Position numbers and translations under genes: made by a program
Shown here: piece by piece, positions 1-64,000 of the stretch
Layout of the letters: each line of letters starts with the position of its first letter
How positions within the stretch are numbered: position 1 is the first letter of the stretch
Notes under the pieces: model-generated
Database searches by the model: none
What the model was told of the DNA's origin: nothing
What the model saw: the letters and a program-made list of their open reading frames with translations, nothing else
Source of the DNA: Leptospirillum sp.
Lineage (GTDB): Bacteria > Nitrospirota > Leptospirillia > Leptospirillales > Leptospirillaceae
Reading direction: 5' to 3'
Assembly: GCA_027315205.1 (NCBI GenBank)
Contig: DAHUYM010000003.1
Span: forward strand, 62,001 to 126,000
Length of the DNA stretch: 64,000 bases

Positions 1-1157
1 GTCACCCTCCGGATCTCCCTGTCCATTGCAATCATCCCGTGCACTCTTCCGGTTCCGTCGACTCTCGGATCGATCGGCAGGATGGGGTAGAGGGCCTGGA
101 CAAAAACGACCAGAACCATCAACCCCCCGATCGCCGCACTCCCCAGGGTCAGACGTCTCCAGTATGCGCTCCGTTCGAAATTCTCCGAAAGGAAAATCCC
201 TGCCAGGACGAATGCCGTAAGATACCCTTCGACCGGCCAGTTCGCTTCGACCTTGGCCTTGAAGCTCGAATAGGCAAAAAAAAGAAGGACGGGGTACGAA
301 GTCACCCATAGAAGGGTCTGTCCTGGGGATCGGGATCGCCAGATCATTGGCAGAGCGACGATTCCGGCCCAGAGGACGATCAGGTAGATCCCGGGACTGA
401 TGACAAGGAGCTGGCCTCCCAGGTATTCGAGAAATGTGGAAAAAGGGGTGGCCTGATGGGCCTCCATTCCGTGATGCCACTGGAAGAGAAACGAAACCCA
501 GTGATGTTCCCTGTTCCAGAGAATGTCCGGAAGAAAAATCAGGATGGACAAAACAAGCGCGATCCAGAGGACCGGACGTTTCAGCCAGTGCCGTTTTTCT
601 GGAACGAGCAGAAGATAGAGAAGGAGGAGAGGTCCGAGGAGCACCATCGTGTATTTGGTCATGAGTCCAAGGCCAAAGAAGACCCCGGCCACCAATATCC
701 AGATTCCGCTTTCTTTCTGGATCCCCTGGTAAAAAGCCCAGACGGTGGCGAGATAGAAAAGAACCTGGGGCGTATCGGGAGTCAGGAGAAATCCCCCGGC
801 CGCAAACAGGATATTGGCATTGACCAGGACAACCGTCCAGAAGCCGGCCCAGCGATCCCGTCCGATCGATTTCGCCAGCTGGTAGAGGAGAAAGGACAGG
901 ATGACGCCGGAAAGGAGGGGAAGGATGCGTATTGCCAGCCGGTTGACCCCGAAAAGATGGGTTGTCGCCCAAAGGATCCAGCCGGTAAAGGGAGGGTGGT
1001 CGAAGTATCCCATCGCGGGGTGCAGGGACCAGGTCCAGTAATAGGCTTCATCCGCGGCGAGTTCCGTGGTGAAAGCCAGTATGGTGTGGATGGCGAGCCC
1101 GGCCACCGCGACAAGGATGGCGAGGTTCCCGGGTTGTTTTCTCAAAAGGCGGTTCAC
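1..1157 (-). CDS. GT39/ArnT-like membrane glycosyltransferase (3' end off window)
   Basis: Polytopic inner-membrane protein of the PMT_2/ArnT class, which transfers a sugar from a polyprenyl-phosphate donor to lipid or protein on the periplasmic side. The visible ~385 residues begin with a membrane segment, followed by the family's first-loop motif: an acidic pair near residues 36-37 in DEAYYWTW, then GYFDHPP. Several further hydrophobic helices follow. The GTG start shares bases with the TGA of the upstream DPM1-like gene (GTGA overlap), so the two are probably translationally coupled. This pairing fits a synthase that makes polyprenyl-P-hexose and a transferase that uses it. The C-terminus lies beyond base 1. 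The sugar and acceptor cannot be read from the sequence. Confidence 0.85.
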   Translation of the reverse strand, partial: MNRLLRKQPGNLAILVAVAGLAIHTILAFTTELAADEAYYWTWSLHPAMGYFDHPPFTGWILWATTHLFGVNRLAIRILPLLSGVILSFLLYQLAKSIGRDRWAGFWTVVLVNANILFAAGGFLLTPDTPQVLFYLATVWAFYQGIQKESGIWILVAGVFFGLGLMTKYTMVLLGPLLLLYLLLVPEKRHWLKRPVLWIALVLSILIFLPDILWNREHHWVSFLFQWHHGMEAHQATPFSTFLEYLGGQLLVISPGIYLIVLWAGIVALPMIWRSRSPGQTLLWVTSYPVLLFFAYSSFKAKVEANWPVEGYLTAFVLAGIFLSENFERSAYWRRLTLGSAAIGGLMVLVVFVQALYPILPIDPRVDGTGRVHGMIAMDREIRRV

Positions 1158-1954
1158 ACGAACGTTCCTGACCGGTAGCTCTTGCGGAACAGAAGCATCT
1201 TCTTGAGGCTGTCTCGCAGGATTTTGCCGTTCAGGGTGGATTGGCCCAGGATCCTGTCGCGAAAGGTGATCGGAATTTCCCTCAGACGGTAACCCCGTAG
1301 ACACAGAATATAGAGAATCTCCTGAAGGACGGACGGGCCCCGGCTCACAAGTCGGTTCCACGGGATGGTTTTCAGGACCTCGTTTCTGAAAATGCGGAAG
1401 CCCGACGTGATATCCCGGTATTTCATTCCGAGGACGATCCGGATATAGATGTTCGCCATCCGCGTCAGAAGAGTCCGGGAAAAAGGCCTGCCCTCCTCTT
1501 TCCCTCCGGGTACGAGTCGTGAGCCGATCACTCCGTCGTGCCCCAAGATTCCGGTCATCAACGCGGGAATGTCTTCCGGGGCATGAGAGCCGTCGGCATC
1601 CATTTCCCCGATGAAGGGAATCCCCATTTCGAGCGCTTTCTGGAACCCCTCGATACCCGAAGGACCCCTCCCCCGGTCGTGGAATCTGTGCAGGAGGTAG
1701 ACATGGGATTTATGGGTTTTCTGGTAGTTTTCGATGATGGCCCATGTTTTATCCGGAGAGTGGTCGTCGACCACGAGAACCCCATAATCCGGAGACAACG
1801 CGAGGATGCGCTCAATGAGGGGAACGATGTTCTCGGATTCGTTGTAGGTCGGGATGATCATCAGGAGCGTGAGCGGACCGTCGGGAACCTGGTGCGGTCC
1901 GGAAAAGACCGGTGAAGGTGCGGTCGATGCGTTTCGGTCAGACCTCTCGACCAA
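1154..1954 (-). CDS. GT2, polyprenyl-phosphate mannose/glucose synthase-like (DPM1 type)
   Basis: Cytoplasmic GT-A glycosyltransferase resembling dolichol-phosphate mannose synthase, which loads a hexose from a nucleotide sugar onto polyprenyl phosphate. Visible motifs are the N-terminal MIIPTYNE strand, VVDDHSPD, and the metal-binding MDADGSH with the downstream PEDIP, followed by SGFR and the C-terminal region of DPM1-like proteins. No C-terminal membrane helices are seen, so it is the single-domain form. The start is uncertain: TTG at 1954 has GGAG about nine bases upstream, whereas a TTG at 1972 would add six residues and overlap the upstream GT9 gene by 14 bases. The 3' end overlaps the adjacent GT39 gene, its likely user. 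Confidence 0.85.
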   Translation of the reverse strand: MVERSDRNASTAPSPVFSGPHQVPDGPLTLLMIIPTYNESENIVPLIERILALSPDYGVLVVDDHSPDKTWAIIENYQKTHKSHVYLLHRFHDRGRGPSGIEGFQKALEMGIPFIGEMDADGSHAPEDIPALMTGILGHDGVIGSRLVPGGKEEGRPFSRTLLTRMANIYIRIVLGMKYRDITSGFRIFRNEVLKTIPWNRLVSRGPSVLQEILYILCLRGYRLREIPITFRDRILGQSTLNGKILRDSLKKMLLFRKSYRSGTFV

Positions 1955-1958
1955 TTCT

Positions 1959-3170
1959 TCAGGCTCCGACAAGACGGGATGCGGATAGTTGACGTCGGAC
2001 CGCCTGGAGAACCGTATCCGGGGTAATCAATTCCATGCAGGAAGGATGGATGTCGCAGGCCCGTCTGTAGCAGGGTGCGCATTCGATCTGGGTGATCACT
2101 TTCTCCCCTCTCCCGAACATTTCGATTTCGTGCGGTTGTGTTGACCCGAATATCGCGACGACTCTCGTCTTGACGGCAAGCCCCACGTGCATGCCCAGGG
2201 TGTCCCCCGTCACGAGAACACGACACAGGGCCGCAAGTGCGGAAAAAACACCCAGGGGATGATTCGTCCCGATGTCTTTCACGTAAGGGCTTCGAAAACT
2301 TCTGTGGAGATCCGAAACTCTCTTCGATTCACGGTCCCCCCCTAACAGGAGAACGGGAATTTTCTCCCGCTCGAGTTCGCGAATCAGATCGACGTAACCG
2401 AGAAAGGTCCAATCCTTGTTGACGAAAACCCCTCCCGCTCCCGTATTGATCCCGACGATCGGATCCCCGGGGGATAACCCTTGCTGGACCAAGAGGTTCC
2501 GTGCAGACTCCTGGTCGCTCCCGGAGAGATCAAGATGGTAATCGTCTATCCGGGGATCATAAGGAATTCGCACGGCTTCGGCAAGAAGATCAGGGTATGT
2601 TCTCCGGTTGACATGAAACTTGAGATGATTGTCGAGTCCCAGACGGTAATAAAGGGCCATCTCCGGATTAAGCGGGTAAACGGCGCCGTGCGGATTCATC
2701 CCCATTCCGCGTTTTTCCTTCGATCGTGCGATCATCGCAAGGGCCGCCATTTCCGGTTCCTTGTCGAGGGAAAACACCAGATCGAATTCCGTGACCTGGA
2801 GTTTTGCCAGAGTTTCGTGGGAAAAGGGCCATATCCTGTCGACAAGGGATCCTGGAACCAATGGCACCGCCGCGGGTGCCGTGATCCAGGTAATGTGGCT
2901 TTCCGGATAGGCCCTTTTGATCCCCCCCAGCAAGATTGTCGTCCGGAGGACATCCCCCAGCGCGCCTGTCTTGATGATCAGGATTCGGGTTCCCTGTGGC
3001 GAGTAATGGGGACATCCCGTACACTCGCGGACAAAAATGCAGGGCCTGTCCCCGATATAGTAACGACAGTCCAAGGCTACGGGGAAAGGCGGCAACCCCG
3101 ATTCGCGCGAAAAATCCCTCATCTCGGAAGGACCCGGGGTTCTTGGGGGATTGTTTGGTTGATCGGTCAT
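1959..3170 (-). CDS. GT9 heptosyltransferase-family protein
   Basis: GT-B glycosyltransferase of the ADP-heptose:LPS heptosyltransferase family, acting in the cytoplasm on the growing LPS core. The N-terminal IIKTGALGDVLRT loop carries the conserved Gly-Asp. The C-terminal half has a GDTLGMHVGLA nucleotide-binding segment, a variant of the usual GNDSGPMH. A four-cysteine stretch (CAPC, then two more Cys) follows near the C-terminus and recurs in other GT9 proteins of this window. Unusually, about 40 residues precede the Rossmann fold and contain another cysteine-rich patch (RYYIGDRPC, CTGCPHY). I chose ATG 3170, which overlaps the upstream stop as ATGA; an ATG at 3194 would add eight residues. 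The sugar specificity is unknown. Confidence 0.85.
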   Translation of the reverse strand: MTDQPNNPPRTPGPSEMRDFSRESGLPPFPVALDCRYYIGDRPCIFVRECTGCPHYSPQGTRILIIKTGALGDVLRTTILLGGIKRAYPESHITWITAPAAVPLVPGSLVDRIWPFSHETLAKLQVTEFDLVFSLDKEPEMAALAMIARSKEKRGMGMNPHGAVYPLNPEMALYYRLGLDNHLKFHVNRRTYPDLLAEAVRIPYDPRIDDYHLDLSGSDQESARNLLVQQGLSPGDPIVGINTGAGGVFVNKDWTFLGYVDLIRELEREKIPVLLLGGDRESKRVSDLHRSFRSPYVKDIGTNHPLGVFSALAALCRVLVTGDTLGMHVGLAVKTRVVAIFGSTQPHEIEMFGRGEKVITQIECAPCYRRACDIHPSCMELITPDTVLQAVRRQLSASRLVGA

Positions 3171-4855
3171 GACGTCCTCGGGATTTTCTTCCATGGTATT
3201 TTTTGAAAGCCGATGAGACGATAAATGTAAAATGTTCGCGCCAGGCGGCCCTTCCTGTAAATCGAAAATGGCTTTTCTGGAATGATCTCACGGAACGTAC
3301 CCGTTGGGTAGAGGGAGCGGGGATCTGTCGGGTATTTGTCTGTCGAAACGAAGAGACCGTTTTGTCCCAGGAACCGGGCAGGGTCTGTCCAGAAATCGAA
3401 CTGGTTCGCGCCGGGTTCGAGGCACAGGGTTCGATAGGGAGCCTTCATGTAAAACGCCAATTCGTCCGCCGTGTTGAAATGGTCCGAAACGAAAAAGGAT
3501 CCCGATACCAGGGGGGCCGGTTCGATGGAACGAATGTGGCGCGCCAGACGCTTGAACCCGAAGAGATCGTTCGTAATGTCGACCCAGCGGGGAACCGCTT
3601 TCGATTCGGAACGAATGTAGGGGAATCGATTTGTCAGGGCCACTTTATTGGGAAACGTCCCTGGAAGAGGTACGATCTGGAAAAAGAGCTGGAGAAGGAC
3701 TAAAGCCGATAAACTGAACCCGACAGCCATTCCCGCCCGGTTCCATTTTCGAATCTTTGACGAGCCTCCATTCCAGACCATCAGGGCCAGTGAGAGGACT
3801 CCGGCCAGGTATCCCATTGCCGGCCAATGCGGAAGAATCGGATGGAAGATTCCTATGAGATTGAAGAATCCGATGGGAAAGAGTCCGAACCACGACAGTA
3901 TGAGCCACCGTGTTCCCTGAACGGGGTCGGGCAACGAACCGGAACGGCGTGCGGAGTAGACCAGGGAGAGCAGGATCAACCCCCAGAGAATCGGCGATAC
4001 ATATCCGATCTGACCGAAAACCATTTGATAAAAGGGAACCCAATCAAATGACAGTCCTCCGATGCCGTGCTTTGCCTGAAAGAAAAAAGAAGCTCCCTGA
4101 TGTAGGTAATTCCAATAGAAAAGGGGCCATGCGACGACAAAACCGAGAGCCAATCCCAGCCACGGGGCGGTTTCGAAAAGGTATTTCCGCATCGGGCGCT
4201 GTGTCGACATGATCCCCGCCGTCATGAGCGGAAGCAGGATCGCATTGTACTTCGACAGGAGAGCAAGCCCGAAAACGGAGCCCATGAGACACCATGCAAT
4301 CCAGCGCTCGCTGGCGGTCTTGTCGGCAATCCTCGGTAAAATCGACAGGGTTAGGAAGAAATAGAGGAGCCAAAGGACCGACAGCGGATCATCGGGAATC
4401 ATGAGTGTCGACCCGAGTAACCCGAACAAGGGGACCGCATTCAGCAGAATAAGGACGAAAAGAACAAAAGTCCAGGAAGGTATGAACGACCAGGCACAGA
4501 ATCCCAGAAGGACGGAGGACACGGCAAACAACGTCGGGGCGAAGAACCGTACGGCAAACTCGGTATGGCCCCACCAGGCGAGGGATTTTCCGATCAGGAG
4601 ACCGATCATGAGGGGATGATCGAAAAAACTCAAATCGGGATGGACCGCGTACATGTAGTAATGGGCTTCATCGTTCCCCAGATTGAACCGGCCGATGAGC
4701 AATAGCCTGAGAATATACGGGATGAGCACAATGGCCACGACGCAGACCATCGCGAGTCCGGGATGCGATTTCAGGATTTCCTCAAGATTTCGCACGGTGC
4801 CGGATCGAACCGGAGGAGTCCCGCCGCTGCCTCCACGGAGTCCGGAAGCGGTCAA
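3167..4855 (-). CDS. GT39/ArnT-like membrane glycosyltransferase
   Basis: About 562 residues and roughly a dozen hydrophobic segments, of the PMT_2 type. The first periplasmic loop carries GNDEAHYY and FFDHPLMIG (acidic pair near residue 62), the catalytic signature of this family. It probably moves a sugar from a polyprenyl-phosphate carrier to an envelope lipid such as lipid A or core. The TTG at 4855 overlaps the TGA of the PAP2 gene (TTGA) and is preceded by an AGGGG ribosome-binding site, which makes it a better start than the in-frame ATG at 4894 lying inside the PAP2 gene. It is the second GT39 protein within 5 kb and is not a close copy of the first. The substrate is unassigned. Confidence 0.85.
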   Translation of the reverse strand: MTASGLRGGSGGTPPVRSGTVRNLEEILKSHPGLAMVCVVAIVLIPYILRLLLIGRFNLGNDEAHYYMYAVHPDLSFFDHPLMIGLLIGKSLAWWGHTEFAVRFFAPTLFAVSSVLLGFCAWSFIPSWTFVLFVLILLNAVPLFGLLGSTLMIPDDPLSVLWLLYFFLTLSILPRIADKTASERWIAWCLMGSVFGLALLSKYNAILLPLMTAGIMSTQRPMRKYLFETAPWLGLALGFVVAWPLFYWNYLHQGASFFFQAKHGIGGLSFDWVPFYQMVFGQIGYVSPILWGLILLSLVYSARRSGSLPDPVQGTRWLILSWFGLFPIGFFNLIGIFHPILPHWPAMGYLAGVLSLALMVWNGGSSKIRKWNRAGMAVGFSLSALVLLQLFFQIVPLPGTFPNKVALTNRFPYIRSESKAVPRWVDITNDLFGFKRLARHIRSIEPAPLVSGSFFVSDHFNTADELAFYMKAPYRTLCLEPGANQFDFWTDPARFLGQNGLFVSTDKYPTDPRSLYPTGTFREIIPEKPFSIYRKGRLARTFYIYRLIGFQKIPWKKIPRTS

Positions 4856-5403
4856 CGCAGGCCCCTGAATGGTGGGCACCGTTTGAGGAGCCATACGATG
4901 ACTGCACCGATCCCGATCCCGATCATGGCCCCGCCCAGGACGTCAAAGGGATAATGAACTCCGATATAGACACGGGAATATCCCACCATTCCCGCGAACA
5001 GATAGGAGAATGGAGCGGCTGCCGGATAGACAAGGCTCACGATCGTCGCTTCCGAAAAAATATTGACGGCATGGGACGATGGGAAGGAAAACGAGTTGGC
5101 ACAGCCTGTCAGAAGCCGTGAAGGATCGATTTCATGGCAGGGTCGGATCCGGTGAAAAAGTTCTTTGAGTACCCGGCTCGCCAGGGGATCCGAAATGGTG
5201 ATACCGACCAGGCAGGAAACAACAAGGAAACGCCCCCGTGTTCCATATCGGACCCAGAGAAAAACAGCGGCGACCCCGATCGCGAGAAAGAAATTCTCGG
5301 GTCTCGTGACGAACAGCATGAATGTGTTGAGCCACTGGGGATGCGGGGCGAAAAGAACGCTTTTGTAAATGGAGAAGTCGAGGGTGTGGAACCAGTCGGA
5401 CAA
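4852..5403 (-). CDS. PAP2-family membrane phosphatase
   Basis: Integral membrane acid phosphatase of the PAP2 type (183 residues). All three signature blocks are present: KELFHRIRP, FPSSHAV and SRVYIGVHYPFD, the last supplying the catalytic His/Asp. Family members dephosphorylate undecaprenyl diphosphate, lipid A phosphates or phosphatidylglycerol phosphate at the periplasmic face. Lying between cysE and an ArnT-like transferase, it could recycle the carrier lipid or trim lipid A. Neither role is proven. The start is TTG 5403 with only a weak ribosome-binding site. The 3' end overlaps the GT39 start by four bases. Confidence 0.85.
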   Translation of the reverse strand: MSDWFHTLDFSIYKSVLFAPHPQWLNTFMLFVTRPENFFLAIGVAAVFLWVRYGTRGRFLVVSCLVGITISDPLASRVLKELFHRIRPCHEIDPSRLLTGCANSFSFPSSHAVNIFSEATIVSLVYPAAAPFSYLFAGMVGYSRVYIGVHYPFDVLGGAMIGIGIGAVIVWLLKRCPPFRGLR

Positions 5404-5417
5404 GGGGACGATAGCCT

Positions 5418-6092
5418 CTATGGCTCGGATCGGCTTTTACGGGACGAATCGATTTCCTCACGAAGGTCGGAAATGATTTTTTCGAGGCTCTCAATCCGTT
5501 CGAGAAAAGGATCCGGCATGTCCTGATGATTCAGATAGGCTTCGGGATACCCTTCATCCTTCGTTCGGACGACACGCCCCGGTATCCCGACGACCGTGCA
5601 ATGGGCGGGTATCGATTGCAGGACGACGGCGTTGGCCCCGATACGTACCCCTTCACCAATGCGGATATTTCCGAGGATTTTTGCTCCGGCTCCGACCAGG
5701 ACATGGTCCCCGAGAGTCGGATGGCGTTTCTGTCCCCGGTCTTTTCCGTTTCCCGCAAGACTGACTCCCTGGAACAACGTGACGTCCAACCCGATCACGG
5801 CCGTCGCCCCGATGACGACCCCGACACCATGATCGATAAAGAACCCGGGGCCGATCGACGCGCCTGGATGGATTTCAATCCCCGTGAGGAACCGGGATAC
5901 GGCTGACAGCAGTCGGGCCACCAGTGGAAATCCCTCTCTGTGGATCCTATGGGCGATGCGGTGAAGGAGTATGGCGTGGAGCCCCGGGTAGGTCAGGATC
6001 ACTTCAATCTTCGAGCGCGCGGCGGGATCCCGTTCGAAGATCGCCTGAAAATCCCGTCTCACGGTTTTGAGAATTGACGTTCCTTCTTTCAT
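5418..6092 (-). CDS. cysE: Serine O-acetyltransferase
   Basis: CysE (224 residues) transfers acetyl from acetyl-CoA to serine, giving O-acetylserine for cysteine synthesis. The N-terminal helical part (RRDFQAIFERDPAARSKIEVILTYPGLHAILLHRIAH) is typical of the short bacterial form. The left-handed beta-helix hexapeptide repeats follow, with IDHGVGVVIGATAVIG and LAGNGKDRGQKRHPTLGDHVLVGAGAKILG carrying the active-site His residues. The tail (about 30 residues) is charged and probably coiled-coil. It lies directly downstream of ispDF, as in the Bacillus yacL-ispD-ispF-gltX-cysE order but without gltX. Confidence 0.93.
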   Translation of the reverse strand: MKEGTSILKTVRRDFQAIFERDPAARSKIEVILTYPGLHAILLHRIAHRIHREGFPLVARLLSAVSRFLTGIEIHPGASIGPGFFIDHGVGVVIGATAVIGLDVTLFQGVSLAGNGKDRGQKRHPTLGDHVLVGAGAKILGNIRIGEGVRIGANAVVLQSIPAHCTVVGIPGRVVRTKDEGYPEAYLNHQDMPDPFLERIESLEKIISDLREEIDSSRKSRSEP

Positions 6093-6137
6093 GAACCCGA
6101 TGCTCCCCTGTTTCGTACCCCGCGCCGCGCGTTCCGT

Positions 6138-7406
6138 TCAGACCTCGGGGACAAGTGTCGCGGTCGCCATCGCCCCCAGACCCTCTTCCCGACCCACGAA
6201 TCCGAGCTTTTCCGTTGTCGTGGCCTTGATGCTGATATCCGACGGAGATATTCCCAGGGCTTTGGCAAGAACATTTTGCATTTCCGTCACATGAGGAGAA
6301 ATTTTCGGACGCTCGGCCATGATTGTCAAATCGACCTGATAGGGTCGATATCCTTTCTCCCGGATCATCCCGACGACACGCTCGAGAAAGAAAAGGCTTT
6401 TCTGCCCCCGATAGCGTTCGTCGGACGGCGGAAAATGGCGTCCTATGTCTCCAAGGGCCAATCCTCCCAGAAGCGCGTCGCAGAGCGCATGGATCACGGC
6501 ATCGGCATCGGAATGACCGGCCAGCCCTTTCGAATGCGGGATGCGGACGCCTCCGAGCCACAATTCCCTGCCGCTTTCGAATGGATGGACATCGAATCCA
6601 TGTCCCGTCCGGGGCCATTTTGGGGTGTGGGAATACGGATTATCCATAAGATTTTTCTTCGAATCCCCCCCGGTATCGATGGTTCTCAAATAATCTTCCG
6701 CCCAGGAAAGGTCTTCGGGAGTCGTCACTTTCCGGTTCGATTCCTCTCCCTGAACCAGAACAACCGGGAATCCCGCCCAGCTTAAAAGGCCCGCTTCGTC
6801 CGTAAAATCCGGATCGCCGTTCGCTTCGGCCTTTTCGATCGCCTCCAGAAAAGAACGGACAGGAGCCCCTTGAGGTGTCTGGGCCCTGAAGACGCCTTCA
6901 CGATCCAGATGGGATTCCAGCACGGCAGGTTCAAAACTGGAACCCATTTTCCAGAGCGTATCGGGCGAGGATATGCCAACACCGAAGGCTTTCCCGGATT
7001 CCAGGGTTTCCGATATTCTTTCGAGGACGTTTCGGGTCAGGAATGGCCGGGCGGCATCATGAACCATGACGAAGGGAACGGCCGGAAATCGTCGCGCGAC
7101 AGCCCGGACTCCGATGGCTGCGGTATCCTGCCTCCGTCTTCCTCCGACAAAGGGAAACAGGCGACCGGACCGGGTATCCTCAGGAAAAAGGCGTATGAGG
7201 CAATCGGCGATCTCGGTAAAGAACGCTTCGGGCACACCCATTCCGACCACCTTGATCTCGGGCCAGCCGAGGAGTGTTCCTAGGGAATACGAAAAAAGGG
7301 GACGGCCGCCAATTTCCAGAAACTGTTTTGGGGTCTCAGTCCCCATCCTGACGCCTTTCCCTCCTGCCGCCAGGATCGCGGCGATCCCGGTACCCGAAGG
7401 ACTCAT
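6138..7406 (-). CDS. ispDF: Bifunctional IspD/IspF (MEP pathway)
   Basis: Fusion of 2-C-methyl-D-erythritol 4-phosphate cytidylyltransferase (residues ~1-245) and 2-C-methyl-D-erythritol 2,4-cyclodiphosphate synthase (~265-422). These are two non-consecutive steps of the MEP isoprenoid pathway, with IspE between them. IspD is shown by AAILAAGGKGVRMG, PKQFLEIGGRPL, VMVHDAARP and TDEAGLL. IspF is shown by GHGFDVHPF (Asp272, His274, zinc ligands), GHSDADAVIHALCDALLG and DIGRHFPPSD. The linker (DTGGDSKKNLMDNPYSHTPKWP) is short. The ATG overlaps the stop of the PIN/TRAM gene as ATGA. Fused IspDF is common in alpha- and epsilonproteobacteria and occurs elsewhere. Confidence 0.95.
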   Translation of the reverse strand: MSPSGTGIAAILAAGGKGVRMGTETPKQFLEIGGRPLFSYSLGTLLGWPEIKVVGMGVPEAFFTEIADCLIRLFPEDTRSGRLFPFVGGRRRQDTAAIGVRAVARRFPAVPFVMVHDAARPFLTRNVLERISETLESGKAFGVGISSPDTLWKMGSSFEPAVLESHLDREGVFRAQTPQGAPVRSFLEAIEKAEANGDPDFTDEAGLLSWAGFPVVLVQGEESNRKVTTPEDLSWAEDYLRTIDTGGDSKKNLMDNPYSHTPKWPRTGHGFDVHPFESGRELWLGGVRIPHSKGLAGHSDADAVIHALCDALLGGLALGDIGRHFPPSDERYRGQKSLFFLERVVGMIREKGYRPYQVDLTIMAERPKISPHVTEMQNVLAKALGISPSDISIKATTTEKLGFVGREEGLGAMATATLVPEV

Positions 7407-8452
7407 CGGTGTTCGTCTCCCCCCGGTTCGGATCCCTTTTCCCGGAATGCTTCTCCCTCTTCCTTTAGTTTCCCGAAAATCATGCGTCCTGCCGACGTCT
7501 GAAGCACCGATGTTACGATGACGTCGACGTTCTTTCCGATCAGCTTGCGGGCGTTGTCCACGACGATCATCGTTCCGTCGTCAAGATAGGCGATCGCCTG
7601 TCCGTATTCCTTCCCTTCCTTGACAAGATAGATTTTCATGACTTCGCCGGGCAGGACCACTGGCTTTACGGCATTGGCGAGATCGTTGATGTTCAGCACC
7701 CGGACGCCCTGGAGCTCCGCGACCTTGTTGAGGTTCAGATCGTTGGTGATGATCCTCGCCTTCATGCGCCGGGCCAGGGCGACAAGCTTGGCATCGACAT
7801 CCTTGATGTTCGGAAAGTCCTCGTCGGTGATATGGACCTGGATCTGGTTCATCGTCCGCATGCGCTGGAGGACATCGAGTCCCCTCCTGCCGCGCGCCCT
7901 TTTGAGACTGTCCGGGGAATCGGCGATGTACTGGAGTTCCAGGATGACAAACTGGGGAAGGTAGAAAATGCCTTCCAGGAATCCCGTCGCGCAGATATCG
8001 GCGATCCTTCCGTCGATGATCACGCTCGTATCGAGGATTTTCGGTGGTATCGCGCGATAGCCTTCGAGCCAGAACGACAGGATCGATCCCGCATGCTGGA
8101 ATTCACGGCCGGCGCGTATTCCCGTGACAAGCCCGAAATACCCCATGATCATCCCGACGAAAATGTCCATCGGGGCCGTTTGTTCCCGTGTCATGTGGAA
8201 CAGGGTGCCCGTCGAATAGGTCAGGAGCCCGCCCGCGATCAAGCCTCCGTAAAGGCCTACCAGCCCGCCCAGGATGATCCTGAGCGGGAATCGGCCGAAC
8301 AGATACTGGATCAGGATCGCGAATCCTCCGACGGCCATTCCGATACCGAGGCCCACCGGCCATGGTTCTCCCCGGATGATCGTAAACACATAGATTCCGG
8401 AGACGGCAGTTATGACCAGGAAAAGCATCTGCATGATCATGGAACGGTTCAT
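7403..8452 (-). CDS. PIN/TRAM-domain membrane protein (YacL-like)
   Basis: 349-residue protein with about four N-terminal membrane helices (residues ~1-110), then a PIN nuclease-like domain that starts at KILDTSVIIDGRI and retains acidic residues, including ITNDLNLN. A C-terminal TRAM-like RNA-binding domain follows (GQAIAYLDDGTMIVVDNA). This is the architecture of Bacillus YacL and of thermophile PIN/TRAM proteins; the cellular role is poorly known, presumably RNA-related. ATG 8452 forms an ATGA overlap with the upstream ligase gene. A longer reading upstream only shadows that gene. Order PIN/TRAM-ispD-ispF-cysE matches the Firmicutes operon. Confidence 0.9.
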   Translation of the reverse strand: MNRSMIMQMLFLVITAVSGIYVFTIIRGEPWPVGLGIGMAVGGFAILIQYLFGRFPLRIILGGLVGLYGGLIAGGLLTYSTGTLFHMTREQTAPMDIFVGMIMGYFGLVTGIRAGREFQHAGSILSFWLEGYRAIPPKILDTSVIIDGRIADICATGFLEGIFYLPQFVILELQYIADSPDSLKRARGRRGLDVLQRMRTMNQIQVHITDEDFPNIKDVDAKLVALARRMKARIITNDLNLNKVAELQGVRVLNINDLANAVKPVVLPGEVMKIYLVKEGKEYGQAIAYLDDGTMIVVDNARKLIGKNVDVIVTSVLQTSAGRMIFGKLKEEGEAFREKGSEPGGDEHR

Positions 8453-9792
8453 CGGTTTTCTCGCGTCGTCGTATTTTGGAAAGGTCCGGCCGGAGAAAGG
8501 CCGGAGTCGGTTTGCCCGTTCGAAAGGGTCGGGGCATTCGAACCGATTCGGGCATTCATCGCTGTGGCCAGGATGAGCATGATCGCGAGCGACCCCGTCC
8601 CGCCCCACATGGGATGGGCAATCCCGCTCGTCACCAAATCGGCCATCAAGCCAATATACAACGCCAGAGAAATGAGGGGAAGTTCCTTCTTCCGCACGCT
8701 CCGGACCGTCAGAATTCCCCATACCGCGACCCAGAGGGAGAAGGACAGGACGCCCAGCGAACCGTATTCGCCAAGGAGATTGAAGAAAATGTTATGGCCA
8801 TGGCTGGCATATTCGGGAAGATTGTAAATCTTGTGGATATTGGGCATGTGAAAATTGTCCGGTCCAATGCCCAGCAAGGGATGCGCCTTCCACATCCGGA
8901 TGGCCCCTTCCCACGTCGGATACCGGCTCTCGAAGGATCCGTCCGCCGTCGGTCTCAGAATCGACGTGATTTCCCATTTGAAAAAAGGATTGACCAGGGA
9001 AAGGCCAAGAAGAACGAAAAGAGCGGCCATCCAGGCGATCAGGGTCTTCCACCATTTGAGGATCAGGATCATGAGGAGCAGAAAGAACGGAATCGTCAAG
9101 ATAAAGGTTCGGCTGTGGCAAAAATAGAGAAGAACGGCGATCAGCGCGTATGAAATCGGGAAGGCGGCGTAGGGCAGGGAAAGCCGACTTTTGTTCGCTT
9201 GAAAAAAGAAAACGAGGATCGATACGTACGACAAAAATTGGGCCGACGAGTTTTTGTCGCCCAGGTTCATGATTCCGAGATTTTCCTTGTGATAGTGGCC
9301 CATTTCCCAAAGGCTGAGACAGCCTCCCGCCAGGAGCCCACCCAGCAATGCCACGAAAAGCCCCCGGAAGACCTCGCCCTTACGGTCGGAAAGTCCGATT
9401 GCAGACGAAAAAAGAACGAGTCCCATCAGTGTTTCGAAATCGCCCCATGCTCCCCTCAACCCCTCGAAGGTGTTAATCGAATGGATTCCACTTGCGAAAG
9501 AGAGCGAGACAAACAGGGCAAACGGCCACGTCCAGGGGACGATACGGGCCAGGTACGCCTTCCATCCATGGTGGCCGACGAGGACAAGGGAAAAGACGAA
9601 TCCGACCGTAAGGGAGATCTCCTTCACAGCCTCCGAAAAGGAAAAATTGAATACGCACAGCCAGGCGCACAAAAAAACAATCCGTTCGACGCGGGATTGT
9701 GCCAGAACCGAAGAAGAAAAAGGGAAGTGAATTTTGTTCCTGAGGTCCTCAAGCGGTGGTGGAGACGGGTTTGTTGAAAACAAGGTCGACAT
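8449..9792 (-). CDS. O-antigen ligase/polymerase-like protein (Wzy_C family)
   Basis: 447-residue polytopic membrane protein with about ten hydrophobic segments. The large periplasmic loop near residues ~300-360 has HPLLGIGPDNFHMPN followed by SHGHNIFFNLLGEYGSLG, the Wzy_C/WaaL signature with its conserved His. Family members join undecaprenyl-linked glycan to lipid A-core (WaaL) or polymerise O-units. Abundant core glycosyltransferases nearby favour a ligase role, but WaaL and Wzy cannot be separated by sequence inspection. Its stop overlaps the ATG of the PIN/TRAM gene. Confidence 0.85.
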   Translation of the reverse strand: MSTLFSTNPSPPPLEDLRNKIHFPFSSSVLAQSRVERIVFLCAWLCVFNFSFSEAVKEISLTVGFVFSLVLVGHHGWKAYLARIVPWTWPFALFVSLSFASGIHSINTFEGLRGAWGDFETLMGLVLFSSAIGLSDRKGEVFRGLFVALLGGLLAGGCLSLWEMGHYHKENLGIMNLGDKNSSAQFLSYVSILVFFFQANKSRLSLPYAAFPISYALIAVLLYFCHSRTFILTIPFFLLLMILILKWWKTLIAWMAALFVLLGLSLVNPFFKWEITSILRPTADGSFESRYPTWEGAIRMWKAHPLLGIGPDNFHMPNIHKIYNLPEYASHGHNIFFNLLGEYGSLGVLSFSLWVAVWGILTVRSVRKKELPLISLALYIGLMADLVTSGIAHPMWGGTGSLAIMLILATAMNARIGSNAPTLSNGQTDSGLSPAGPFQNTTTRENR

Positions 9793-9830
9793 GACGTTCT
9801 CACCAGGCCGATGGGTTCGTTGAATGCTCG

Positions 9831-10676
9831 TTAATCTTTAAGAATTTCTCCAAATTTTGCCCCCGCATCATAGCCCAAATCAAAGAGGATATCCATACGA
9901 GACCTGTCTCTCAGGGAAAATTGCCCTCCCGGAATTTCGATATGCCAATCCGATTGCGAGGCTTCAATCTGAAGAGTGCGCACCAGTCCAAGAAAATAGA
10001 GCCTAAGAGAAAGGGAAATCCAGTTTCCCGAAAGAGGCTCCCTCGAAAAGGCATTCGGCCAACCCGTCGTAAAAGGACGAGGCGCGCCTTGGCTGTCCCG
10101 GTAGGCATTCACATTGACGCTGACGACGGGAAGTTCCGGAAAAAGCGTTCGAGCCCCCATCACCGGAAGGATCGAAATCACTCCGCCGTCGACCAACAGG
10201 TCATCGTCGCGCCACAGGGGGGTAAAGATCGGCGGAAGCGCCGCAGACGCGGCAATCGCCGATGCCAGATCGCCAGAATCCAGAAAGATGAGGGACCTCG
10301 ATTTCAGGCTGGTCGCCGACGCGGCAAACGGGAGCGCAAGGCTCTCGATCGTCGTATCCTCTCCCAGTGCGTTCCGGAGGAGCGATTCGGTATTTCGTGT
10401 GTCGAAAATTCCCGAACGACTCCAAGCAAAACGATAGATCTCTTTCCAGGAAAGATCCCGGATTCGAATTCGCATCTCATCTATGCTACATTTTGGGTTC
10501 GCGTAGCAGCTTCCGGCTATCGCCCCAGAGCTTGTTCCGACCAGGGCTTTGATGGGGACGCCCCAATCCCTGCAGGCCTTCAAAAAGCCCAGATGGGCCA
10601 TTCCACGGGCGGCACCCCCCGAAAGAACCAGCAGGAACCCAGAACGGATGCGGGACAGGATGGCTGAGGATTTCAC
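9831..10676 (-). CDS. Patatin-like phospholipase
   Basis: 281-residue serine hydrolase of the patatin family. The oxyanion-hole SGGAARGMAHLG, the nucleophile elbow GTSSG (GxSxG) and the catalytic dyad Asp in DGGVIS are all present and in order. It would cleave acyl chains from glycerophospholipids. No signal peptide is seen, so it is probably cytoplasmic or membrane-associated, as in the RssA type. The GTG start at 10676 has AAAGAGG five bases upstream. It is divergent from bioA, with 92 bp between start codons. The substrate is unknown. Confidence 0.9.
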   Translation of the reverse strand: MKSSAILSRIRSGFLLVLSGGAARGMAHLGFLKACRDWGVPIKALVGTSSGAIAGSCYANPKCSIDEMRIRIRDLSWKEIYRFAWSRSGIFDTRNTESLLRNALGEDTTIESLALPFAASATSLKSRSLIFLDSGDLASAIAASAALPPIFTPLWRDDDLLVDGGVISILPVMGARTLFPELPVVSVNVNAYRDSQGAPRPFTTGWPNAFSREPLSGNWISLSLRLYFLGLVRTLQIEASQSDWHIEIPGGQFSLRDRSRMDILFDLGYDAGAKFGEILKD

Positions 10677-10768
10677 ATGGGCCTCTTTGGATAGGATCGA
10701 ATACCGAATGGGACACGTACCTTTTTCATTATATCGATCCCGCGCATTTGTTTTTCCGGTCCAGGACG

Positions 10769-12118
10769 ATGGATATTAACCGATCGGAGAATCTTGTCCG
10801 GAAGGACAAGTCGATTCTCATGCATCCTTTCACGCGTTTTTCCGATTGGCAAGAGGAAATTCCCCTCATCATTGATCGGGGGAGCGGGTGCCATCTCTTC
10901 GATCTGGAAGGCAAATCCTACTTGGACGGAACTTCGTCTCTCTGGGTGAATCTCCTGGGCCATCGTCACCCGAAACTTGATGCGGCTCTCAGGGAACAGA
11001 TCGACAAAATGGCCCATTCGACCTTTCTGGGTTTAACCCACGAAGGCGGTATCCTTCTCGCCGAAGAAATCCTGGATATCGCCCCGGATTCCCTATCCCG
11101 CGTCTTTTATTCCGACAACGGGTCGACCGCCGTCGAGATCGCCCTCAAAATCGCCTTTCTTTCCCAAAATGCCCATCTCTCCTCACCGTCCTCCTCGACG
11201 TTCCTGTCTTTGACCTGTTCCTATCATGGAGACACGCTCGGAGCGGTCGGCATCGGGGGTATCGAACGCTTCCACGACATGTTCCGGCCGATGGTCCGGG
11301 AATCCCTAAAGTCTCCGGCTCCGGACTGTTATCATTGCCCCCTGAATCTCAAAAGGGAAACCTGCTCGATCGATTGTGCGGATATCGCAGTCGAAACGAT
11401 GAAGACCCATCGCGACAGTCTCTGCGGATTCATTCTCGAGCCTCTCCTCCAGGCTGCGGGGGGAATGATCGTCTGGCCGGAAGGTTACCTGGGACGGGTC
11501 TCGAAAACCGCACAGGAACTTGGCATCCCCCTGATACTGGACGAGGTTGCGACAGGGTTCGGACGAACGGGCACCCTGTTCGCCTGCCAGCGTGAAAATG
11601 TGTCTCCGGACATTCTCTGCCTGGGAAAAGGGTTGACCGGGGGCTACCTTCCCCTGGCTGCGACCCTTTTTTCAGAAGAGATTTACCGCCGCCTGTCTAA
11701 AAATCCCGGAATTTTTTACCATGGCCACAGCTATACGGCGAATCCGCTTGCCGTCTCGGTTTCACGGGCGACACTTCGCGTCTTGAAAGAGGAAAATCCC
11801 TTGGGAGGAGTTCCCGAAAAAGAAGGAATCTACCGTGATTTCCAAGCTCGTTTGAACGACCTTCCCCGGATAGGAAACGACCGTCATATCGGCCTGGTCT
11901 TCGCGTTCGACGTGTTCGACCCGGGTGACACCAAAGTGCCGGCCGATTCCGGAGTGATGAATTCCATCCGTATGAGGGCCCAGAAAAAAGGGTTGATCGT
12001 CCGGCCGCTCGCAAACACCCTGTACCTTATTCCTCCCCTGACCGTGACCGGGAAGGAGTTTTCAGCGATGTGCGGGATTCTCGAAGAATCCATGAGGGAA
12101 ACATTCACCACGAACTGA
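10769..12118 (+). CDS. bioA: Adenosylmethionine-8-amino-7-oxononanoate aminotransferase
   Basis: Class III PLP aminotransferase of biotin synthesis that converts KAPA to DAPA with S-adenosylmethionine as amino donor. Visible family features are the N-terminal HPFTRFSDW, GTSSLWVNLLGHRHP, SDNGSTAVEIALKIA, the PLP-Asp strand LILDEVATGFGRTG, and the Schiff-base lysine in LGKGLTGGYLP. HGHSYTANPLA follows. ATG 10769 is preferred; an upstream TTG at 10748 would add seven residues. No other bio genes are in the window, so it appears to stand alone. A class III aminotransferase with another substrate is possible, but the Trp-containing N-terminus favours BioA. Confidence 0.9.
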   Translation: MDINRSENLVRKDKSILMHPFTRFSDWQEEIPLIIDRGSGCHLFDLEGKSYLDGTSSLWVNLLGHRHPKLDAALREQIDKMAHSTFLGLTHEGGILLAEEILDIAPDSLSRVFYSDNGSTAVEIALKIAFLSQNAHLSSPSSSTFLSLTCSYHGDTLGAVGIGGIERFHDMFRPMVRESLKSPAPDCYHCPLNLKRETCSIDCADIAVETMKTHRDSLCGFILEPLLQAAGGMIVWPEGYLGRVSKTAQELGIPLILDEVATGFGRTGTLFACQRENVSPDILCLGKGLTGGYLPLAATLFSEEIYRRLSKNPGIFYHGHSYTANPLAVSVSRATLRVLKEENPLGGVPEKEGIYRDFQARLNDLPRIGNDRHIGLVFAFDVFDPGDTKVPADSGVMNSIRMRAQKKGLIVRPLANTLYLIPPLTVTGKEFSAMCGILEESMRETFTTN

Positions 12119-12176
12119 CTTTCAATAAACGACCGGGGCCGGAATCCCCTGTCGAACGAGAAGGGATGGACACTTA

Positions 12177-13022
12177 ATGCGTCTGATCAAGACCGGCAAA
12201 CCTGAATTCACGAAATGGATCCTGGGAGCGATGATCGCTTCCCCACTCTTTCTGTTACCGGCAAAAGGATTTTCCGATTCCCTGCCGGGACCGGATCTCG
12301 ATGGTGTCGAATGGACCATAAAGATGTCCACGGAACAAACCGGAAAAACCCCGACGACACACACGCTGATGTATTCGATGACCCCGAACGTTCTCAGGAT
12401 CGATCAACCGGGTTGGAAAGGATTCGATATCATCCTCTGGAGGCTGGATCTTCGTAAAGTCTATGCCCTGGACACCGTGCACAAAACCTACCGGGAGGAA
12501 TCGGTCGGGAAGGTCCTTGCCTACCAGAATTTTTCCGATCTGATCGGACAACACGCCGGAAGCAATCCGGGAGATGTCAAAAAGACCATGGCTTCCCCGA
12601 TGACTGTCAGCGGTTACACATGCCAGCCGGAACAAATCCTCCACAAGTTCCGCGGGACCGTCGTCGGCATGATCAACGGCGACCAGGAAACCATCGTTTG
12701 CAACTCGGATTCGATTTCAGGGTTCGAGGCCATCAGAAAGTTCCAGGAGAACATGGCGAAACTATCCCCGTCCAAAACCCCTTCCTCTCCCGGAAAACCC
12801 GTGCTAAGGAATTCGTTTTTCCTGTACCTCAAGAGGACGACCCATTACCAGGCGGGATTTATCGTGAAACTCTTGAATACGGTCGGACTCTACGATTTGT
12901 CCAAGATTCCGGCAATGCAAAAAGAGGAGGCCAGGGTGACGGAAATCAAGGAGACCTCTTTTTCCCCGGATTTTTTTAACGTACCGGCGGGTTACAAGAA
13001 GATTGAGATCAAGAAATCTTGA
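12177..13022 (+). CDS. Secreted protein of unknown function (LolA/DUF4412-like?)
   Basis: 281 residues. A likely signal peptide (WILGAMIASPLFLLPAKGFS, ~14-33) is followed by alternating beta-strand-like stretches such as VEWTIKMSTEQ, TLMYSMTPNVLRIDQ and IILWRLDLRKVYALD. The pattern of a short strand, a charge and 'this value comes from that salt/metal' resembles DUF4412 and LolA-like periplasmic proteins, but this is a weak impression. Two cysteines (TCQPEQ, VCNSDS) could form a disulfide. Same strand as bioA (58 bp after) and the lipid kinase downstream. I do not assign a function. Confidence 0.7.
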   Translation: MRLIKTGKPEFTKWILGAMIASPLFLLPAKGFSDSLPGPDLDGVEWTIKMSTEQTGKTPTTHTLMYSMTPNVLRIDQPGWKGFDIILWRLDLRKVYALDTVHKTYREESVGKVLAYQNFSDLIGQHAGSNPGDVKKTMASPMTVSGYTCQPEQILHKFRGTVVGMINGDQETIVCNSDSISGFEAIRKFQENMAKLSPSKTPSSPGKPVLRNSFFLYLKRTTHYQAGFIVKLLNTVGLYDLSKIPAMQKEEARVTEIKETSFSPDFFNVPAGYKKIEIKKS

Positions 13023-13064
13023 ATCGTTACTTTTATTAGGACACATGGGGTCTGCGGATCGGTG

Positions 13065-13103
13065 CCGGGGAAATCGAGCCCCTTTTCCCGGTCGGCCTTT
13101 TTT
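13065..13103 (+). terminator. Possible Rho-independent terminator
   Basis: A 9-bp stem (CCGGGGAAA with TTTTCCCGG, one G-T pair) at 13065-13091 is followed after six bases by a run of six T. It lies between the secreted-protein gene and the lipid kinase gene, both on this strand. The gap between stem and T-run weakens the call. Confidence 0.35.
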
Positions 13104-13206
13104 AGGGTTATTTGGGAAAAATCATGCGGGTAGAGCGCGCGTTTCAGGGGCAAGACTTCGGTTATTGCCGTTCGGGACTCTTTCTTCCCGGGGATTGAAC
13201 CCTTCT

Positions 13207-14145
13207 ATGATCTTCACCCCCACACGACCGGCGCTCCTGCACAACACCCATTCGGGCCCCCTTTACCGTTCATTCCTGCACCGCCGGATCGCACGGCGAT
13301 TCACGGAACTCTATCCCCGAGGACTCTATATCCCCACCGGATCACCGGACGACGTCTCTCCTGCCCTTTCGCGGATACGACAGTTCCAACCGGATTTGCT
13401 CCTGGTCGGTGGAGGAGACGGGACCGTCAATGCCTTACTCCAGCACGAATTCCCCGAAGATCTCCCCCTTTTGATACTCCCTCTCGGAACGGCCAATATT
13501 CTGTCCCATAGCCTGTATCGCACACGTTGGCCCCTTATCAATCTGATTCCCGCGGACCCGGTCCCGAAAACCCTTCCTCTGGGTCATTGGGAAAGCCGCC
13601 GTTTTCTTTTGATGGCGGGGATAGGTTTCGACGGAGCCGCCGAACGTCATGTTTCAAAAAAAGTGAAAAACCTTCTGGGGTCCGTTGCGTATTTTCTAGC
13701 GGCGTTTCACACATGGCTCGAGTGGAAGATGACGGAGAACTACTGGATCGAACGGGAGAACGGAAAGGCGAGAAAGCGCGGTCCTTCTTTATGGCTGGTT
13801 GCCAGCCGTTTTCCCGTGTACTTTCCCCCGCTCGTCCTATCGAAGGATCGAACCATCTTCGAAAACCAACTAGGCCTTACGGTCTTTTCGGGTGACACCC
13901 GTTTTGAGTTCCTTCTCTTTCTTATGCATCGTCTTCTAAAACCATTCTCCGATCCCTGGTTCGGGTACAGGACCTGTGTAAAATCGATCCGGCTTGTCGC
14001 GGCGGGACGGGGACAGACCGACGGGGAAACGTGGGAGGGGGAGGGAATCTTGGCCACATCCGATCGTTATGTAACGCTTCTTTTCTCCCGATCCGTACTC
14101 GACGGGATCGAGCGGAACATCAAAAAAAGTGGATCCGTCAAATAA
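13207..14145 (+). CDS. Diacylglycerol/lipid kinase family protein (YegS-like)
   Basis: 312-residue protein of the DAGK catalytic family. The nucleotide-binding VGGGDGTVNALLQ (GGDGT motif) and LPLGTANILSHSL, then GIGFDGAAERHV, are the diagnostic blocks; the C-terminal domain with SRFPVYFPPLVLSKD is also typical. Such kinases phosphorylate diacylglycerol, phosphatidylglycerol or sphingoid bases. ATG 13207 starts just before the fold. A longer in-frame reading from 13003 runs through the upstream intergenic region and lacks family features. Convergent with the DUF433 gene, 15 bp away. Confidence 0.85.
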   Translation: MIFTPTRPALLHNTHSGPLYRSFLHRRIARRFTELYPRGLYIPTGSPDDVSPALSRIRQFQPDLLLVGGGDGTVNALLQHEFPEDLPLLILPLGTANILSHSLYRTRWPLINLIPADPVPKTLPLGHWESRRFLLMAGIGFDGAAERHVSKKVKNLLGSVAYFLAAFHTWLEWKMTENYWIERENGKARKRGPSLWLVASRFPVYFPPLVLSKDRTIFENQLGLTVFSGDTRFEFLLFLMHRLLKPFSDPWFGYRTCVKSIRLVAAGRGQTDGETWEGEGILATSDRYVTLLFSRSVLDGIERNIKKSGSVK

Positions 14146-14160
14146 CCCCGGGGCGAAACG

Positions 14161-14406
14161 TTATGAATTGCCCTGATCCACGAGATCCGGAAGGTAAAGC
14201 GGGGCTCTCCGGATCCAGTCGATCATGAAATCGATCGCAGAAACAAGGTCTTCCGGGCTCAGTTGGGGATAGCATTCCTTGACGATACGTTCCGGCGTAT
14301 AACCTTTCTTGAAGAGTTCGAGGAAGACAGATACCGGAATTTGCGTTCCTTCCAGGCAAGGCTGTCCTTTCGCGATACGGGGATTCATCCGGATTTGCCG
14401 TGCCAT
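14161..14406 (-). CDS. DUF433 domain protein (orphan antitoxin-like)
   Basis: 81-residue protein matching the DUF433 pattern: RMNPRIAKGQPCLEGTQIPV, then a helix-turn-helix-like segment (ELFKKGYTPERIVKECYPQLSPEDLVSAIDFMID). DUF433 proteins often sit next to DUF5615 PIN-like toxins and are considered antitoxins or small DNA-binding regulators. No DUF5615 partner is visible on either side. The start is supported by GGAGG five bases before ATG 14406. It lies between the lipid kinase (convergent) and a GT4 gene on the same strand. Confidence 0.8.
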   Translation of the reverse strand: MARQIRMNPRIAKGQPCLEGTQIPVSVFLELFKKGYTPERIVKECYPQLSPEDLVSAIDFMIDWIRRAPLYLPDLVDQGNS

Positions 14407-14478
14407 GTTCCCTCCTCTTATAAGGACCTTGTATCGAACGACCCGAGTTCTTCGGATAGTCGACGATTCAAGGAAATA

Positions 14479-15660
14479 CTATAGGCCATGACCTTCAAAA
14501 CAGTCGGCCTTTCCTCCAACATCGCGGTAGGGGTTTTGATGGATTCTGCCGCTTCGCAAGCGGTCCATCCCCCACCTGTAAAGAGATACCGTCCTCTCGA
14601 CGCACCGGTCCAGGGAGAACTCTCCAAGAATCTTCCTGGAATATTCGGTTTTCGTTTTTTCCTGAAGAGCCTTGTCGAACAAAATGTCCTGGACCGCTTT
14701 TGAAAAGGCTCGAGTATTGTAGGGCCGAACGAGTGTTCCCCCTGGGGTCCGGTTAAAAATCTCAGGAACCCCGCCCACCCTGAATGAAACGACCGGAACC
14801 CCATGCCCGATGGATTCGAGGGCGACCAGTGAAAAGGACTCCCTGATCGAAGGTACGACGACCGCCGAGGCGATTGAAAAAAACGGGAATGGATCCCTTT
14901 GACCCGGGAAAAAAAGCTTCTTTTCGAACTTCTCGGGAAACCGGTTCCTGGCCCGGTCGACGACCTCATCGAACAATGGGCCCGTTCCAAGGAAAATCAT
15001 GACGATGTCGGGATTGTTTTCCCAGAGGATTTTCAAGGAGTCCAGCATCAGGAAATGCCCTTTGTCCTTCTGGAACGTACCGATCTGCAAGAGGACGGGC
15101 ATCCCTTCGGGTATGTTCAGTTCCTCCCGGATCGTGCGTGTTTTCCTTCCGGTTTCATGTACGGATTCGAATTCCGATCCCCTCGGTATGGTGACGACAT
15201 GCCAGAAGGGAAGACCCGATTCGACGAAGAAAATCCTTAGGGCGTCGCTGACAACAACGAGACGGTCGCAGAGTCGGCGAAACGGAAAGAGGTTTTTCGG
15301 GGGATTCATGATGTGCCTTTGCCGGATCAGAAGAGGACGGTTCTTTCCCAGGGAAAACGAGGCCATCGCCCCGAGCCAGTTGTCGATATAGCTCGTCGTG
15401 ACCACGACGTCGATTTTTTCCTTCCGAAGAAAGTTCCGGAGAAACGACAACGATTCCAGGTCCAGATTGTTTCTGAGAGGAAGCTCCAGGGTTCGTGCGG
15501 CTTGTCCGGCTTCCCTGGCGAAAGCGGTTCCGGTCCGGGCGCCGAGGATATAAGTGTGTCCTTTTTTGAGAAATCCTTTTGCCTCGGAAATATGATCGCG
15601 CTCCTGTCCCCCGTAACCTGTCGTACAATCCAGGTGGAGAATGCGAAGTTCCTGATCCAA
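14479..15660 (-). CDS. GT4 glycosyltransferase
   Basis: About 393-residue GT-B retaining glycosyltransferase. The N-terminal domain begins ILHLDCTTGYGGQERD. The C-terminal domain has the GT4 signatures LLQIGTFQKDKGH, IFLGTGPLFD, and the E-x7-E-type motif in VVPSIRESFSLVALESIGHGVPVV with GGVPEIF. It probably adds a hexose or heptose to the LPS core or a related glycan from a nucleotide sugar. A TTG at 15660 is chosen because AAAGGGG lies seven bases upstream and it starts 29 bp after the deacetylase stop. The longer in-frame reading only repeats the neighbour's frame. Confidence 0.85.
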   Translation of the reverse strand: MDQELRILHLDCTTGYGGQERDHISEAKGFLKKGHTYILGARTGTAFAREAGQAARTLELPLRNNLDLESLSFLRNFLRKEKIDVVVTTSYIDNWLGAMASFSLGKNRPLLIRQRHIMNPPKNLFPFRRLCDRLVVVSDALRIFFVESGLPFWHVVTIPRGSEFESVHETGRKTRTIREELNIPEGMPVLLQIGTFQKDKGHFLMLDSLKILWENNPDIVMIFLGTGPLFDEVVDRARNRFPEKFEKKLFFPGQRDPFPFFSIASAVVVPSIRESFSLVALESIGHGVPVVSFRVGGVPEIFNRTPGGTLVRPYNTRAFSKAVQDILFDKALQEKTKTEYSRKILGEFSLDRCVERTVSLYRWGMDRLRSGRIHQNPYRDVGGKADCFEGHGL

Positions 15661-15689
15661 GTCGGTTTTCCCCTTTCGGTACTCGAACG

Positions 15690-16403
15690 TTAAAATCCAG
15701 CCCGATAAAGAAGAGAGTAACCTGCGAACCGGATAAACGGCATTTTTCCCGAAACGGACCGGCAAGGGAGAAGGTGTCGTTTGTATCTCGCACCCCATTT
15801 CATCCGGAGCACCGATCGCGCATAGCGATACCCGGCCCCCCTGACCAGTTCTATGGCTGCTTCCGAAAACGCCCCGTACGGATAACAGAATGTCTCGACA
15901 GAGGTTCCCAGGAGGTCCTCCAGGTCCCGCCGGCTTCCTTCGATTTCTTCCCTGGCCTCGGAAACGGGAAGTCGGCTGAGGTCGGGATGCGTCCTCGAAT
16001 GTGATCCGATCTCGAACCCCAGACGATGGAGCTCGCGAAGATGTCCTTTGTCCATGAGCGGGAGGCCCGACCAGACCGGATCGGTCGTCCAGTCCGAGAG
16101 GCCCCCGGTCTTTTTGGAGACACAAAAGATCGTCGCCCTGAATCCGTTCTCCTGAAGGATCGGCCCTGCATGCTGAAAATTGTCGAGATAGCCGTCATCG
16201 AACGTGATGACGACTGTTTTCCGGTCGCCGTTCTCTCCTTTAACGTCCCTAAGGGAAATGCCCTCGTATCCCAACCGTTTCAGAAGCGACATCTGCCTGG
16301 AAAATTCGGAAGGCTCCACCCCGACGCCGGGATGTACTCCGGGAGCGACCCGGTGGTAGTAAAGAATGGGGGGAAGGAGGTCTCCGTCGACCGTCCGTAT
16401 CAC
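15690..16403 (-). CDS. Polysaccharide deacetylase (NodB/CE4 family)
   Basis: About 237 residues with a NodB homology domain. LYYHRVAP opens the fold; VVITFDDGYLDNF holds the catalytic Asp and metal-binding Asp; IGSHSRTHPDLSRL has the two zinc His (H-x3-H); FCYPYGAFSE is motif 3. It removes N-acetyl groups from a hexosamine in a glycan. No signal peptide is visible, suggesting a cytoplasmic substrate such as a lipid-linked core sugar. The GTG start at 16403 overlaps the GT9 stop (GTGA). Position among core glycosyltransferases suggests it modifies an LPS amino sugar; this is inference. Confidence 0.88.
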   Translation of the reverse strand: MIRTVDGDLLPPILYYHRVAPGVHPGVGVEPSEFSRQMSLLKRLGYEGISLRDVKGENGDRKTVVITFDDGYLDNFQHAGPILQENGFRATIFCVSKKTGGLSDWTTDPVWSGLPLMDKGHLRELHRLGFEIGSHSRTHPDLSRLPVSEAREEIEGSRRDLEDLLGTSVETFCYPYGAFSEAAIELVRGAGYRYARSVLRMKWGARYKRHLLPCRSVSGKMPFIRFAGYSLLYRAGF

Positions 16404-17485
16404 CGTCCGGCGCTTCCGAAACGATTTATAAGATCGGAAGCCGCCCGGACCGCGTCGTCGACGGAAATCTCCCGAAGGCAGTTTTCCTCTCCCAGGGTAC
16501 ACCCGACATGCCGGCACGGAGAACATTCCACGGATTTGTACAACGTTCGGAAACGGTCGGAACCGAGTGGCCCCCAGACGGAAGGCAGGGTTGACCCAAA
16601 GAGTGCGATCCCGGGAATACCCACGCTTCGTGCCAGGTGCATGGGAGCGCTGTCGTTTCCGATGAAGAGAGAAGATCTTGCAAGGATCGCGCGCAGGAAA
16701 GAGAGCGAACCCTGCAATTTCGCCCAGCGGATCTTGGGTCCGATCGCCGCACCGACCGAATCGAGAAGGGTGTCTTCGGAGTTTGTTCCGGCAAGAAATA
16801 TGACCCCTCCGGTCTTGTGTCCCCACCAGTTCGCGAATCGGCCGAACCGGTCCGGCGGCCACCGCTTGAACCAGTGTCGCCCCCCCGGATGGAGAACCAG
16901 TATAGGTGCGTCATGGAAACGGAGGGATTCAAGATAGTCCCCGGCATGATCTCTCGCCTCCGGTTCCAGGGGAAACGTAAAATCCGGTGTGCCCGCGGGC
17001 AGGGCCAGACCCGCGGACCGGAAAACGTTTTCATGGAAGGACACGATATGTTCCGGTCCCCTGTCGTAGTCGAACGGGAAAAAAAGATCGTACGGATCGC
17101 TTCCGGAGTGGTCGGACTCCCATCCGGCCCCGATTTTACGTCTCGAAGCGACGCGTCTTGAAATATACCGCGACCGGTCGGAAAGCGTCAGGTCGAACCA
17201 ATAATCGAAGGGTTCGAGGCGGATCCTTCCGAGAATCTCCCGAACACTTTTGGATTTCCGGAGCATGTCCCGGTTTTGAAACGGAATGTGGGGAATTCCT
17301 AAAAGACGGACCGGATCCTCGGTTCCTTCGTTCACGACCAGGAAAAGGGACGACTCCGGGTAGGACAAGCGAAGTTTGTGCAATAAAGGAACGAGGAGGA
17401 GCACGTCCCCGGCATATCGGGTCTTGTAGATTCCGATCTTGAGAGGCCGGGATACGGGTTCCGGAGCGCTGGATGTGTTCGTCAT
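16400..17485 (-). CDS. GT9 heptosyltransferase-family protein
   Basis: About 361-residue GT-B enzyme of the heptosyltransferase family. KIGIYKTRYAGDVLLLVPLL carries the N-terminal Gly-Asp; LVLHPGGRHWFKRWP and FIGNDSAPMHLARSVGIPGIALFG are the C-terminal donor-site blocks. The tail has the four-cysteine motif (CSPC, Cys, Cys) with REISVDDAV. ATG 17485 overlaps the upstream GT9 stop as ATGA, giving tandem GT9 genes that are likely translated together. It probably acts on the LPS inner core in the cytoplasm; donor sugar not determined. Confidence 0.88.
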   Translation of the reverse strand: MTNTSSAPEPVSRPLKIGIYKTRYAGDVLLLVPLLHKLRLSYPESSLFLVVNEGTEDPVRLLGIPHIPFQNRDMLRKSKSVREILGRIRLEPFDYWFDLTLSDRSRYISRRVASRRKIGAGWESDHSGSDPYDLFFPFDYDRGPEHIVSFHENVFRSAGLALPAGTPDFTFPLEPEARDHAGDYLESLRFHDAPILVLHPGGRHWFKRWPPDRFGRFANWWGHKTGGVIFLAGTNSEDTLLDSVGAAIGPKIRWAKLQGSLSFLRAILARSSLFIGNDSAPMHLARSVGIPGIALFGSTLPSVWGPLGSDRFRTLYKSVECSPCRHVGCTLGEENCLREISVDDAVRAASDLINRFGSAGR

Positions 17486-18537
17486 GCCGTAAGAGTTTCC
17501 AATTGATCGAGTTTTTCCAGGACCGTTTCCACGGTGATGGACTGCATGCAAAGATTGTCCGGGCATCGGTTCCCGAACGTCTGACAGGGAGAACACCCCA
17601 GATCCGAGCGCACGAGGGTTCCGTTGAAAGGACGGTAGGACACGTGATCCCCAGGGCCGAACAGGGCGACGACCTTCTTTCCAACCGCCTGAGCCAGGTG
17701 GATCGGTCCCGAATCGTTTCCGACCACCCCTCGAGAGAGCGAAATCAGGCCTTTCAGGGTCGGCAGGTCGGATTGAAGTATGGATTTGAACAGGTGTGTC
17801 CCGGGTTGCATCCGTTTGCTCAATTCTCCAAGGGCCTCGGAGTCGGAGGGTCCTCCGAGCGCCAATACTCCGAATCCTCGTTCCATGAGGCTCCGGGAGA
17901 GCCCCATGTATTTTGGAGCCGGCCAGTTCTTGTTTTTCATGCCCGAGCCCGGGAAGAGGATATAAAATCCTTTGGGACAGATCTCAGGGAATCCGACCAA
18001 AAGATCGAGGGCTTTTTTGACGTTTTCGGGCCGGACTGTCAATACGGGATTGGTCCTCCCAGTCGCAAATCCAAGGCGGCTTACGATATGAAGCATCTGG
18101 TCGGACATTTGGGTCAGCGCATTCGGAAGAAAAATCCGGTCGGTATAGACATGGGGGTCGAGGAGGAGGGTAGGGTGCCCGTGAATTCCGATCCGTCTTT
18201 TCGCTCCCGATGCCAAAGTAATGATCCTGGACCTCGGTCCCCTTGAAAAAAGATCAAATACGGCATCGTACCGCTCGGAACGGATCGATTTGAGAAACTT
18301 CAGATATTTTTCGTCGAACACATGCCGGCGGAAAAAGGATGACGAACCGCTCCGTGGCAAGCCTATGACCGATCGAAAGACGGATTCTTCCGAAAAGAGA
18401 GGAACAAAGGGTGTTTCCATCACATAATCGATTGCCGCGTCGGGACAAGTATCTTTCACAGCCTGTACGGCAGACATGGAAAGTACCATGTCCCCCAAGG
18501 CCCTGAGACCGACAAAAAGAATTTTGTGCACGCTCAT
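17482..18537 (-). CDS. GT9 heptosyltransferase-family protein
   Basis: About 351 residues. KILFVGLRALGDMVLSMSAVQAV is the N-terminal acceptor-side motif with Gly-Asp. FYILFPGSGMKNKNWP and VVGNDSGPIHLAQAVGKKVVALFGPGD form the ADP-heptose-binding half. The CSPC plus Cys-Cys tail is followed by MQSITVETVLEKL. ATG 18537 lies 19 bp after the Trm112-like gene. The KNWPAPKY segment corresponds to the K-W motif of heptosyltransferases, so ADP-heptose use is plausible. It overlaps the next GT9 gene by four bases. Confidence 0.88.
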   Translation of the reverse strand: MSVHKILFVGLRALGDMVLSMSAVQAVKDTCPDAAIDYVMETPFVPLFSEESVFRSVIGLPRSGSSSFFRRHVFDEKYLKFLKSIRSERYDAVFDLFSRGPRSRIITLASGAKRRIGIHGHPTLLLDPHVYTDRIFLPNALTQMSDQMLHIVSRLGFATGRTNPVLTVRPENVKKALDLLVGFPEICPKGFYILFPGSGMKNKNWPAPKYMGLSRSLMERGFGVLALGGPSDSEALGELSKRMQPGTHLFKSILQSDLPTLKGLISLSRGVVGNDSGPIHLAQAVGKKVVALFGPGDHVSYRPFNGTLVRSDLGCSPCQTFGNRCPDNLCMQSITVETVLEKLDQLETLTA

Positions 18538-18556
18538 GACGCCCGTTGTCGAAAAA

Positions 18557-18742
18557 TCATCCCTTGATTGATTGTTGTAGGGGCAAGGCTTCCTCGACAA
18601 GCATCACCGGAATGTCTTCATGGATCGGGTACAGAAGCCGGCAACTCGTGCACGCCAATCCTTCCGGGTCATGGACCTCTGTCAGGGTTCCCTTGCATTT
18701 CGGGCAAACAAGGATGGACAGGAGAAACGGATCGAGTGCCAT
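18557..18742 (-). CDS. Trm112-family zinc-ribbon protein (YcaR/UPF0434-like)
   Basis: 61-residue protein with two CxxC pairs (Cys13/16, Cys31/34) and the sequence LVCPKCKGTL ... CRLLYPIHEDIPVMLVEEA, which is the Trm112/UPF0434 pattern. In eukaryotes and archaea Trm112 activates methyltransferases. In bacteria the short form is found beside lipid A or core genes such as lpxK-kdsB. Here it sits between gmhB and tandem GT9 genes, 10 bp after gmhB. Exact function is unknown. Confidence 0.88.
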   Translation of the reverse strand: MALDPFLLSILVCPKCKGTLTEVHDPEGLACTSCRLLYPIHEDIPVMLVEEALPLQQSIKG

Positions 18743-18752
18743 AGAGATCCCC

Positions 18753-19319
18753 TTATATGGATAATGTGTCCAGAAACCGGTCGACAGCTTCGGAAAATGA
18801 AGCGACCCGAATATAGGTAAGACCGGCCTCGGATCGATTGTCTTTGTTCCCCCCCTGAATCATAAACCCTTTCACTCCCGCTTTTTGTGCAGCGATCATA
18901 TCACGAACCATATCTCCCACCATGATCGTGGATTCGTGTCGTGCCCCGAACTGTTTCATCGCGTCCAGGAGAAGCCCGGGCTCAGGTTTTCTGCACAGGC
19001 AAACGGTCCTGTATTCCGGGAGTATGGCCTCGGGAAGGTGTGGGCAATAGAAAAACGCATCGATCGCGGCCCCTTCTTGCCCGAGCATTTTATTCATGTA
19101 TTCGTGCGTTTCCCGGACGAACGATTCGGAAAACAATCCGCGAGCCACACCCGACTGGTTCGTCACGACAGCAACCGGGATCTTTCGACGGTTCAGTTCC
19201 CGTATCGCATCGATCACTCCTGGCAGGAACCTCACGTCGGAGAGACCCGACAGGTAAGGAACGTCCTCGATGATCGTCCCGTCCCGGTCGACCAGGACGA
19301 CAGGATTTTCGACCGTCAT
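18753..19319 (-). CDS. gmhB: D-glycero-D-manno-heptose-1,7-bisphosphate 7-phosphatase
   Basis: 188-residue HAD phosphatase of ADP-heptose synthesis, removing the 7-phosphate from heptose bisphosphate. The nucleophile motif is VLVDRDGT (Asp11, Asp13). VVTNQSGVARGLF is motif II with the GmhB substrate loop, and FYCPHLPE ... CLCRKPEPGLL forms the zinc-binding Cys/His loop and motif III Lys. MVGDMVRDMIAAQKAG is motif IV. ATG 19319 overlaps the upstream GT9 stop (ATGA); the longer reading upstream shadows that gene. GmhA and HldE/HldD are not in this window. A histidinol-phosphatase role is less likely. Confidence 0.93.
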   Translation of the reverse strand: MTVENPVVLVDRDGTIIEDVPYLSGLSDVRFLPGVIDAIRELNRRKIPVAVVTNQSGVARGLFSESFVRETHEYMNKMLGQEGAAIDAFFYCPHLPEAILPEYRTVCLCRKPEPGLLLDAMKQFGARHESTIMVGDMVRDMIAAQKAGVKGFMIQGGNKDNRSEAGLTYIRVASFSEAVDRFLDTLSI

Positions 19320-20332
19320 GCTCCGAGCGCCTCGGAAATACCTCGACGTATGGAAGGCCAGACATCCTCGGGTGTCAATCGTTCCATGCACCTGTGGTCG
19401 ATCGGGCATTCCCGCAAGAGACACGGGGCACAGCGGACTGGGTGTGAGAGTATGCGAATACTCGATGACTGTGGCCCCGTCGCGACCGGGTCGGTCGGCC
19501 CGAAAAATGCCACACCGGGTTTTCCAAGAGCCGCACCGATATGCATCATGCCGGAATCGTTCGTAATGACAAAGCAGCACCTTGATAGAACCGCAACACT
19601 AAGCATGAGCTCTATTTTACCATCGGTCGACAAGAGCCGGCTTGTTTTGATCTTTTCCTGGATCCGTGCGGGGACGTCCCTGTCTTTTTTGCCCGCAAAC
19701 ATGACGATCCCGGCATCCGGAAACGTGCATAAAATCCGGTTGATCACATCGATATAATAGGCTTCCGGCCACATTTTGGCGGATCCGTAATGGGCTCCCG
19801 GGTTGATCCCGATGAGCGGGCTCTTTTGAAGTCCGTTCCTTTCGAGATAGTTATCGGTACGGCGAAGAAGTTCGTCGGAGACGAACAGTTCGGGGCGTTC
19901 GACCGGCAAAGGACCAAACGCCGCTTCGCCGATCGCCCTGTAGTAGGTCGATTGATGTTGAGCACGCATTTTCCATTCCCGGTAATCGAGGGACCGCGTC
20001 AAGAGTAGCGACCGGAATTCGTGGGTGAATCCGATCCTTTCGGGAATTCCCGTCAACCAGAGGTCGATAGCGGAACGAAAAGAAAGAGGAAAGCAGAGCG
20101 CCAACGGAAAACGCTTTCCCAATTCCGGGCGATTGAACGATCCCGATCGCTCAACGACCCGTTCGACCACCGGAGACATGCGATAGATATCGGCCGTACT
20201 TGAAGAGGAAAGAACGGTGATGAGTGTCGATGGCGAGACCTTCCGTATGCCTTGGAGGGTAGCTAGAGAGATGACGGCGTCGCCGATCCAGTTTACTCCG
20301 TAGACAAGCAGGTCCTGGAGTTGAGATTTCAT
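19316..20332 (-). CDS. Lipopolysaccharide heptosyltransferase II-like (GT9)
   Basis: 338 residues, closest in appearance to WaaF: LLVYGVNWIGDAVISLATLQGIRK, with the N-x-x-G-D loop, then IGINPGAHYGSAKMWP (the K-W motif that contacts the donor phosphate), FVITNDSGMMHIGAALGKPGVAFFGPTDP and the CAPC ... Cys ... Cys tail with MERLTPEDV. It would add heptose to the inner core from ADP-heptose. It overlaps gmhB, an ADP-heptose synthesis gene, by four bases, strengthening that reading. The upstream GT2 stop overlaps its own ATG. Confidence 0.9.
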   Translation of the reverse strand: MKSQLQDLLVYGVNWIGDAVISLATLQGIRKVSPSTLITVLSSSSTADIYRMSPVVERVVERSGSFNRPELGKRFPLALCFPLSFRSAIDLWLTGIPERIGFTHEFRSLLLTRSLDYREWKMRAQHQSTYYRAIGEAAFGPLPVERPELFVSDELLRRTDNYLERNGLQKSPLIGINPGAHYGSAKMWPEAYYIDVINRILCTFPDAGIVMFAGKKDRDVPARIQEKIKTSRLLSTDGKIELMLSVAVLSRCCFVITNDSGMMHIGAALGKPGVAFFGPTDPVATGPQSSSIRILSHPVRCAPCLLRECPIDHRCMERLTPEDVWPSIRRGISEALGA

Positions 20333-21420
20333 TCGGGACCTGCCGGAGTCCGAACATTTTCTCCGCTCCTTTGTGACGGAGGCGTCTCAAGGGAAAACAG
20401 TCTCGATATCCAGATCGAATCGACGAAATCCGGAATTGTGTCACCAGGGTTCGATTGGATGCCGAATGGTTTCGGATGAAAAATCGGCGGCAGCATTGAA
20501 AACAGGCAAGTTTCCCAGTTTTTGTAATTAAAGGGATTGGTGCATGCTGCCATTAGGATCATCTGTTTTCCAAGAGTCTCACCATGAGGAAGGTTCAAAA
20601 GCTTTATACCGCACTCCCTCATCCATCGGGATCGGAGTTTTTTGAATCCTTTCATCGATAACCGGTCGTCTTTCAAAAAATATTTTTCTCGTAGGACCGA
20701 AAAGAAGAGATCATGTTTCAAAATAAGGTTGAAATCATAGACCCTCCGGTTCGCGTCCTTTTTCGAATGCAGTCGAAATTCGATCAGGGACCTGGGAACG
20801 ATCGCCACTTTTCCGTTTTCGTACATCCGGAGGACGAACTCCGAATCTTCAAGCCAGAACGGATCGAATCGCACATCAAAAAGTCCGATGGACAGAGCTG
20901 TTTCTTTCTTGAAAAAAAACGTCGAAGTCTGGGGTTCGAACAACGGATCCGTTTTGAACCTTTCGGTATGGGCGAAAAGATATTTGGCCCAGCGTGGAAT
21001 ATCGGGCTTGGCATCGGGATGTACGACGGTCTGTCCGTCCGGAGACACGTCATTTTTCCACGATCCGACGAGTGAGATCGCGTTGTCTTTCCGGAGTTCT
21101 TCGAGTTGACATGCAAGGCGTTCTGGTTTCATGCGATCATCGCTGTCGAGAAGAGCGACAAAAATCCCCCGACTTTCAATGATGCCCCTGTTCCGGGCTG
21201 ACGCAGCTCCCTTTTTTGGTTCTTGAATGATCCGGATCCGACCCGGGAATTGCGTTTTCCAGCGGGAAGCTACTTCGAGGGTGTCGGCCGTCGCCTGATT
21301 GTCGACCATCACAACCTCGAAGTCTTGAAAGGATTGCTTGAAAACCGAATCAAGGGCCTCATCGAGTTCGAATATGTATCGGGTGATGGGTATGACGACG
21401 GATATCGTTGGGTTGTTCAA
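20329..21420 (-). CDS. GT2 glycosyltransferase
   Basis: 363-residue protein with an N-terminal GT-A domain: ISVVIPITRYIFELDEALDSVFKQSFQDFEVVMVDNQ, then GAASARNRGI and the DxD-type VALLDSDDRMKPERL. The remaining ~200 residues lack an obvious second domain. Soluble, no membrane segments. It probably adds a hexose to LPS core or a related glycan. The start is a TTG at 21420, following an in-frame TAA 27 bp upstream, with only a weak ribosome-binding site. Confidence 0.85.
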   Translation of the reverse strand: MNNPTISVVIPITRYIFELDEALDSVFKQSFQDFEVVMVDNQATADTLEVASRWKTQFPGRIRIIQEPKKGAASARNRGIIESRGIFVALLDSDDRMKPERLACQLEELRKDNAISLVGSWKNDVSPDGQTVVHPDAKPDIPRWAKYLFAHTERFKTDPLFEPQTSTFFFKKETALSIGLFDVRFDPFWLEDSEFVLRMYENGKVAIVPRSLIEFRLHSKKDANRRVYDFNLILKHDLFFSVLREKYFLKDDRLSMKGFKKLRSRWMRECGIKLLNLPHGETLGKQMILMAACTNPFNYKNWETCLFSMLPPIFHPKPFGIQSNPGDTIPDFVDSIWISRLFSLETPPSQRSGENVRTPAGPE

Positions 21421-21537
21421 GGTGTCTCGCTTAGACCGCCAGTGTTACTCATTGAATTGTGCCCCGGAATCGCATCCATCAAAGCGACTCCCATAAAAGG
21501 TCCTGAATGCGGATGAGAAAATCAGGCGATTTGTCAC
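21421..21537. other. Intergenic, no gene seen
   Basis: 117 bp between two same-strand GT2 genes. It holds no convincing ribosome-binding site, RNA or repeat. It is the longest non-coding break inside this otherwise overlapping stretch, so a promoter could lie here, but none is recognised. Confidence 0.5.
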
Positions 21538-22509
21538 TTACAAATATCCAGACATTTTCAGAACCTTGGTCAGGTCTCCATTCTTTTTCAATGATTGCCA
21601 GGCCTTGTATTTTGAATCCCAACGCCTGAGGCGATCCCGTAGGGTTTTTCGATACCCGGGTCTCTGCTCAGGAAACGGCCAGAAACTCACGATATCGCCC
21701 TTTTTCCATTTTTCTTCCACTGTAAGATGGGGAGAATGGCTGCAGGTGACCGGTTCGCGATTTTTTTTATTCTGTGTCGCCCGAATGAAATGATGGACAT
21801 AGGAGTCACCAATAATGAGCGGAAGAGTAGCTAGGACCCCATTTTCTTTCATATCGGCAACACGCAGATAAAGATCCCAATCGGCACCTTGCATCCTGGG
21901 ATCGAGATCTCCGATAAGCGATAGAAGGCTTCTCGACATCAGATGGCAATGTCCCATGATCCCCGGAAACGAAACCCCTTGATACCGGGATTGGATGTGG
22001 CCTGAGAACTGTTTTAAATTTCCATACATCGCCCGAATTTTGGAACGAAGATCGATGTCCTCATCAAGGGAGTAGGTCTTTTTTAGAATCAGCCTCCAGC
22101 GACGAAATAAAAAATCCTCGAGCGCTTTGTCCGGCATATGCTCGAGACCGATAGGGCTCGCCAGTTCGGTCTCTCCTTTTTCGATGGCAGAAACCAAAGC
22201 CAAGTCCCATCCGGGACCGAAAACGATATCGTTGTTCAGGAGTCCGACGACAGATGCTGTGGTTTTCCTCAATCCCTGGTTCATCGAGACCGGATAGCAC
22301 TGATTCCTGTCGTTAGAGAGAACGATAACTTCAAAATTGTCCCCTTTTTGCGACCGGAAAAAATCTCCCGAGGCATCCGGAGAGTGGTTGTCGACCACGA
22401 TCAACCGGAACGGATGACGGGTGTTTTCCCGAAGAGACTCGAAGAATAGCCTGTTTAGAGGAAGGCCGCCGTGAATCGGAACGACGAGGTCTATCTTTGT
22501 CATCGTCAT
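21538..22509 (-). CDS. GT2 glycosyltransferase
   Basis: About 323 residues. The GT-A fold opens with KIDLVVPIHGGLPLNRLFFESLRE; RLIVVDNHSPD and VVGLLNNDIVFGPGWD (metal-binding N-N-D variant of DxD) follow, and MGHCHLMSRSLLSLIGDLDPRMQGADWDLYLRVADM is the acceptor-side segment seen in rhamnosyltransferase-like GT2 proteins. ATG 22509 makes an ATGA overlap with the upstream GT2 stop; a second in-frame ATG lies six bases later. The role is presumably in outer-core or O-glycan assembly. Confidence 0.83.
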   Translation of the reverse strand: MTMTKIDLVVPIHGGLPLNRLFFESLRENTRHPFRLIVVDNHSPDASGDFFRSQKGDNFEVIVLSNDRNQCYPVSMNQGLRKTTASVVGLLNNDIVFGPGWDLALVSAIEKGETELASPIGLEHMPDKALEDFLFRRWRLILKKTYSLDEDIDLRSKIRAMYGNLKQFSGHIQSRYQGVSFPGIMGHCHLMSRSLLSLIGDLDPRMQGADWDLYLRVADMKENGVLATLPLIIGDSYVHHFIRATQNKKNREPVTCSHSPHLTVEEKWKKGDIVSFWPFPEQRPGYRKTLRDRLRRWDSKYKAWQSLKKNGDLTKVLKMSGYL

Positions 22510-23357
22510 CCTTTGAAGCCGTGCCTGAATACATACGCGTAGAACTTCGGGTTCAGCCACCGCATGCGTTTTTTCGGAAGCTCGGGAAAGGTCGAAACCC
22601 GTTCAGCCATGACCCGTGGATGCGCTCCATGAAACGGTTTCAGAATCTCGTAGTGCTCCGGCATGAATTCGTTCAAAGCCAGAACTTTCTCGTCCCGTTC
22701 GTTCGGTTTGCCTTCCCAGTACCAGGCGACCTGTGTCAGGACTTTTTCGCGCAAAAGATTGGGATTCTTGACCCAGCCATAGTGATAAATATGCCCCTTG
22801 GCGTACCGCCAAAGGTCATTTTGTTTTTTCCCGATATAGAGATCGTCGGACGATCTCGCAAAGCCTACGGCGTCTCCGATCGATTTCACGGAGCCTCCCG
22901 GACGGACGATCCTAAGCGCCCTTCGGTAGGCCCAGGGATCCAGGCTTTCATAATCTCCGACAAAATGGCGGTATTGCATCATCAGGCCCAGCAGGTGACG
23001 ATCGTCCTTATAGCGCTCCATGGACTCGACGATACCCTCGTAATCCTTTTCGTGGATCACCTCGTCCGCCTGCAGGTATAGGGCCCAATCCCCGTCAGCG
23101 CGGCAATTCTCGAGTGCGATGTTCGTCTGTTGCGCATACACTAGACCGTCTTTTCGCAAATTGGGATCCCAGACCGTTTCGATGATCCGGATCTTGGGAT
23201 CTCCTATTTTGCAAATCCTCGAGAGGGTTTCATCTTCCGAGTCTCCCACTGCGATCACGAACTCATCCACGATCGGCAGAAGAGATCGGATCGACTCCTC
23301 AAACGGATAGTCAAGCTTTACGACATTGCGACAAAAGGAAAATCCGGAAACGAACAT
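22506..23357 (-). CDS. GT2-like glycosyltransferase
   Basis: 283-residue GT-A protein. It begins FVSGFSFCRNVVKLDYPFEESIRSLLPIVDEFVIAVGDSEDET, the pattern of a branch of GT2 related to WaaE-type core transferases. DWALYLQADEVIHEKDYEGI holds the ADE metal motif. The C-terminal half is rich in aromatic residues (GHIYHYGWVKNP). Soluble. The start ATG 23357 is 64 bp after the toxin-antitoxin pair. Sugar and acceptor are unknown. Confidence 0.8.
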   Translation of the reverse strand: MFVSGFSFCRNVVKLDYPFEESIRSLLPIVDEFVIAVGDSEDETLSRICKIGDPKIRIIETVWDPNLRKDGLVYAQQTNIALENCRADGDWALYLQADEVIHEKDYEGIVESMERYKDDRHLLGLMMQYRHFVGDYESLDPWAYRRALRIVRPGGSVKSIGDAVGFARSSDDLYIGKKQNDLWRYAKGHIYHYGWVKNPNLLREKVLTQVAWYWEGKPNERDEKVLALNEFMPEHYEILKPFHGAHPRVMAERVSTFPELPKKRMRWLNPKFYAYVFRHGFKG

Positions 23358-23421
23358 TCAGGTACCATCCTTACGTTTGCGGGAACGATCCCCTATCGAT
23401 TGCTGACACACGAAGCCGCTC

Positions 23422-23850
23422 TCACCCTATGTCCTGCCATTGGGAAAGGCTTTGCACACCGGAATCGGTCCCGACCTTTCGCACATAGGCTTCGTCCGCT
23501 GTCAGGAAAATACCCTTGTTTAGAACTGCCAACGCATGGTAGCTCGCATCGTAAAAACTGACCTTGTGTTTTGCGACCAGACAGAGCGCCGTTTTCCAAG
23601 ATACATCCGTATTGCCCGTTTGCGGAATACCAAAGCGGATCAGAGCTTCGAGACGCGCTTGGGCATCTTCCGGAAAATGCCGGCCCAATATATTTCCAAC
23701 CTCATAAATCCATAAATCGGGAACGAGAAGATCGATTCTTCCATGCAGGAAACTCTCCCGGACATTCAAAGCCTTGTCCAGATGGAGTTCCCGTATTCCG
23801 GGAAGCACCCATTTCAGGAGAACGGAGGCATCCGGCACGAAAAGGCTCAC
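23422..23850 (-). CDS. PIN-domain ribonuclease toxin (VapC-like)
   Basis: 142-residue PIN-domain protein. The four acidic active-site residues are present: Asp7 (FVPDASVLLKW), Glu50 (WIYEVGN), Asp101 (FYDASYHALA) and Asp119 (TADEAY). VapC toxins cleave tRNA or rRNA. The ATG overlaps the stop of the small upstream gene (ATGA), the usual antitoxin-first, coupled arrangement. The module sits between LPS glycosyltransferase genes. No truncation is seen. Confidence 0.9.
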   Translation of the reverse strand: MSLFVPDASVLLKWVLPGIRELHLDKALNVRESFLHGRIDLLVPDLWIYEVGNILGRHFPEDAQARLEALIRFGIPQTGNTDVSWKTALCLVAKHKVSFYDASYHALAVLNKGIFLTADEAYVRKVGTDSGVQSLSQWQDIG

Positions 23851-24074
23851 CGATGTCGATTCCGGTCCGATCGGACCAACCTCTCGGCAGGCTTCCCCAA
23901 AGGTTTCCCGGTCAGGCGAAGCCTGTCCATAATCTGTATGGCCTGCTGTCTCTTCCGTTGAAGGATTTCGTTCGACACGGCCATATTGATGAAACGGCTC
24001 CTCTCCCCGTCAGGAACCCGTTTCAACTCTTCCCAGACGCCGTCTTCGATCATCACATTGATCCGATGGCTCAT
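23847..24074 (-). CDS. Antitoxin of the VapBC-like pair
   Basis: 75-residue protein preceding and overlapping the toxin gene by four bases. The N-terminus, HRINVMIEDGVWEELKRVPDGERSRFINMAVSNEI, looks like a ribbon-helix-helix fold. The basic C-terminus (RKRQQAIQIMDRLRLTGKP) would bind the toxin. ATG 24074 is supported by AAGGAG five bases upstream; an in-frame GTG at 24080 is less likely. It presumably neutralises the toxin and represses the pair through repeats upstream. Confidence 0.82.
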   Translation of the reverse strand: MSHRINVMIEDGVWEELKRVPDGERSRFINMAVSNEILQRKRQQAIQIMDRLRLTGKPLGKPAERLVRSDRNRHR

Positions 24075-24100
24075 GAGCACTCCTTGTTACGCGACAAAAT

Positions 24101-24133
24101 ACATCATAATATTACACATCATTATTACACATC
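24101..24133 (-). promoter_or_regulatory. Likely operator repeats upstream of the toxin-antitoxin pair
   Basis: Three ACATC units on the plus strand, at 24101, 24116 and 24129, in an AT-rich stretch. Two of them are exact 10-base copies of ATTACACATC (24111-24120 and 24124-24133) spaced 13 bp apart. They lie 27-60 bp upstream of the antitoxin start, where toxin-antitoxin complexes usually bind. Binding is inferred. Confidence 0.45.
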
Positions 24134-24215
24134 TTATGAGAATTTTCTATAGACTCTCACGGCTTATGCCATCCTTAACGTTTTTCAAGCATAAAATCCC
24201 TGGAGTGCCCAACAA

Positions 24216-25847
24216 TTACCTTAAATTCGCCAAAAGGCTTCGAATCAGATTCTTGAGATTCTTGAAAGACCGGTCGAAACGGTATACCACCCGGGAGATC
24301 TCCAATGCGGCCGCAGCCTGTCCGGATTCAAGTGCCGCCTTGGCCAAACCCCGCCACCTGAGCGGCGTAGACCATGTCTGCCACCTAAAGAAAGCCTTGT
24401 ATAAAGAAAAAGACGTTCGTATCAGGATTCCTCCCCAAGGAAACTCCAACTCCCCTTTCGGCTCTTCATTTGAAAATCGGAATCTCCAGAGCTCTCCATG
24501 GTCCGACTTCATGAGAAATCGGGTTTCGAGCGTGTGTAATCCGTTTCTCGAATAAAGAGCCAGGAGTCCGTCTTCCGAGAAAATCGCTTCCCTCTCTTTC
24601 CAATCCGGATATTCCCGGAAACGAATGGGTCTGAACGGATTCCGGACAATCATCGTTATCTCATCCGGTAGGTGTTCGCCATCGATGGGATAAAGAACCC
24701 ATGATCCCTCATCCGAGTTACCCACCCCATCTCGGGCATTACAGGGCACCATCATACGAATTTCTCGGGAATCAATGATGGGAACGATCGCAGTTTCCTT
24801 GAGCTGAACTCCGCAGACGCACATGCGGTTGACGAATTCTTCATCAGCTTCTACAACATAATCAAGCGATGCCAGACATGCCGGGCATACGGGATTGGGA
24901 AGGGGAATTTCTCTTCCCAATAGTTCCTTTGAAAGGTTGAATAGAGTTTCGACCGAAATCCTGTGGTTTTCTGGGGGGGAAGGTTCAACGACAAGGGACG
25001 CATAAGGTGACAACGCACGAACTTCCGGCGTGGGAAAGATCGCATTCGTATAAATCCCGATTACGGGGATATCGAAAGCTGCCGCCATGTGAGTTATGCC
25101 TGAATCGTGGCCAATAAACAGGCGGGAAGACCTGATAATTTTCGCCACATCCAATAAAGGGAGACCAAAGGTATTTATAACGCCTGGAACCGGCAACTCT
25201 CCCAGCTCCGGCAAACCTATCACAACGATCTTGTACCCTAAAGCGGAGATATGGATGCCCAGCTCGGTGAATCGATCGTACCCCCAAATCCGTGCCGGCC
25301 AAGTGTGAGGGCAGATCGCGATATAAGGAACACCCTCTAATCCAAAATCCTTCAAAAGACGAGCGTCCGAACCATCCGGCGGATCCAAAGGGACATAAGC
25401 GCGCTTGATCTCCGGAGTAAGATCCAGGCCAATGCTTCGGGCAATCGATTCAAGCGTCGTTTCCCCGCGAGCGAACTGATCGGGCAGGATAAAATGACCG
25501 AACGCCCACAGTATCTGCCGTTCACCCTTTTTGAGGATCGATCGCATCTCGTTCTCGGCCAACTGATATGGGCCGATCACACCCCGAGAGGGATGCCGGG
25601 GATCGAGCGCCTCGGGATACCAGCGAATGCTGATGCCGGGGATCGCCGAGAGAATATTTTCCCATCGCTTGTCCGCAAAGACGATAGAGTGGGCGTTCCG
25701 GAAATTCTCCCGGACGATTTTTACAATTCTGAGACCATTGACCGTATCGCCGAGGCCCTGCCCCAGCACAAAATACACGTCTCCTGAAAAATCCCGGGGG
25801 GTTCGCTCAAAATCGAGAAGTGGTATTCCTTTCCTTTGCCCCGTCAT
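24216..25847 (-). CDS. Large GT9-like protein with a C-terminal extension
   Basis: 543 residues, about 180 longer than other GT9 proteins here. The N-terminal half follows the heptosyltransferase fold: YFVLGQGLGDTVNGLRIVKIV (Gly-Asp), IAICPHTWPARIWGYDRF, and FIGHDSGITHMAAAFDIPVIGIYTN, where His replaces the usual Asn. After residue ~325 it diverges, with CPAC ... CVCG cysteine pairs in place of the GT9 tail, then beta-rich sequence (WVLYPIDGEHLPDE, FRFSNEEPKGELEF) and a helical C-terminus. The extension is not a family I recognise. It may bind an acceptor or metal. Its own promoter could lie in the 95-bp gap upstream. Confidence 0.78.
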   Translation of the reverse strand: MTGQRKGIPLLDFERTPRDFSGDVYFVLGQGLGDTVNGLRIVKIVRENFRNAHSIVFADKRWENILSAIPGISIRWYPEALDPRHPSRGVIGPYQLAENEMRSILKKGERQILWAFGHFILPDQFARGETTLESIARSIGLDLTPEIKRAYVPLDPPDGSDARLLKDFGLEGVPYIAICPHTWPARIWGYDRFTELGIHISALGYKIVVIGLPELGELPVPGVINTFGLPLLDVAKIIRSSRLFIGHDSGITHMAAAFDIPVIGIYTNAIFPTPEVRALSPYASLVVEPSPPENHRISVETLFNLSKELLGREIPLPNPVCPACLASLDYVVEADEEFVNRMCVCGVQLKETAIVPIIDSREIRMMVPCNARDGVGNSDEGSWVLYPIDGEHLPDEITMIVRNPFRPIRFREYPDWKEREAIFSEDGLLALYSRNGLHTLETRFLMKSDHGELWRFRFSNEEPKGELEFPWGGILIRTSFSLYKAFFRWQTWSTPLRWRGLAKAALESGQAAAALEISRVVYRFDRSFKNLKNLIRSLLANLR

Positions 25848-25942
25848 GGAATGAAAAAAAGCCTGCCCGCAATCATGTCACCAGAGATGACGAAACAAGC
25901 CCCATTCGGGGCCGGACCTCTCTTGATGTGATCAGCGAACAT

Positions 25943-26968
25943 CTAGGTAATCTTCCGGATCGTTTCCATCACCCGTCCCGGGGTGACCCCGACCATGCAG
26001 GATTGATGCGAACAGAATTTTTTGAAATCCCCGCAGGGGGAGCATTCGACCGGATCCGAAAGGACCAGGTTTGCTTCGGAGGGACCGAACGGTCCGGTTC
26101 TCGACGGATCCGACGAACCGTAAAACGAGATGGTGGGCGTTTTGGACATCACGGCGATATGGAGCGGTCCGGAATCGTTCCCGATGTAAAGGACCGCCTT
26201 TTTCATGAGAAGCGGAAGGAAATCGATCGGGACGGTTCCCGGCAATACCGGGTTCTCCGTTCCCGCCCGGGTCCGTATTTCGTCGAGCAGAGGAGCATCT
26301 CTTTCCCCCCCCAGGAGCACGACCTTTTCCTTTCGAAGGTTTTCCAGTCCCCGGACGAGTTCAGAAAAGTAGAGCGACGGCCACATCTTGATGGCCCTTT
26401 TGGCACCCGGATGGACAAGGATGAACGGTTCTCCGGGGTCCAGTCCGGACTGGCGGAGGATCTCGTCGAGACGCGCATGATCCGCGGGTGTGTATTGGAA
26501 AGTCGCCTCAGTGAATTTTTCCCGAATCCCGAGCGGTTTCAGGAGAAGGAGGTTCTTTTTGACGGCATGAAGCGGTGCCGGGACCGGGATCTTCTCTGTA
26601 TAAAAGTATTTCCCCCCTTCCCGGGCATCCTCGAAACCGATGACCCGCGAGGAATGCGAAAGTCGGGACAGAAACCCGGAGCGAAAGAGGCCCTGGGCAT
26701 CGAGAACCGCGTCGTATCGGGTTTTCCTAAGGTCGTTCGCGAATGAGAGAAAACGGGTCCAGAAACCCTCTTTCCCCCAAGAAGACCGCGGGAACGAAAG
26801 GACCCGTTCGACGGATTCGTTTCGTCCCACAAAATCCCGGAACTCGGAGTTTACGACCCAGTCGACCTGGATGGAGGAATCGAAACTCTTGATCGAAGAC
26901 ACCAGGGGGAAGGCATGAACGATATCGCCCAGTGAACTGGGTTTCACGATCAGGATGCGTTTCAGCAT
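25943..26968 (-). CDS. GT9 heptosyltransferase-family protein (WaaC-like)
   Basis: About 341 residues. LKRILIVKPSSLGDIVHAFPLVSSIK is the heptosyltransferase I (WaaC)-like N-terminus; AQGLFRSGFLSRLS and FILVHPGAKRAIKMWP (K-W motif) follow, then LYIGNDSGPLHIAVMSKTPTISFYGSSDP. The C-terminal four-cysteine motif CSPC ... Cys ... Cys precedes TPGRVMETI. The SLGDIVHAFP and AQGL segments match WaaC, so adding the first heptose to Kdo is a reasonable guess. ATG 26968 overlaps the preceding GT9 stop by seven bases. Confidence 0.88.
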   Translation of the reverse strand: MLKRILIVKPSSLGDIVHAFPLVSSIKSFDSSIQVDWVVNSEFRDFVGRNESVERVLSFPRSSWGKEGFWTRFLSFANDLRKTRYDAVLDAQGLFRSGFLSRLSHSSRVIGFEDAREGGKYFYTEKIPVPAPLHAVKKNLLLLKPLGIREKFTEATFQYTPADHARLDEILRQSGLDPGEPFILVHPGAKRAIKMWPSLYFSELVRGLENLRKEKVVLLGGERDAPLLDEIRTRAGTENPVLPGTVPIDFLPLLMKKAVLYIGNDSGPLHIAVMSKTPTISFYGSSDPSRTGPFGPSEANLVLSDPVECSPCGDFKKFCSHQSCMVGVTPGRVMETIRKIT

Positions 26969-28182
26969 GGCGCGGACATTTCGCGAAGAACCGATTCCGG
27001 AAGCCCGCCGTTCATGAAAGAGAACGATTCTTCGAAGACCGCCTTCGGATCCAGTTCCGTCATGCAAAGGGTCCCGATCGGGCAGCGTCTTTTCATGCAC
27101 GGCTGGCACTCCAGCCCCTTGGAAATAACCAGGCCCGTCTCCGGAAAATACGGACCGAGCCTGTTAGGGTCCGTCGGTCCGAAAATCGCCGCAGTCCGCA
27201 CTCCCAGTGCCGATGCCAGATGCATGGGCCCCGAATCGTTGGCGATCACGAGTCGCGACCGTTTCATCAGGAGTCCCGTTTCCTTCAGGCTCAAACGGCC
27301 CATAAAGGCCGCGAAGCGGTTCTTCTCGATCGTGGGCAGCGCCGAAGAGATCCGGGAATGCATTTCGGCAAATACGGATTCCTGCGACTCCCCTCCTCCT
27401 CCGATGACCCCCACCCCCAACCCGGCACGGAGAAAATCCATCGCAAGCTCCGTGTAATGATCGATCGGCCAACACCTGGTTTGCCAGCTTGCGAAGGGGT
27501 GGATCAGGATGAACGGGGCTTCCCCTCTGTCTCCGATCCAGCCGGCCTCATTAAGAGCCGAGTCGACCTTTTCCCTTTCTTCGTCGGAGGTCGCATAGGA
27601 AAAAGGCACCATCCGGGGCTTAAAGCCTAAAAGTTCTTCGACGACCCGGAAATGCCGGTCGACAAGATGGGCCTTCGTGTCGTAAAGGGGGACCTGGCTC
27701 GAAAACAGTCCTGACCCTTCTCTCATATGGCCGTAGGTCGACGGAGACCCCAATTTCCGTTTTCCACGCGCCAGCCCCGTCAGGAGACCGGATTTGAGCA
27801 GCGCCTGGAAATCGAGGACGGCTTCGTACTTCGATTCCCGGATTTTCTGAACCGTTTTCCAGAGAATTCCCAAGGCTTCGAGATGTTTGCCTGACCCGCG
27901 CAAATCCTGAAAGCGCCTGCGGGGAAAGATGATCACTTTTCGAAGTGCAGGGTGGTCGACAAGGAGATCCGAACAACGGTCCTCTACGACCCAGTCGATC
28001 CGAAGGTCGGGACGGGCGTTCTTCAGGGCCAGGATGGAAGGCATCGTGAAGATGACATCGCCGATCCGGCCCAAAAGGACCACCAGGATTTCCGACCCTG
28101 CCGGCAACGTATCGGGAAATTGGCTCGCGGGCGATTCACTTTCTTTCGGAACAGCCGCGGATTGTGAGAAAAGCTCGGTCAC
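26962..28182 (-). CDS. GT9 heptosyltransferase-family protein
   Basis: 406 residues with a ~30-residue leader before ILVVLLGRIGDVIFTMPSILALKNA. LDFQALLKSGLL and FILIHPFASWQTRCWP (with an R-C-W in place of K-x-W) and LVIANDSGPMHLASALGVRTAAIFGPTDP are present; the CQPC ... Cys ... Cys tail with MTELDPKAV closes it. The GTG start at 28182 has AGGAG eleven bases upstream. It overlaps the WaaC-like gene by seven bases, so the two are probably co-translated and may act successively on the inner core. Confidence 0.88.
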   Translation of the reverse strand: MTELFSQSAAVPKESESPASQFPDTLPAGSEILVVLLGRIGDVIFTMPSILALKNARPDLRIDWVVEDRCSDLLVDHPALRKVIIFPRRRFQDLRGSGKHLEALGILWKTVQKIRESKYEAVLDFQALLKSGLLTGLARGKRKLGSPSTYGHMREGSGLFSSQVPLYDTKAHLVDRHFRVVEELLGFKPRMVPFSYATSDEEREKVDSALNEAGWIGDRGEAPFILIHPFASWQTRCWPIDHYTELAMDFLRAGLGVGVIGGGGESQESVFAEMHSRISSALPTIEKNRFAAFMGRLSLKETGLLMKRSRLVIANDSGPMHLASALGVRTAAIFGPTDPNRLGPYFPETGLVISKGLECQPCMKRRCPIGTLCMTELDPKAVFEESFSFMNGGLPESVLREMSAPC

Positions 28183-28295
28183 GAAAACCCCGGTCTCCTT
28201 TTTTCAATTCGGTTGATGTCGTAAGCCGGTATCGATCGGATTGCTCGAAGTCGGATCGAACCGGTTCGAATGCTTCACCGTGTCCGGATTCGAAT

Positions 28296-29204
28296 CTACG
28301 AAATATCCGGTTTCTTCGTCTTCCATCGATTATGCATCCAAATCCATTGCTCGGGGTAGAGCCGGATCATTCTTTCTATCGTCTCGTTGCATCGATCGGT
28401 CAGCGATTGGATAAACTCTTGCTCCGAATGTCGTGACGTCGTAAGGGGCGGACCGATAATGATCCGGTGTTTCCCGTCTTCGAGCGCCACATCGAAGACC
28501 GGCAGCAGAGGGATATCGAGGTGATAGGCGATCCTGGCGACGCTTGAATACGTCGCGGCAGGACGACCGAAAAAGGGCGAAAAGACCCCTTCGACCGTAC
28601 CGGCATTCTGGTCGAGTACGGTCACGACGATCCCGTTTTTCTTGAGAACCCTTAAGATTGGCAGCGCCCCGTTGTCCTGGATGATGGAGACGCCACCCCC
28701 GAATTTTTCCCGATAGCCCCGGATGAATTCGTGGACGTTCGGATCCTTGATGCGGCGGATGACGACATGTATCTGCTTGGGAAGGTCGATCGCCAAACGT
28801 TTCATGGCGAATTCCCAGTTTCCGAAATGGGCCGATAAAACGAGGACTCCCTTGCCGGCCTGAAGACGTTCGAACACATGTTCCATTCCCTCAACGGACA
28901 CATTCCTTCTCAGCCATTCGGAATCCATCAGGGGGAAACGGAGAAATTCGACCCCGACCCGTCCGAAATGGCGAAAGATCCTTTTTTCGAGAAACGCCAG
29001 TTCGGGAGTATTGTCCAACTCGGGAAACGCAAGGACGAGATTGTCTCTCGTGATCCGTGCCTTCGACCGCAGAACCAGGTTGAGCAGACTTCCGACAGAC
29101 TCTCCGAATTTGAGGGCACGCCGGTGGGAAAGACTCTGGACGAATCTGGCGAACCCGTGAAGGACCGCGGGCGGGATTTCGGTGGAACGATCCCCGGATT
29201 TCAT
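28296..29204 (-). CDS. lpxL: Lipid A acyltransferase (LpxL/HtrB family)
   Basis: About 302-residue late acyltransferase that adds a secondary acyl chain to Kdo2-lipid A. LSAHFGNWEF holds the H-x4-E catalytic pair (His126, Glu131 from this start). VVIRRIKDPNVHEFI, VVTVLDQNAGTVEGVFSPFFGRPAATYSSVARIA and RLYPEQWIWMHNRWK are further family blocks. It lies at the downstream end of the lipid A operon. The start is ambiguous: ATG at 29204 has AAAGAG nearby, while ATGs at 29228 and 29240 overlap lpxK. No LpxM paralogue is seen in the window. Confidence 0.9.
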   Translation of the reverse strand: MKSGDRSTEIPPAVLHGFARFVQSLSHRRALKFGESVGSLLNLVLRSKARITRDNLVLAFPELDNTPELAFLEKRIFRHFGRVGVEFLRFPLMDSEWLRRNVSVEGMEHVFERLQAGKGVLVLSAHFGNWEFAMKRLAIDLPKQIHVVIRRIKDPNVHEFIRGYREKFGGGVSIIQDNGALPILRVLKKNGIVVTVLDQNAGTVEGVFSPFFGRPAATYSSVARIAYHLDIPLLPVFDVALEDGKHRIIIGPPLTTSRHSEQEFIQSLTDRCNETIERMIRLYPEQWIWMHNRWKTKKPDIS

Positions 29205-29217
29205 CGGAACGGACTCT

Positions 29218-30318
29218 TTATCGACCATGATTTTGCCCATCTCCCAATATCGAGAGCCACCGGCCGGAGTCGATCAGCTCCGAGCGGATCGACACGGCAC
29301 GGAGTTCGGCCGTCTCCCCGCTTACCCTGCGCCATTTGACCAGATCCTTTTCGGTCGTCAGGATCGTTTCGATTCGTGTCTTTTTATTCGCACGGGCCAG
29401 CCATTCCCGGATGGTCGCAAGGGTCGGGCCATCGTAACGGACATGATCCGGCAAAACCAGCCGGTCCACCGCATCGATTCCGAGCCGTTCGACCAGGCGG
29501 TGAAAACGTTCGGGATGACCGATCCCGGAGACGAGTGCCACCTTTTTGGAACGGACCGCTTCGATCTCCCCGTCCGGCCGGAAGTTCCGGTCGACGATCC
29601 CGGCAAAACAGATCCGCTGTCCCACCACCGGTTTTTTTGCAAGGGCCGGATCGATGCGCCCGAGGATATTCCGAATGCGTTCCTCAAGGCCCGGCTCCGT
29701 ATTCTCTCCTGCTCCATCCGCCTCTTCGTACTCGTTATAAAGGATTGCGTCGGCGTCGTTCAATGTCTGCGGGTAATCCCTGAGGGATCCATAGGGCACG
29801 AGGGCCCTGAAATCCATCCGGACCCGGTCTGGATCACGAATCCATGCTTCGGGAAAAAAAACGCATTGGCGATCCTGAATGAGTTCGAGCGACTGGAAGC
29901 CGTCGTCCAAGATGACAAGATCGACGCCGGCGGCGGCCAGTTCCGAGGCTCCCCGAGTGCGATCGGAAGAAAGAACAAAGGTGCAGGAGGGAAGCTTCTC
30001 TGCCATCAGGGCCGGTTCGTCCCCGACGATCTCCGGATCCACGTCGTCGCCCCCCCGGAACACCATGGAATCGCCGGGACGTTTCCCTCCGTACCCGCGG
30101 CTCAGGATCCCGACCTTTCGTCCCATTTCCGTGTAAAGGGAGGCCAGGGCGATGACGAGGGGCGTCTTTCCCGAACCTCCGGTCGTGAGGTTTCCGATTC
30201 CGATCGAAGGAACGGGGGAGCGTCTCCGCGGAAAGACCTTTTTATCGTAGAACAGTCTCCATAGACGAATCCCCATCGCATATCCCAATGAAAGGGGAAT
30301 CTCGATCGTTCGGTTCAT
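29218..30318 (-). CDS. lpxK: Tetraacyldisaccharide 4'-kinase
   Basis: LpxK, about 366 residues, phosphorylates the 4' position of the lipid A disaccharide to give lipid IVA at the inner-membrane face. The Walker A GNLTTGGSGKTPLV, the SRGYGG segment, DEPALMAEKL, and LVILDDGFQSLELIQD are diagnostic. The N-terminus has the usual short amphipathic helix. ATG 30318 overlaps the waaA stop (ATGA); an in-frame extension beyond this shadows waaA. Confidence 0.94.
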   Translation of the reverse strand: MNRTIEIPLSLGYAMGIRLWRLFYDKKVFPRRRSPVPSIGIGNLTTGGSGKTPLVIALASLYTEMGRKVGILSRGYGGKRPGDSMVFRGGDDVDPEIVGDEPALMAEKLPSCTFVLSSDRTRGASELAAAGVDLVILDDGFQSLELIQDRQCVFFPEAWIRDPDRVRMDFRALVPYGSLRDYPQTLNDADAILYNEYEEADGAGENTEPGLEERIRNILGRIDPALAKKPVVGQRICFAGIVDRNFRPDGEIEAVRSKKVALVSGIGHPERFHRLVERLGIDAVDRLVLPDHVRYDGPTLATIREWLARANKKTRIETILTTEKDLVKWRRVSGETAELRAVSIRSELIDSGRWLSILGDGQNHGR

Positions 30319-31676
30319 GACGGGACCGATCCCTTTCCCGCTCTTTCCCAGAACGGGACAAGCCTGTTTAGGGTTCGTTCCATGGCGCCATTTTGGGACA
30401 GGAACACCGATCGGGCGTTCTTTCCCAAAAGCGACCGGTACCCCGGGTCTTCCATCATTTTCCGGATCGCCTCGCACATCCCGTCCGCACCGGACAACCG
30501 GATCGGGGCCATACCAGTTTCGAGAGCGTCGACCAGATCCCGGATATGATCGATATGGGGTCCGATAAGAATCGGTAGCCCGGCTTTTGCCGCGTAAATG
30601 GGGTTGTGTCCCCCGACCGGATCGAGGGTTCCCCCGATGAATGCCGCGTCAACTTGCGGATAAAGACTGTTCAGTTCCCCATAGGTGTCCAGGACGGAAA
30701 GAACGATCGAGGGGGTTTCTGTGTCCTTTCGATCCGTTACACCCCTCTTCCGATAAGCGACATGGGAAAATCGCGCGAGCACAGGCCGGATCTCGTTCAT
30801 TCGCTCGAGATGCCTGAGCGCGATCACGATATGGATCGGCATGGCCCATCGTTCCTGGTGGGACAAGGTTTCAAGAACCGCCTCCGTTTCAATAGGGTGC
30901 ACCGAAGATAAAAGGAGACGAAACGGTTTTCCCGCGTGCTGTCCGAACGCCGATACTTCTGTCCCTTTAAGCCATGAATCGAGCTGAGTCGAAAGATCCG
31001 GATCGTCGTGTTCCGGGATATCCCATTTCAGGTTACCCGTGACGAAGACACGATCCTCCTTCGCCCCGAGGACCATAAACCTCTCCTTGTCCCTGGACGA
31101 CTGGACGCACACGGGATCGATTCCGGAAACGAGAGGGGCGAGTATACCCCTGATTCTTTTCATCCGCCCGAAACCGGCCGTGGACAGCCTTCCGTTCACC
31201 AACGCCACGGGAATTCCGCGCACTATTGCGGTGAGAAGCATCATGGGCCATATTTCAGTCTCGAAAAGGATGATGCCCCGGATGCCGCGGCTTCGGATAA
31301 ACGGATCCCAGAGATCGGGCAGATCCAGAGGCGCAAGCGATACGGACAAATCCGGCATCTGGACGGCAAGCGATTCCCGACCCGTGACCGTCGTCGTCGT
31401 GGCCAGGAGTCGATGTTTTTGCGACAAACGGATGAGGAGCCCTTTCGAAGCATGGGCTTCTCCAAGGCTCGCGAGATGGAAAAGAACGCATCCGTCCCGG
31501 GGCTCTGCCGACATGCGTGAGGGTCCGGACATTCCCGCGGACAGCCCCATCCGTTCCGCGAAATAGGGGCGCGCTTTTCGGTAAAACACCCAGACAAGCA
31601 CGAGGATCAGGAGAATAAGCGGCCAGAGAAGACGGTTTACAAGGCGGAATAGAAAAAATCGTGTTCTTGGATTCAC
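30315..31676 (-). CDS. waaA: Kdo transferase
   Basis: WaaA (KdtA), 453 residues, transfers one or more Kdo residues from CMP-Kdo to lipid IVA. The N-terminal membrane anchor is LLWPLILLILVLVWVFY; HLASLGEAHASKGLL holds the conserved acceptor-site Glu; LFETEIWPMML, VTGNLKWDI and FIGGTLDPVGGHNPIYAAKAG are GT30 signatures. The GTG start overlaps the msbA stop (GTGA). Whether it is mono- or bifunctional cannot be told from sequence. Confidence 0.94.
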   Translation of the reverse strand: MNPRTRFFLFRLVNRLLWPLILLILVLVWVFYRKARPYFAERMGLSAGMSGPSRMSAEPRDGCVLFHLASLGEAHASKGLLIRLSQKHRLLATTTTVTGRESLAVQMPDLSVSLAPLDLPDLWDPFIRSRGIRGIILFETEIWPMMLLTAIVRGIPVALVNGRLSTAGFGRMKRIRGILAPLVSGIDPVCVQSSRDKERFMVLGAKEDRVFVTGNLKWDIPEHDDPDLSTQLDSWLKGTEVSAFGQHAGKPFRLLLSSVHPIETEAVLETLSHQERWAMPIHIVIALRHLERMNEIRPVLARFSHVAYRKRGVTDRKDTETPSIVLSVLDTYGELNSLYPQVDAAFIGGTLDPVGGHNPIYAAKAGLPILIGPHIDHIRDLVDALETGMAPIRLSGADGMCEAIRKMMEDPGYRSLLGKNARSVFLSQNGAMERTLNRLVPFWERAGKGSVPS

Positions 31677-33484
31677 GCGCGACCTGGAAAAGGAGTTTCT
31701 TCCGGCATCCCCTCGTCATCCGGTTGGTTCAGGGAAAGCCTCAGGAGCTTCCTGTAGTGTCCGTCCGGCTTTGCGATCAGTTCTTGATGGGTGCCTTCCT
31801 CAGTCACGGAACCGTTCTCCATGACATAAAGACGCTGGGCGTTCCGGATGGTTGAAAGACGATGGGCGATCACGATCGTCGTCCGGCTTTGCATGATCTT
31901 TTCCAGCGCTTTTTGAATGGCGTACTCCGACTCGGAATCGAGAGCGCTGGTGGCCTCGTCCAGGATCAGGACGCTCGGGTCTCTGAGGACGACACGGGCC
32001 AATGCGAGACGCTGGCGTTCCCCTCCCGACAGGAATATTCCTTTCTCCCCGACACGGGTATCGTACCCTTCCGGCAATTTCGAGATGAAACTGTGGGCAT
32101 GCGCGACCCGTGCCGCGTCGGTCATCTCGTCGTCGCTCACGGGCCTTCTGAGCCCGTACAGAAGGTTTTCCCGGACACTCTGGTTCATCAGGATGACATC
32201 TTGGGTGACGATTCCGATCTGGTTCCGGAGCGATTCGATATCCGCTTCGGCGGTGTTCTCTCCGTCCCAGAGGATCGCCCCTTTTTCCGGCCGGTAAAAA
32301 AGCGGTACCAGGTTGGCCAGCGTGCTTTTACCCGACCCGGAAGGACCGACGATGGCCACGAAGGCTCCCGCCGGAATGGAAAGCGAGATATTCCGAAGGG
32401 CGGACTCTTCGATGCCCGGGTATCGGAAAGAGACCTCCCGGAATACGATTCCCCTGGAAAGTGGCCCGACGGTCCAACCCTGTCCCCTCGGATTCAACGG
32501 CTCGAGGGGACGATCCAGGAGGGAGACGATGCGTTCGGCCGCACCCAGGGACGACTGTATCCCGGCCTGGGAGTTGGCGAGCCCCTTGATCGGCTGGTAA
32601 AGCATCTGTGCCGCCGTAATGAACCCCACCAGTGTTCCCAGGGTCAGGTGCCCATGGATAACCGAATATCCCCCAAGCCATACGGCAATACCGATTCCCA
32701 GGGCGCCCAGCGACTCCATGATGGGAGACAGCATATTTTCGTACTTCACCATTTTGAACTGGGAATGGGCATAGGAGCGGGAATATTCCCCGAACCTCTC
32801 CATTTCGAGGATCTCCGAACCGACCGATTTTATAAGACGGATGGCCGTCAGGGTCTCTGAAAGGTGCTGGTTGATATCCCCCAACCGTTCCTGGGTATGG
32901 GTCGACGATTTCCGGAGCCGCTTCCCGATTTTACGGATCGGGATGATGGTGAAGGGAATGGAAAGCAGAATGAACGCGGTCAATTTGGAATTCATGTAGA
33001 AAAGGGCTCCGAGCATCCCCACAGCCGTGAAAGCGTTCCGTAAAAGGTCCCGGATAATCTCGGCGACCCCCTGCTGAAGGATCGTCGTATCGTTCGTGAC
33101 CCGGGACATCAGATGACCGGTCCCTTCCCGCCCGAAGGCCGACAGCGGCATCCGGATCAGATGGTCGAAAAGGGATTGACGGACATCGCTCATCATGTAC
33201 AGTGCCGCTTTTTTCAGAAGATAGGCTTGCAGAAACCCGGTCAGCCCCTTGACGGTAAAGAGGATGAAGAACATCAGTGGGAGAACGAACAGAAGAGTCG
33301 GGTTCTTTTCCGAGAACACCTTGTCGATAAGCTCTTTCAAGAGGATCGGGACTCCGCTCGAGACGCCGGCGCTCACAAAGGCCATCGCGACCCCACCGGC
33401 GATCAGAAGCCGGTAGGGATGAATCCAGTCATGCAGACGCCTGCGGATTTTCCGGTATGTCGGATCCTTCCAGAAGAAGAGCAT
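31673..33484 (-). CDS. msbA: Lipid A export ABC transporter/permease
   Basis: 603-residue half-transporter with an N-terminal six-helix membrane domain (residues ~20-310) and a C-terminal ATPase. Walker A is VGPSGSGKSTL, the signature is LSGGERQRLALARV, Walker B is VLILDEATSALDSES, and the switch His is IVIAHRLSTI. MsbA flips core-lipid A across the inner membrane. Position between lpxB and waaA makes the assignment firm over a generic multidrug exporter. The ATG directly follows the lpxB stop. Confidence 0.93.
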   Translation of the reverse strand: MLFFWKDPTYRKIRRRLHDWIHPYRLLIAGGVAMAFVSAGVSSGVPILLKELIDKVFSEKNPTLLFVLPLMFFILFTVKGLTGFLQAYLLKKAALYMMSDVRQSLFDHLIRMPLSAFGREGTGHLMSRVTNDTTILQQGVAEIIRDLLRNAFTAVGMLGALFYMNSKLTAFILLSIPFTIIPIRKIGKRLRKSSTHTQERLGDINQHLSETLTAIRLIKSVGSEILEMERFGEYSRSYAHSQFKMVKYENMLSPIMESLGALGIGIAVWLGGYSVIHGHLTLGTLVGFITAAQMLYQPIKGLANSQAGIQSSLGAAERIVSLLDRPLEPLNPRGQGWTVGPLSRGIVFREVSFRYPGIEESALRNISLSIPAGAFVAIVGPSGSGKSTLANLVPLFYRPEKGAILWDGENTAEADIESLRNQIGIVTQDVILMNQSVRENLLYGLRRPVSDDEMTDAARVAHAHSFISKLPEGYDTRVGEKGIFLSGGERQRLALARVVLRDPSVLILDEATSALDSESEYAIQKALEKIMQSRTTIVIAHRLSTIRNAQRLYVMENGSVTEEGTHQELIAKPDGHYRKLLRLSLNQPDDEGMPEETPFPGRA

Positions 33485-34726
33485 TTATTGGGGACCCCCG
33501 CGGTATTCGGGCTGTGGAGAGGCAGCTGCTCTGGACACAGGCTGGGATTTTTCCGGGTTCCCGTCGTCGAGCAGGGCGAGAAGTTTCCGGGCCAGGATTT
33601 CCGATGTCCCAGGATTTCCCATAATGGATCGTACCATGGCCAGGTCCTCCCTCATTCCTTCAAGTTTACCCGGCGTGTCGAGGAGATCCGCTACATGAAG
33701 GGCCATGGCTTTCGGCGTGGCCTCTCCCTGGATCAACTCGGGCATGATTTCCCGTCCGGCAAGGAGATTGACCATGCCGATCGCGGGAACCCGGATGAGA
33801 AGACGGGCGACAACATATGTCAAAGGATTCATGACGTAGACGATGATCATAGGGATACCCAGCATGGCGGTCTCGAGGGTTGCGGTCCCCGAGGCCAGTA
33901 TGACGAGATCGCACGCTTTCACGGTTTCCCTGAAGCGTCCCCGGACGCGCTTGAATACTCCGGGATCGCTCGTCCAGGGATATCTGGCCTCCATTGAGAG
34001 GAAAAGTGATTCGTCGATCGCCGGCGCCTGGGGAACGAGAGCCCGGATTCCAGGACGTGACCTCTGGATTAGATCGAAAGCTTCGAGCATGCGGGGGTAA
34101 AGACGAACGATTTCCGATTCGCGGCTCCCCGGAAGAATGCCCAGTACGAAATTTTTTCGTGTTTCTTCCTCCGTGCGGCCAAAGAGGTTCGTCCGGATCT
34201 CCCCGGCAGACCGTTCCGGGAAAGGTTCGTCAAGCAGCGGATGCCCGACGAAGGTAACCGGAACGCCGTGGTTTTCGTAAAGGTCTCTTTCGAAGGGGAA
34301 GAGTACGAACATATGGTCGACCGTCTCCCGGATCGTCCGTATCCGACCTTTTCGCCACGCCCAGATCTGGGGACTGACATAATAGAAGACCTTCACTCCC
34401 CGCTTTTTAAGCGCCTTGGCCAATCTCAGGTTGAAGTCGGGAAAATCGATGAGGACCGCCGCCGTGATGCTTTCGGTTTTAACAGTTCCCAGGATGGTCT
34501 TCCATGCGCGGATGAAAAGGCCGGATTTCTTCAGGATTTCGACAAGACCGATCACGGAAAGGTCGGATTGAGAAAAAATCTGGGTCGAACCGGCAATTTT
34601 GAGGCGCTCGCCTCCGACGGACCATGTTTTGATGTCGGGGCGAAGACGTTTTAAGCAGTCGAGAAGATGGGCTCCGTGCTGGTCACCGGAGGCTTCACCC
34701 GCGACTATCAGCAGTCGATCGATCAC
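33485..34726 (-). CDS. lpxB: Lipid-A-disaccharide synthase
   Basis: LpxB, 413 residues, GT19. It joins UDP-2,3-diacylglucosamine and lipid X. The opening LLIVAGEASGDQHGAHLL, then FSQSDLSVIGLVEILKK, IDFPDFNLRLAKALKKRGVKVFYYVSPQIWAWRKGRI and PFERDLYENHGVPVTFVGHPLLDE are characteristic, as is ASGTATLETAMLGIPMIIVYV. GTG start at 34726. It is 16 bp after the Gfo/Idh/MocA gene, in the same operon. Confidence 0.95.
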   Translation of the reverse strand: MIDRLLIVAGEASGDQHGAHLLDCLKRLRPDIKTWSVGGERLKIAGSTQIFSQSDLSVIGLVEILKKSGLFIRAWKTILGTVKTESITAAVLIDFPDFNLRLAKALKKRGVKVFYYVSPQIWAWRKGRIRTIRETVDHMFVLFPFERDLYENHGVPVTFVGHPLLDEPFPERSAGEIRTNLFGRTEEETRKNFVLGILPGSRESEIVRLYPRMLEAFDLIQRSRPGIRALVPQAPAIDESLFLSMEARYPWTSDPGVFKRVRGRFRETVKACDLVILASGTATLETAMLGIPMIIVYVMNPLTYVVARLLIRVPAIGMVNLLAGREIMPELIQGEATPKAMALHVADLLDTPGKLEGMREDLAMVRSIMGNPGTSEILARKLLALLDDGNPEKSQPVSRAAASPQPEYRGGPQ

Positions 34727-34742
34727 GATGGCCTCGGAACGC

Positions 34743-35705
34743 TCAGGTATTGAGTTGCTGGAATCGTCTCAGGCTCTCTTCCGCAAGCCTGTTGACTTCT
34801 AGCGCCACTTTCAGAGCTTCGTACGCCTGTTCCCCGGTGACTTTCGGAACCGTGTTTTCACGGATCGCCTGTATGAACGATTTCAACTCTTTTTTCAGAG
34901 GCTCTTCCGCATCGAACGTCTGGCTGTGGCGTTCGATTTTTGGAAGGGATCCGGGTGACAGCGTGACCTTGGCCTGAGTCAATCCCCGTGTATCGAAATT
35001 CAGGGAAAAATATCGCCCCTCCCTGTCGAAAACGCGGAATTTCCGAAGTTTGTCCAGGGAGACCCGGCTTCCCAGGACCTGGGCCAGACAGCCGTTCTCG
35101 AATTCTATCCAGGCGTTCGCGATATCGATGTGCGGCGTGATGACGGGTGTCCCCACGACCCTCATCGACTGGATCGGGGATTGAACCAGCGAAAGGATGA
35201 TATCGATATCGTGAATCATGAGATCGACCACGACCGGAACATCGGTCCCCCGGATGCCGAACGGGGAAAGCCTTTGGGCCTCGATGTAGGCAGGCCGGGG
35301 ATGGGCATCCAGGATCGCTTCGAGACCCGGATTGAATCGTTCGATGTGTCCGACCTGCAAGGTCACTTTGTGCTCATTTACGAGTCCCAGTATCTTTTCG
35401 GCATTTTCCAGGGTATCGGCAATGGGTTTTTCGAGAAAGAGATGGGGATTTCCGTAACGAAAGATCTCTTCCACAATGTCCGCATGGGTCCGGGTTGGCG
35501 TCACGACGGAAATCGCGTCGCATTCCCCGACAAGGCGGGAAATCGATGAAAACACCGGGACCTTGAGTCTGCCGGCAACTTCTTCGGCCCGGGCATGATC
35601 GGTATCGAACACCCCGACAAAACAGGACCAGGGGATTTCCGTCAGGACGCGTGCATGGTGCTGCCCAAGATAACCGACTCCGATGACCCCGAATTTCAGT
35701 TCCAT
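34743..35705 (-). CDS. Gfo/Idh/MocA oxidoreductase (possibly GnnA-like)
   Basis: 320-residue NAD(P)-dependent sugar dehydrogenase family protein. The N-terminal Rossmann fold begins FGVIGVGYLGQHHARVL; VVTPTRTHADIVEE and LFLEKPIADTLENAEKI carry the EKP catalytic lysine; VGHIERFNPGL and DLMIHDIDIIL follow. Its position inside the lipid A operon, between lpxI and lpxB, recalls GnnA, which oxidises UDP-GlcNAc at C3 for 2,3-diamino lipid A. The partner aminotransferase GnnB is not nearby. Similar oxidoreductases occur in lpx operons without known function. ATG overlaps lpxI by ten bases. Confidence 0.85.
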   Translation of the reverse strand: MELKFGVIGVGYLGQHHARVLTEIPWSCFVGVFDTDHARAEEVAGRLKVPVFSSISRLVGECDAISVVTPTRTHADIVEEIFRYGNPHLFLEKPIADTLENAEKILGLVNEHKVTLQVGHIERFNPGLEAILDAHPRPAYIEAQRLSPFGIRGTDVPVVVDLMIHDIDIILSLVQSPIQSMRVVGTPVITPHIDIANAWIEFENGCLAQVLGSRVSLDKLRKFRVFDREGRYFSLNFDTRGLTQAKVTLSPGSLPKIERHSQTFDAEEPLKKELKSFIQAIRENTVPKVTGEQAYEALKVALEVNRLAEESLRRFQQLNT

Positions 35706-36601
35706 TTGACTCCTACAATAGCGATTCCCGCCTTGTCGGCCTTTTCGAAGACACTTCCGGCATCAAGAATCAGGGTTTTTCCGGCCTCGACCGCAAGCAC
35801 CCTGGCCCCAACCTCCTGCATGACCGACAAGGTTTCGGTACCGATGGCAGGGAGATCGAAGCGAAGATCCTGGTTCGGCTTCGCCATTTTGACAACCACA
35901 ACGCCCTTCGCATATCGGGATCCCCTTCGGATGGTCTCGTTGGTCCCCTCGATCGCTTCCAGCGCCAGAACGATTTTTTCCCGGACAACGACGCACTGTC
36001 CGACATCCAGATTTCCAAGGGCCGTCCCGACTTCGAAGCCGAGACGAATATCCGCCCAGTCTTCTTCCCGGGGAGAAATCGTACCCAGGACCCCCTCTCC
36101 CGCCGTCAGATTTGGCAGGAGAAGGGTCGAAGGGACAATCGAGATACCTTCTTTCTCAAATTCTTCCGCCAGCGCTCGGAGCACTTGATCGTCGTGGTTG
36201 GCCGCGACGCGGGCCAGAATCCGTATCCCTTTCCAGTCCGGTCGAAAATCGAAGAGCTTGGGTTTCTTGATCCCGCCGACGAACGCCGCAAAACGAACCC
36301 CGAATCCGTGGAAAAGATCGAAGATCGGGGAGACTTGTCCGACCCGGATCCACTGAACAGGCATGCCCCATTCTTCGATCCCGGGATATGTTTCCCCTCG
36401 ATGGGCCGCAATAACGACTTTGAATCCTTTCCGGACCGCCGCATCGAGAAAAAGATGGGGAAAAAGGCCATTCCCCGCGATCATTCCGATGGGGCCCGGG
36501 GGTACGATATCGAGAACGGCGTGTATCGGGGGACGAAACGGGACTTCTAAATGACCGATCGTGGAAATCGGTTTTTCATTCACCGGTCTGCGGGTCATCA
36601 T
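35696..36601 (-). CDS. lpxI: UDP-2,3-diacylglucosamine pyrophosphatase
   Basis: LpxI (DUF1009) hydrolyses UDP-2,3-diacylglucosamine to lipid X, replacing LpxH. The start of the fold, PIGMIAGNGLFPHLFLDAAVRKGF, then GGIKKPKLF, ANHDDQVLRALAEEFEKEGI, LPNLTAGEGVLG and RFDLPAIGTETLSVMQEVGARVLAVEAGKTLIL are all characteristic. About 300 residues. Start is uncertain: ATGs at 36601/36598 overlap lpxA by about 25 bases, and a GTG at 36583 overlaps by eight. Confidence 0.93.
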   Translation of the reverse strand: MMTRRPVNEKPISTIGHLEVPFRPPIHAVLDIVPPGPIGMIAGNGLFPHLFLDAAVRKGFKVVIAAHRGETYPGIEEWGMPVQWIRVGQVSPIFDLFHGFGVRFAAFVGGIKKPKLFDFRPDWKGIRILARVAANHDDQVLRALAEEFEKEGISIVPSTLLLPNLTAGEGVLGTISPREEDWADIRLGFEVGTALGNLDVGQCVVVREKIVLALEAIEGTNETIRRGSRYAKGVVVVKMAKPNQDLRFDLPAIGTETLSVMQEVGARVLAVEAGKTLILDAGSVFEKADKAGIAIVGVKWN

Positions 36602-37439
36602 GGATGATCTTTTTCGGGGCGGTAATGACTCCACGTTCCGACCGCTTGAGGAATTCGAGAAGATGGCCGATTTCCATCGAAGATGGAAGAGTTTCCGCCA
36701 CCTTTTCGATCGCTTCTTTCTGCGGGACTCCAGATCGGAAAAGGATCTGGTAGGCTTTTTTCAGGTGGGAAATCGTTTCGGGGGAGACTCTGGCCCTTTT
36801 CAAGCCTTCCAGATTCAGGCCGTACAGGAACGCCCTGTTCCCCGAAGCCCACACGTAAGGGGGCACATCTTTGGGAACTCCGCTCATCCCGCCGATCATC
36901 GACAATGTTCCGATCCGCACAAACTGATGGATACCGGAAAGCCCTCCGATGATGGCACCGTCCTCGATAACGATATGACCCGCGAGATTCGCCGCGTTCG
37001 CCATAATGATCCTGGAACCGAGAAGGCAGTCGTGTGCGACGTGACAGTAGGCCATCAGGAGGTTTTGGTCCACTATCCGGGTAACCATCCCACCCCCTTC
37101 GGTACCCCGGTGGATCGTGACCGACTCACGGATCGTATTGTTGTCGCCGATGATGACCGAACTGGGTTCCCCATGGTACTTCAGGTCCTGGGGAACCATG
37201 CCGATCGAAGAAAAGGGGAAGACGGTGTTTCCCTTGCCGATCACAGTGCGTCCGTCGACCACGACATGGGAGATAAGACGGGTCCCGGAACCGATGGAAA
37301 CCTCGGGGCCAACGACACAGTAGGGCCCGATCCAGACTCCCGGTGCGAGTTCGGCATCTTTCGAGACCTGCGCAAGAGGATGGATGTAGACTTCCCCCTC
37401 CGATTCGGTACTGAAAAGGGATGAGGCATTACGACTCAA
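36576..37439 (-). CDS. lpxA: UDP-GlcNAc acyltransferase
   Basis: LpxA, 287 residues, transfers 3-hydroxyacyl from acyl-ACP to UDP-N-acetylglucosamine, the first lipid A step. Left-handed beta-helix repeats begin [55 protein letters not shown] and [12 protein letters not shown] (with the active-site His) are typical, and the helical C-terminal domain ([23 protein letters not shown]) is complete. TTG 37439 has GGAGG eight bases upstream and overlaps fabZ by 11 bases. Acyl or 3-amino specificity cannot be read. Confidence 0.94.
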
Positions 37440-37941
37440 AGGAATTCCTCCCGACCTCTCCGGCAGGTTCGGGGACGCCGGAACCCTGCTTCGGTACGGC
37501 GCGGATCATGGCCATGATTTCCGCTTCGCAGACCAATTTTTCATTGACATGGATTTCCCCCTGCATTTTCCAGGAAGACCCCCTCACGTTCCGGGTCGTC
37601 ACCGTAATGTTCAAGGTGTCCCCCGGACCGACGGGATGCCGGAAACGGGCCCGGTCTATCCCCATGAAATAAGGGATGCGCCCCGTCTTGTCCTGTCCCG
37701 AACAGATGGCAAGAATGCCACCGACCTGAGCCATGGCTTCGATCAATAGCACTCCTGGCATAATGGGGAAAACGGGGAAATGGCCTTCGAAGAAAGGCTC
37801 ATTGATCGTCACGTTTTTCAATCCGACAATTTTCTTTCCGGGTTCGACCAAAAGGATTCGATCGACAAGCAGGAAGGGGTAACGATGCGGGAGAATCTCC
37901 ATGATCTCCTGGATACCCAACTGGGATACAGGTTCAGTCAT
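37429..37941 (-). CDS. fabZ: (3R)-hydroxyacyl-ACP dehydratase
   Basis: FabZ, 170 residues, dehydrates 3-hydroxyacyl-ACP in fatty-acid elongation and competes with LpxA/LpxD for the same substrates. [17 protein letters not shown] contains the catalytic His, and [17 protein letters not shown] the catalytic Glu; [13 protein letters not shown] precedes it. About 20 extra residues at the C-terminus. Overlaps lpxD by eight bases, the conserved lpxD-fabZ-lpxA order. Confidence 0.95.
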
Positions 37942-38974
37942 CTTTCCCCCTTTCTTCCTTCCGTTCGATCGCTTTTTCCACAGTCCTGAAACGCACGAGA
38001 ATGGAGGGCAAGTCCTTCAGGATGGCCTGAATTCGAAGCCACAAAGCATGCGGAACAGCCGGGGAACCGGTAACGCGTGATTTTTCCGGAAGACTTTGGG
38101 CAACGCCGGACTGGGCGCCGATGATGGAGTCGTTTCCGATTTCTATATGACCCACAACGCCCGCCTGCCCTGCGAGAATGACGCGATGGCCGAGACGGCT
38201 CGATCCCGAGATCCCCGCCTGTGCAACGATAACGCAATCCTCTCCAATTCTCACATTATGCGCAATTTGGACAAGATTGTCGATCTTAGTGCCACGTCCC
38301 ACAACCGTTTCCCCGAACGTCGCCCGATCGATGGTGGCTCCCGCACCGATCTCTACATCGTCATGAATGATGACCTTTCCGATTTGTGGAATTTTATGCC
38401 TTCGGCCTTCCCTGTCGACGGCATAACCGAATCCGTCGGATCCGATGACGGCATTGGGCTGGACAATGACCCGATTTCCAATGACGCATTCCTCCCGGAT
38501 AACGACTCCGGGATAGATCAGGCAATTCTCACCGATCACGGCATTCCGTCCTATATAGACATTCGGGAATATGAGCGTGCCTTTTCCGATTCGGGCCCCG
38601 TACGCCACGGTGACCCCGGCATCGACCTGGGCCTCCGGAGAAATCGAGGCATCGGAGGCAATATGGGCATCCGGATGGATCCCGGATATCGCCCTAGGCA
38701 GCGGATAGAGCAACTGCATGACGCGCGCCAGGGCCAGATAAGGGTCCCCTACCACAATCTGGGGGATCGATATCCCTTCGGCCGGCTCCGATAAAAGAAT
38801 CGCACCTGCCTTGATCTTTCCAAGTTCGTTCTTGTATTTCGGATTGGCGAGAAATGTGAGATCCGTTGGTCCGGCTTCGGCCATCGACCGGACCGAACGA
38901 ATGTCCACATCTTCCGCGTTTTCCGTCGCAAGGAGTCGCCCGGCCACCAGGGCGGCGATCTCCCTTAGGGTCAT
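37934..38974 (-). CDS. lpxD: UDP-3-O-(3-hydroxyacyl)glucosamine N-acyltransferase
   Basis: LpxD, 346 residues, adds the N-linked 3-hydroxyacyl chain, the third lipid A step. An N-terminal uridine-binding domain ([20 protein letters not shown]) precedes the hexapeptide beta-helix with [42 protein letters not shown] and [27 protein letters not shown], including the catalytic His. Its ATG overlaps the skp stop (ATGA). Confidence 0.95.
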
Positions 38975-39585
38975 TCTCCGGTACCTCCCGGGGAATTGTG
39001 TTTGTTGATGTACTGGATCACCGATTGTGTCAGGTCCGCCTTGGGATTCATGTATATAATCCTGGAGGATTGAAACGGAGGTGGATAGGGTCCCATAGGA
39101 ATCCGGATCGGATGCTGGGAAAGAATGATCTGGAAACCGTATTTTTTTCCGAGTGCTTCACTGGCATGGGAGAGGGCATCGAGAAACTTCCGGATTTCCA
39201 CGGCATTTTCCGAAGCCACTTGGGTCTGAATTTTTTGGAGTTTTTTCTGATAGATTTGGACTTTCTGCTGGAATGCCAGTTCCTTTGCCTTGAGGGCGTC
39301 CTTGCTGATCACGCCGACCTGTTGTTCGATCTGTTTTTGTTCTTCCTGAAGCTGTTTTCGTTCTCCCTGGACCTCATCGCCCCTTTTTTTCTGGAATCGA
39401 CTGAGATGGGCCTGGATGGATTTACCGAGATCCGTGCTCTGGAAGGTCCGCAGCACATCGACGACCCCGATCACATCTTTCGCCATCGCAAAACCGGGAG
39501 AAGCAACCAAAAAAAGTCCAATGATGACCAGAAAAAAGGAACGTTGAATAAAAACGTGTCCCGATACCGAGTTTACCTTCCGCAT
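38971..39585 (-). CDS. skp: Periplasmic chaperone Skp/OmpH family
   Basis: 204-residue periplasmic protein with a signal peptide ([21 protein letters not shown]) and a long charged helical middle ([49 protein letters not shown]) that forms the Skp tentacles, and the C-terminal YGFQIILSQ strand. Skp escorts unfolded outer-membrane proteins to BamA, encoded just upstream. ATG 39585 has GGGAG six bases upstream; an in-frame TTG at 39597 is less likely. Confidence 0.9.
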
Positions 39586-39617
39586 AAGGTCTCCCAAATC
39601 TGATGAACGTGAATTTT

Positions 39618-39651
39618 ACCCTGATTTTTCAGGGTTTGGGCCAGAACCCAA
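39618..39651 (-). other. Two adjacent hairpins in the bamA-skp spacer
   Basis: A 7-bp stem ACCCTGA/TCAGGGT with a four-base loop (39618-39635) directly abuts a 5-bp stem TTGGG/CCCAA (39636-39651). Neither is followed by a U-run on the minus strand, so neither is a standard terminator. They could stabilise or process the mRNA between bamA and skp. Confidence 0.4.
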
Positions 39652-39652
39652 G

Positions 39653-42025
39653 CTATCCCCCGTAGAGCGATCCCATCTGGAAATTGATGACCGGAGCGGG
39701 ATAATTCCCGGGGAATGCCTGCATCTGGGCGCTATTGGATAACGGCCATCCAAGGTCGAGAGTCAACGGACCCATCGGAGAATTCCACATGATACCAAAA
39801 CCCGTCGCCGGCCATGCAAATCCGCTCAGGGTGATTGGCTGTCCGGGCAAGTATTCCCCGGAATCATCAAAGAACAGGTCTCCGTAAAAACCGAACTTGG
39901 GAAAGATTGGCCAAACATAATCGGCGTTGAAGATCAGTTCCTTGTTCCCTCCGACCAGGTATCCGAACGGCATCGGGCCCGCATAACCGAAATTGTATCC
40001 CCGGTTGGAATAGATGCCGCCCACATAGAAACGGTCCCAGACAGGAATGAAACCGTTTGGACCCAGCGGTTCTATGTCACCGATTGCCCCGTGAAACGAC
40101 AAAGTTGTCCGTTCGGTCACGGGGATGAACAATGTCGCGTTTCCGGTGGTCGAATAGAATGCGGTGTCGCCCCCGAACGTCCCTCCGTACACGCCGATGT
40201 TTCCCCAGACATGGTATCCACGATGCGGATTCATGTAATTGTCCCGACGGTCATACGAGATCCCGATCGATGGGCCGCTCTGGGTCCAATAACCGACCTG
40301 CTGCACGAAAGGTGCCAGATCGGGAGCTTGCTGAACCTGCTGCGGGGTTGGGGCGACCAGGAAAATCTGTTCGGATTCGAGCAGCCACGAGAGGCTGGTC
40401 GAGAAATAATACCCGAAGCGCCTCGTAAGCGAGACCGACCCCCCGATCGCGGTATTCCAGTAAGTGAAGTAATCCATGAACGTATCGAAAAACGACAAGG
40501 ATGCCGCGGTCGGCGTATCGAGAAACCAGGGATCGGTAATGGTCGCGGTATACATGGTAATGAATCCGCCAAGCTCTCCGGAAATGGAAACGGAGTCGCC
40601 CGTACCGAAGATATTGTTCTGGGAAATCGTGGCCATTCCCATGATCCCGAAGAGGGTGCTGTAGCCGCCGCCGACGGAAAAGGTTCCTGTCGGCTTTTCC
40701 TTGACCTTGACATTCAGGTCGACCAGATTTTTTCCGACTTGCTTGGGAACGATCTGGACATTCGAAAAAAAGTTCAGGTTCTGAAGGTTCCGGTAGCTGT
40801 CCTGAAGGGCTTGGGTATCCATGATATCCGATTCCTGGACGCCCAGGACGCGACGGATCACTTTGTCACGCGTCAGATCATTCCCTTCGATATTGATACG
40901 CCGTATGTGGACGAGACCTCCCTCCGTGACGGAATAGGTCAGGTCGACCGTTTTCTTTCGCAGGTTGGGAATGACCTGGGGCGTCACGATCGCAAACGCA
41001 TATCCCTTGTGGCCATAAAGCCGGGTCAGATGGTTGATGTCTTTCTGAAGGGCCTTCCGTGAGAAGATCTTGGGAGGCTTCAGCTTGATCTCGCTCAGCA
41101 ACCTCTTTTGCGAAAAAAGGCGATTGCCCGATATGGACACCTGGGAGAGGCGATACTGATCCCCTTCCTGGATGGGAAAAACAACCTCCATCCCTTTCTT
41201 GTGGTTCAGGAAAATGATTTTCGGCTGTCCTACCGCAACGTTAATGTAACCGTGATTCAAGTAAAAATTGCGGAGTCTTTCGATGTCCTTTTCTGTCTCC
41301 GATTTCTTGTAGATACCGGAATCGGTCCACCAGCTCAGCAGCCAGAAATACGGTTTGGTCTTGATTTTCTTGGCCAGGACGGCTGCGGGGAATTTCTTGT
41401 TGCCCGAAAACTCGACTTTCTTGATATGAGTTTGTCCGCCTTCATGAATGAGAAAAATGAGTTCGACCTTCTTTCGGCCCAAGTGTTTCAAAAGAGGAAG
41501 TATTTGTGCGTTGTAATATCCCGATTTCCGGTAGACCTCCTGGATACGTTCAAGATTCTCGTGAACTTGATAACCGTCGTAAAATGAAGCGGGGAGGAGT
41601 GTAAGCTTTTTACGGAGATCCGAGGAGGTCTTCGAGGAGTTCCCGATGAACGTGATTTTTTCGATCGTCGGTCGTTCGACGAGGTCGAACTCGACCCTGA
41701 CACCGCCTTCGTACCCTTCCGCATAGACCTTGACCTGGGAAAAATAACCGGTTCCATAAAGACTTTTCAGGTCTGCCCTGATCGAAGAATCCGAATAGAT
41801 ATCCCCGACTTTTGTCCGTATTTTCTCCCGGATCGTCGCGATATCAATACGCCTGTTTCCCTTGATGTCGATTTTTTTGATCGTAATGGAAGAAGGTACC
41901 GACTCACCCCAGGATTCCATGGGAAATGCGTGGCCAATGACGAAAGAAAGACATATGAATAGAGTAAAGGAAAGGAATTTGGGGAGGTTCAATGGCCTAC
42001 TTAGCTTCCTCAATGAGCCTGGCAA
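39653..42025 (-). CDS. bamA: Outer-membrane assembly factor BamA
   Basis: About 790 residues. A signal peptide (FLSFTLFICLSFVIGHAFP) is followed by five POTRA repeats (residues ~45-445), each with the pattern 'I..I.I.GN' seen as IKKIDIKGNRRI, IEKITFIGNSS, IKKVEFSGNKK, LSQVSISGNRLF and IRRINIEGNDLT. The C-terminal ~340 residues form an Omp85 beta-barrel with the PVWDRFYVGGIYSNRGYNFG (VRGF-like) loop motif. It inserts outer-membrane proteins. The start is one of several TTG codons (42025, 42013 or 41992). It is the first gene of the lipid A operon. Confidence 0.94.
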   Translation of the reverse strand: MPGSLRKLSRPLNLPKFLSFTLFICLSFVIGHAFPMESWGESVPSSITIKKIDIKGNRRIDIATIREKIRTKVGDIYSDSSIRADLKSLYGTGYFSQVKVYAEGYEGGVRVEFDLVERPTIEKITFIGNSSKTSSDLRKKLTLLPASFYDGYQVHENLERIQEVYRKSGYYNAQILPLLKHLGRKKVELIFLIHEGGQTHIKKVEFSGNKKFPAAVLAKKIKTKPYFWLLSWWTDSGIYKKSETEKDIERLRNFYLNHGYINVAVGQPKIIFLNHKKGMEVVFPIQEGDQYRLSQVSISGNRLFSQKRLLSEIKLKPPKIFSRKALQKDINHLTRLYGHKGYAFAIVTPQVIPNLRKKTVDLTYSVTEGGLVHIRRINIEGNDLTRDKVIRRVLGVQESDIMDTQALQDSYRNLQNLNFFSNVQIVPKQVGKNLVDLNVKVKEKPTGTFSVGGGYSTLFGIMGMATISQNNIFGTGDSVSISGELGGFITMYTATITDPWFLDTPTAASLSFFDTFMDYFTYWNTAIGGSVSLTRRFGYYFSTSLSWLLESEQIFLVAPTPQQVQQAPDLAPFVQQVGYWTQSGPSIGISYDRRDNYMNPHRGYHVWGNIGVYGGTFGGDTAFYSTTGNATLFIPVTERTTLSFHGAIGDIEPLGPNGFIPVWDRFYVGGIYSNRGYNFGYAGPMPFGYLVGGNKELIFNADYVWPIFPKFGFYGDLFFDDSGEYLPGQPITLSGFAWPATGFGIMWNSPMGPLTLDLGWPLSNSAQMQAFPGNYPAPVINFQMGSLYGG

Positions 42026-42172
42026 AAACGATCAAGCACCGTCGACCGTTCCCGGGCAGAAATTTTCTCGCAATTCGATATAAGAATCCAATAAATCCGA
42101 AGCACTATAACATGTCGATCTTAAGGAACCCAACAAGAGCTAAATCGAGCTGTCCCAGAGCCAGTTTCCAGC

Positions 42173-42201
42173 TTGACAGAGGTGGGCGTTCCCATTATAG
42201 T
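42173..42201 (+). promoter_or_regulatory. Promoter of tRNA-Phe
   Basis: Consensus -35 TTGACA (42173-42178), a 17-bp spacer, and -10 TATAGT (42196-42201). Transcription would start about four bases before the tRNA. It is one of the two best sigma-70-type promoters in the window. Confidence 0.85.
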
Positions 42202-42211
42202 CATTGCCCGT

Positions 42212-42287
42212 GCCGAGGTAGCTCAGTCGGTAGAGCAGAGGCCTGAAAAGCCTCGTGTCGGCAGTTCGATTCTGCCCCTCGGCACCA
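42212..42287 (+). tRNA. tRNA-Phe (anticodon GAA)
   Basis: A 76-base cloverleaf. Acceptor stem GCCGAGG/CCTCGGC, D-loop AGTCGGTA, anticodon arm GAGGC-CTGAAAA-GCCTC giving anticodon GAA, five-base variable loop, T-arm GGCAG-TTCGATT-CTGCC, discriminator A and an encoded CCA end. It lies between bamA (divergent) and cbiC (convergent, 9 bp away). Confidence 0.97.
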
Positions 42288-42296
42288 ATAATGGAT

Positions 42297-43307
42297 TCAG
42301 CCCCCTTTCCTCTCCCCCGCCCTTTCCTGGGCAAGTCTCAGCAAAGCGTTCGTGATTGCAACAGCAACGGTCGAGCCGCCTTTTGGTCCATGCGATGAAA
42401 TCCATGGAACCCTTGTCTCCCGTGACAGCAATTCCTTTGATTCAGCCGCACCTACGAAGCCGACAGGCACCCCTATCACAAGGGAAGGCCGAACGTTTTC
42501 CTCGCGGATCAGCCTCAATATTTCGAACAGGGCCGTCGGAGCATTACCGACTACTGCGATCGCCCCGTTCAATTGGTCTTTTACCTTGCGCATCGCAAGG
42601 GTCGACCGGGTTTGCCCCTCCTTTTTCGCCCTTTCGACAACATCAGGATCCGCGACATGGCATTGGACGGTATTTCCGAAACGTTCCGTAAGAGGCCGCG
42701 AGATGCCGCTTTCGACCATCTGGACGTCGACGATGACCGGGCAATGGTCCAGGACGGCCAGAATCCCCTTCTCCACGGCTTCAGGATGGTGTGCGAGAAG
42801 ATCCGCCATCTCGAAATCCGCCGCCGCATGCACAGCCCTCCGGACGATTTGGTGCCAGCCCTGATCGAACCCGAATCCGTTCAGCGTTTCGTCGATGATG
42901 CGAAAGCTCTCTTCCTCGATCTTTTCCGGAATATCGATTGGCGGTTTGATCGGTGGATCCGAAGGTTCGAACTGTTTTCGGATCATCAGCGACAACGCCC
43001 TGATGAACGACGGTGTATCGAGAAATCCGAACATGGGCCGGATCTCGGTTTCCGGAAGCCGGGAGTCTCTATAGAGCGCGTCGAACCGTTCAAGGGTTTC
43101 CGCAGCTTCCTCGTCGAACGTCACGACGGCGAGGCGTCTCGGAGAATCCGCCAGAAGGGCCGAAAGGATTTTTTCGAAGAGGTCTTTTCCTTCCGAAAGC
43201 GGAAGGACGGCGACACGGCGAAAGCCGGCCCGTTTCAGAAGCTGGATCCGGATGCCTTCAAGGTGCGAGTGCCTTGTCTGTGAAACAAGCACGACTGAGG
43301 GTGTCAC
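42297..43307 (-). CDS. cbiC: Precorrin-8X/cobalt-precorrin-8 methylmutase with N-terminal extra domain
   Basis: 336 residues. The C-terminal ~200 (from GFDQGWHQIVRRAVHAAADFE) form the CobH/CbiC methylmutase that moves a methyl from C11 to C12; the active-site His is in RRAVHAAADFE, with VEKGILAVLDHCPVIVDVQMVESGI and AVVGNAPTALFEIL following. The N-terminal ~140 residues resemble a degenerate CbiX-type chelatase half (FRRVAVLPLSEG, TEIRPMFGFLDTPSFIRALSLMI) but lack its GHGSR motif. GTG 43307 has AAAGGAG five bases upstream. It starts 11 bp after cbiA. Confidence 0.9.
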   Translation of the reverse strand: MTPSVVLVSQTRHSHLEGIRIQLLKRAGFRRVAVLPLSEGKDLFEKILSALLADSPRRLAVVTFDEEAAETLERFDALYRDSRLPETEIRPMFGFLDTPSFIRALSLMIRKQFEPSDPPIKPPIDIPEKIEEESFRIIDETLNGFGFDQGWHQIVRRAVHAAADFEMADLLAHHPEAVEKGILAVLDHCPVIVDVQMVESGISRPLTERFGNTVQCHVADPDVVERAKKEGQTRSTLAMRKVKDQLNGAIAVVGNAPTALFEILRLIREENVRPSLVIGVPVGFVGAAESKELLSRETRVPWISSHGPKGGSTVAVAITNALLRLAQERAGERKGG

Positions 43308-43318
43308 AATCACTCCTT

Positions 43319-44716
43319 TCAAAGCGAACGATGAACCGATCCTGAACTCCGGCGCTTTCTGGAGGCGACGCTGAGGGCATGGAGCCAACTGTCCAGGACG
43401 GAAGGATTGGAGGGAAAGTAAAGATGAAGATACGAAGCCACGATGTTTCCCAGCGAAAACCCTTCCGCTTCATCCGGTACGAAGAAGGCGGGTTCTCCAG
43501 GAAGAGTGCTTTCTCCGCCACTGAAGACGAGTTCGCTGTAATGGAAGAGGTGTCCCCGGATACTTCCCTTCCCCGAAGAAAGGAAATGTCCCCCTGAAGG
43601 AGTCGCCTCGACATATCCGAGACGCTTCAGTCGCTCCTTCATCCGGAAACGGCAGGGTATGAGGCCGCTCCAACGCACGGTTTCTTCCATGGGTCCTTCC
43701 GTCAGATAGAGCATGCCACCGCATTCCGCATAGATGGGTTTTCCGGTTCTCGCAAAGGCCGCGAGGGAGTCAAGAAACGATCGATTCTCGGAAAGGCCCC
43801 GGGAAAATACCTCCGGATATCCCCCGCCGAAATACAGGCCGTCCAGGTCGGCCGGCAAGAAAGGGTCTTTAAGAGGGGAAAAGCAAACGATATCGACGCC
43901 TCTTTCTTCAAGGGCCGAAAAATTTTCGTGGTAATAAAAACGGAAGGCGTCATCCCATGCGACTCCGAGCCTTATGTTTCCTGTCACCGGATTGGAACGG
44001 ACTCCGGGGGAATCGGAAGCTGGCAACGAAGAAACAAAATGGCCCGACAGGCGTTCCCAATCCCACCCGTCCGAACATCGGTCGAGGATCGAACGAAAAG
44101 TCTGGAGGGTCCCGTCCCTTTCAAGTTCCCACCGTGTTACGAGACCGAGGTGTCGTTCGGGGAGGGTGAGCTTTTCGTTCCTCGGAATCGTACCTATGAG
44201 CGGAGGCAGGCCTTCCCTCTCGAGGGTCCTTGCGAGAATGTCGCCATGCCGATCGCTTCCGGTCTGGGTCGCCAGGATTCCCAGGGGAATCCAACCGGGG
44301 CGATGGGCCAGAAAGCCTCTGACCAGGGCACCGATCGTTTCGGCGATGCCTTTGGAAGGGATGACCAGAACGACGGGAAGCCCGAGTGTCAAGGCGATAT
44401 CGTAGGTCGATGTTTTTTTTTCCAGTCCGTCGTAGAAACCCATCACCCCTTCGACGACCCCGCCCGCAAATCCTTTGGTGCTACGATCATAGAGTTCAGC
44501 CAGCCCCTTCGGGTCCAGGAAATAAGGATCAAGATTGATGCACGACCTGTCGGCGATCCATTCGTGAAACCTCGGATCGATGAAATCCGGACCGCTCTTG
44601 AACGGACGAACCGGGAACCCTCTTTTCTCAAGGCCGGACAAGAATCCCATCGTCGCGACGGTTTTTCCCGAACCCGAATGGGATCCGGCCACGACAATCC
44701 CGTTTCGCTCACCCAT
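43319..44716 (-). CDS. cbiA: Cobyrinic acid a,c-diamide synthase
   Basis: CbiA/CobB, 465 residues, ATP- and glutamine-dependent amidation of the a and c side chains. The N-terminal P-loop ATPase domain has VVAGSHSGSGKTVATMG and KSGPDFIDPRFH. The C-terminal class I glutaminase-like domain has LYFGGGYPE and AECGGMLYLTEGP with the nucleophile Cys. Full length. It overlaps cobC by eight bases and cbiC follows, forming one operon unit. Confidence 0.94.
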   Translation of the reverse strand: MGERNGIVVAGSHSGSGKTVATMGFLSGLEKRGFPVRPFKSGPDFIDPRFHEWIADRSCINLDPYFLDPKGLAELYDRSTKGFAGGVVEGVMGFYDGLEKKTSTYDIALTLGLPVVLVIPSKGIAETIGALVRGFLAHRPGWIPLGILATQTGSDRHGDILARTLEREGLPPLIGTIPRNEKLTLPERHLGLVTRWELERDGTLQTFRSILDRCSDGWDWERLSGHFVSSLPASDSPGVRSNPVTGNIRLGVAWDDAFRFYYHENFSALEERGVDIVCFSPLKDPFLPADLDGLYFGGGYPEVFSRGLSENRSFLDSLAAFARTGKPIYAECGGMLYLTEGPMEETVRWSGLIPCRFRMKERLKRLGYVEATPSGGHFLSSGKGSIRGHLFHYSELVFSGGESTLPGEPAFFVPDEAEGFSLGNIVASYLHLYFPSNPSVLDSWLHALSVASRKRRSSGSVHRSL

Positions 44717-45368
44717 GCATGGCCTCCTCTACATCCGGGAGCCGGTTCAGGAGAAGGACGACCGGAGGGCCGGCCCGGTAGAAATCAATGATATTCAGGG
44801 CCGCATAATCCTGGGAAAATCGAAAGTAATTCTCGAGGGGAACTCCTAGAGCCCGGAGGAGGAGCACCCGGTTGACACCGCTGTGTCCGACCATGAGCAC
44901 GTTTCGACCGAATCCGGTTTCGGCGATGAACCGGTCGAGGGCCGTGTGGATCCGGGACCGGAAAGTGCTGAGACTCTCTCCTTCCGGCGGCGAAAAGGAA
45001 AGATCGACTTTTTGCCAAAGGGCGTATCCCTCCGGGTCGCTCGACGCGATTTGAGATCTCGTTTTCCCTTCCCATATGCCGAACGAGCGTTCCCTGAATC
45101 CGGAGAGTTTCCGGTGCGTCGCATTGCGGCCTTGGGCAAGGATCGCAATTCCCTCCAACGTCCGGCTCAGGTCGCTCGAGATGAAATCCTGGAAAGAAAA
45201 CGGGGAAAGCTTTTCCTTCCAGAAATGCATCTGTTTGCGGCCGATCTCCGAAAGGGGAATGTCGGTGGATCCGTTGATGACCGATTTTTCCGAATTTTCA
45301 AGATGTCCATGTCGAAAAAGGAAGAGGCGCAATCGATCGGGATGGGGAGTTTCGTCAAAGTATTTCAC
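44709..45368 (-). CDS. cobC: Histidine phosphatase, probable alpha-ribazole phosphatase
   Basis: 219-residue phosphoglycerate-mutase-like protein. FLFRHGHLENSE holds the phosphohistidine (RHG); ISSDLSRTLEGIAIL, FRERSFGIWEGKTRSQI and MVGHSGVNRVLLLRALG complete the catalytic core. CobC removes the 5'-phosphate in lower-ligand assembly. Overlap with cbiA supports this over a general phosphoglycerate mutase, though the family is broad. Confidence 0.82.
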   Translation of the reverse strand: MKYFDETPHPDRLRLFLFRHGHLENSEKSVINGSTDIPLSEIGRKQMHFWKEKLSPFSFQDFISSDLSRTLEGIAILAQGRNATHRKLSGFRERSFGIWEGKTRSQIASSDPEGYALWQKVDLSFSPPEGESLSTFRSRIHTALDRFIAETGFGRNVLMVGHSGVNRVLLLRALGVPLENYFRFSQDYAALNIIDFYRAGPPVVLLLNRLPDVEEAMHG

Positions 45369-45425
45369 CGAAGACCTCAGATTTGCGAATGCCCTGTTGT
45401 TCGAAAAGCCTGTCTAGCCGGGGGG

Positions 45426-45431
45426 ATTATA
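45426..45431 (-). promoter_or_regulatory. Probable -10 element upstream of cobC
   Basis: A perfect TATAAT on the minus strand, 58 bases upstream of the cobC ATG. The matching -35 is poor (TGGATT at 17-bp spacing). It would give a leader of about 50 bases. No cobalamin riboswitch is seen in it. Confidence 0.4.
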
Positions 45432-45556
45432 ACAAACCGTCGCATCGAATCCAGAAATTGATTCTAAGGAAGACGATTTCCCAGGCGTGGTTTGCCACGG
45501 AGAAGAAGACCTTGGTACGATGTCGGGAACTTCATTTTCCATTTCAAGGAGTACGC

Positions 45557-46576
45557 ATGCAATCGAGATATCTTGGACGGAGCGGATTTTCAGTTTCCAC
45601 CCTCGGTCTTGGCCTTATGGGAATGTCCGACTTCTATGGATCGCGGGACCGTGACGAGGCTCTCCGAACGATTCTTCTCGCCATGGATTCGGGCATCACT
45701 TTTTTCGATACCGCAGATGTCTACGGCATGGGCGAGAACGAGAAACTTCTGGGTGAAGCCTTGAGGGAACGGAAGCGGGATTCGCTCTTGCTCGCGACAA
45801 AATGCGGGATCGTCAGGGACCCGAATACGGGTAAATTCATCGGGGTCAACGGCAAACCGGACTATATCCGTAAATCCTGCGAAGCGAGCCTAAAGAGGCT
45901 GGGGACGGATATCATCGATCTTTTCTATCTCCACCGGGTCGATCCGGAAACCCCCATCGAGGACTCCGCCGGAACCTTGGGAGAGCTGGTCCGCGAAGGC
46001 AAGATCCGGGCCATCGGTTTATCCGAAGCCTCTCCGACGGATATCCGTAAAGCCCACAAGGTCCATCCCGTGACGGCGCTCCAGAGCGAATACTCCCTGT
46101 TTACCCGTGACGTGGAAATCGAGGTCCTTGGGACAACCCGGGAACTGGGAATCGGATTTGTCCCATTCAGCCCGTTCAGCCGGGGCATCCTGACGGGCAA
46201 GGTCCCGGACGCGGCATCTCTCGACCCCTCCGACGTCAGGAAAGAATACCCGCGCTTCCAGCCTGAAAACTATGCGTTGAACGCGGAACGCATCTCACAA
46301 TTCAAGGAAATTGCCGATCGAAACGGGATCACTCCGGTCCAGCTCGCCCTGTCATGGCTTCTGGCCCAGGGCCCGGACATCGTTCCGATTCCGGGAACGA
46401 GCAAGCGAACCCATCTTGCCGAAATCCTCGATACCGTGAACCATCCGGTCCCCTTTATCGAATTCGTGCGGCTCGGAGAACTTTTTCAGAAAGGGAGCGT
46501 CAAGGGGGAGCGTTATCCTGAAGACCGGATGAAGACAGCCTATCGCCCGGCAGTCCAGGAGTCGACACCCCATTGA
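45557..46576 (+). CDS. Aldo/keto reductase (AKR13/YakC-like)
   Basis: 339-residue TIM-barrel NADP-dependent reductase. YLGRSGFSVSTLGLGLMGM opens the fold; FFDTADVYGMGENEKLLGEAL has the catalytic Asp and Tyr, LLATKCGI the Lys, and DLFYLHRVDP the His; IPGTSKRTHLAEI binds cofactor. ATG 45557 has AAGGA six bases upstream. It is on the opposite strand within the cobalamin cluster and its 3' end overlaps cobS by 37 bases. Substrate is unknown; a role in cobalamin synthesis is not implied. Confidence 0.92.
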   Translation: MQSRYLGRSGFSVSTLGLGLMGMSDFYGSRDRDEALRTILLAMDSGITFFDTADVYGMGENEKLLGEALRERKRDSLLLATKCGIVRDPNTGKFIGVNGKPDYIRKSCEASLKRLGTDIIDLFYLHRVDPETPIEDSAGTLGELVREGKIRAIGLSEASPTDIRKAHKVHPVTALQSEYSLFTRDVEIEVLGTTRELGIGFVPFSPFSRGILTGKVPDAASLDPSDVRKEYPRFQPENYALNAERISQFKEIADRNGITPVQLALSWLLAQGPDIVPIPGTSKRTHLAEILDTVNHPVPFIEFVRLGELFQKGSVKGERYPEDRMKTAYRPAVQESTPH

Positions 46577-47364
46577 GTCCACGATCCTTGGGACAAAATG
46601 GGTAAAATGTTTCCGTTGGTTAACCCGATCGCGAGAAGGCTCGCGATCTCGAGAAATTCGATTCCAAGGCCCATGAAGTCTCCCGAAAGAGCGTCCTGAC
46701 GCTTCAGAACCCAGACCAACGGAAAGATTGAAAGGACCAGGACGGCCGACAAGACCCCCATGACGACCAAACCCGTCGACAAGAGTATGATCATTCCCGC
46801 GATCCCAGCCGCGAAAAGAGAATTCACCGGGTTCACCTTCGCAAGGAAACCCTTTCCCATGCCTTCCGAAACTGGAACCCCCGGGGCAATCCTTCTAAGT
46901 GCCACCAGGATAAGCGGCAACCCTCCCCTGCTCCACACCGCGACGGAGAAAAGGTCCAGGGGGGATATCCGAAAAGTGCCCAGAAACACTCCTTTGGCCA
47001 AAATGCCCACCGTCAACGCTATCACGCCAAAAACACCAAGATGAGGATCCTTCCGGATCCGTTTTTTTTCCTCTCCGGAAACCGGGCTCATCGCTGTTTC
47101 CCATGAATCGGCCCAGCCGTCCCAATGAAAACCGCCTGTGATTCCGATCCACACGATCAGGAGGAACACGCCTGAAACAGGACGGGGGAATCCAGAGACG
47201 AGATAGGCGACGATCGCCAGCACGATACCCACGATTGCACCGACGAAAGGGAAGGTTTCCGGAACCAGCGATAGGGGATCGGTTTCACGTCCACATCTTT
47301 TCGGAACTGGAATCCGGGTCAAGAGCGAAAGGGTTTTGAAAAACGATGCGATCGATCGTTTCAA
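46540..47364 (-). CDS. cobS: Adenosylcobinamide-GDP ribazoletransferase
   Basis: CobS, 274 residues, polytopic membrane enzyme joining adenosylcobinamide-GDP and alpha-ribazole in the last cobalamin step. LSLLTRIPVP is the characteristic N-terminus; GGFHWDGWADSWE and RKDPHLGVFGVIAL are the conserved metal-binding acidic blocks. ATG overlaps the cobT stop as ATGA. The 3' end is overlapped by the convergent aldo/keto reductase. Confidence 0.94.
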   Translation of the reverse strand: MKRSIASFFKTLSLLTRIPVPKRCGRETDPLSLVPETFPFVGAIVGIVLAIVAYLVSGFPRPVSGVFLLIVWIGITGGFHWDGWADSWETAMSPVSGEEKKRIRKDPHLGVFGVIALTVGILAKGVFLGTFRISPLDLFSVAVWSRGGLPLILVALRRIAPGVPVSEGMGKGFLAKVNPVNSLFAAGIAGMIILLSTGLVVMGVLSAVLVLSIFPLVWVLKRQDALSGDFMGLGIEFLEIASLLAIGLTNGNILPILSQGSWTQWGVDSWTAGR

Positions 47365-48452
47365 TGCGGGCCGGAGACTTGGGCGGATTCGAAGGTGGCC
47401 ATTTCGTTGTAGAGAAAGACGGAAGATCGAACGAGAGTGGCCGCCAGGGTTCCTCCCGTTCCTTCTCCCAAACGGAGGTCGAGCTTCAGAAGGGGGTCGA
47501 GTGCCATCGATTCCAGAATCTTCCGGTGTCCGGGCTCCTGTCCCGCATGACCGGCCAATAGATATTCCGAGATAGGCGGGAAGATCTTATGGACGACAAG
47601 GGCTCCGGCGGCGGTGATCAAACCGTCGAGGATCACCGGCGTCCTTTTTTCGGCCGCCCCGATAATGAATCCGGCAATGGCGGCTATTTCGAGACCGCCG
47701 ACGGCCCATAGCCAATCGAGAGGGGTGGCCATGACAGGTGCGTATTTTCGCACGCTGTCTTCGATAACCCTAACCTTATGCCGGAACATTTCGTCGTTCA
47801 GTCCCGTTCCCCGTCCGGTCACCTCCTCCGGCGGCATATGAAGAAGTGCGGAAGCCAGAGCGGAGGACGACGTCGTATTGCCGATTCCCATCTCTCCGGG
47901 AATCAATAAGGCGATTCCCTGACCGATCAGGGAATGGGCAATGTCGCGTCCGGCTTCCATCGCCTTCAGTCCCGTTTCAGGAAGCATCGCTGGCTCTTCC
48001 AGAAAGTTCCTGGTACCCATGGCCACCTTTCGATGGGTGACTCCGGCCCATCCGGCGAGATCTCCATTGACGCCGACATCGACGACCTCAAGCCGGATCC
48101 CATGGTGGCGGGTAAGGACGTTGATCGCCGCCCCTCCCGAGGTAAAGTTTCGTACCATTTCCCGTGTCACGGCCGAAGGATAGGCAGAAACGCCCGATTC
48201 CGCCACCCCGTGGTCGGCCGCAAAGACACAGACACAGGAGCGGGGATCCGGCAGGCGTTCCTTGCCGTGGACCTGCCCGTACCAGACTGCGAGGGACTCG
48301 AGTCTCCCCAGAGAACCTTTTGGCTTGGTCAGGCGATCCCAGTGGGCATTTATACGGACGCCAAGGGATTCCGGAGCTTTCGGGGGACCCCCGACAGGCC
48401 GGATCGCCGATATCCAATTTTCCACCGTCTTGCGGATTCGGGGTTGCGTCAA
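47361..48452 (-). CDS. cobT: Nicotinate-nucleotide-dimethylbenzimidazole phosphoribosyltransferase
   Basis: CobT, 363 residues, activates the lower ligand base by making alpha-ribazole phosphate. Signatures: RLTKPKGSLGRLESLAVWYGQ, VFAADHGVAESGVSAYPSAVTREMV, GEMGIGNTTSSSAL, and RLGEGTGGTLA with the catalytic Glu. TTG start at 48452 with GGAGG six bases upstream. It lies 19 bp after cobU and overlaps cobS. Confidence 0.95.
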   Translation of the reverse strand: MTQPRIRKTVENWISAIRPVGGPPKAPESLGVRINAHWDRLTKPKGSLGRLESLAVWYGQVHGKERLPDPRSCVCVFAADHGVAESGVSAYPSAVTREMVRNFTSGGAAINVLTRHHGIRLEVVDVGVNGDLAGWAGVTHRKVAMGTRNFLEEPAMLPETGLKAMEAGRDIAHSLIGQGIALLIPGEMGIGNTTSSSALASALLHMPPEEVTGRGTGLNDEMFRHKVRVIEDSVRKYAPVMATPLDWLWAVGGLEIAAIAGFIIGAAEKRTPVILDGLITAAGALVVHKIFPPISEYLLAGHAGQEPGHRKILESMALDPLLKLDLRLGEGTGGTLAATLVRSSVFLYNEMATFESAQVSGPH

Positions 48453-48471
48453 GATGAGCCTCCGGTGCTCT

Positions 48472-49023
48472 TTACGATTTTGATTTCAGGAGAATTGGGT
48501 ACCCTGCCGCCAGGAAATAGACCGATTCGGATCCTGAAGCCACAAGTTGATTAGATTCTCCCAGGCAGTCGACGAAACGCCGTCCGAGGGGCGTCATCGG
48601 AACTCCTCCCAGGCCGGCTTCTTCGCTGACGATCACTCCCAGGCCCGGACGATTCCGGAGAAAATCCAGGAAGGGCAAAATCCTTTCCAAGATCTTTGGT
48701 GCTGGGTCCTCCGGATGGCGCTCAAGCACCGCAGACACCATGAGACCCAAGCTGTCGAGAAGGACCGAAGCCGTCTTGGGAATCCCGTGGAGCGGGCTGG
48801 AAGATGACATATCCCAGTTCCAGGCTCCGGAGAATCCTTCCAGTGTCTCGATCCTCGTGTCCCTGTTCTTTCTATGTCGCTCGATACGTTCCTTGAAATC
48901 TTCGTCGGATGCGGTCCCGGTCGGAAGGTAGATCCAGGGAGGATTCCCGTGATCGATCAGGTAGTTTTCCGCAAATCGGGACTTTCCCGAGCGGATGCCT
49001 CCGGTGATCAGGACGAGTGCCAT
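48472..49023 (-). CDS. cobU: Adenosylcobinamide kinase/guanylyltransferase
   Basis: CobU, 183 residues, phosphorylates adenosylcobinamide and transfers GMP to it. The Walker A ITGGIRSGKSRFAE, YLPTGTASDEDFKERIERHRKNR (with the guanylylated His) and VIVSEEAGLGGVPMTPLGRRFVDCLGESNQ are diagnostic. It starts three bases after the methyltransferase stop, so the two are probably co-translated. Confidence 0.94.
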   Translation of the reverse strand: MALVLITGGIRSGKSRFAENYLIDHGNPPWIYLPTGTASDEDFKERIERHRKNRDTRIETLEGFSGAWNWDMSSSSPLHGIPKTASVLLDSLGLMVSAVLERHPEDPAPKILERILPFLDFLRNRPGLGVIVSEEAGLGGVPMTPLGRRFVDCLGESNQLVASGSESVYFLAAGYPILLKSKS

Positions 49024-49026
49024 CCC

Positions 49027-49623
49027 CTATCCCGGACGACGTCTCAGGAAGGCAAGCAACTCTTCGCCCTTGCGGGAATCCACGGATTGCTCCGTAACGG
49101 AAAACTCAAGAAAATCAAACCGTGGATCGAAAAGCGCCCGCACCTCTTCCGGTGTCGTCGTCCAGGGAGGCCCCCCCTCCCGACCATGCGCGTAAAAGAG
49201 ACCAAACAGCATACCGCCTGGACGGAGCATTCTCCACGCCATTTCCACATATTCGGACCTTCGTTCCGGGTCGATGGCGCAAAAACACGTCTGCTCCAGC
49301 AGATAATCAAACGTGCCATGTGTCGCGGGATCGAGCTGGAAAATATCCTCGTTCAGGACCTCCATCCGGACACCTTCTTTTGCGACCTGTTCCCGGACCT
49401 CCCGGGTGACTTCGGGAGCAAAATCGACCACAGTCACCCGAAACCCCTCCCGGGCTAGATAGATCCCTTCGTGCGACCGTCCCGATCCCGGTATGAGAAT
49501 CGACATTCCCCGTTTCAGACGTCCCGTTTCGAGCAGATGGACGAACGGGCGGGAAACCGAACCCAAATCCCATCCGGTATTTTTTTCGATGTAGCGTTGG
49601 TTCCAGAACTGCTGATCCGGCAT
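49027..49623 (-). CDS. TPMT/HOL-like S-adenosylmethionine methyltransferase
   Basis: 198-residue class I methyltransferase. The N-terminal FWNQRYIEKNTGWDLGSVSRPF is the tryptophan-bearing entry of the thiopurine/thiol-halide methyltransferase family; ILIPGSGRSHEGIYLAREGFRVTVVDFAPE binds S-adenosylmethionine; MLRPGGMLFGLFYAHGREGGPPWTT matches the GGPPW of plant HOL-type enzymes. It could methylate thiols, halides, Se or Te compounds. ATG 49623 has AGGAG five bases upstream. Three bases separate it from cobU. Confidence 0.83.
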   Translation of the reverse strand: MPDQQFWNQRYIEKNTGWDLGSVSRPFVHLLETGRLKRGMSILIPGSGRSHEGIYLAREGFRVTVVDFAPEVTREVREQVAKEGVRMEVLNEDIFQLDPATHGTFDYLLEQTCFCAIDPERRSEYVEMAWRMLRPGGMLFGLFYAHGREGGPPWTTTPEEVRALFDPRFDFLEFSVTEQSVDSRKGEELLAFLRRRPG

Positions 49624-49675
49624 GAAAGCTCCTCTTCGCATGCTTTCCCGGCTCCCGGGAACAACCCGACCTGTC

Positions 49676-50119
49676 TTAGAAGATTTGAGGGCTCTCTTCT
49701 CCCGTTCCCACGACTCGGCTCTCTGAAAGACAATCGTAAAGCGTTTTTCCGCTTGGGGAAAAAATCGACACGAGCGCTCCCAGACCCAGGGGGAGAAGGG
49801 TCAGGAAAAGAAAAAGAATTCGCGAGAATGACCGGAGAAAACCCAGAGGTTTCCTTCGTTCCATATCCCGTACCACCCTGAGTCCCATGAGGACCATTCC
49901 GGGTGTCTCTGACCAGAGTGCCGTGAGAAGCCAAAAATAACAGAAGGCAAAAAACGGTTCGGAAAGAAAAGGATGGAACCCTTCACGTAAGAGGCGGAAG
50001 CGTTCTTCAGGCGGCAAAGAAGCCAAGAGGCCCCGTAGAAAAAAAGAGCCCCACAAAGCATAGAGGAAATGCGAGAACGAAAGATCGATGGCGAATGCCA
50101 TCAAACGAAGAAACCTCAT
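49676..50119 (-). CDS. RDD-family membrane protein
   Basis: 147 residues with about three hydrophobic segments. RLMAFAIDLSFSHFLYALWGSFFLR carries the family's Arg and Asp, and the segment SETPGMVLMGLRVVRDMERRKP is the conserved cytoplasmic loop. RDD proteins are of unknown function; some are linked to Na+/H+ antiport. ATG overlaps the rsmE stop as ATGA. Confidence 0.8.
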   Translation of the reverse strand: MRFLRLMAFAIDLSFSHFLYALWGSFFLRGLLASLPPEERFRLLREGFHPFLSEPFFAFCYFWLLTALWSETPGMVLMGLRVVRDMERRKPLGFLRSFSRILFLFLTLLPLGLGALVSIFSPSGKTLYDCLSESRVVGTGEESPQIF

Positions 50120-50976
50120 CGGGACCTCGATGGCTTGGAAGATGCAAACCTCTGGAACAGGGGCTTCATGACAAAACCCAGTATGGAGACGACGGCCAGC
50201 GCCGCTCCTTCCGCCGAAAGCGTCCTCGGTCCGAGCGAAACCCTAAGGATATCTGCGGATTGTCCCATGCGCTCGGCCATCTGTCGTTCCCTGTCATCCC
50301 ATCCACCTTCCGGCCCGACCAGTCCCCACAGCGTCTGACCGTCACGAATCGACGACCGGGTCACAAAACGCAGCGGTTCTGAGAATATTTCCTCGAACGG
50401 AACCGCCGACTCGCTTTCCTCATCGAACCATAAAATGATCGAAGAGGGTGTCTTCTCCAGAAACGCTTCCAGGGATATCGGCGATTCGATCTCGAGAGGA
50501 TCGCATCGACCGCACAATTGGCTCTTTTCCTGGACAAGATGGTCGAAGCGTTCCCGTTTTCTTTCCCAGCGCGCATTGTCGTTCCAGTCCGCAACCGTTC
50601 GTTCCGCCAGCACAGGGGTAATTCCTGAGAGACCCGCCATGACGGACATACCGAGAACTTCGGTAAACGCATCGCCTTTCAATGGAGAAAACGCCAGCCT
50701 CGCCTGCAGGGAAGGGCGGCCCTTTTGCTTCCCGCCGAAGTCGGGCGCCGGAGCCAGAATTAACGATAACGGATTTCGGGTTTGGATTTCACCAAGGAAG
50801 GCTTTGCACGATTCGGGCAGACAAAAAAGAAACTGGTCGCCGATTTCGGCGCGAAGGCTTTTCATCAGGTGTCGGGTCAGGGAAGGACCGGGAAAGAGGG
50901 AGACCGTGCGACCTTCCCCCGGAATGGGTTCGATACGGTCGGACTTCGAAATCCAGAACAGTTTGGGACCGGGCAC
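50116..50976 (-). CDS. rsmE: 16S rRNA m3U1498 methyltransferase
   Basis: RsmE, 286 residues, SPOUT-fold enzyme. The N-terminal PUA-like part precedes KGDAFTEVLGMSVMAGLSGITPVLAERTV. The C-terminal trefoil knot is shown by GLVGPEGGWDDRERQMAERMG and VSLGPRTLSAEGAALAVVSIL. It modifies the 30S decoding region. The GTG start has AAGGGG upstream; it follows dnaJ by nine bases, an arrangement common in many bacteria. Confidence 0.9.
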   Translation of the reverse strand: MPGPKLFWISKSDRIEPIPGEGRTVSLFPGPSLTRHLMKSLRAEIGDQFLFCLPESCKAFLGEIQTRNPLSLILAPAPDFGGKQKGRPSLQARLAFSPLKGDAFTEVLGMSVMAGLSGITPVLAERTVADWNDNARWERKRERFDHLVQEKSQLCGRCDPLEIESPISLEAFLEKTPSSIILWFDEESESAVPFEEIFSEPLRFVTRSSIRDGQTLWGLVGPEGGWDDRERQMAERMGQSADILRVSLGPRTLSAEGAALAVVSILGFVMKPLFQRFASSKPSRSR

Positions 50977-50985
50977 CCGTTCCCC

Positions 50986-52095
50986 TTATTCGAAAATGGA
51001 TTTCATCTTGGAAAAAAGACCTCCGTCCTGGGATTGCGTCCCATGGAGGGAAGGATCTCCGGAGACCTGAGCATATTTTTCGAGAATCTCACGCTGTTCC
51101 CGAGTCAATTTCGTGGGGATCTCGACCCGGATCTTCACGACAAGATCTCCTGTCTGCCTGGACTGGGGATTGGCAAGGCCTTTTCCCCGGAACCTGCGGG
51201 TCGTTCCCGGCTGGGTTCCAGGTTCGATCTTGAGCGTAAAGGGCGAACCCAATGTGGGCACCTCGATCTCGTCACCAAAGATCGCCTGAAGGAACGAGAT
51301 TTTTTTCTCGACGACAAGGTCGTCGCCTTCCCGGGTAAAAACAGGATGGGGCTTGACCGAGATGTCCAGATACAAATCACCGGGAGGCCCCCCGTTGATA
51401 CCGGCATGTCCTTCTCCGCCGATCCGGACTCGAAGCCCCGACTGAACCCCGGCCGGAATGGACCGTGTGATCGTCCTTTCCACGGAAACCCTGCCGCGGC
51501 CTGAGCATGCGGGGCAGACCTCCGTGACGACCCTTCCCTCTCCCCCGCACGTCGTACAGGCCCGTTGTACGGCGAAGAAACCCTGCTGGATTCGTATGTA
51601 TCCGGTTCCCCTGCATGTCGCGCACACCTTGACGGCTTTACCGTTCTTGGCTCCCGTACCGGTACAGGCGGCGCAGGACTCCCAACGCGCCACTTTGATC
51701 GAAATTTCCCGCCCGAGCGCCGCCTCCTCAAAGGAAAGCTCGACCTGCCGCAGGATATGTTCCCCTTGCTGGGGATGGGCACCTCCCTTTCCTCCTCCGA
51801 AAAATTCGGAAAACACGTCGGCGAAGAGATCTCCGAAAGGTGAGCCCGTTCTCCCTGCGAACCCCGGATCGAAGCCTTCGGTAAATCCTCCGGAATCGTA
51901 AAGACTTCTTTTTTGGGGATCTCCCAGAATCTCATAGGCTTCGTTGATGGCCTTGAACTGAGTCTCGGCGGCCTTGTCCCCCGGATTCCGGTCGGGGTGA
52001 TACTTCATAGCGAGTTTTCGATACGCCTTCTTGAGATCGTCCTGGGAAGCGTTTCGTGAAACCCCCAGAATGCTGTAATAGTCCTTTGATGCCAA
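50986..52095 (-). CDS. dnaJ: Chaperone DnaJ
   Basis: DnaJ (~369 residues), co-chaperone of DnaK. The J-domain has the HPD at residues 33-35 (KYHPDRNPG). A Gly/Phe-rich stretch ([25 protein letters not shown]) follows, then four CxxCxGxG zinc-finger repeats (CAAC, CATC, CTTC, CPAC) and the peptide-binding C-terminal domains. TTG 52095 is chosen because [11 protein letters not shown] is the normal N-terminus and AAGGA lies eight bases upstream; a GTG at 52146 would add 17 residues. It follows the dnaK terminator. Confidence 0.94.
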
Positions 52096-52163
52096 AAGGT
52101 CGATCCTTATGTACGGATTGCCGGGAATTCCACAATTGACCGACACGCTCGGTCAACAAACAA

Positions 52164-52200
52164 AAGACGGAGAGGGTCGATACCCGAGCCCCTCCGTCTT
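52164..52200 (-). terminator. Rho-independent terminator after dnaK
   Basis: A strong stem AAGACGGAG...CTCCGTCTT with a GC-rich inner part lies 20 bp beyond the dnaK stop. On the minus strand it is followed by TTTTGTTTG. It would limit transcription from hrcA-grpE-dnaK into dnaJ. Confidence 0.75.
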
Positions 52201-52219
52201 ATTTTCTCCCTACAGACTA

Positions 52220-54133
52220 TCAGTTTTGATTTTTTTTGACATCTTCGTATTCGGCGTCGACGACGTTTTCGCCCGCAGGGCCAGTGCCCTGTTCAGGCGG
52301 AGCCGCATGTTGGCCGTCCCCCGTTCCGGAGCTTTTCTGATAGATCATTTCGGCCAATTTATGGGATTGGGTTTCGAGTTCTTTGAAGGCGTCCTTCAGG
52401 GTTTCGGCATCTTCCGACGTGAGCTTCCCACGGGCGGTTTCGATGGCTTCCCTGAACGTTCCCCGTTCCACATCCGAAATTTTGTCGCCGATTTCATTCA
52501 AGGATTTTTCCGTCGCGTAGATAAGAGATTCGAGGTTGTTCCGAACTTCGATCTTCTCTTTACGGATACGGTCCTCCGAAGCATGGGCTTCGGCTTCCTT
52601 GATCAACCGGTCGATTTCCTCTTTGGAAAGTCCGCTCTGGGCAGTGATCCGGATCGACTGCTCCTTTCCGGTCCCCTTGTCACGGGCCGACACGTGTACG
52701 ATACCGTTGGCATCGATATCGAACGAGACCTCGACCTGGGGAACGCCCCTAGGTGCCGGTGGAATCCCCTCGAGGTCGAACTGCCCCAGAAGTTTGTTGT
52801 CTGAAGCCATCTCGCGTTCGCCCTGAAAGACCTTGACGGTAACAGAACCCTGGTTATCCGACGCAGTCGTAAAGATCTGACTCTTTTTCGTCGGGATCGT
52901 GGTGTTCCTTTCGATCAGTTTCGTAAACACCCCTCCAAGCGTTTCGATCCCGAGAGAAAGGGGGGTCACGTCCAACAGGAGGACGTCCTTGACTTCCCCT
53001 TTCAGAACGCCACCCTGAATTGCCGCACCAATGGCGACCACTTCATCCGGATTCACGCCCTTGTGGGGTTCTTTCCCGAAGAACGCCCGGACAACCTCTT
53101 GAACCTTGGGCATCCGGGTTTGCCCGCCGACGAGGACGACTTCGTCGATTTCCTTTGTCGAGACGCTGGCGTCGTCCAACGCTTTCTTCACCGGACCGAC
53201 GGAGTTCTGGACAAGATCGTCCACGAGCTGTTCGAGTTTAGAGCGTGTCAGCTTCATGACGAGATGCTTCGGCCCGGTTTGGTCGGCGGTGATGAACGGG
53301 AGGTTGATTTCGGTTTCCAGTGCGGTCGAAAGTTCGATCTTGGCTTTCTCTGCCGCTTCTTTCAAACGCTGGAGGGCCATCTTGTCTTTTTTCAGGTCGA
53401 TCCCGTTTTCTTTCTTGAATTCGTCGACAAGATAATCCATGACTTTGAGATCGAAGTCGTCCCCTCCAAGGTAGGTATCCCCATTCGTGGATTTCACTTC
53501 AAAGACGCCATCGCCGATCTCGAGAATGGAGATATCGAACGTGCCGCCCCCAAGGTCATAGACAGCGATCTTCTCTTCCTTCTTCCGGTCGAGACCGTAC
53601 GCGAGCGATGCGGCAGTCGGTTCGTTGATGATCCGAAGAACGTCGAGCCCGGCAATGGCTCCGGCGTTTTTCGTGTCCTGCCTTTGGGCGTCGTTGAAAT
53701 ACGCCGGAACGGTAATGACAGCTTCGGTCACCTTCTCGCCCAGATAGTCCTCCGCAGCCTGCTTGAGCTTCAGGAGAATCTTGGCCGATACCTCGGCCGG
53801 GCTGTAAACTTTTCCCCGAATTTCGACATGGGCATCTCCGTTTGCCGCTTTTACGACTTTATAAGGAAGCCTCTTCGAAGCCCGGACAACCTCTTCCGAA
53901 TCGAATTTGCGACCGATCAACCTCTTGACCGAATAGACGGTATTTTCGGGATTCGTGATCGCCTGCCGCTTGGCCACCTGGCCGACCAGTATCTCGCCCT
54001 TGTCGGTAAAACCTACGACCGACGGCGTGATCCGGGAGCCTTCCTGATTGGGAATGACAACAGGTTCCCCGCCTTCCATGATTGCCACGACCGAATTGGT
54101 CGTCCCAAGATCGATTCCTATCACCTTACCCAT
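52220..54133 (-). CDS. dnaK: Chaperone DnaK (Hsp70)
   Basis: DnaK, 637 residues. The ATPase domain starts [42 protein letters not shown] and [11 protein letters not shown] are phosphate-loop signatures. The substrate domain contains [14 protein letters not shown] and [16 protein letters not shown]. The lid ends in the acidic [10 protein letters not shown] tail. 75 bp after grpE. It is under HrcA/CIRCE control through the upstream promoter. Confidence 0.97.
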
Positions 54134-54208
54134 CGTCTTGCCCTTTCCATAAAAATGAAGCCGTGATTGATCCTACTCCTGCCCAAACATATCGAGAGCT
54201 TCCGGTGC

Positions 54209-54811
54209 TCATGCCGATCCGTTCGCAGAATTCCCCTCGAGCCCCTTTTTTTGGGCCACCGTTACCAGGGAAGGCCGCAGAAGCCGATTATGCAGAAAAT
54301 AACCCTGTTGAAACACGTCGACGATCGAACCCTCGGGGTATTCGTCCGTTTCCGAAAACCCCATCGCCTCATGAAGATTCGGATCAAAAATCTCTCCCTG
54401 TGCGGGAACGCGGGTCACCTGAAACTTTTCCAGAACCTCCAGAAACTGTTTTTCGGTGAGCCGGATCCCGTCGGCCAAGGCTTTCGCCTCGGGAGACACG
54501 GTTTTCGATTTCTCGAAATGGACCAAGGCACGTTCCAGATTGTCGAGAACGGGCAAGAACGCCTTCAGCACATTTTCATTCCCGAATTTTTTGGCATCGT
54601 CGAGATCGCGGTTGATCCTTTTTCGATAATTGTCAAAATCCGCGAGAAGACGGGCATAATTCTCTTTCCACATGTCCGCTTCCGTACGGGGAGCTTCGAT
54701 CTGATCCGGGGTGTCCTCCAACGTTTCGTCTTTCCTTTCCCGAAAAAAAACGTCTTGTCCGGTTTCCGTATCGGAATCTTCGGATCTTCCCCGGTTATCA
54801 TCACTTTGCAT
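54209..54811 (-). CDS. grpE: Nucleotide exchange factor GrpE
   Basis: GrpE, 200 residues, releases ADP from DnaK. The N-terminal half is acidic and coiled-coil (DMWKENYARLLADFDNYRKRINRDLDDAKKFGNENVLKAFLPVLDNLERAL split over several heptads). The C-terminal beta domain has ILDPNLHEAMG-like FDPNLHEAMGFSETDEYPEGSIVDVFQQGYFLHNRLLRPSLVTVA. AAGGAG precedes the ATG. Ten bases after hrcA. Confidence 0.95.
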   Translation of the reverse strand: MQSDDNRGRSEDSDTETGQDVFFRERKDETLEDTPDQIEAPRTEADMWKENYARLLADFDNYRKRINRDLDDAKKFGNENVLKAFLPVLDNLERALVHFEKSKTVSPEAKALADGIRLTEKQFLEVLEKFQVTRVPAQGEIFDPNLHEAMGFSETDEYPEGSIVDVFQQGYFLHNRLLRPSLVTVAQKKGLEGNSANGSA

Positions 54812-54821
54812 TACAGACTCC

Positions 54822-55880
54822 TTAAGGTCCGAGAGGAAGAAGCGGCGCGGTTTCCTCGACCCACTGGTTCAACCGTCTCGACAAATACACCATCAAGGGT
54901 ATGACTTGGTCATACTGCATCCGAACCGGCCCGATCAGCCCGATCGAGCCAAGCCAGACATTCCGGTTCATGATCGGAATGGCGACAAGAGTGCACGGTT
55001 GAAGGGCAGGAAGCGGGTTTTCGGATCCGATCCGAACGGACACTCCACGTTCCTCGTGTACGAGTTCTTCAAAGATCCGGAAAAGGGCGGCTTCCTCTTC
55101 AAACATTACCATGATTTCCCGGAGAGTCGCCGCGCTGGAGAATTCCGGAAGATCCGTAAAGCTCGACGTCCGAAAGAGCTTGAGCTCCGGTTGTCTTGAA
55201 ACGCTCAAGACCTGTGAAAAGAATTCCACATAGGCTCGGCCAAGATGTTCGATTTCCTTCATAAGCATTTCCCGGATCCGGACGAGAGTGCAGGAGCGGA
55301 AACCCGTATTCAAGTCTTCTCCCAACGCGATCACTTCCGCCGCTCCGAGTCCTTCTGGAATCATGATGACCTTTTTGAGCACCATTCCGGTCTCGGTAAT
55401 GAGAACGGCCAGAAGGGAACGTTCCGTGAGGGGAAGGACCTCGAAGGAAAGCAGTCTTTCCCCGTTACGGACTCCCGATTCCATGACGATGCCCGTGTAA
55501 TGCGTGATCCGGGTCACGAGATTCATGACCGTTGACAGGACATCGAGGAGATCGACAGGAGAGGCGTCCGACAGAACTCCTTCCAGGAGGGATTCGAGTT
55601 TTGGCGTCCCCGCCGGGAGAGCCCCCTTCGAAAAGTCCGAATTGTCGACGAAATACCGAAATCCTTTGGGCGTAGGGATCCGTCCGGCGGACGTGTGCGG
55701 ATGGGTCAGATATCCGATTTCCTCGAGATCCGCCATCACGTTGCGGATCGTCGCCGGAGAATAGGAAAGTCCGAAAAGCCGGTTTACGGCACGTGACCCA
55801 ACCGGAGCCGCCATGCGGATATAACCCGTTACCGTGGCACTTAATATCACCCAGCTTCGTTCATCGAGCGTGTCCGTCAT
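54822..55880 (-). CDS. hrcA: Heat-inducible transcription repressor HrcA
   Basis: HrcA (~352 residues) represses chaperone genes by binding CIRCE. The winged-helix N-terminus is seen in RSWVILSATVTGYIRMAAPVGSRAVN and YSPATIRNVMADLEEIGYLTHPHTSAGRIPTPKGFRYFVD. The GAF-like and dimerisation parts follow, ending with SIGLIGPVRMQYDQVIPLMVYLSRRL. ATG 55880 is preferred: AGGA lies eight bases upstream, and earlier starts fall within the CIRCE element. It heads hrcA-grpE-dnaK. Confidence 0.95.
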   Translation of the reverse strand: MTDTLDERSWVILSATVTGYIRMAAPVGSRAVNRLFGLSYSPATIRNVMADLEEIGYLTHPHTSAGRIPTPKGFRYFVDNSDFSKGALPAGTPKLESLLEGVLSDASPVDLLDVLSTVMNLVTRITHYTGIVMESGVRNGERLLSFEVLPLTERSLLAVLITETGMVLKKVIMIPEGLGAAEVIALGEDLNTGFRSCTLVRIREMLMKEIEHLGRAYVEFFSQVLSVSRQPELKLFRTSSFTDLPEFSSAATLREIMVMFEEEAALFRIFEELVHEERGVSVRIGSENPLPALQPCTLVAIPIMNRNVWLGSIGLIGPVRMQYDQVIPLMVYLSRRLNQWVEETAPLLPLGP

Positions 55881-55895
55881 GATTTTCATCCTCGT

Positions 55896-55922
55896 TAGCA
55901 CTCATCGATGAAGAGTGCTAAG
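55896..55922 (-). promoter_or_regulatory. CIRCE operator
   Basis: A perfect inverted repeat, TTAGCACTC-N9-GAGTGCTAA, the textbook HrcA-binding site. It lies 16 bases upstream of the hrcA start and overlaps the predicted transcription start, so HrcA would repress its own operon. Confidence 0.96.
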
Positions 55923-55925
55923 TCA

Positions 55926-55954
55926 TCGTAACAATCAATCCGGGATTTGTCAAA
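55926..55954 (-). promoter_or_regulatory. hrcA-grpE-dnaK promoter
   Basis: Minus strand: consensus -35 TTGACA (55949-55954), a 17-bp spacer and -10 TACGAT (55926-55931). The predicted start lies within CIRCE. A 14-bp perfect palindrome, AAGGGAATTCCCTT (55962-55975), lies just upstream of the -35. Confidence 0.75.
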
Positions 55955-56084
55955 CACTCCAAGGGAATTCCCTTCACGAAATGACGTCTTTCAAGAAGGA
56001 TCGGGGTGCATCGAATGCGATCCAGGCAGGAATCGGCAAGAACTAAGGATAACAGAGTGTGGCGCGGCTCGCGATACCATTCCT

Positions 56085-57488
56085 CTATTGGGTTTCGTTT
56101 CGGCTCCCCGGTGGGGAAAGACGCCCCAGGCTGAACCGGTACTGGACCATTTGTATTGCCCAGTCGTACCGGGCCTGGATCAGTTGTTCCCGAGCCTGCC
56201 TCAGTGCCGTCTGGGCATCGATCACATCGATCGATTTCGCCGTTCCAACATGAAACGCCCTTTCAACCAGATTGTCGTTTTCCAAAGCGCTTTCATAGGC
56301 CGTCCGTGCCTCTTTTAACTTCTGACGCGCCTCCCGGACAGAAAGGGCCGACTCCTGTACGTCGGCCGCAACCCTGAGCTTTATTTCCTCGAGTTGGTCG
56401 GAATCGGCGGCAAGCTGAGCCCTAGCGGAATGAATCTGATGTGTGATCAGTCCCCCTTCGAAAATGGGGATCGAAATCGTCCCCCCCACGTTGAACGTGG
56501 AAAAAGGCTGGGCGGGAACATAGGGAATCCCCAGCGCCTGTTCCGGGACCTGAGTCAGAAAATATTGGGCCAGACCGGTCAGTGCGGGGTAGTTCTGCGA
56601 CTTGGCATTCGAGAGAACGGATTCGCTCGTACGTACTGTATCCTTCTGGCTTTTCAAATCCGGACGGTGCTTGTACGCATCGGGAATATCGCGTTTCAGG
56701 TCGATCCTCTGGCGAAAACGTTCCAGTGAGATTTCCCGGGCCACATAATGCGGATTTGCCCGGATGCCGATCGTCTTCGCCAATTCGATCTGGGCCGTCC
56801 GGAAGTCATTGTCCGCCCGGATCCGGTCCAGAAGGGCCGACTCCAGGTTTACTTTCGCCTGTGTCACATCGAGCCGCAACCCCACCCCGGCATCCAGTCG
56901 CGCCCCGGCTTCGGCCAGATGGTTCCTGGCGTCGTGTACGCCCGCGTTTGCCGTAATGAGGCCGTGCTGGGTCATCAGAAGCTTCAGGTACGCCACAGTG
57001 ACATCCCTTGTCAACGACAGAGATTCGAATTTCAGGTCGTCCTTCGCTTTCTTGTCTTTCCAGCGGGCCGTTTTCACCTGGGAGGCGGTCCTGCCAAAAT
57101 CGTAAAGGTTTTGGGAGAGGGTCACCGTGAACTGTTGCAGATCAAAATATTGGTAGCCCGGGAACAGAAAATATCCCAGAAAGCTGTTTCCGTAGATATT
57201 CTGGTACGATGCCGAAAGCTGGGGAAAATAACCGGATCGTGCCTGGAAAACGCCTTCGTGCTGGGCAACCTGCAGGTGGACGAATGTCTTCAGGGCAGGA
57301 CGGCGGGACATGGCATTTTGTATCGCCTCCGATAGTCCGATCGGCGTTCCCGGGAGAATGGCGGATTCGGTTGTTTGACCGGAATCCGCCATTGTCTCTT
57401 CGGCACAGAGAGCCGGACGCAACGGAGCCCCCCCGAGAACATATAGAACGAGCATACCCGTCAAGATTCGACAGAACATGATATTCAT
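56085..57488 (-). CDS. TolC-family outer-membrane efflux protein
   Basis: 467 residues. A signal peptide (ILTGMLVLYVLGGAPLRPALC) precedes two outer-membrane-factor repeats, each with long helices and periplasmic turns (PTAYLKLL-like DVTVAYLKLLMTQHGLI; QEARQKL-like VREARQKLKEARTAYESAL). The proximal PGYQYFDLQQFTVTLSQNLYDFG segment is a typical beta-barrel entry. It is the outer-membrane channel of the adjacent EmrAB pump. ATG overlaps the emrB stop by four bases. Confidence 0.92.
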   Translation of the reverse strand: MNIMFCRILTGMLVLYVLGGAPLRPALCAEETMADSGQTTESAILPGTPIGLSEAIQNAMSRRPALKTFVHLQVAQHEGVFQARSGYFPQLSASYQNIYGNSFLGYFLFPGYQYFDLQQFTVTLSQNLYDFGRTASQVKTARWKDKKAKDDLKFESLSLTRDVTVAYLKLLMTQHGLITANAGVHDARNHLAEAGARLDAGVGLRLDVTQAKVNLESALLDRIRADNDFRTAQIELAKTIGIRANPHYVAREISLERFRQRIDLKRDIPDAYKHRPDLKSQKDTVRTSESVLSNAKSQNYPALTGLAQYFLTQVPEQALGIPYVPAQPFSTFNVGGTISIPIFEGGLITHQIHSARAQLAADSDQLEEIKLRVAADVQESALSVREARQKLKEARTAYESALENDNLVERAFHVGTAKSIDVIDAQTALRQAREQLIQARYDWAIQMVQYRFSLGRLSPPGSRNETQ

Positions 57489-59074
57489 TCTCCGACAACC
57501 CTTTCCCGAGAAGCCGTCGACCCCGTCCGGGGCGAAAGACGGCGCATGAGCAATACGATGGGAATTCCCACAACGGCAAACAATCCCGCATATAAAAATG
57601 TCTGGTTGTAACCGGATATCGAGGCCTGATTGTGAACAATCTTTGAAAGTTCGGCCTGGATCGTGGGGCTTCCTGTCCCCTGAAAAATCCCGTTGTGAAT
57701 CTGGCGTCCGATTTCGGCAAGGGTTTTTTGGACCGAATAGGCGCCTTGGGTAATGTGCGAACGGTACTCCGTCATGAAATAGGTCGTCCGGTGATCAAGG
57801 ATATTCCCGAGGACAGCGACACCGATGGCGCCGCCGACCTGGAGCATGTTGCTCTGGAGCGTCGAAGCAAGGCCAATGTGTTTGGGTTCGACCAGGTTCT
57901 GAGGAAGGCTGGAAAGAAGCGCATTGAGAAGACCCATCGAAAGTCCGAACACAAGCTGGGGGATAAGGATCTGGTAGAAACTCGTCACTTGGGTCAGGAA
58001 GGTGAACATGAACTGTGATAAGGCCAAAACACCGAAGCCGCACACAAGGATCGCCCTTTTTACCGAATCCGACGCCCGCGCGGCATAGTTTCCGACGAGG
58101 GGCATGAAAACACCGGCGACCAGGGAGGCAGGCAATTGAACCATTCCTGCCGCCATGGCCGGAAAATTGTTATATGTCTGCACAAACAGGGGAAGAAGGA
58201 ACATCCGTCCGAAGAGGCTGATCGCCCGGACAAAATTAAGAATCATGATCGCGGTAAAATCCCAGTTCCGGAAAATGCTGATATCGATGATCGGGTATTT
58301 GACCCTGAACGCGGAAAAAAGGTAGATCCAGAAAGAAATGGCACTGACGAGCCAGCATTCGTAAACGAAATGGTCCGTCCACCCCCATCGTTCCCCTTCC
58401 GTCAGAGCCACCAATAGGAAGGCCAGGCACAGACCGAGAGAGGTGAATCCCACGTAATCGAACGGAACGACAGTCTGTTTCGGATCTTTTTTGAGGAACA
58501 GGAACGTCAGTGCAAACGAGAAAATTCCTACGGGAATGTTGACGAAAAAGATTTCCCGCCAACTGTAATTGTCGATCAGATATCCCCCGAGAATGGGTCC
58601 CATAGTCGGAGCCAGGACGATCACGATCCCGAAGAACCCGAACGCTTTCGTCCTTTCGTTCGGGGGAAACGCCTCGGTAAGGATCGTAAACCCCAATGGC
58701 ATCATGAGACCTCCCCCGATCGCCTGCAAAACCCTGAAAACGATCATGACGTTCAAGTTCGGGGACAATCCGCAGAGAAAGGAGGAGAACGTGAAAAGAA
58801 ACGTCGCCGCAAGGTACAGATTCTTGACACCCATGACTGTTCTCGCCCATGAACTGGCGAGAGTGATAACGGCGAAAGCCATGGCATAGGCGGTGATGAC
58901 CCAGCGGATTTCGTCGGTGTTGGTATCGAGACTCCCGACCATATTCGGAAGCCCCACATTGACGATCGTCGTATCGAGAACCGGGAGAAAGAGCCCCACC
59001 ATCACCACGGTGAGAGCCCACCATTTGTAATTCGGCGAATCCCCCACCAGGCTCCCTGAATCGGGCATCACCAT
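57485..59074 (-). CDS. emrB: EmrB/QacA (DHA2) MFS drug exporter
   Basis: 529 residues with 14 predicted membrane helices. FLPVLDTTIVNVGLPNM is the DHA2 motif D1, RVLQAIGGGLMMPLG motif B-like, and VLAPTMGPILGGYLIDNYSWREIFFVNIPVG is the motif C antiporter signature followed by the classic EmrB SWREIFF. It works with the HlyD-type adaptor and TolC-type channel to expel hydrophobic compounds. It overlaps the adaptor by seven bases. Confidence 0.93.
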   Translation of the reverse strand: MVMPDSGSLVGDSPNYKWWALTVVMVGLFLPVLDTTIVNVGLPNMVGSLDTNTDEIRWVITAYAMAFAVITLASSWARTVMGVKNLYLAATFLFTFSSFLCGLSPNLNVMIVFRVLQAIGGGLMMPLGFTILTEAFPPNERTKAFGFFGIVIVLAPTMGPILGGYLIDNYSWREIFFVNIPVGIFSFALTFLFLKKDPKQTVVPFDYVGFTSLGLCLAFLLVALTEGERWGWTDHFVYECWLVSAISFWIYLFSAFRVKYPIIDISIFRNWDFTAIMILNFVRAISLFGRMFLLPLFVQTYNNFPAMAAGMVQLPASLVAGVFMPLVGNYAARASDSVKRAILVCGFGVLALSQFMFTFLTQVTSFYQILIPQLVFGLSMGLLNALLSSLPQNLVEPKHIGLASTLQSNMLQVGGAIGVAVLGNILDHRTTYFMTEYRSHITQGAYSVQKTLAEIGRQIHNGIFQGTGSPTIQAELSKIVHNQASISGYNQTFLYAGLFAVVGIPIVLLMRRLSPRTGSTASRERVVGE

Positions 59075-60021
59075 GGGGACCCCGGCCGGATATGGATCCG
59101 TATCTCTGTGGACATGCCGGGGCGAAGTTTGTACTTGCCGGGGTCGTCTATACGGATCCGGACAGGAATGCGCTGGATCACCTTCACGAACGTGCCAGAG
59201 GCATTTTCCGGGGGAAGGAGGGAAACGGTCGCGGCGGAGACGGGAAGGATACGGTCGACATGTCCATGGAATCGGTGACCGGAAAAGGTGTCCACATCAA
59301 TGTCGACCGGTTGGCCAACCTTCACGTGCCCCATCCGCGTTTCCTTTACCTTGGCCGTAACCCAGATGTCATGTAGGTCAACGACGGAAAGCAAGGCCTG
59401 CCCAGGAGAGATGACTTCCCCGATCTGTGCGATCCTCTCCGCGACCTGCCCGTCGATCGGAGAATGCACCGTATAGTTGAGAGGATGGGTTTCAGTGATT
59501 TCGAGCCGGATCTTGTCGGCTAGCACCACCCGCCGGGATTGCATCAGCCGAGCGGACGTATCGTCCACGGCAGTCTTCAGGTTGTCGAGATCCTGTGCGG
59601 TAATGAACCCTCCTTTTCGAAGCTTGATTCCCCGTTCGTACTGGGTGACCGCGTTCTTGAGCTGAACCTTGAGGGATTCGACTTGGGAAACGGCATTCTG
59701 GAGATCTGTAAAGGCCGCCTCATTGGTCTGGTTGATTTGCTGGAGATTTCGGAATCCGGTCGTGTCGATACGGGCCAGTTCCATACCTTTCCCGACAGGA
59801 TCACCCTGGTTGAAGGGAAGCTCCAGCACCCGTCCCGTGGTATTCGCGGAAATCAAGATGACGTTCCCGTCGACCGCAGAATCCTCGGTGCTTACATAAA
59901 AGGCGTTGTACCGGACATATAACCCGTACACCAAAAGGGTGACCAGGAATCCGGCAAGCGGAACCCATACCTTCGGACTTTTCAAACCGGCGATCCCTTT
60001 CGTTTTTGTTTCGTCCGCCAT
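59068..60021 (-). CDS. emrA: EmrA/HlyD-family membrane-fusion adaptor
   Basis: 317 residues. A single N-terminal membrane anchor (VWVPLAGFLVTLLVYGLYV) is followed by TEDSAVDGNVILISANTTGRVLELPFNQGDPVGKG, the lipoyl half-motif, a coiled-coil hairpin, and YTVHSPIDGQVAERIAQIGEVISPGQALLSVVDL, the second half. It bridges EmrB and TolC in the periplasm. It begins one base after the cytochrome stop. Confidence 0.93.
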   Translation of the reverse strand: MADETKTKGIAGLKSPKVWVPLAGFLVTLLVYGLYVRYNAFYVSTEDSAVDGNVILISANTTGRVLELPFNQGDPVGKGMELARIDTTGFRNLQQINQTNEAAFTDLQNAVSQVESLKVQLKNAVTQYERGIKLRKGGFITAQDLDNLKTAVDDTSARLMQSRRVVLADKIRLEITETHPLNYTVHSPIDGQVAERIAQIGEVISPGQALLSVVDLHDIWVTAKVKETRMGHVKVGQPVDIDVDTFSGHRFHGHVDRILPVSAATVSLLPPENASGTFVKVIQRIPVRIRIDDPGKYKLRPGMSTEIRIHIRPGSPW

Positions 60022-60022
60022 C

Positions 60023-60622
60023 TCACTCCCCCTTTCCCAATTCTTTCACTTCTTTTTTAAAGGCTTCCGGAATAGGATGGGCGATGCGGGCCATATCCCG
60101 TTTGAAATCGAATCCTTTGTACGTCGGAGACGAGGGGTTATGGCAGGTCTTGCATGTGTTTTCCGAAGGTTTCGAGACAAGTCCAGACGCCCGGCTCTTG
60201 ACAGGGTCGATCATCACGCTGAAGTGGGAATAGTCTTCTCCGGGCCCATGACAGGATTCGCACTGGACACCGTCTTTTTTCCGGAATGTCGAGAGGATCT
60301 CCGGAAGTGGAGCCCCGGCGGCCGTCGTATGGCATGAAAGACATCTTTGATCCTGTGTGGGATCGGCAATTCCGAACTTCCGGGCGACTTCGAGGGCTTG
60401 GGGAGACTTCAGGTCTTGATACGCCCGGGCGTGCGGACTTCCACCCCATACCTGGAACTGTTGACCAATCCTGAGGGAGGAGTGGCACACTTCACAGGAC
60501 TCGTCGCCCACATAGCGATGAAGAAAGACGCTGTCGTTCGCATGAGCATGAATAATGCCGAGGCATGCAAAAAAGACAAGCACAGTTAATGAGCTCGCAT
60601 ATAGGATGCGACTAATCTTCAC
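60023..60622 (-). CDS. Periplasmic tetraheme cytochrome c (cytochrome c554-like)
   Basis: 199 residues. A signal peptide (ILYASSLTVLVFFACLGIIHA) directs it to the periplasm. Four CxxCH sites are at residues 43-47, 94-98, 121-125 and 157-161, matching the cytochrome c554/c' family; the GSPHARAYQDL and GVQCESCHGPGEDYSHF segments are typical. The GTG start overlaps the tetR stop, with AAGGAA six bases upstream. The next gene, emrA, begins one base after its stop, so it is clearly within the efflux operon. The electron donor and acceptor are unknown. Confidence 0.92.
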   Translation of the reverse strand: MKISRILYASSLTVLVFFACLGIIHAHANDSVFLHRYVGDESCEVCHSSLRIGQQFQVWGGSPHARAYQDLKSPQALEVARKFGIADPTQDQRCLSCHTTAAGAPLPEILSTFRKKDGVQCESCHGPGEDYSHFSVMIDPVKSRASGLVSKPSENTCKTCHNPSSPTYKGFDFKRDMARIAHPIPEAFKKEVKELGKGE

Positions 60623-61298
60623 GGATGATTCCTTCCTTAGTGGTGGATTTCATTGGAGGGATGGAAAATCCGATCCCTTTGAGAAAATGGGGGATCAGAT
60701 TTTCGAGGAACGTCGTACGGTCGATCGGCATGATTTTTTTTCCGGAAAGGATTTCCTGAAAATGGAAAAAAGCATAGAGAGGACCCATGAAAAAATTGAC
60801 CGCGATAATGGTGTCGTTAATAGGAAGGTCATATCTTTCCTTCCATAAATTCAATATGCCTGCCATCCGGTTGATCTTCAACTCCAGTACGAGTTTCGGA
60901 TAAAGTGGCTCCCCTTCTTCGTCGAGGATTCGGTATTCGCTCACGACCGTCCGCATGACGTCGATGTTTCGATCCATGGACGAAAGTGCAGCCTGTCCCA
61001 GCTCAAACAAAAAAACGGATAGATCGTTCAAGGTGAGACTCTCGTGTGTAAAACGGGGTTCCCATCGGGGAAAAACGAGTTCGCAGGCCGAATCTTCCTG
61101 GAAGCGGGAACGGATGATCTCGAGCAGAAGCGCTTTCTTGCTCGGAAAATAATGGTATATCAAACCTTCCGTGATCCCGGCCCGACGGGCGATCTTCCGG
61201 TTGGTGGTCGCATGATACCCTTCGTCCGCAAAGCACCGAAGTGCCGCATCGAGAATTTCCCGCCGCCTTTGCATCCCTTTATCCAAGACCACGCTCAT
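60612..61298 (-). CDS. TetR-family regulator of the efflux operon
   Basis: 228 residues. The N-terminal helix-turn-helix is typical: RREILDAALRCFADEGYHATTNRKIARRAGITEGLIYHYFPSKKALL. The remaining ~150 residues form the ligand-binding domain. The gene leads tetR-cytochrome-emrA-emrB-tolC. Two matched palindromes upstream are the likely binding sites, so it probably represses its own operon until a ligand binds. ATG 61298 is preferred. Confidence 0.92.
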   Translation of the reverse strand: MSVVLDKGMQRRREILDAALRCFADEGYHATTNRKIARRAGITEGLIYHYFPSKKALLLEIIRSRFQEDSACELVFPRWEPRFTHESLTLNDLSVFLFELGQAALSSMDRNIDVMRTVVSEYRILDEEGEPLYPKLVLELKINRMAGILNLWKERYDLPINDTIIAVNFFMGPLYAFFHFQEILSGKKIMPIDRTTFLENLIPHFLKGIGFSIPPMKSTTKEGIIRED

Positions 61299-61311
61299 AT
61301 TCTCCGGGGTA

Positions 61312-61331
61312 TTAATTGGTTGATCAATTAA
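61312..61331 (-). promoter_or_regulatory. Putative TetR operator 1
   Basis: Inverted repeat TTAATTG-N6-CAATTAA, 14 bases upstream of the tetR ATG, overlapping its 5' leader. The same arms recur at 61408, which strengthens the call. Confidence 0.75.
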
Positions 61332-61407
61332 AACTCTAAATGCCAGGAATCCCGAGGTCAATACGGTGAGTGCAGGATCTGGAAGCTTCCAGAGTAGAGA
61401 ATAGGAG

Positions 61408-61427
61408 TTAATTGATTGACCAATTAA
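61408..61427 (-). promoter_or_regulatory. Putative TetR operator 2
   Basis: Inverted repeat TTAATTG-N6-CAATTAA, 96 bp from operator 1 and immediately downstream of the predicted -10 element, so a bound repressor would cover the transcription start. Confidence 0.75.
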
Positions 61428-61430
61428 CAG

Positions 61431-61458
61431 TGTATCTTTAGGATATTTTTCACGTCAA
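61431..61458 (-). promoter_or_regulatory. Probable promoter of the tetR-efflux operon
   Basis: Minus strand: -35 TTGACG (61453-61458), 16-bp spacer, -10 GATACA (61431-61436). The -10 is weak, but the position just upstream of operator 2 fits a repressible promoter. Confidence 0.45.
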
Positions 61459-61517
61459 ACAAAGGGCTCGTGGATCAAATCGAAAAAATTATGCCGACGA
61501 TCGGCCTTGTTCGCCAT
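61455..61517 (-). other. Short 20-codon reading frame beside the TnpB element
   Basis: ATG...TGA encoding MANKADRRHNFFDLIHEPFV. It lies wholly in host DNA between the element's end and the tetR promoter; its stop overlaps the -35. It could be the 3' remnant of an older gene or chance. No family recognised. Confidence 0.2.
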
Positions 61518-61544
61518 GGGCTGTCGTTCCAGATTTGACATCCT

Positions 61545-61564
61545 CCCCTCCGTGAACGAAGGGG
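61545..61564 (-). repeat. Right-end hairpin of the TnpB element; omegaRNA 3' region
   Basis: CCCCT-C-CG-TGAA-CG-A-AGGGG, an 8-position stem with one mismatch. In TnpB systems the guide RNA covers the 3' part of tnpB and this end, and its guide is the adjoining host DNA. Confidence 0.7.
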
Positions 61565-61621
61565 ATTCCTTCCTGCCATCTCCCCTCCTGGTGACGGGGA
61601 TGGATCGACGGACCTGAAAGG

Positions 61622-62863
61622 TCAGACCGCCGACTCGGAGGTTTTCGCCTCCGAACAGGCGCTGCGGGCTTGCCCAGCCCTGAGAATATTCCTTGCGGCA
61701 TTGGCATCGGCGTTCTCCGCATGACCGCAGGCCACGCAGACGAACGCCTCCTGCGTCTTCCGATTTTCCGGAGAAACATGACCGCAGACGAAACAGGTCC
61801 GGCTCGTGTTTCGGGGATCGACCCGGACAAGACACCCTCCCCGTCTCGAAAGCTTGTATTCCAGGAGGGAGAGGAACGTCCCCCATCCCCGGGACAGGAT
61901 GGAGCGGTTCAGGCCGGACTTCTGCCGGACCTTCCGGCCGGGATTCTCCCGGGCGCCCCGGGCGCTTCGGGTCAGGTTCCGGATTTTCAGATCCTCGACA
62001 TACACGACGGCTTGGGTTTCGCCGATCGCCGTCGAGGCCTTGTGGAGAAAATCCAGACGCATGTTCGCGACCCGTTCGTGGGCTCTCGCCACCCGGATCT
62101 TCTGCTTCCGGAAGTTGCGGCTCTTCGGCCCCTTCCGGTATTTCCGGGAGAGTTTTCGTTGCTCCCGGACGAGCTTCTTTTCCGCCCGTTTCAGGGCTTC
62201 GACCCCATCCGGATCCGGGTGGATCCGGGTGCCGTCCGATGTCGTGGCGAAAGAGACGACCCCGAGATCCAATCCGATCACCGGACGGGTCAATGCGACC
62301 GGCTCCGGGATCTCCGTCTCGGTCTGGAGGGAGACGGACCACCGGCCCGCCTTGCGGATCACGGTGGCGTTTTTGAGATCCCCTTCGATCGGCCGGGAGA
62401 CCCGGACCTTGACCCATCCGACCTTCGGGAGGAAGATCCGGGGGAGGACGGTCCGCCCCTCCTGATCCCGGGTCGAGAGATCGAGCTTCACCTGGAGAGG
62501 ATCGGGATAGCGGAGGGAGTCGCCACAGCCCTTTTTCTTGAATCGGGGAAATCGCTTGCTGTTCGTCCGGTCCAGAGCCTCCCAAACCCCCCGGTCGAGG
62601 TTCTTCAAGGTCTGCTGCTGGGGCTGGGCCGGACCGTTGGAGAGAAACCCGTATTCCTCGCTCGACCGCCACAGGGTCAGGAGTCTGGCCAGGTCCCCGT
62701 AGGACAGGAGCGGGATTCCGGCTTCGAGCCGCCTCGTCTGAAGATCGAGGGCCTTGTTCCAGACAAACCGGACGCACCCCGCATGGCGGGACAGGAGCTC
62801 CTCCTGTACGGAAGTCGGAACGAGTCGGAACTTGACGGCCTGGCGGGTTTTCATGTTTTTCAT
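61622..62863 (-). CDS. tnpB: RNA-guided nuclease TnpB
   Basis: 413 residues. The N-terminal helix-turn-helix region is AVKFRLVPTSVQEELLSRHAGCVRFVWNKALDLQ. The RuvC-like catalytic triad is intact: Asp199 (GLDLGV), Glu290 (VYVEDLK) and Asp386 (DANAARN). A zinc ribbon has Cys357/360 and Cys376/379. TnpB cuts DNA near a transposon-specific motif under guide from its own omegaRNA, aiding element retention. ATG 62863 (or 62854) starts the fold; the in-frame reading further upstream shadows host DNA. No frameshift is seen. Confidence 0.93.
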   Translation of the reverse strand: MKNMKTRQAVKFRLVPTSVQEELLSRHAGCVRFVWNKALDLQTRRLEAGIPLLSYGDLARLLTLWRSSEEYGFLSNGPAQPQQQTLKNLDRGVWEALDRTNSKRFPRFKKKGCGDSLRYPDPLQVKLDLSTRDQEGRTVLPRIFLPKVGWVKVRVSRPIEGDLKNATVIRKAGRWSVSLQTETEIPEPVALTRPVIGLDLGVVSFATTSDGTRIHPDPDGVEALKRAEKKLVREQRKLSRKYRKGPKSRNFRKQKIRVARAHERVANMRLDFLHKASTAIGETQAVVYVEDLKIRNLTRSARGARENPGRKVRQKSGLNRSILSRGWGTFLSLLEYKLSRRGGCLVRVDPRNTSRTCFVCGHVSPENRKTQEAFVCVACGHAENADANAARNILRAGQARSACSEAKTSESAV

Positions 62864-62868
62864 TCTAC

Positions 62869-62889
62869 ACAATGCGAGGCACGCCTTGT
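62869..62889 (-). repeat. Left-end hairpin of the TnpB element
   Basis: ACAA-T-GCG-AGGCA-CGC-C-TTGT, an imperfect palindrome six bases upstream of the tnpB start, matching the subterminal left-end hairpins recognised by TnpA in IS200/IS605 elements. Confidence 0.6.
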
Positions 62890-62905
62890 ATCTCCGGCCT
62901 GAAGT

Positions 62906-62927
62906 CCGAAGTTTTTCGGCGTTTTTT
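62906..62927 (+). terminator. Terminator-like hairpin between the TnpB element and the antiporter
   Basis: Stem CCGAA/TTCGG with a four-base loop, followed by CG and six T on the plus strand. The short stem makes it weak. It would block plus-strand transcripts coming from across the element. Confidence 0.3.
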
Positions 62928-62999
62928 GATAAACAAGAACGTCGACGCTTCGTTCCGCACAACTCCCGTTCATGACGGCATCCGTACGAGGGACACGAA

Positions 63000-64000
63000 A
63001 TGGAATCCCTTTTCGATCTCGAAATCCTGTTCGGTCTAGCCATCCTGACTGTCATATTCGTCCGGCGCATGCGTTTCCCCTCGATCGTCGGATTCCTGCT
63101 TGCCGGAATTCTCGGAGGTCCCCACGCCCTTGGACTGGTCATCGATCCAAAAAGGGTGGAACAGCTTGCCGAGATCGGGGTCGTCCTTCTCCTGTTTACG
63201 ATCGGGATCGAGTTTTCCCTAAAAGAACTCATGCGTATCAAACAAATCGTCTTTTTGGGGGGAGGCCTCCAAATCACCCTGACGATCCTAGCAACTACGG
63301 GACTCGGGGTTCTCCTCCATTATCCGATGAACACCTCGATCTTCTTCGGGTTTCTGGTGGCCCTGTCGAGCACCGCCATCATCCTGAAACTCTTGATCGA
63401 TTCGGGAGAAATCGATTCCCCTCACGGGAAGGTCACCCTTGGAATCCTGATATTCCAGGATCTTTGCGTCGTCCCGTTGATGCTTTTCACGCCTATTCTC
63501 GGACACACCGTAAAAGACATCCAATCGATTTCAGAGATCGCTCTAAAGGCCCTGGTCGTCGTTCTTGTCGCTCATGTCGCTTCCCGTTATCTTATACCCT
63601 GGATCCTTGGGTTGGTCGCGCGATCCCGAAGCCGCGAGCTCTTTCTCCTGACGATCCTCTTTATCGGCATCGGAACGGCCTGGTTGACAAGCCAGGCGGG
63701 ACTCTCCCTGGCCCTAGGCGCCTTCATCGCGGGGCTCGCCATCTCAGAATCGGACTACAGCCAACAGGTTCTTGGCGACATCATGCCGTTTCGCGACGCT
63801 TTCATGAGCTTGTTTTTCATTTCAATCGGGATGCTCTTCGATCCCGTCCCCCTTCTCCTGCATCTGCCGTTCATCGCCGGCCTGATCGCGACGATCCTTA
63901 TGCTTAAGATCCTTGTGTCCGGCCTTGCCATCCGGATCATAGGCCTTCCGCTTCGCGCGTCACTCTTGTCGGCATTTGCCTTGGCACAAATAGGCGAATT
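63000..64000 (+). CDS. CPA2-family cation:proton antiporter, Kef/YbaL type (3' end off window)
   Basis: The first ~333 residues of a monovalent cation/H+ antiporter. It opens ILFGLAILTVIFVRRMRFPSIVGFLLAGILGGPHALGL; EIGVVLLLFTIGIEFSLKEL and LVALSSTAIILKLLID are family blocks, and IFQDLCVVPLML carries the conserved transport Asp. About ten membrane helices are visible. GAGGG precedes ATG 63000 by seven bases. A C-terminal TrkA-N domain, if any, lies outside. It may exchange K+ or Na+ for protons in pH control. Confidence 0.92.
   Translation, partial: MESLFDLEILFGLAILTVIFVRRMRFPSIVGFLLAGILGGPHALGLVIDPKRVEQLAEIGVVLLLFTIGIEFSLKELMRIKQIVFLGGGLQITLTILATTGLGVLLHYPMNTSIFFGFLVALSSTAIILKLLIDSGEIDSPHGKVTLGILIFQDLCVVPLMLFTPILGHTVKDIQSISEIALKALVVVLVAHVASRYLIPWILGLVARSRSRELFLLTILFIGIGTAWLTSQAGLSLALGAFIAGLAISESDYSQQVLGDIMPFRDAFMSLFFISIGMLFDPVPLLLHLPFIAGLIATILMLKILVSGLAIRIIGLPLRASLLSAFALAQIGE

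Follow-up and report, generated by a model that had tools for sequence, protein, structure and literature searches.

What is a tetraheme cytochrome doing in a drug-efflux operon? Tripartite pumps are generally regarded as devices for transport and nothing else. In the iron-oxidising, acid-loving bacteria of the Leptospirillum family a cytochrome is a permanent part of a three-part drug-efflux operon. The whole 64-kb stretch (hereafter the window) carries this operon on its minus strand as five genes in the order tetR, tetraheme c-type cytochrome, emrA, emrB, tolC, from 61298 down to 56085:

60612-61298, minus strand: tetR, TetR-family regulator, 228 aa (TetR_N PF00440, E=7e-21)
60023-60622, minus strand: periplasmic tetraheme c-type cytochrome, c554-like, 199 aa, GTG start (PF13435, four CXXCH)
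59068-60021, minus strand: emrA, HlyD-type periplasmic adaptor, 317 aa (HlyD domains, E=7e-25)
57485-59074, minus strand: emrB, DHA2-family MFS drug:proton antiporter, 529 aa (MFS_1, E=9e-47; TIGR00711)
56085-57488, minus strand: tolC, outer-membrane channel, 467 aa (OEP PF02321, E=2e-44)

The tetR and cytochrome genes overlap by 11 bases, one base separates the cytochrome from emrA, and the emrA/emrB and emrB/tolC junctions are overlaps of 7 and 4 bases. The initial annotation had described five contiguous genes with these junctions, and the coordinates, junctions and Pfam/NCBIfam identities all agree with it; the interval it singled out, 60023-61458, covers the cytochrome, tetR and both promoters (see below) and leaves the rest of the operon, to 56085, outside. 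The start of tetR is an ATG with GGAG upstream. The longest ORF would start at TTG 61361; this start was rejected because the ORF would then run across, and include, promoter P2 and operator O2. Downstream of tolC lies hrcA-grpE-dnaK-dnaJ (recognised by eye from the translations), with its own promoter-like site. Just upstream of the operon promoters the window holds a solitary TnpB/IS605 OrfB gene (61622-62857, minus strand), which was not found in the stretches fetched around the operons of relatives.

The pump itself is of a known type. The emrB product passes the DHA2-family permease model TIGR00711 (efflux_EmrB; 378 bits, cut-off 230), matches the E. coli EmrB structure 8zal (E=3.6e-51) and keeps in the alignment the counterparts of the proton-site residues D29, R109 and Q112; on the basis of these residues it is a predicted proton-coupled drug exporter. 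For the emrA product the best PDB match is the E. coli EmrA structure 8zar (E=2.5e-27) and the best NCBIfam family is EmrA/EmrK (TIGR00998, 172 bits for a cut-off of 391). The tolC product belongs to the TolC-family channels by OEP PF02321 (152 bits, cut-off 22) and scores 186.6 bits with TIGR01844, under its cut-off of 225. As these NCBIfam scores fall under the cut-offs though the best families fit, both proteins are best described as Emr-type rather than as established orthologues of the E. coli proteins.

The regulator of emr in E. coli is the MarR-type EmrR. The Leptospirillum operon has instead a TetR-family regulator at its own predicted operator; it also differs by its internal tolC, by a shorter adaptor (317 aa vs 390) and by the tetraheme cytochrome between the regulator and the pump genes. 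Both systems share an adaptor (probably of EmrA type here too), the DHA2 antiporter, the TolC channel and the proton-site residues (8zal, 8zar; PMC13139468). The E. coli pump is driven by the proton gradient, exports CCCP (an uncoupler), nalidixic acid and nitroxoline among other compounds, and is complete at a TolC:EmrA:EmrB ratio of 3:6:1 with no cytochrome (PMC13139468).

Is the cytochrome controlled together with the pump? Upstream of tetR we find the following sites:

61429-61458, minus strand: promoter-like site P1, TTGACG-18-TACACT, abutting O1 (promoter scan, position)
61407-61428, unstranded: palindromic operator O1, GTTAATTGATTGACCAATTAAC, directly after P1 (genome pattern search)
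61333-61361, minus strand: promoter-like site P2, TTGACC-17-TAGAGT, abutting O2 (scan; same -35/-10/operator layout in relatives)
61311-61332, unstranded: palindromic operator O2, ATTAATTGGTTGATCAATTAAA, where TetR presumably binds across the transcription start (conserved in relatives)

P1 and P2 are supported by position and conservation and not by the scan, because the region scanned yields 4 promoter-like sites against 3.9 in shuffles. A 20-base palindrome pattern allowing at most 2 mismatches occurs only at O1 and O2 in the whole 2.0-Mb genome, and the reversed control gives 0. In relatives the region upstream of tetR reads TTGAC-spacer-TATACT-palindrome of type TTATTGATTGGTYAATCAATTAA, within diverged flanks. 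A strict pattern (at most 1 mismatch) is present at 18 of the 19 inspected loci; at the remaining one, L050, this position is taken by a longer AT-rich palindrome. By pattern search no such operator was found at the loci of second-type cytochromes, described below. The promoter of the regulator gene thus carries a conserved palindromic operator, as would be the case in a TetR-autoregulated operon. Between tetR and the cytochrome the scan found no promoter-like site, the only ones of the operon preceding tetR. With operators at tetR and no promoter before the cytochrome, a single dedicated TetR-autoregulated operon would therefore be the simplest reading. The tight junctions, the promoter-like sites restricted to the front of tetR and an order kept in 20 genomes all point to the single operon first proposed. 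Most relatives have one clear operator; the two tandem promoter-plus-operator units of the window (61311-61458) may reflect a duplication or a double control.

The gene-order search suggested in the initial annotation was carried out on the 21 available genomes of the family, with five genera among the carriers. The cytochrome is present in 20 of the 21, and the order tetR-cytochrome-emrA-emrB-tolC is found in all 20 cytochrome-bearing genomes and all five genera: 17 loci are complete, and the 3 cut by a contig or stretch end are consistent as far as visible. The cytochrome gene follows tetR and precedes emrA in all 20, and tetR is the first gene of every orthologous operon. This arrangement is not due to chance because its order is kept in 19 relatives. 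The 21st genome (64% complete) yielded neither the cytochrome nor a close EmrB match; thus, among the family genomes searched, the pump of this operon (pump 1) was never seen without the cytochrome. Between close pairs the dN/dS of the cytochrome is 0.05-0.20, within the range of the pump parts, which indicates that it is under purifying selection like the pump. The pairwise dN of the cytochrome and of the pump parts are strongly correlated (r=0.96-0.98); such a correlation is expected from common descent and shows joint inheritance, not interaction. In three genomes a second adaptor-MFS pair, without a tolC of its own, lies 67-108 bases behind the operon tolC (L031 3400-6000, L032 13654-16278, L053 13636-16220).

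Outside the family the two partners were found apart. A non-exhaustive scan of 84,980 genomes, based on two peptide patterns, placed at its top 21 family loci, every one with an MFS transporter gene nearby; then comes a gap, followed by cytochromes of at most 46% identity in many phyla. At 59 outside loci no EmrA, EmrB or TolC match was found nearby with family-built profiles. The neighbours are multiheme cytochromes, cytochrome b and Rieske proteins, and porin-like proteins. The c554-like tetraheme subfamily concerned (Bacteroidota, Ignavibacteriota, Scalindua, Myxococcota and others) has about 31-46% identity with the family cytochrome over most of the length, and the heme spacing and the motifs DGVQCESCHG and CHN.ESPT in common with it, but its surroundings at these 59 loci are multiheme and respiratory, not an Emr-type pump. 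As for the pump, a search of 296 genomes of the phylum gave as closest EmrA from beyond the family one (G169, 36% identity) that is accompanied by tetR, tolC and emrB and by no cytochrome. Since the outside cytochromes examined lack the pump and the nearest outside EmrA lacks the cytochrome, the partnership seems to have originated within the Leptospirillum lineage, and the initial impression of an unusual arrangement holds. Acidobacteriota and Planctomycetota have proteins of some 930-1020 aa that combine c554-like domains with 9-10 CXXCH (L104, L113, L119, L120, L124, L134, L138).

A second copy of the cytochrome, next to another EmrB-like transporter, is present in four genomes (G003, G007, G009 and G011). 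In the first three, which belong to one genus, this copy lies 58-87 bases behind another MFS-adaptor-TolC set (pump 2), whose proteins are only 27-39% identical to those of pump 1. In G011 the additional copy comes last in a row that begins with an MFS gene, followed by a prenyltransferase-like and a HEAT-repeat protein (L035 3691-7181, minus strand); the match of the former to the prenyltransferase-toroid type is weak. In the tree the second copies fall inside the single family clade, and those of G003, G007 and G009 form their own clade. Homologues of the pump-2 MFS without an adjacent cytochrome exist in G004 and the source genome (57-65%) and in G019 (about 46%), and the pump-2 adaptor-channel pair also occurs elsewhere in the family without a cytochrome. 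We therefore rejected the second linkage as a proof that MFS pumps need the cytochrome: it is invariant for pump 1, optional for pump 2, and not required by MFS pumps generally. Conservation of the pump without the cytochrome in close relatives, put forward at the outset as the observation that would speak against a link, is thus absent for pump 1 (20/20 carry it) and present for the distant pump 2. The pump-2 locus of the source genome may be broken by the assembly, because its MFS gene sits at a contig end (C4; L157 97-1770) and a fragment of a similar gene starts another contig (C38; L158 3-374).

What kind of cytochrome is it? Its four CXXCH motifs (CEVCH, CLSCH, CESCH and CKTCH) are all invariant in 16 family sequences. 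It belongs to the broad family Cytochrome_C554 (PF13435, E=8e-19, 68.9 bits for a cut-off of 20.8), of which it is the only member found in the source genome, and misses the NCBIfam equivalog NF043010 of Nitrosomonas c554/CycA (41 bits, cut-off 400). The nearest sequence in the PDB, by profile match, is c554 of N. europaea (CycA; 1bvb, 1ft5, 1ft6; E=4e-19). An AlphaFold model built from 65 sequences, without hemes, has a pLDDT of 93, and was preferred to a model from the 16 family sequences (pLDDT 50), which was discarded. With this model Foldseek gives c554 as best PDB match (1ft6 and 1bvb, prob 1.00, with a modest TM-score of 0.45). The protein is thus predicted to be a divergent member of the c554 fold, in keeping with the four-heme c554-like cytochrome first described. 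The gene context differs from that of c554, the hydroxylamine oxidoreductase context being absent at the cytochrome locus; a PF13447 (hydroxylamine oxidoreductase) search of the genome gave no match, and its control also matched nowhere.

For the four hemes, alignment column counts leave only three near-universal candidates as distal ligands: H64, H182 and M137. H64 aligns with H27, a distal heme ligand of c554, while the invariant M137 lies near the place of c554 H102. We infer from these columns that H64 and H182 are the distal ligands of hemes 3 and 4, and M137 or H133 that of heme 1; heme 2 is possibly open. H133 is found in 12/12 first-type and 1/4 second-type sequences, and H35 is common; either could be a ligand filling heme 2. 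H25 is invariant in all 16 family sequences, though not beyond the Leptospirillum family, and adjoins the predicted signal cleavage site. An uncleaved anchor with H25 as ligand and a cleavable signal peptide (cut after IHA) would fit the N-terminus equally. Such invariance is unusual for a signal peptide, and H25 (codon 60548-60550 of the window, minus strand) might coordinate a heme if the protein stays uncleaved.

How may the two partners work together? That cytochrome and pump are a functional unit is well supported, and their fixed operon partnership suggests that export and redox change of a compound are coupled. The reading we favour, tentatively and with a little less than an even chance, is an EmrAB-TolC-type pump under TetR autoregulation, made together with a periplasmic cytochrome of its own that would change the redox state of the exported compound. 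TetR would be released by an inducing compound, probably hydrophobic and redox-active (a weak acid, a quinone or a nitro-aromatic), and EmrB would move this compound over the inner membrane via the proton motive force. The periplasmic cytochrome would exchange electrons with the compound, its radical or a re-entering form, and the altered compound, less able to recross the membrane, would then be exported by EmrA-TolC. As no distal ligand is conserved throughout for heme 2, this may be the reactive heme, the others connecting it with the electron pool of the periplasm. Weak acids of this kind would re-enter easily when the external pH is very low, and modification in the periplasm would make export effective. 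The precise proposal, in which the cytochrome would reduce or oxidise the cargo on its way out through the periplasm and so keep a membrane-permeant toxin from returning at extremely low pH, is by itself on the unlikely side. The two roles initially imagined for the cytochrome appear less likely. Being of c type and having a predicted signal sequence, it matures in the periplasm, and EmrB lies at the inner membrane, so that its chemistry would follow inner-membrane transit, or act on a periplasmic substrate, rather than precede export; and a redox sensor would need a relay to the cytoplasmic TetR, which is not encoded.

We count in favour of redox-coupled efflux the presence of the cytochrome in 20/21 genomes with the order kept in 20, the conserved promoter-operator with none between tetR and the cytochrome, the dN/dS and dN correlation with the pump, and the second copy beside an EmrB-like transporter in four genomes. 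The profile and fold matches to c554 also count, together with OcwA, whose hemes 1-4 align with c554, whose heme 2 is open, and which reduces nitrite and hydroxylamine (PMC7096707). Against it count the E. coli pump, complete without a cytochrome (PMC13139468), the pump-2 transporter and adaptor-channel pair that relatives have without one, the possible filling of heme 2 by H35 or H133, and outside relatives that look like plain electron carriers. Low-potential hemes near ferric iron at very low pH might, moreover, be permanently oxidised. With cytochrome 579 of L. ferriphilum near 680 mV at 40 mM iron (PMC8126622), they would need a separate donor, e.g. quinol or the cargo itself.

Whereas the pump type is known, the fixed partnership with a cytochrome appears undescribed: the literature searched on EmrAB with multiheme cytochromes, or on Leptospirillum HlyD/TetR/cytochrome c, gave nothing. 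MexGHI-OpmD of P. aeruginosa is an RND pump, and its MexG is not a cytochrome. It differs from the Leptospirillum operon also by SoxR control, and resembles it by the efflux of a redox-active small molecule (a phenazine), which in the Leptospirillum operon is the proposed role, and by an extra operon gene, mexG (PMC9272787). If redox-coupled efflux is true, a pump lineage never without its own cytochrome would mean that a single function can comprise both export and electron transfer. This could account for the survival of extreme acidophiles in the face of weak acids leaking back over the membrane, and would give a role to one branch of the large, mostly unassigned class of small tetraheme cytochromes.

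Of the other explanations, the one that survives best, though unlikely, is a parallel defence: the inducer would also yield reactive N/O species, which the cytochrome would remove independently of the pump, e.g. as an NO/hydroxylamine reductase, with shared regulation and no shared substrate. The closest solved relative being c554, and OcwA with its aligned hemes reducing nitrite and hydroxylamine (PMC7096707), such an activity is conceivable. In chloride-adapted L. ferriphilum a flavohemoprotein, a cytochrome c peroxidase and a TolC are more abundant, the latter not known to be that of the operon (PMC9053815). But a parallel defence leaves unexplained the linkage of the cytochrome with this pump, rather than with other stress genes, in 20/20 genomes, and the copy that stands beside a second EmrB-like transporter.

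Distinctly unlikely is a general periplasmic electron carrier, made with the pump to maintain electron flow in cells whose respiration suffers from uncoupler-like toxins. Such a shuttle is in keeping with the multiheme, Rieske-cytochrome b and porin-like clusters of the outside relatives, and c554 is described as an electron-transfer protein (PMC7096707); this sole c554-family protein found in the genome is, however, locked to a dedicated local operator and not to respiratory genes. Less probable still is a fourth pump subunit, which would bind EmrA or EmrB and gate or stabilise the pump by redox state: the tight operon with the pump genes and the recurrent DHA2-type partner are consistent with it, but the E. 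coli complex needs no extra part (PMC13139468) and the literature searched offered no precedent. Finally, a passenger trapped in the operon of the family ancestor and kept by chance is barely credible: all family sequences form one clade, so that a single capture could explain the main linkage, yet protein and gene order persist between genera although synonymous change there has reached or almost reached saturation, purifying selection acts on the cytochrome, and it is linked a second time to another transporter.
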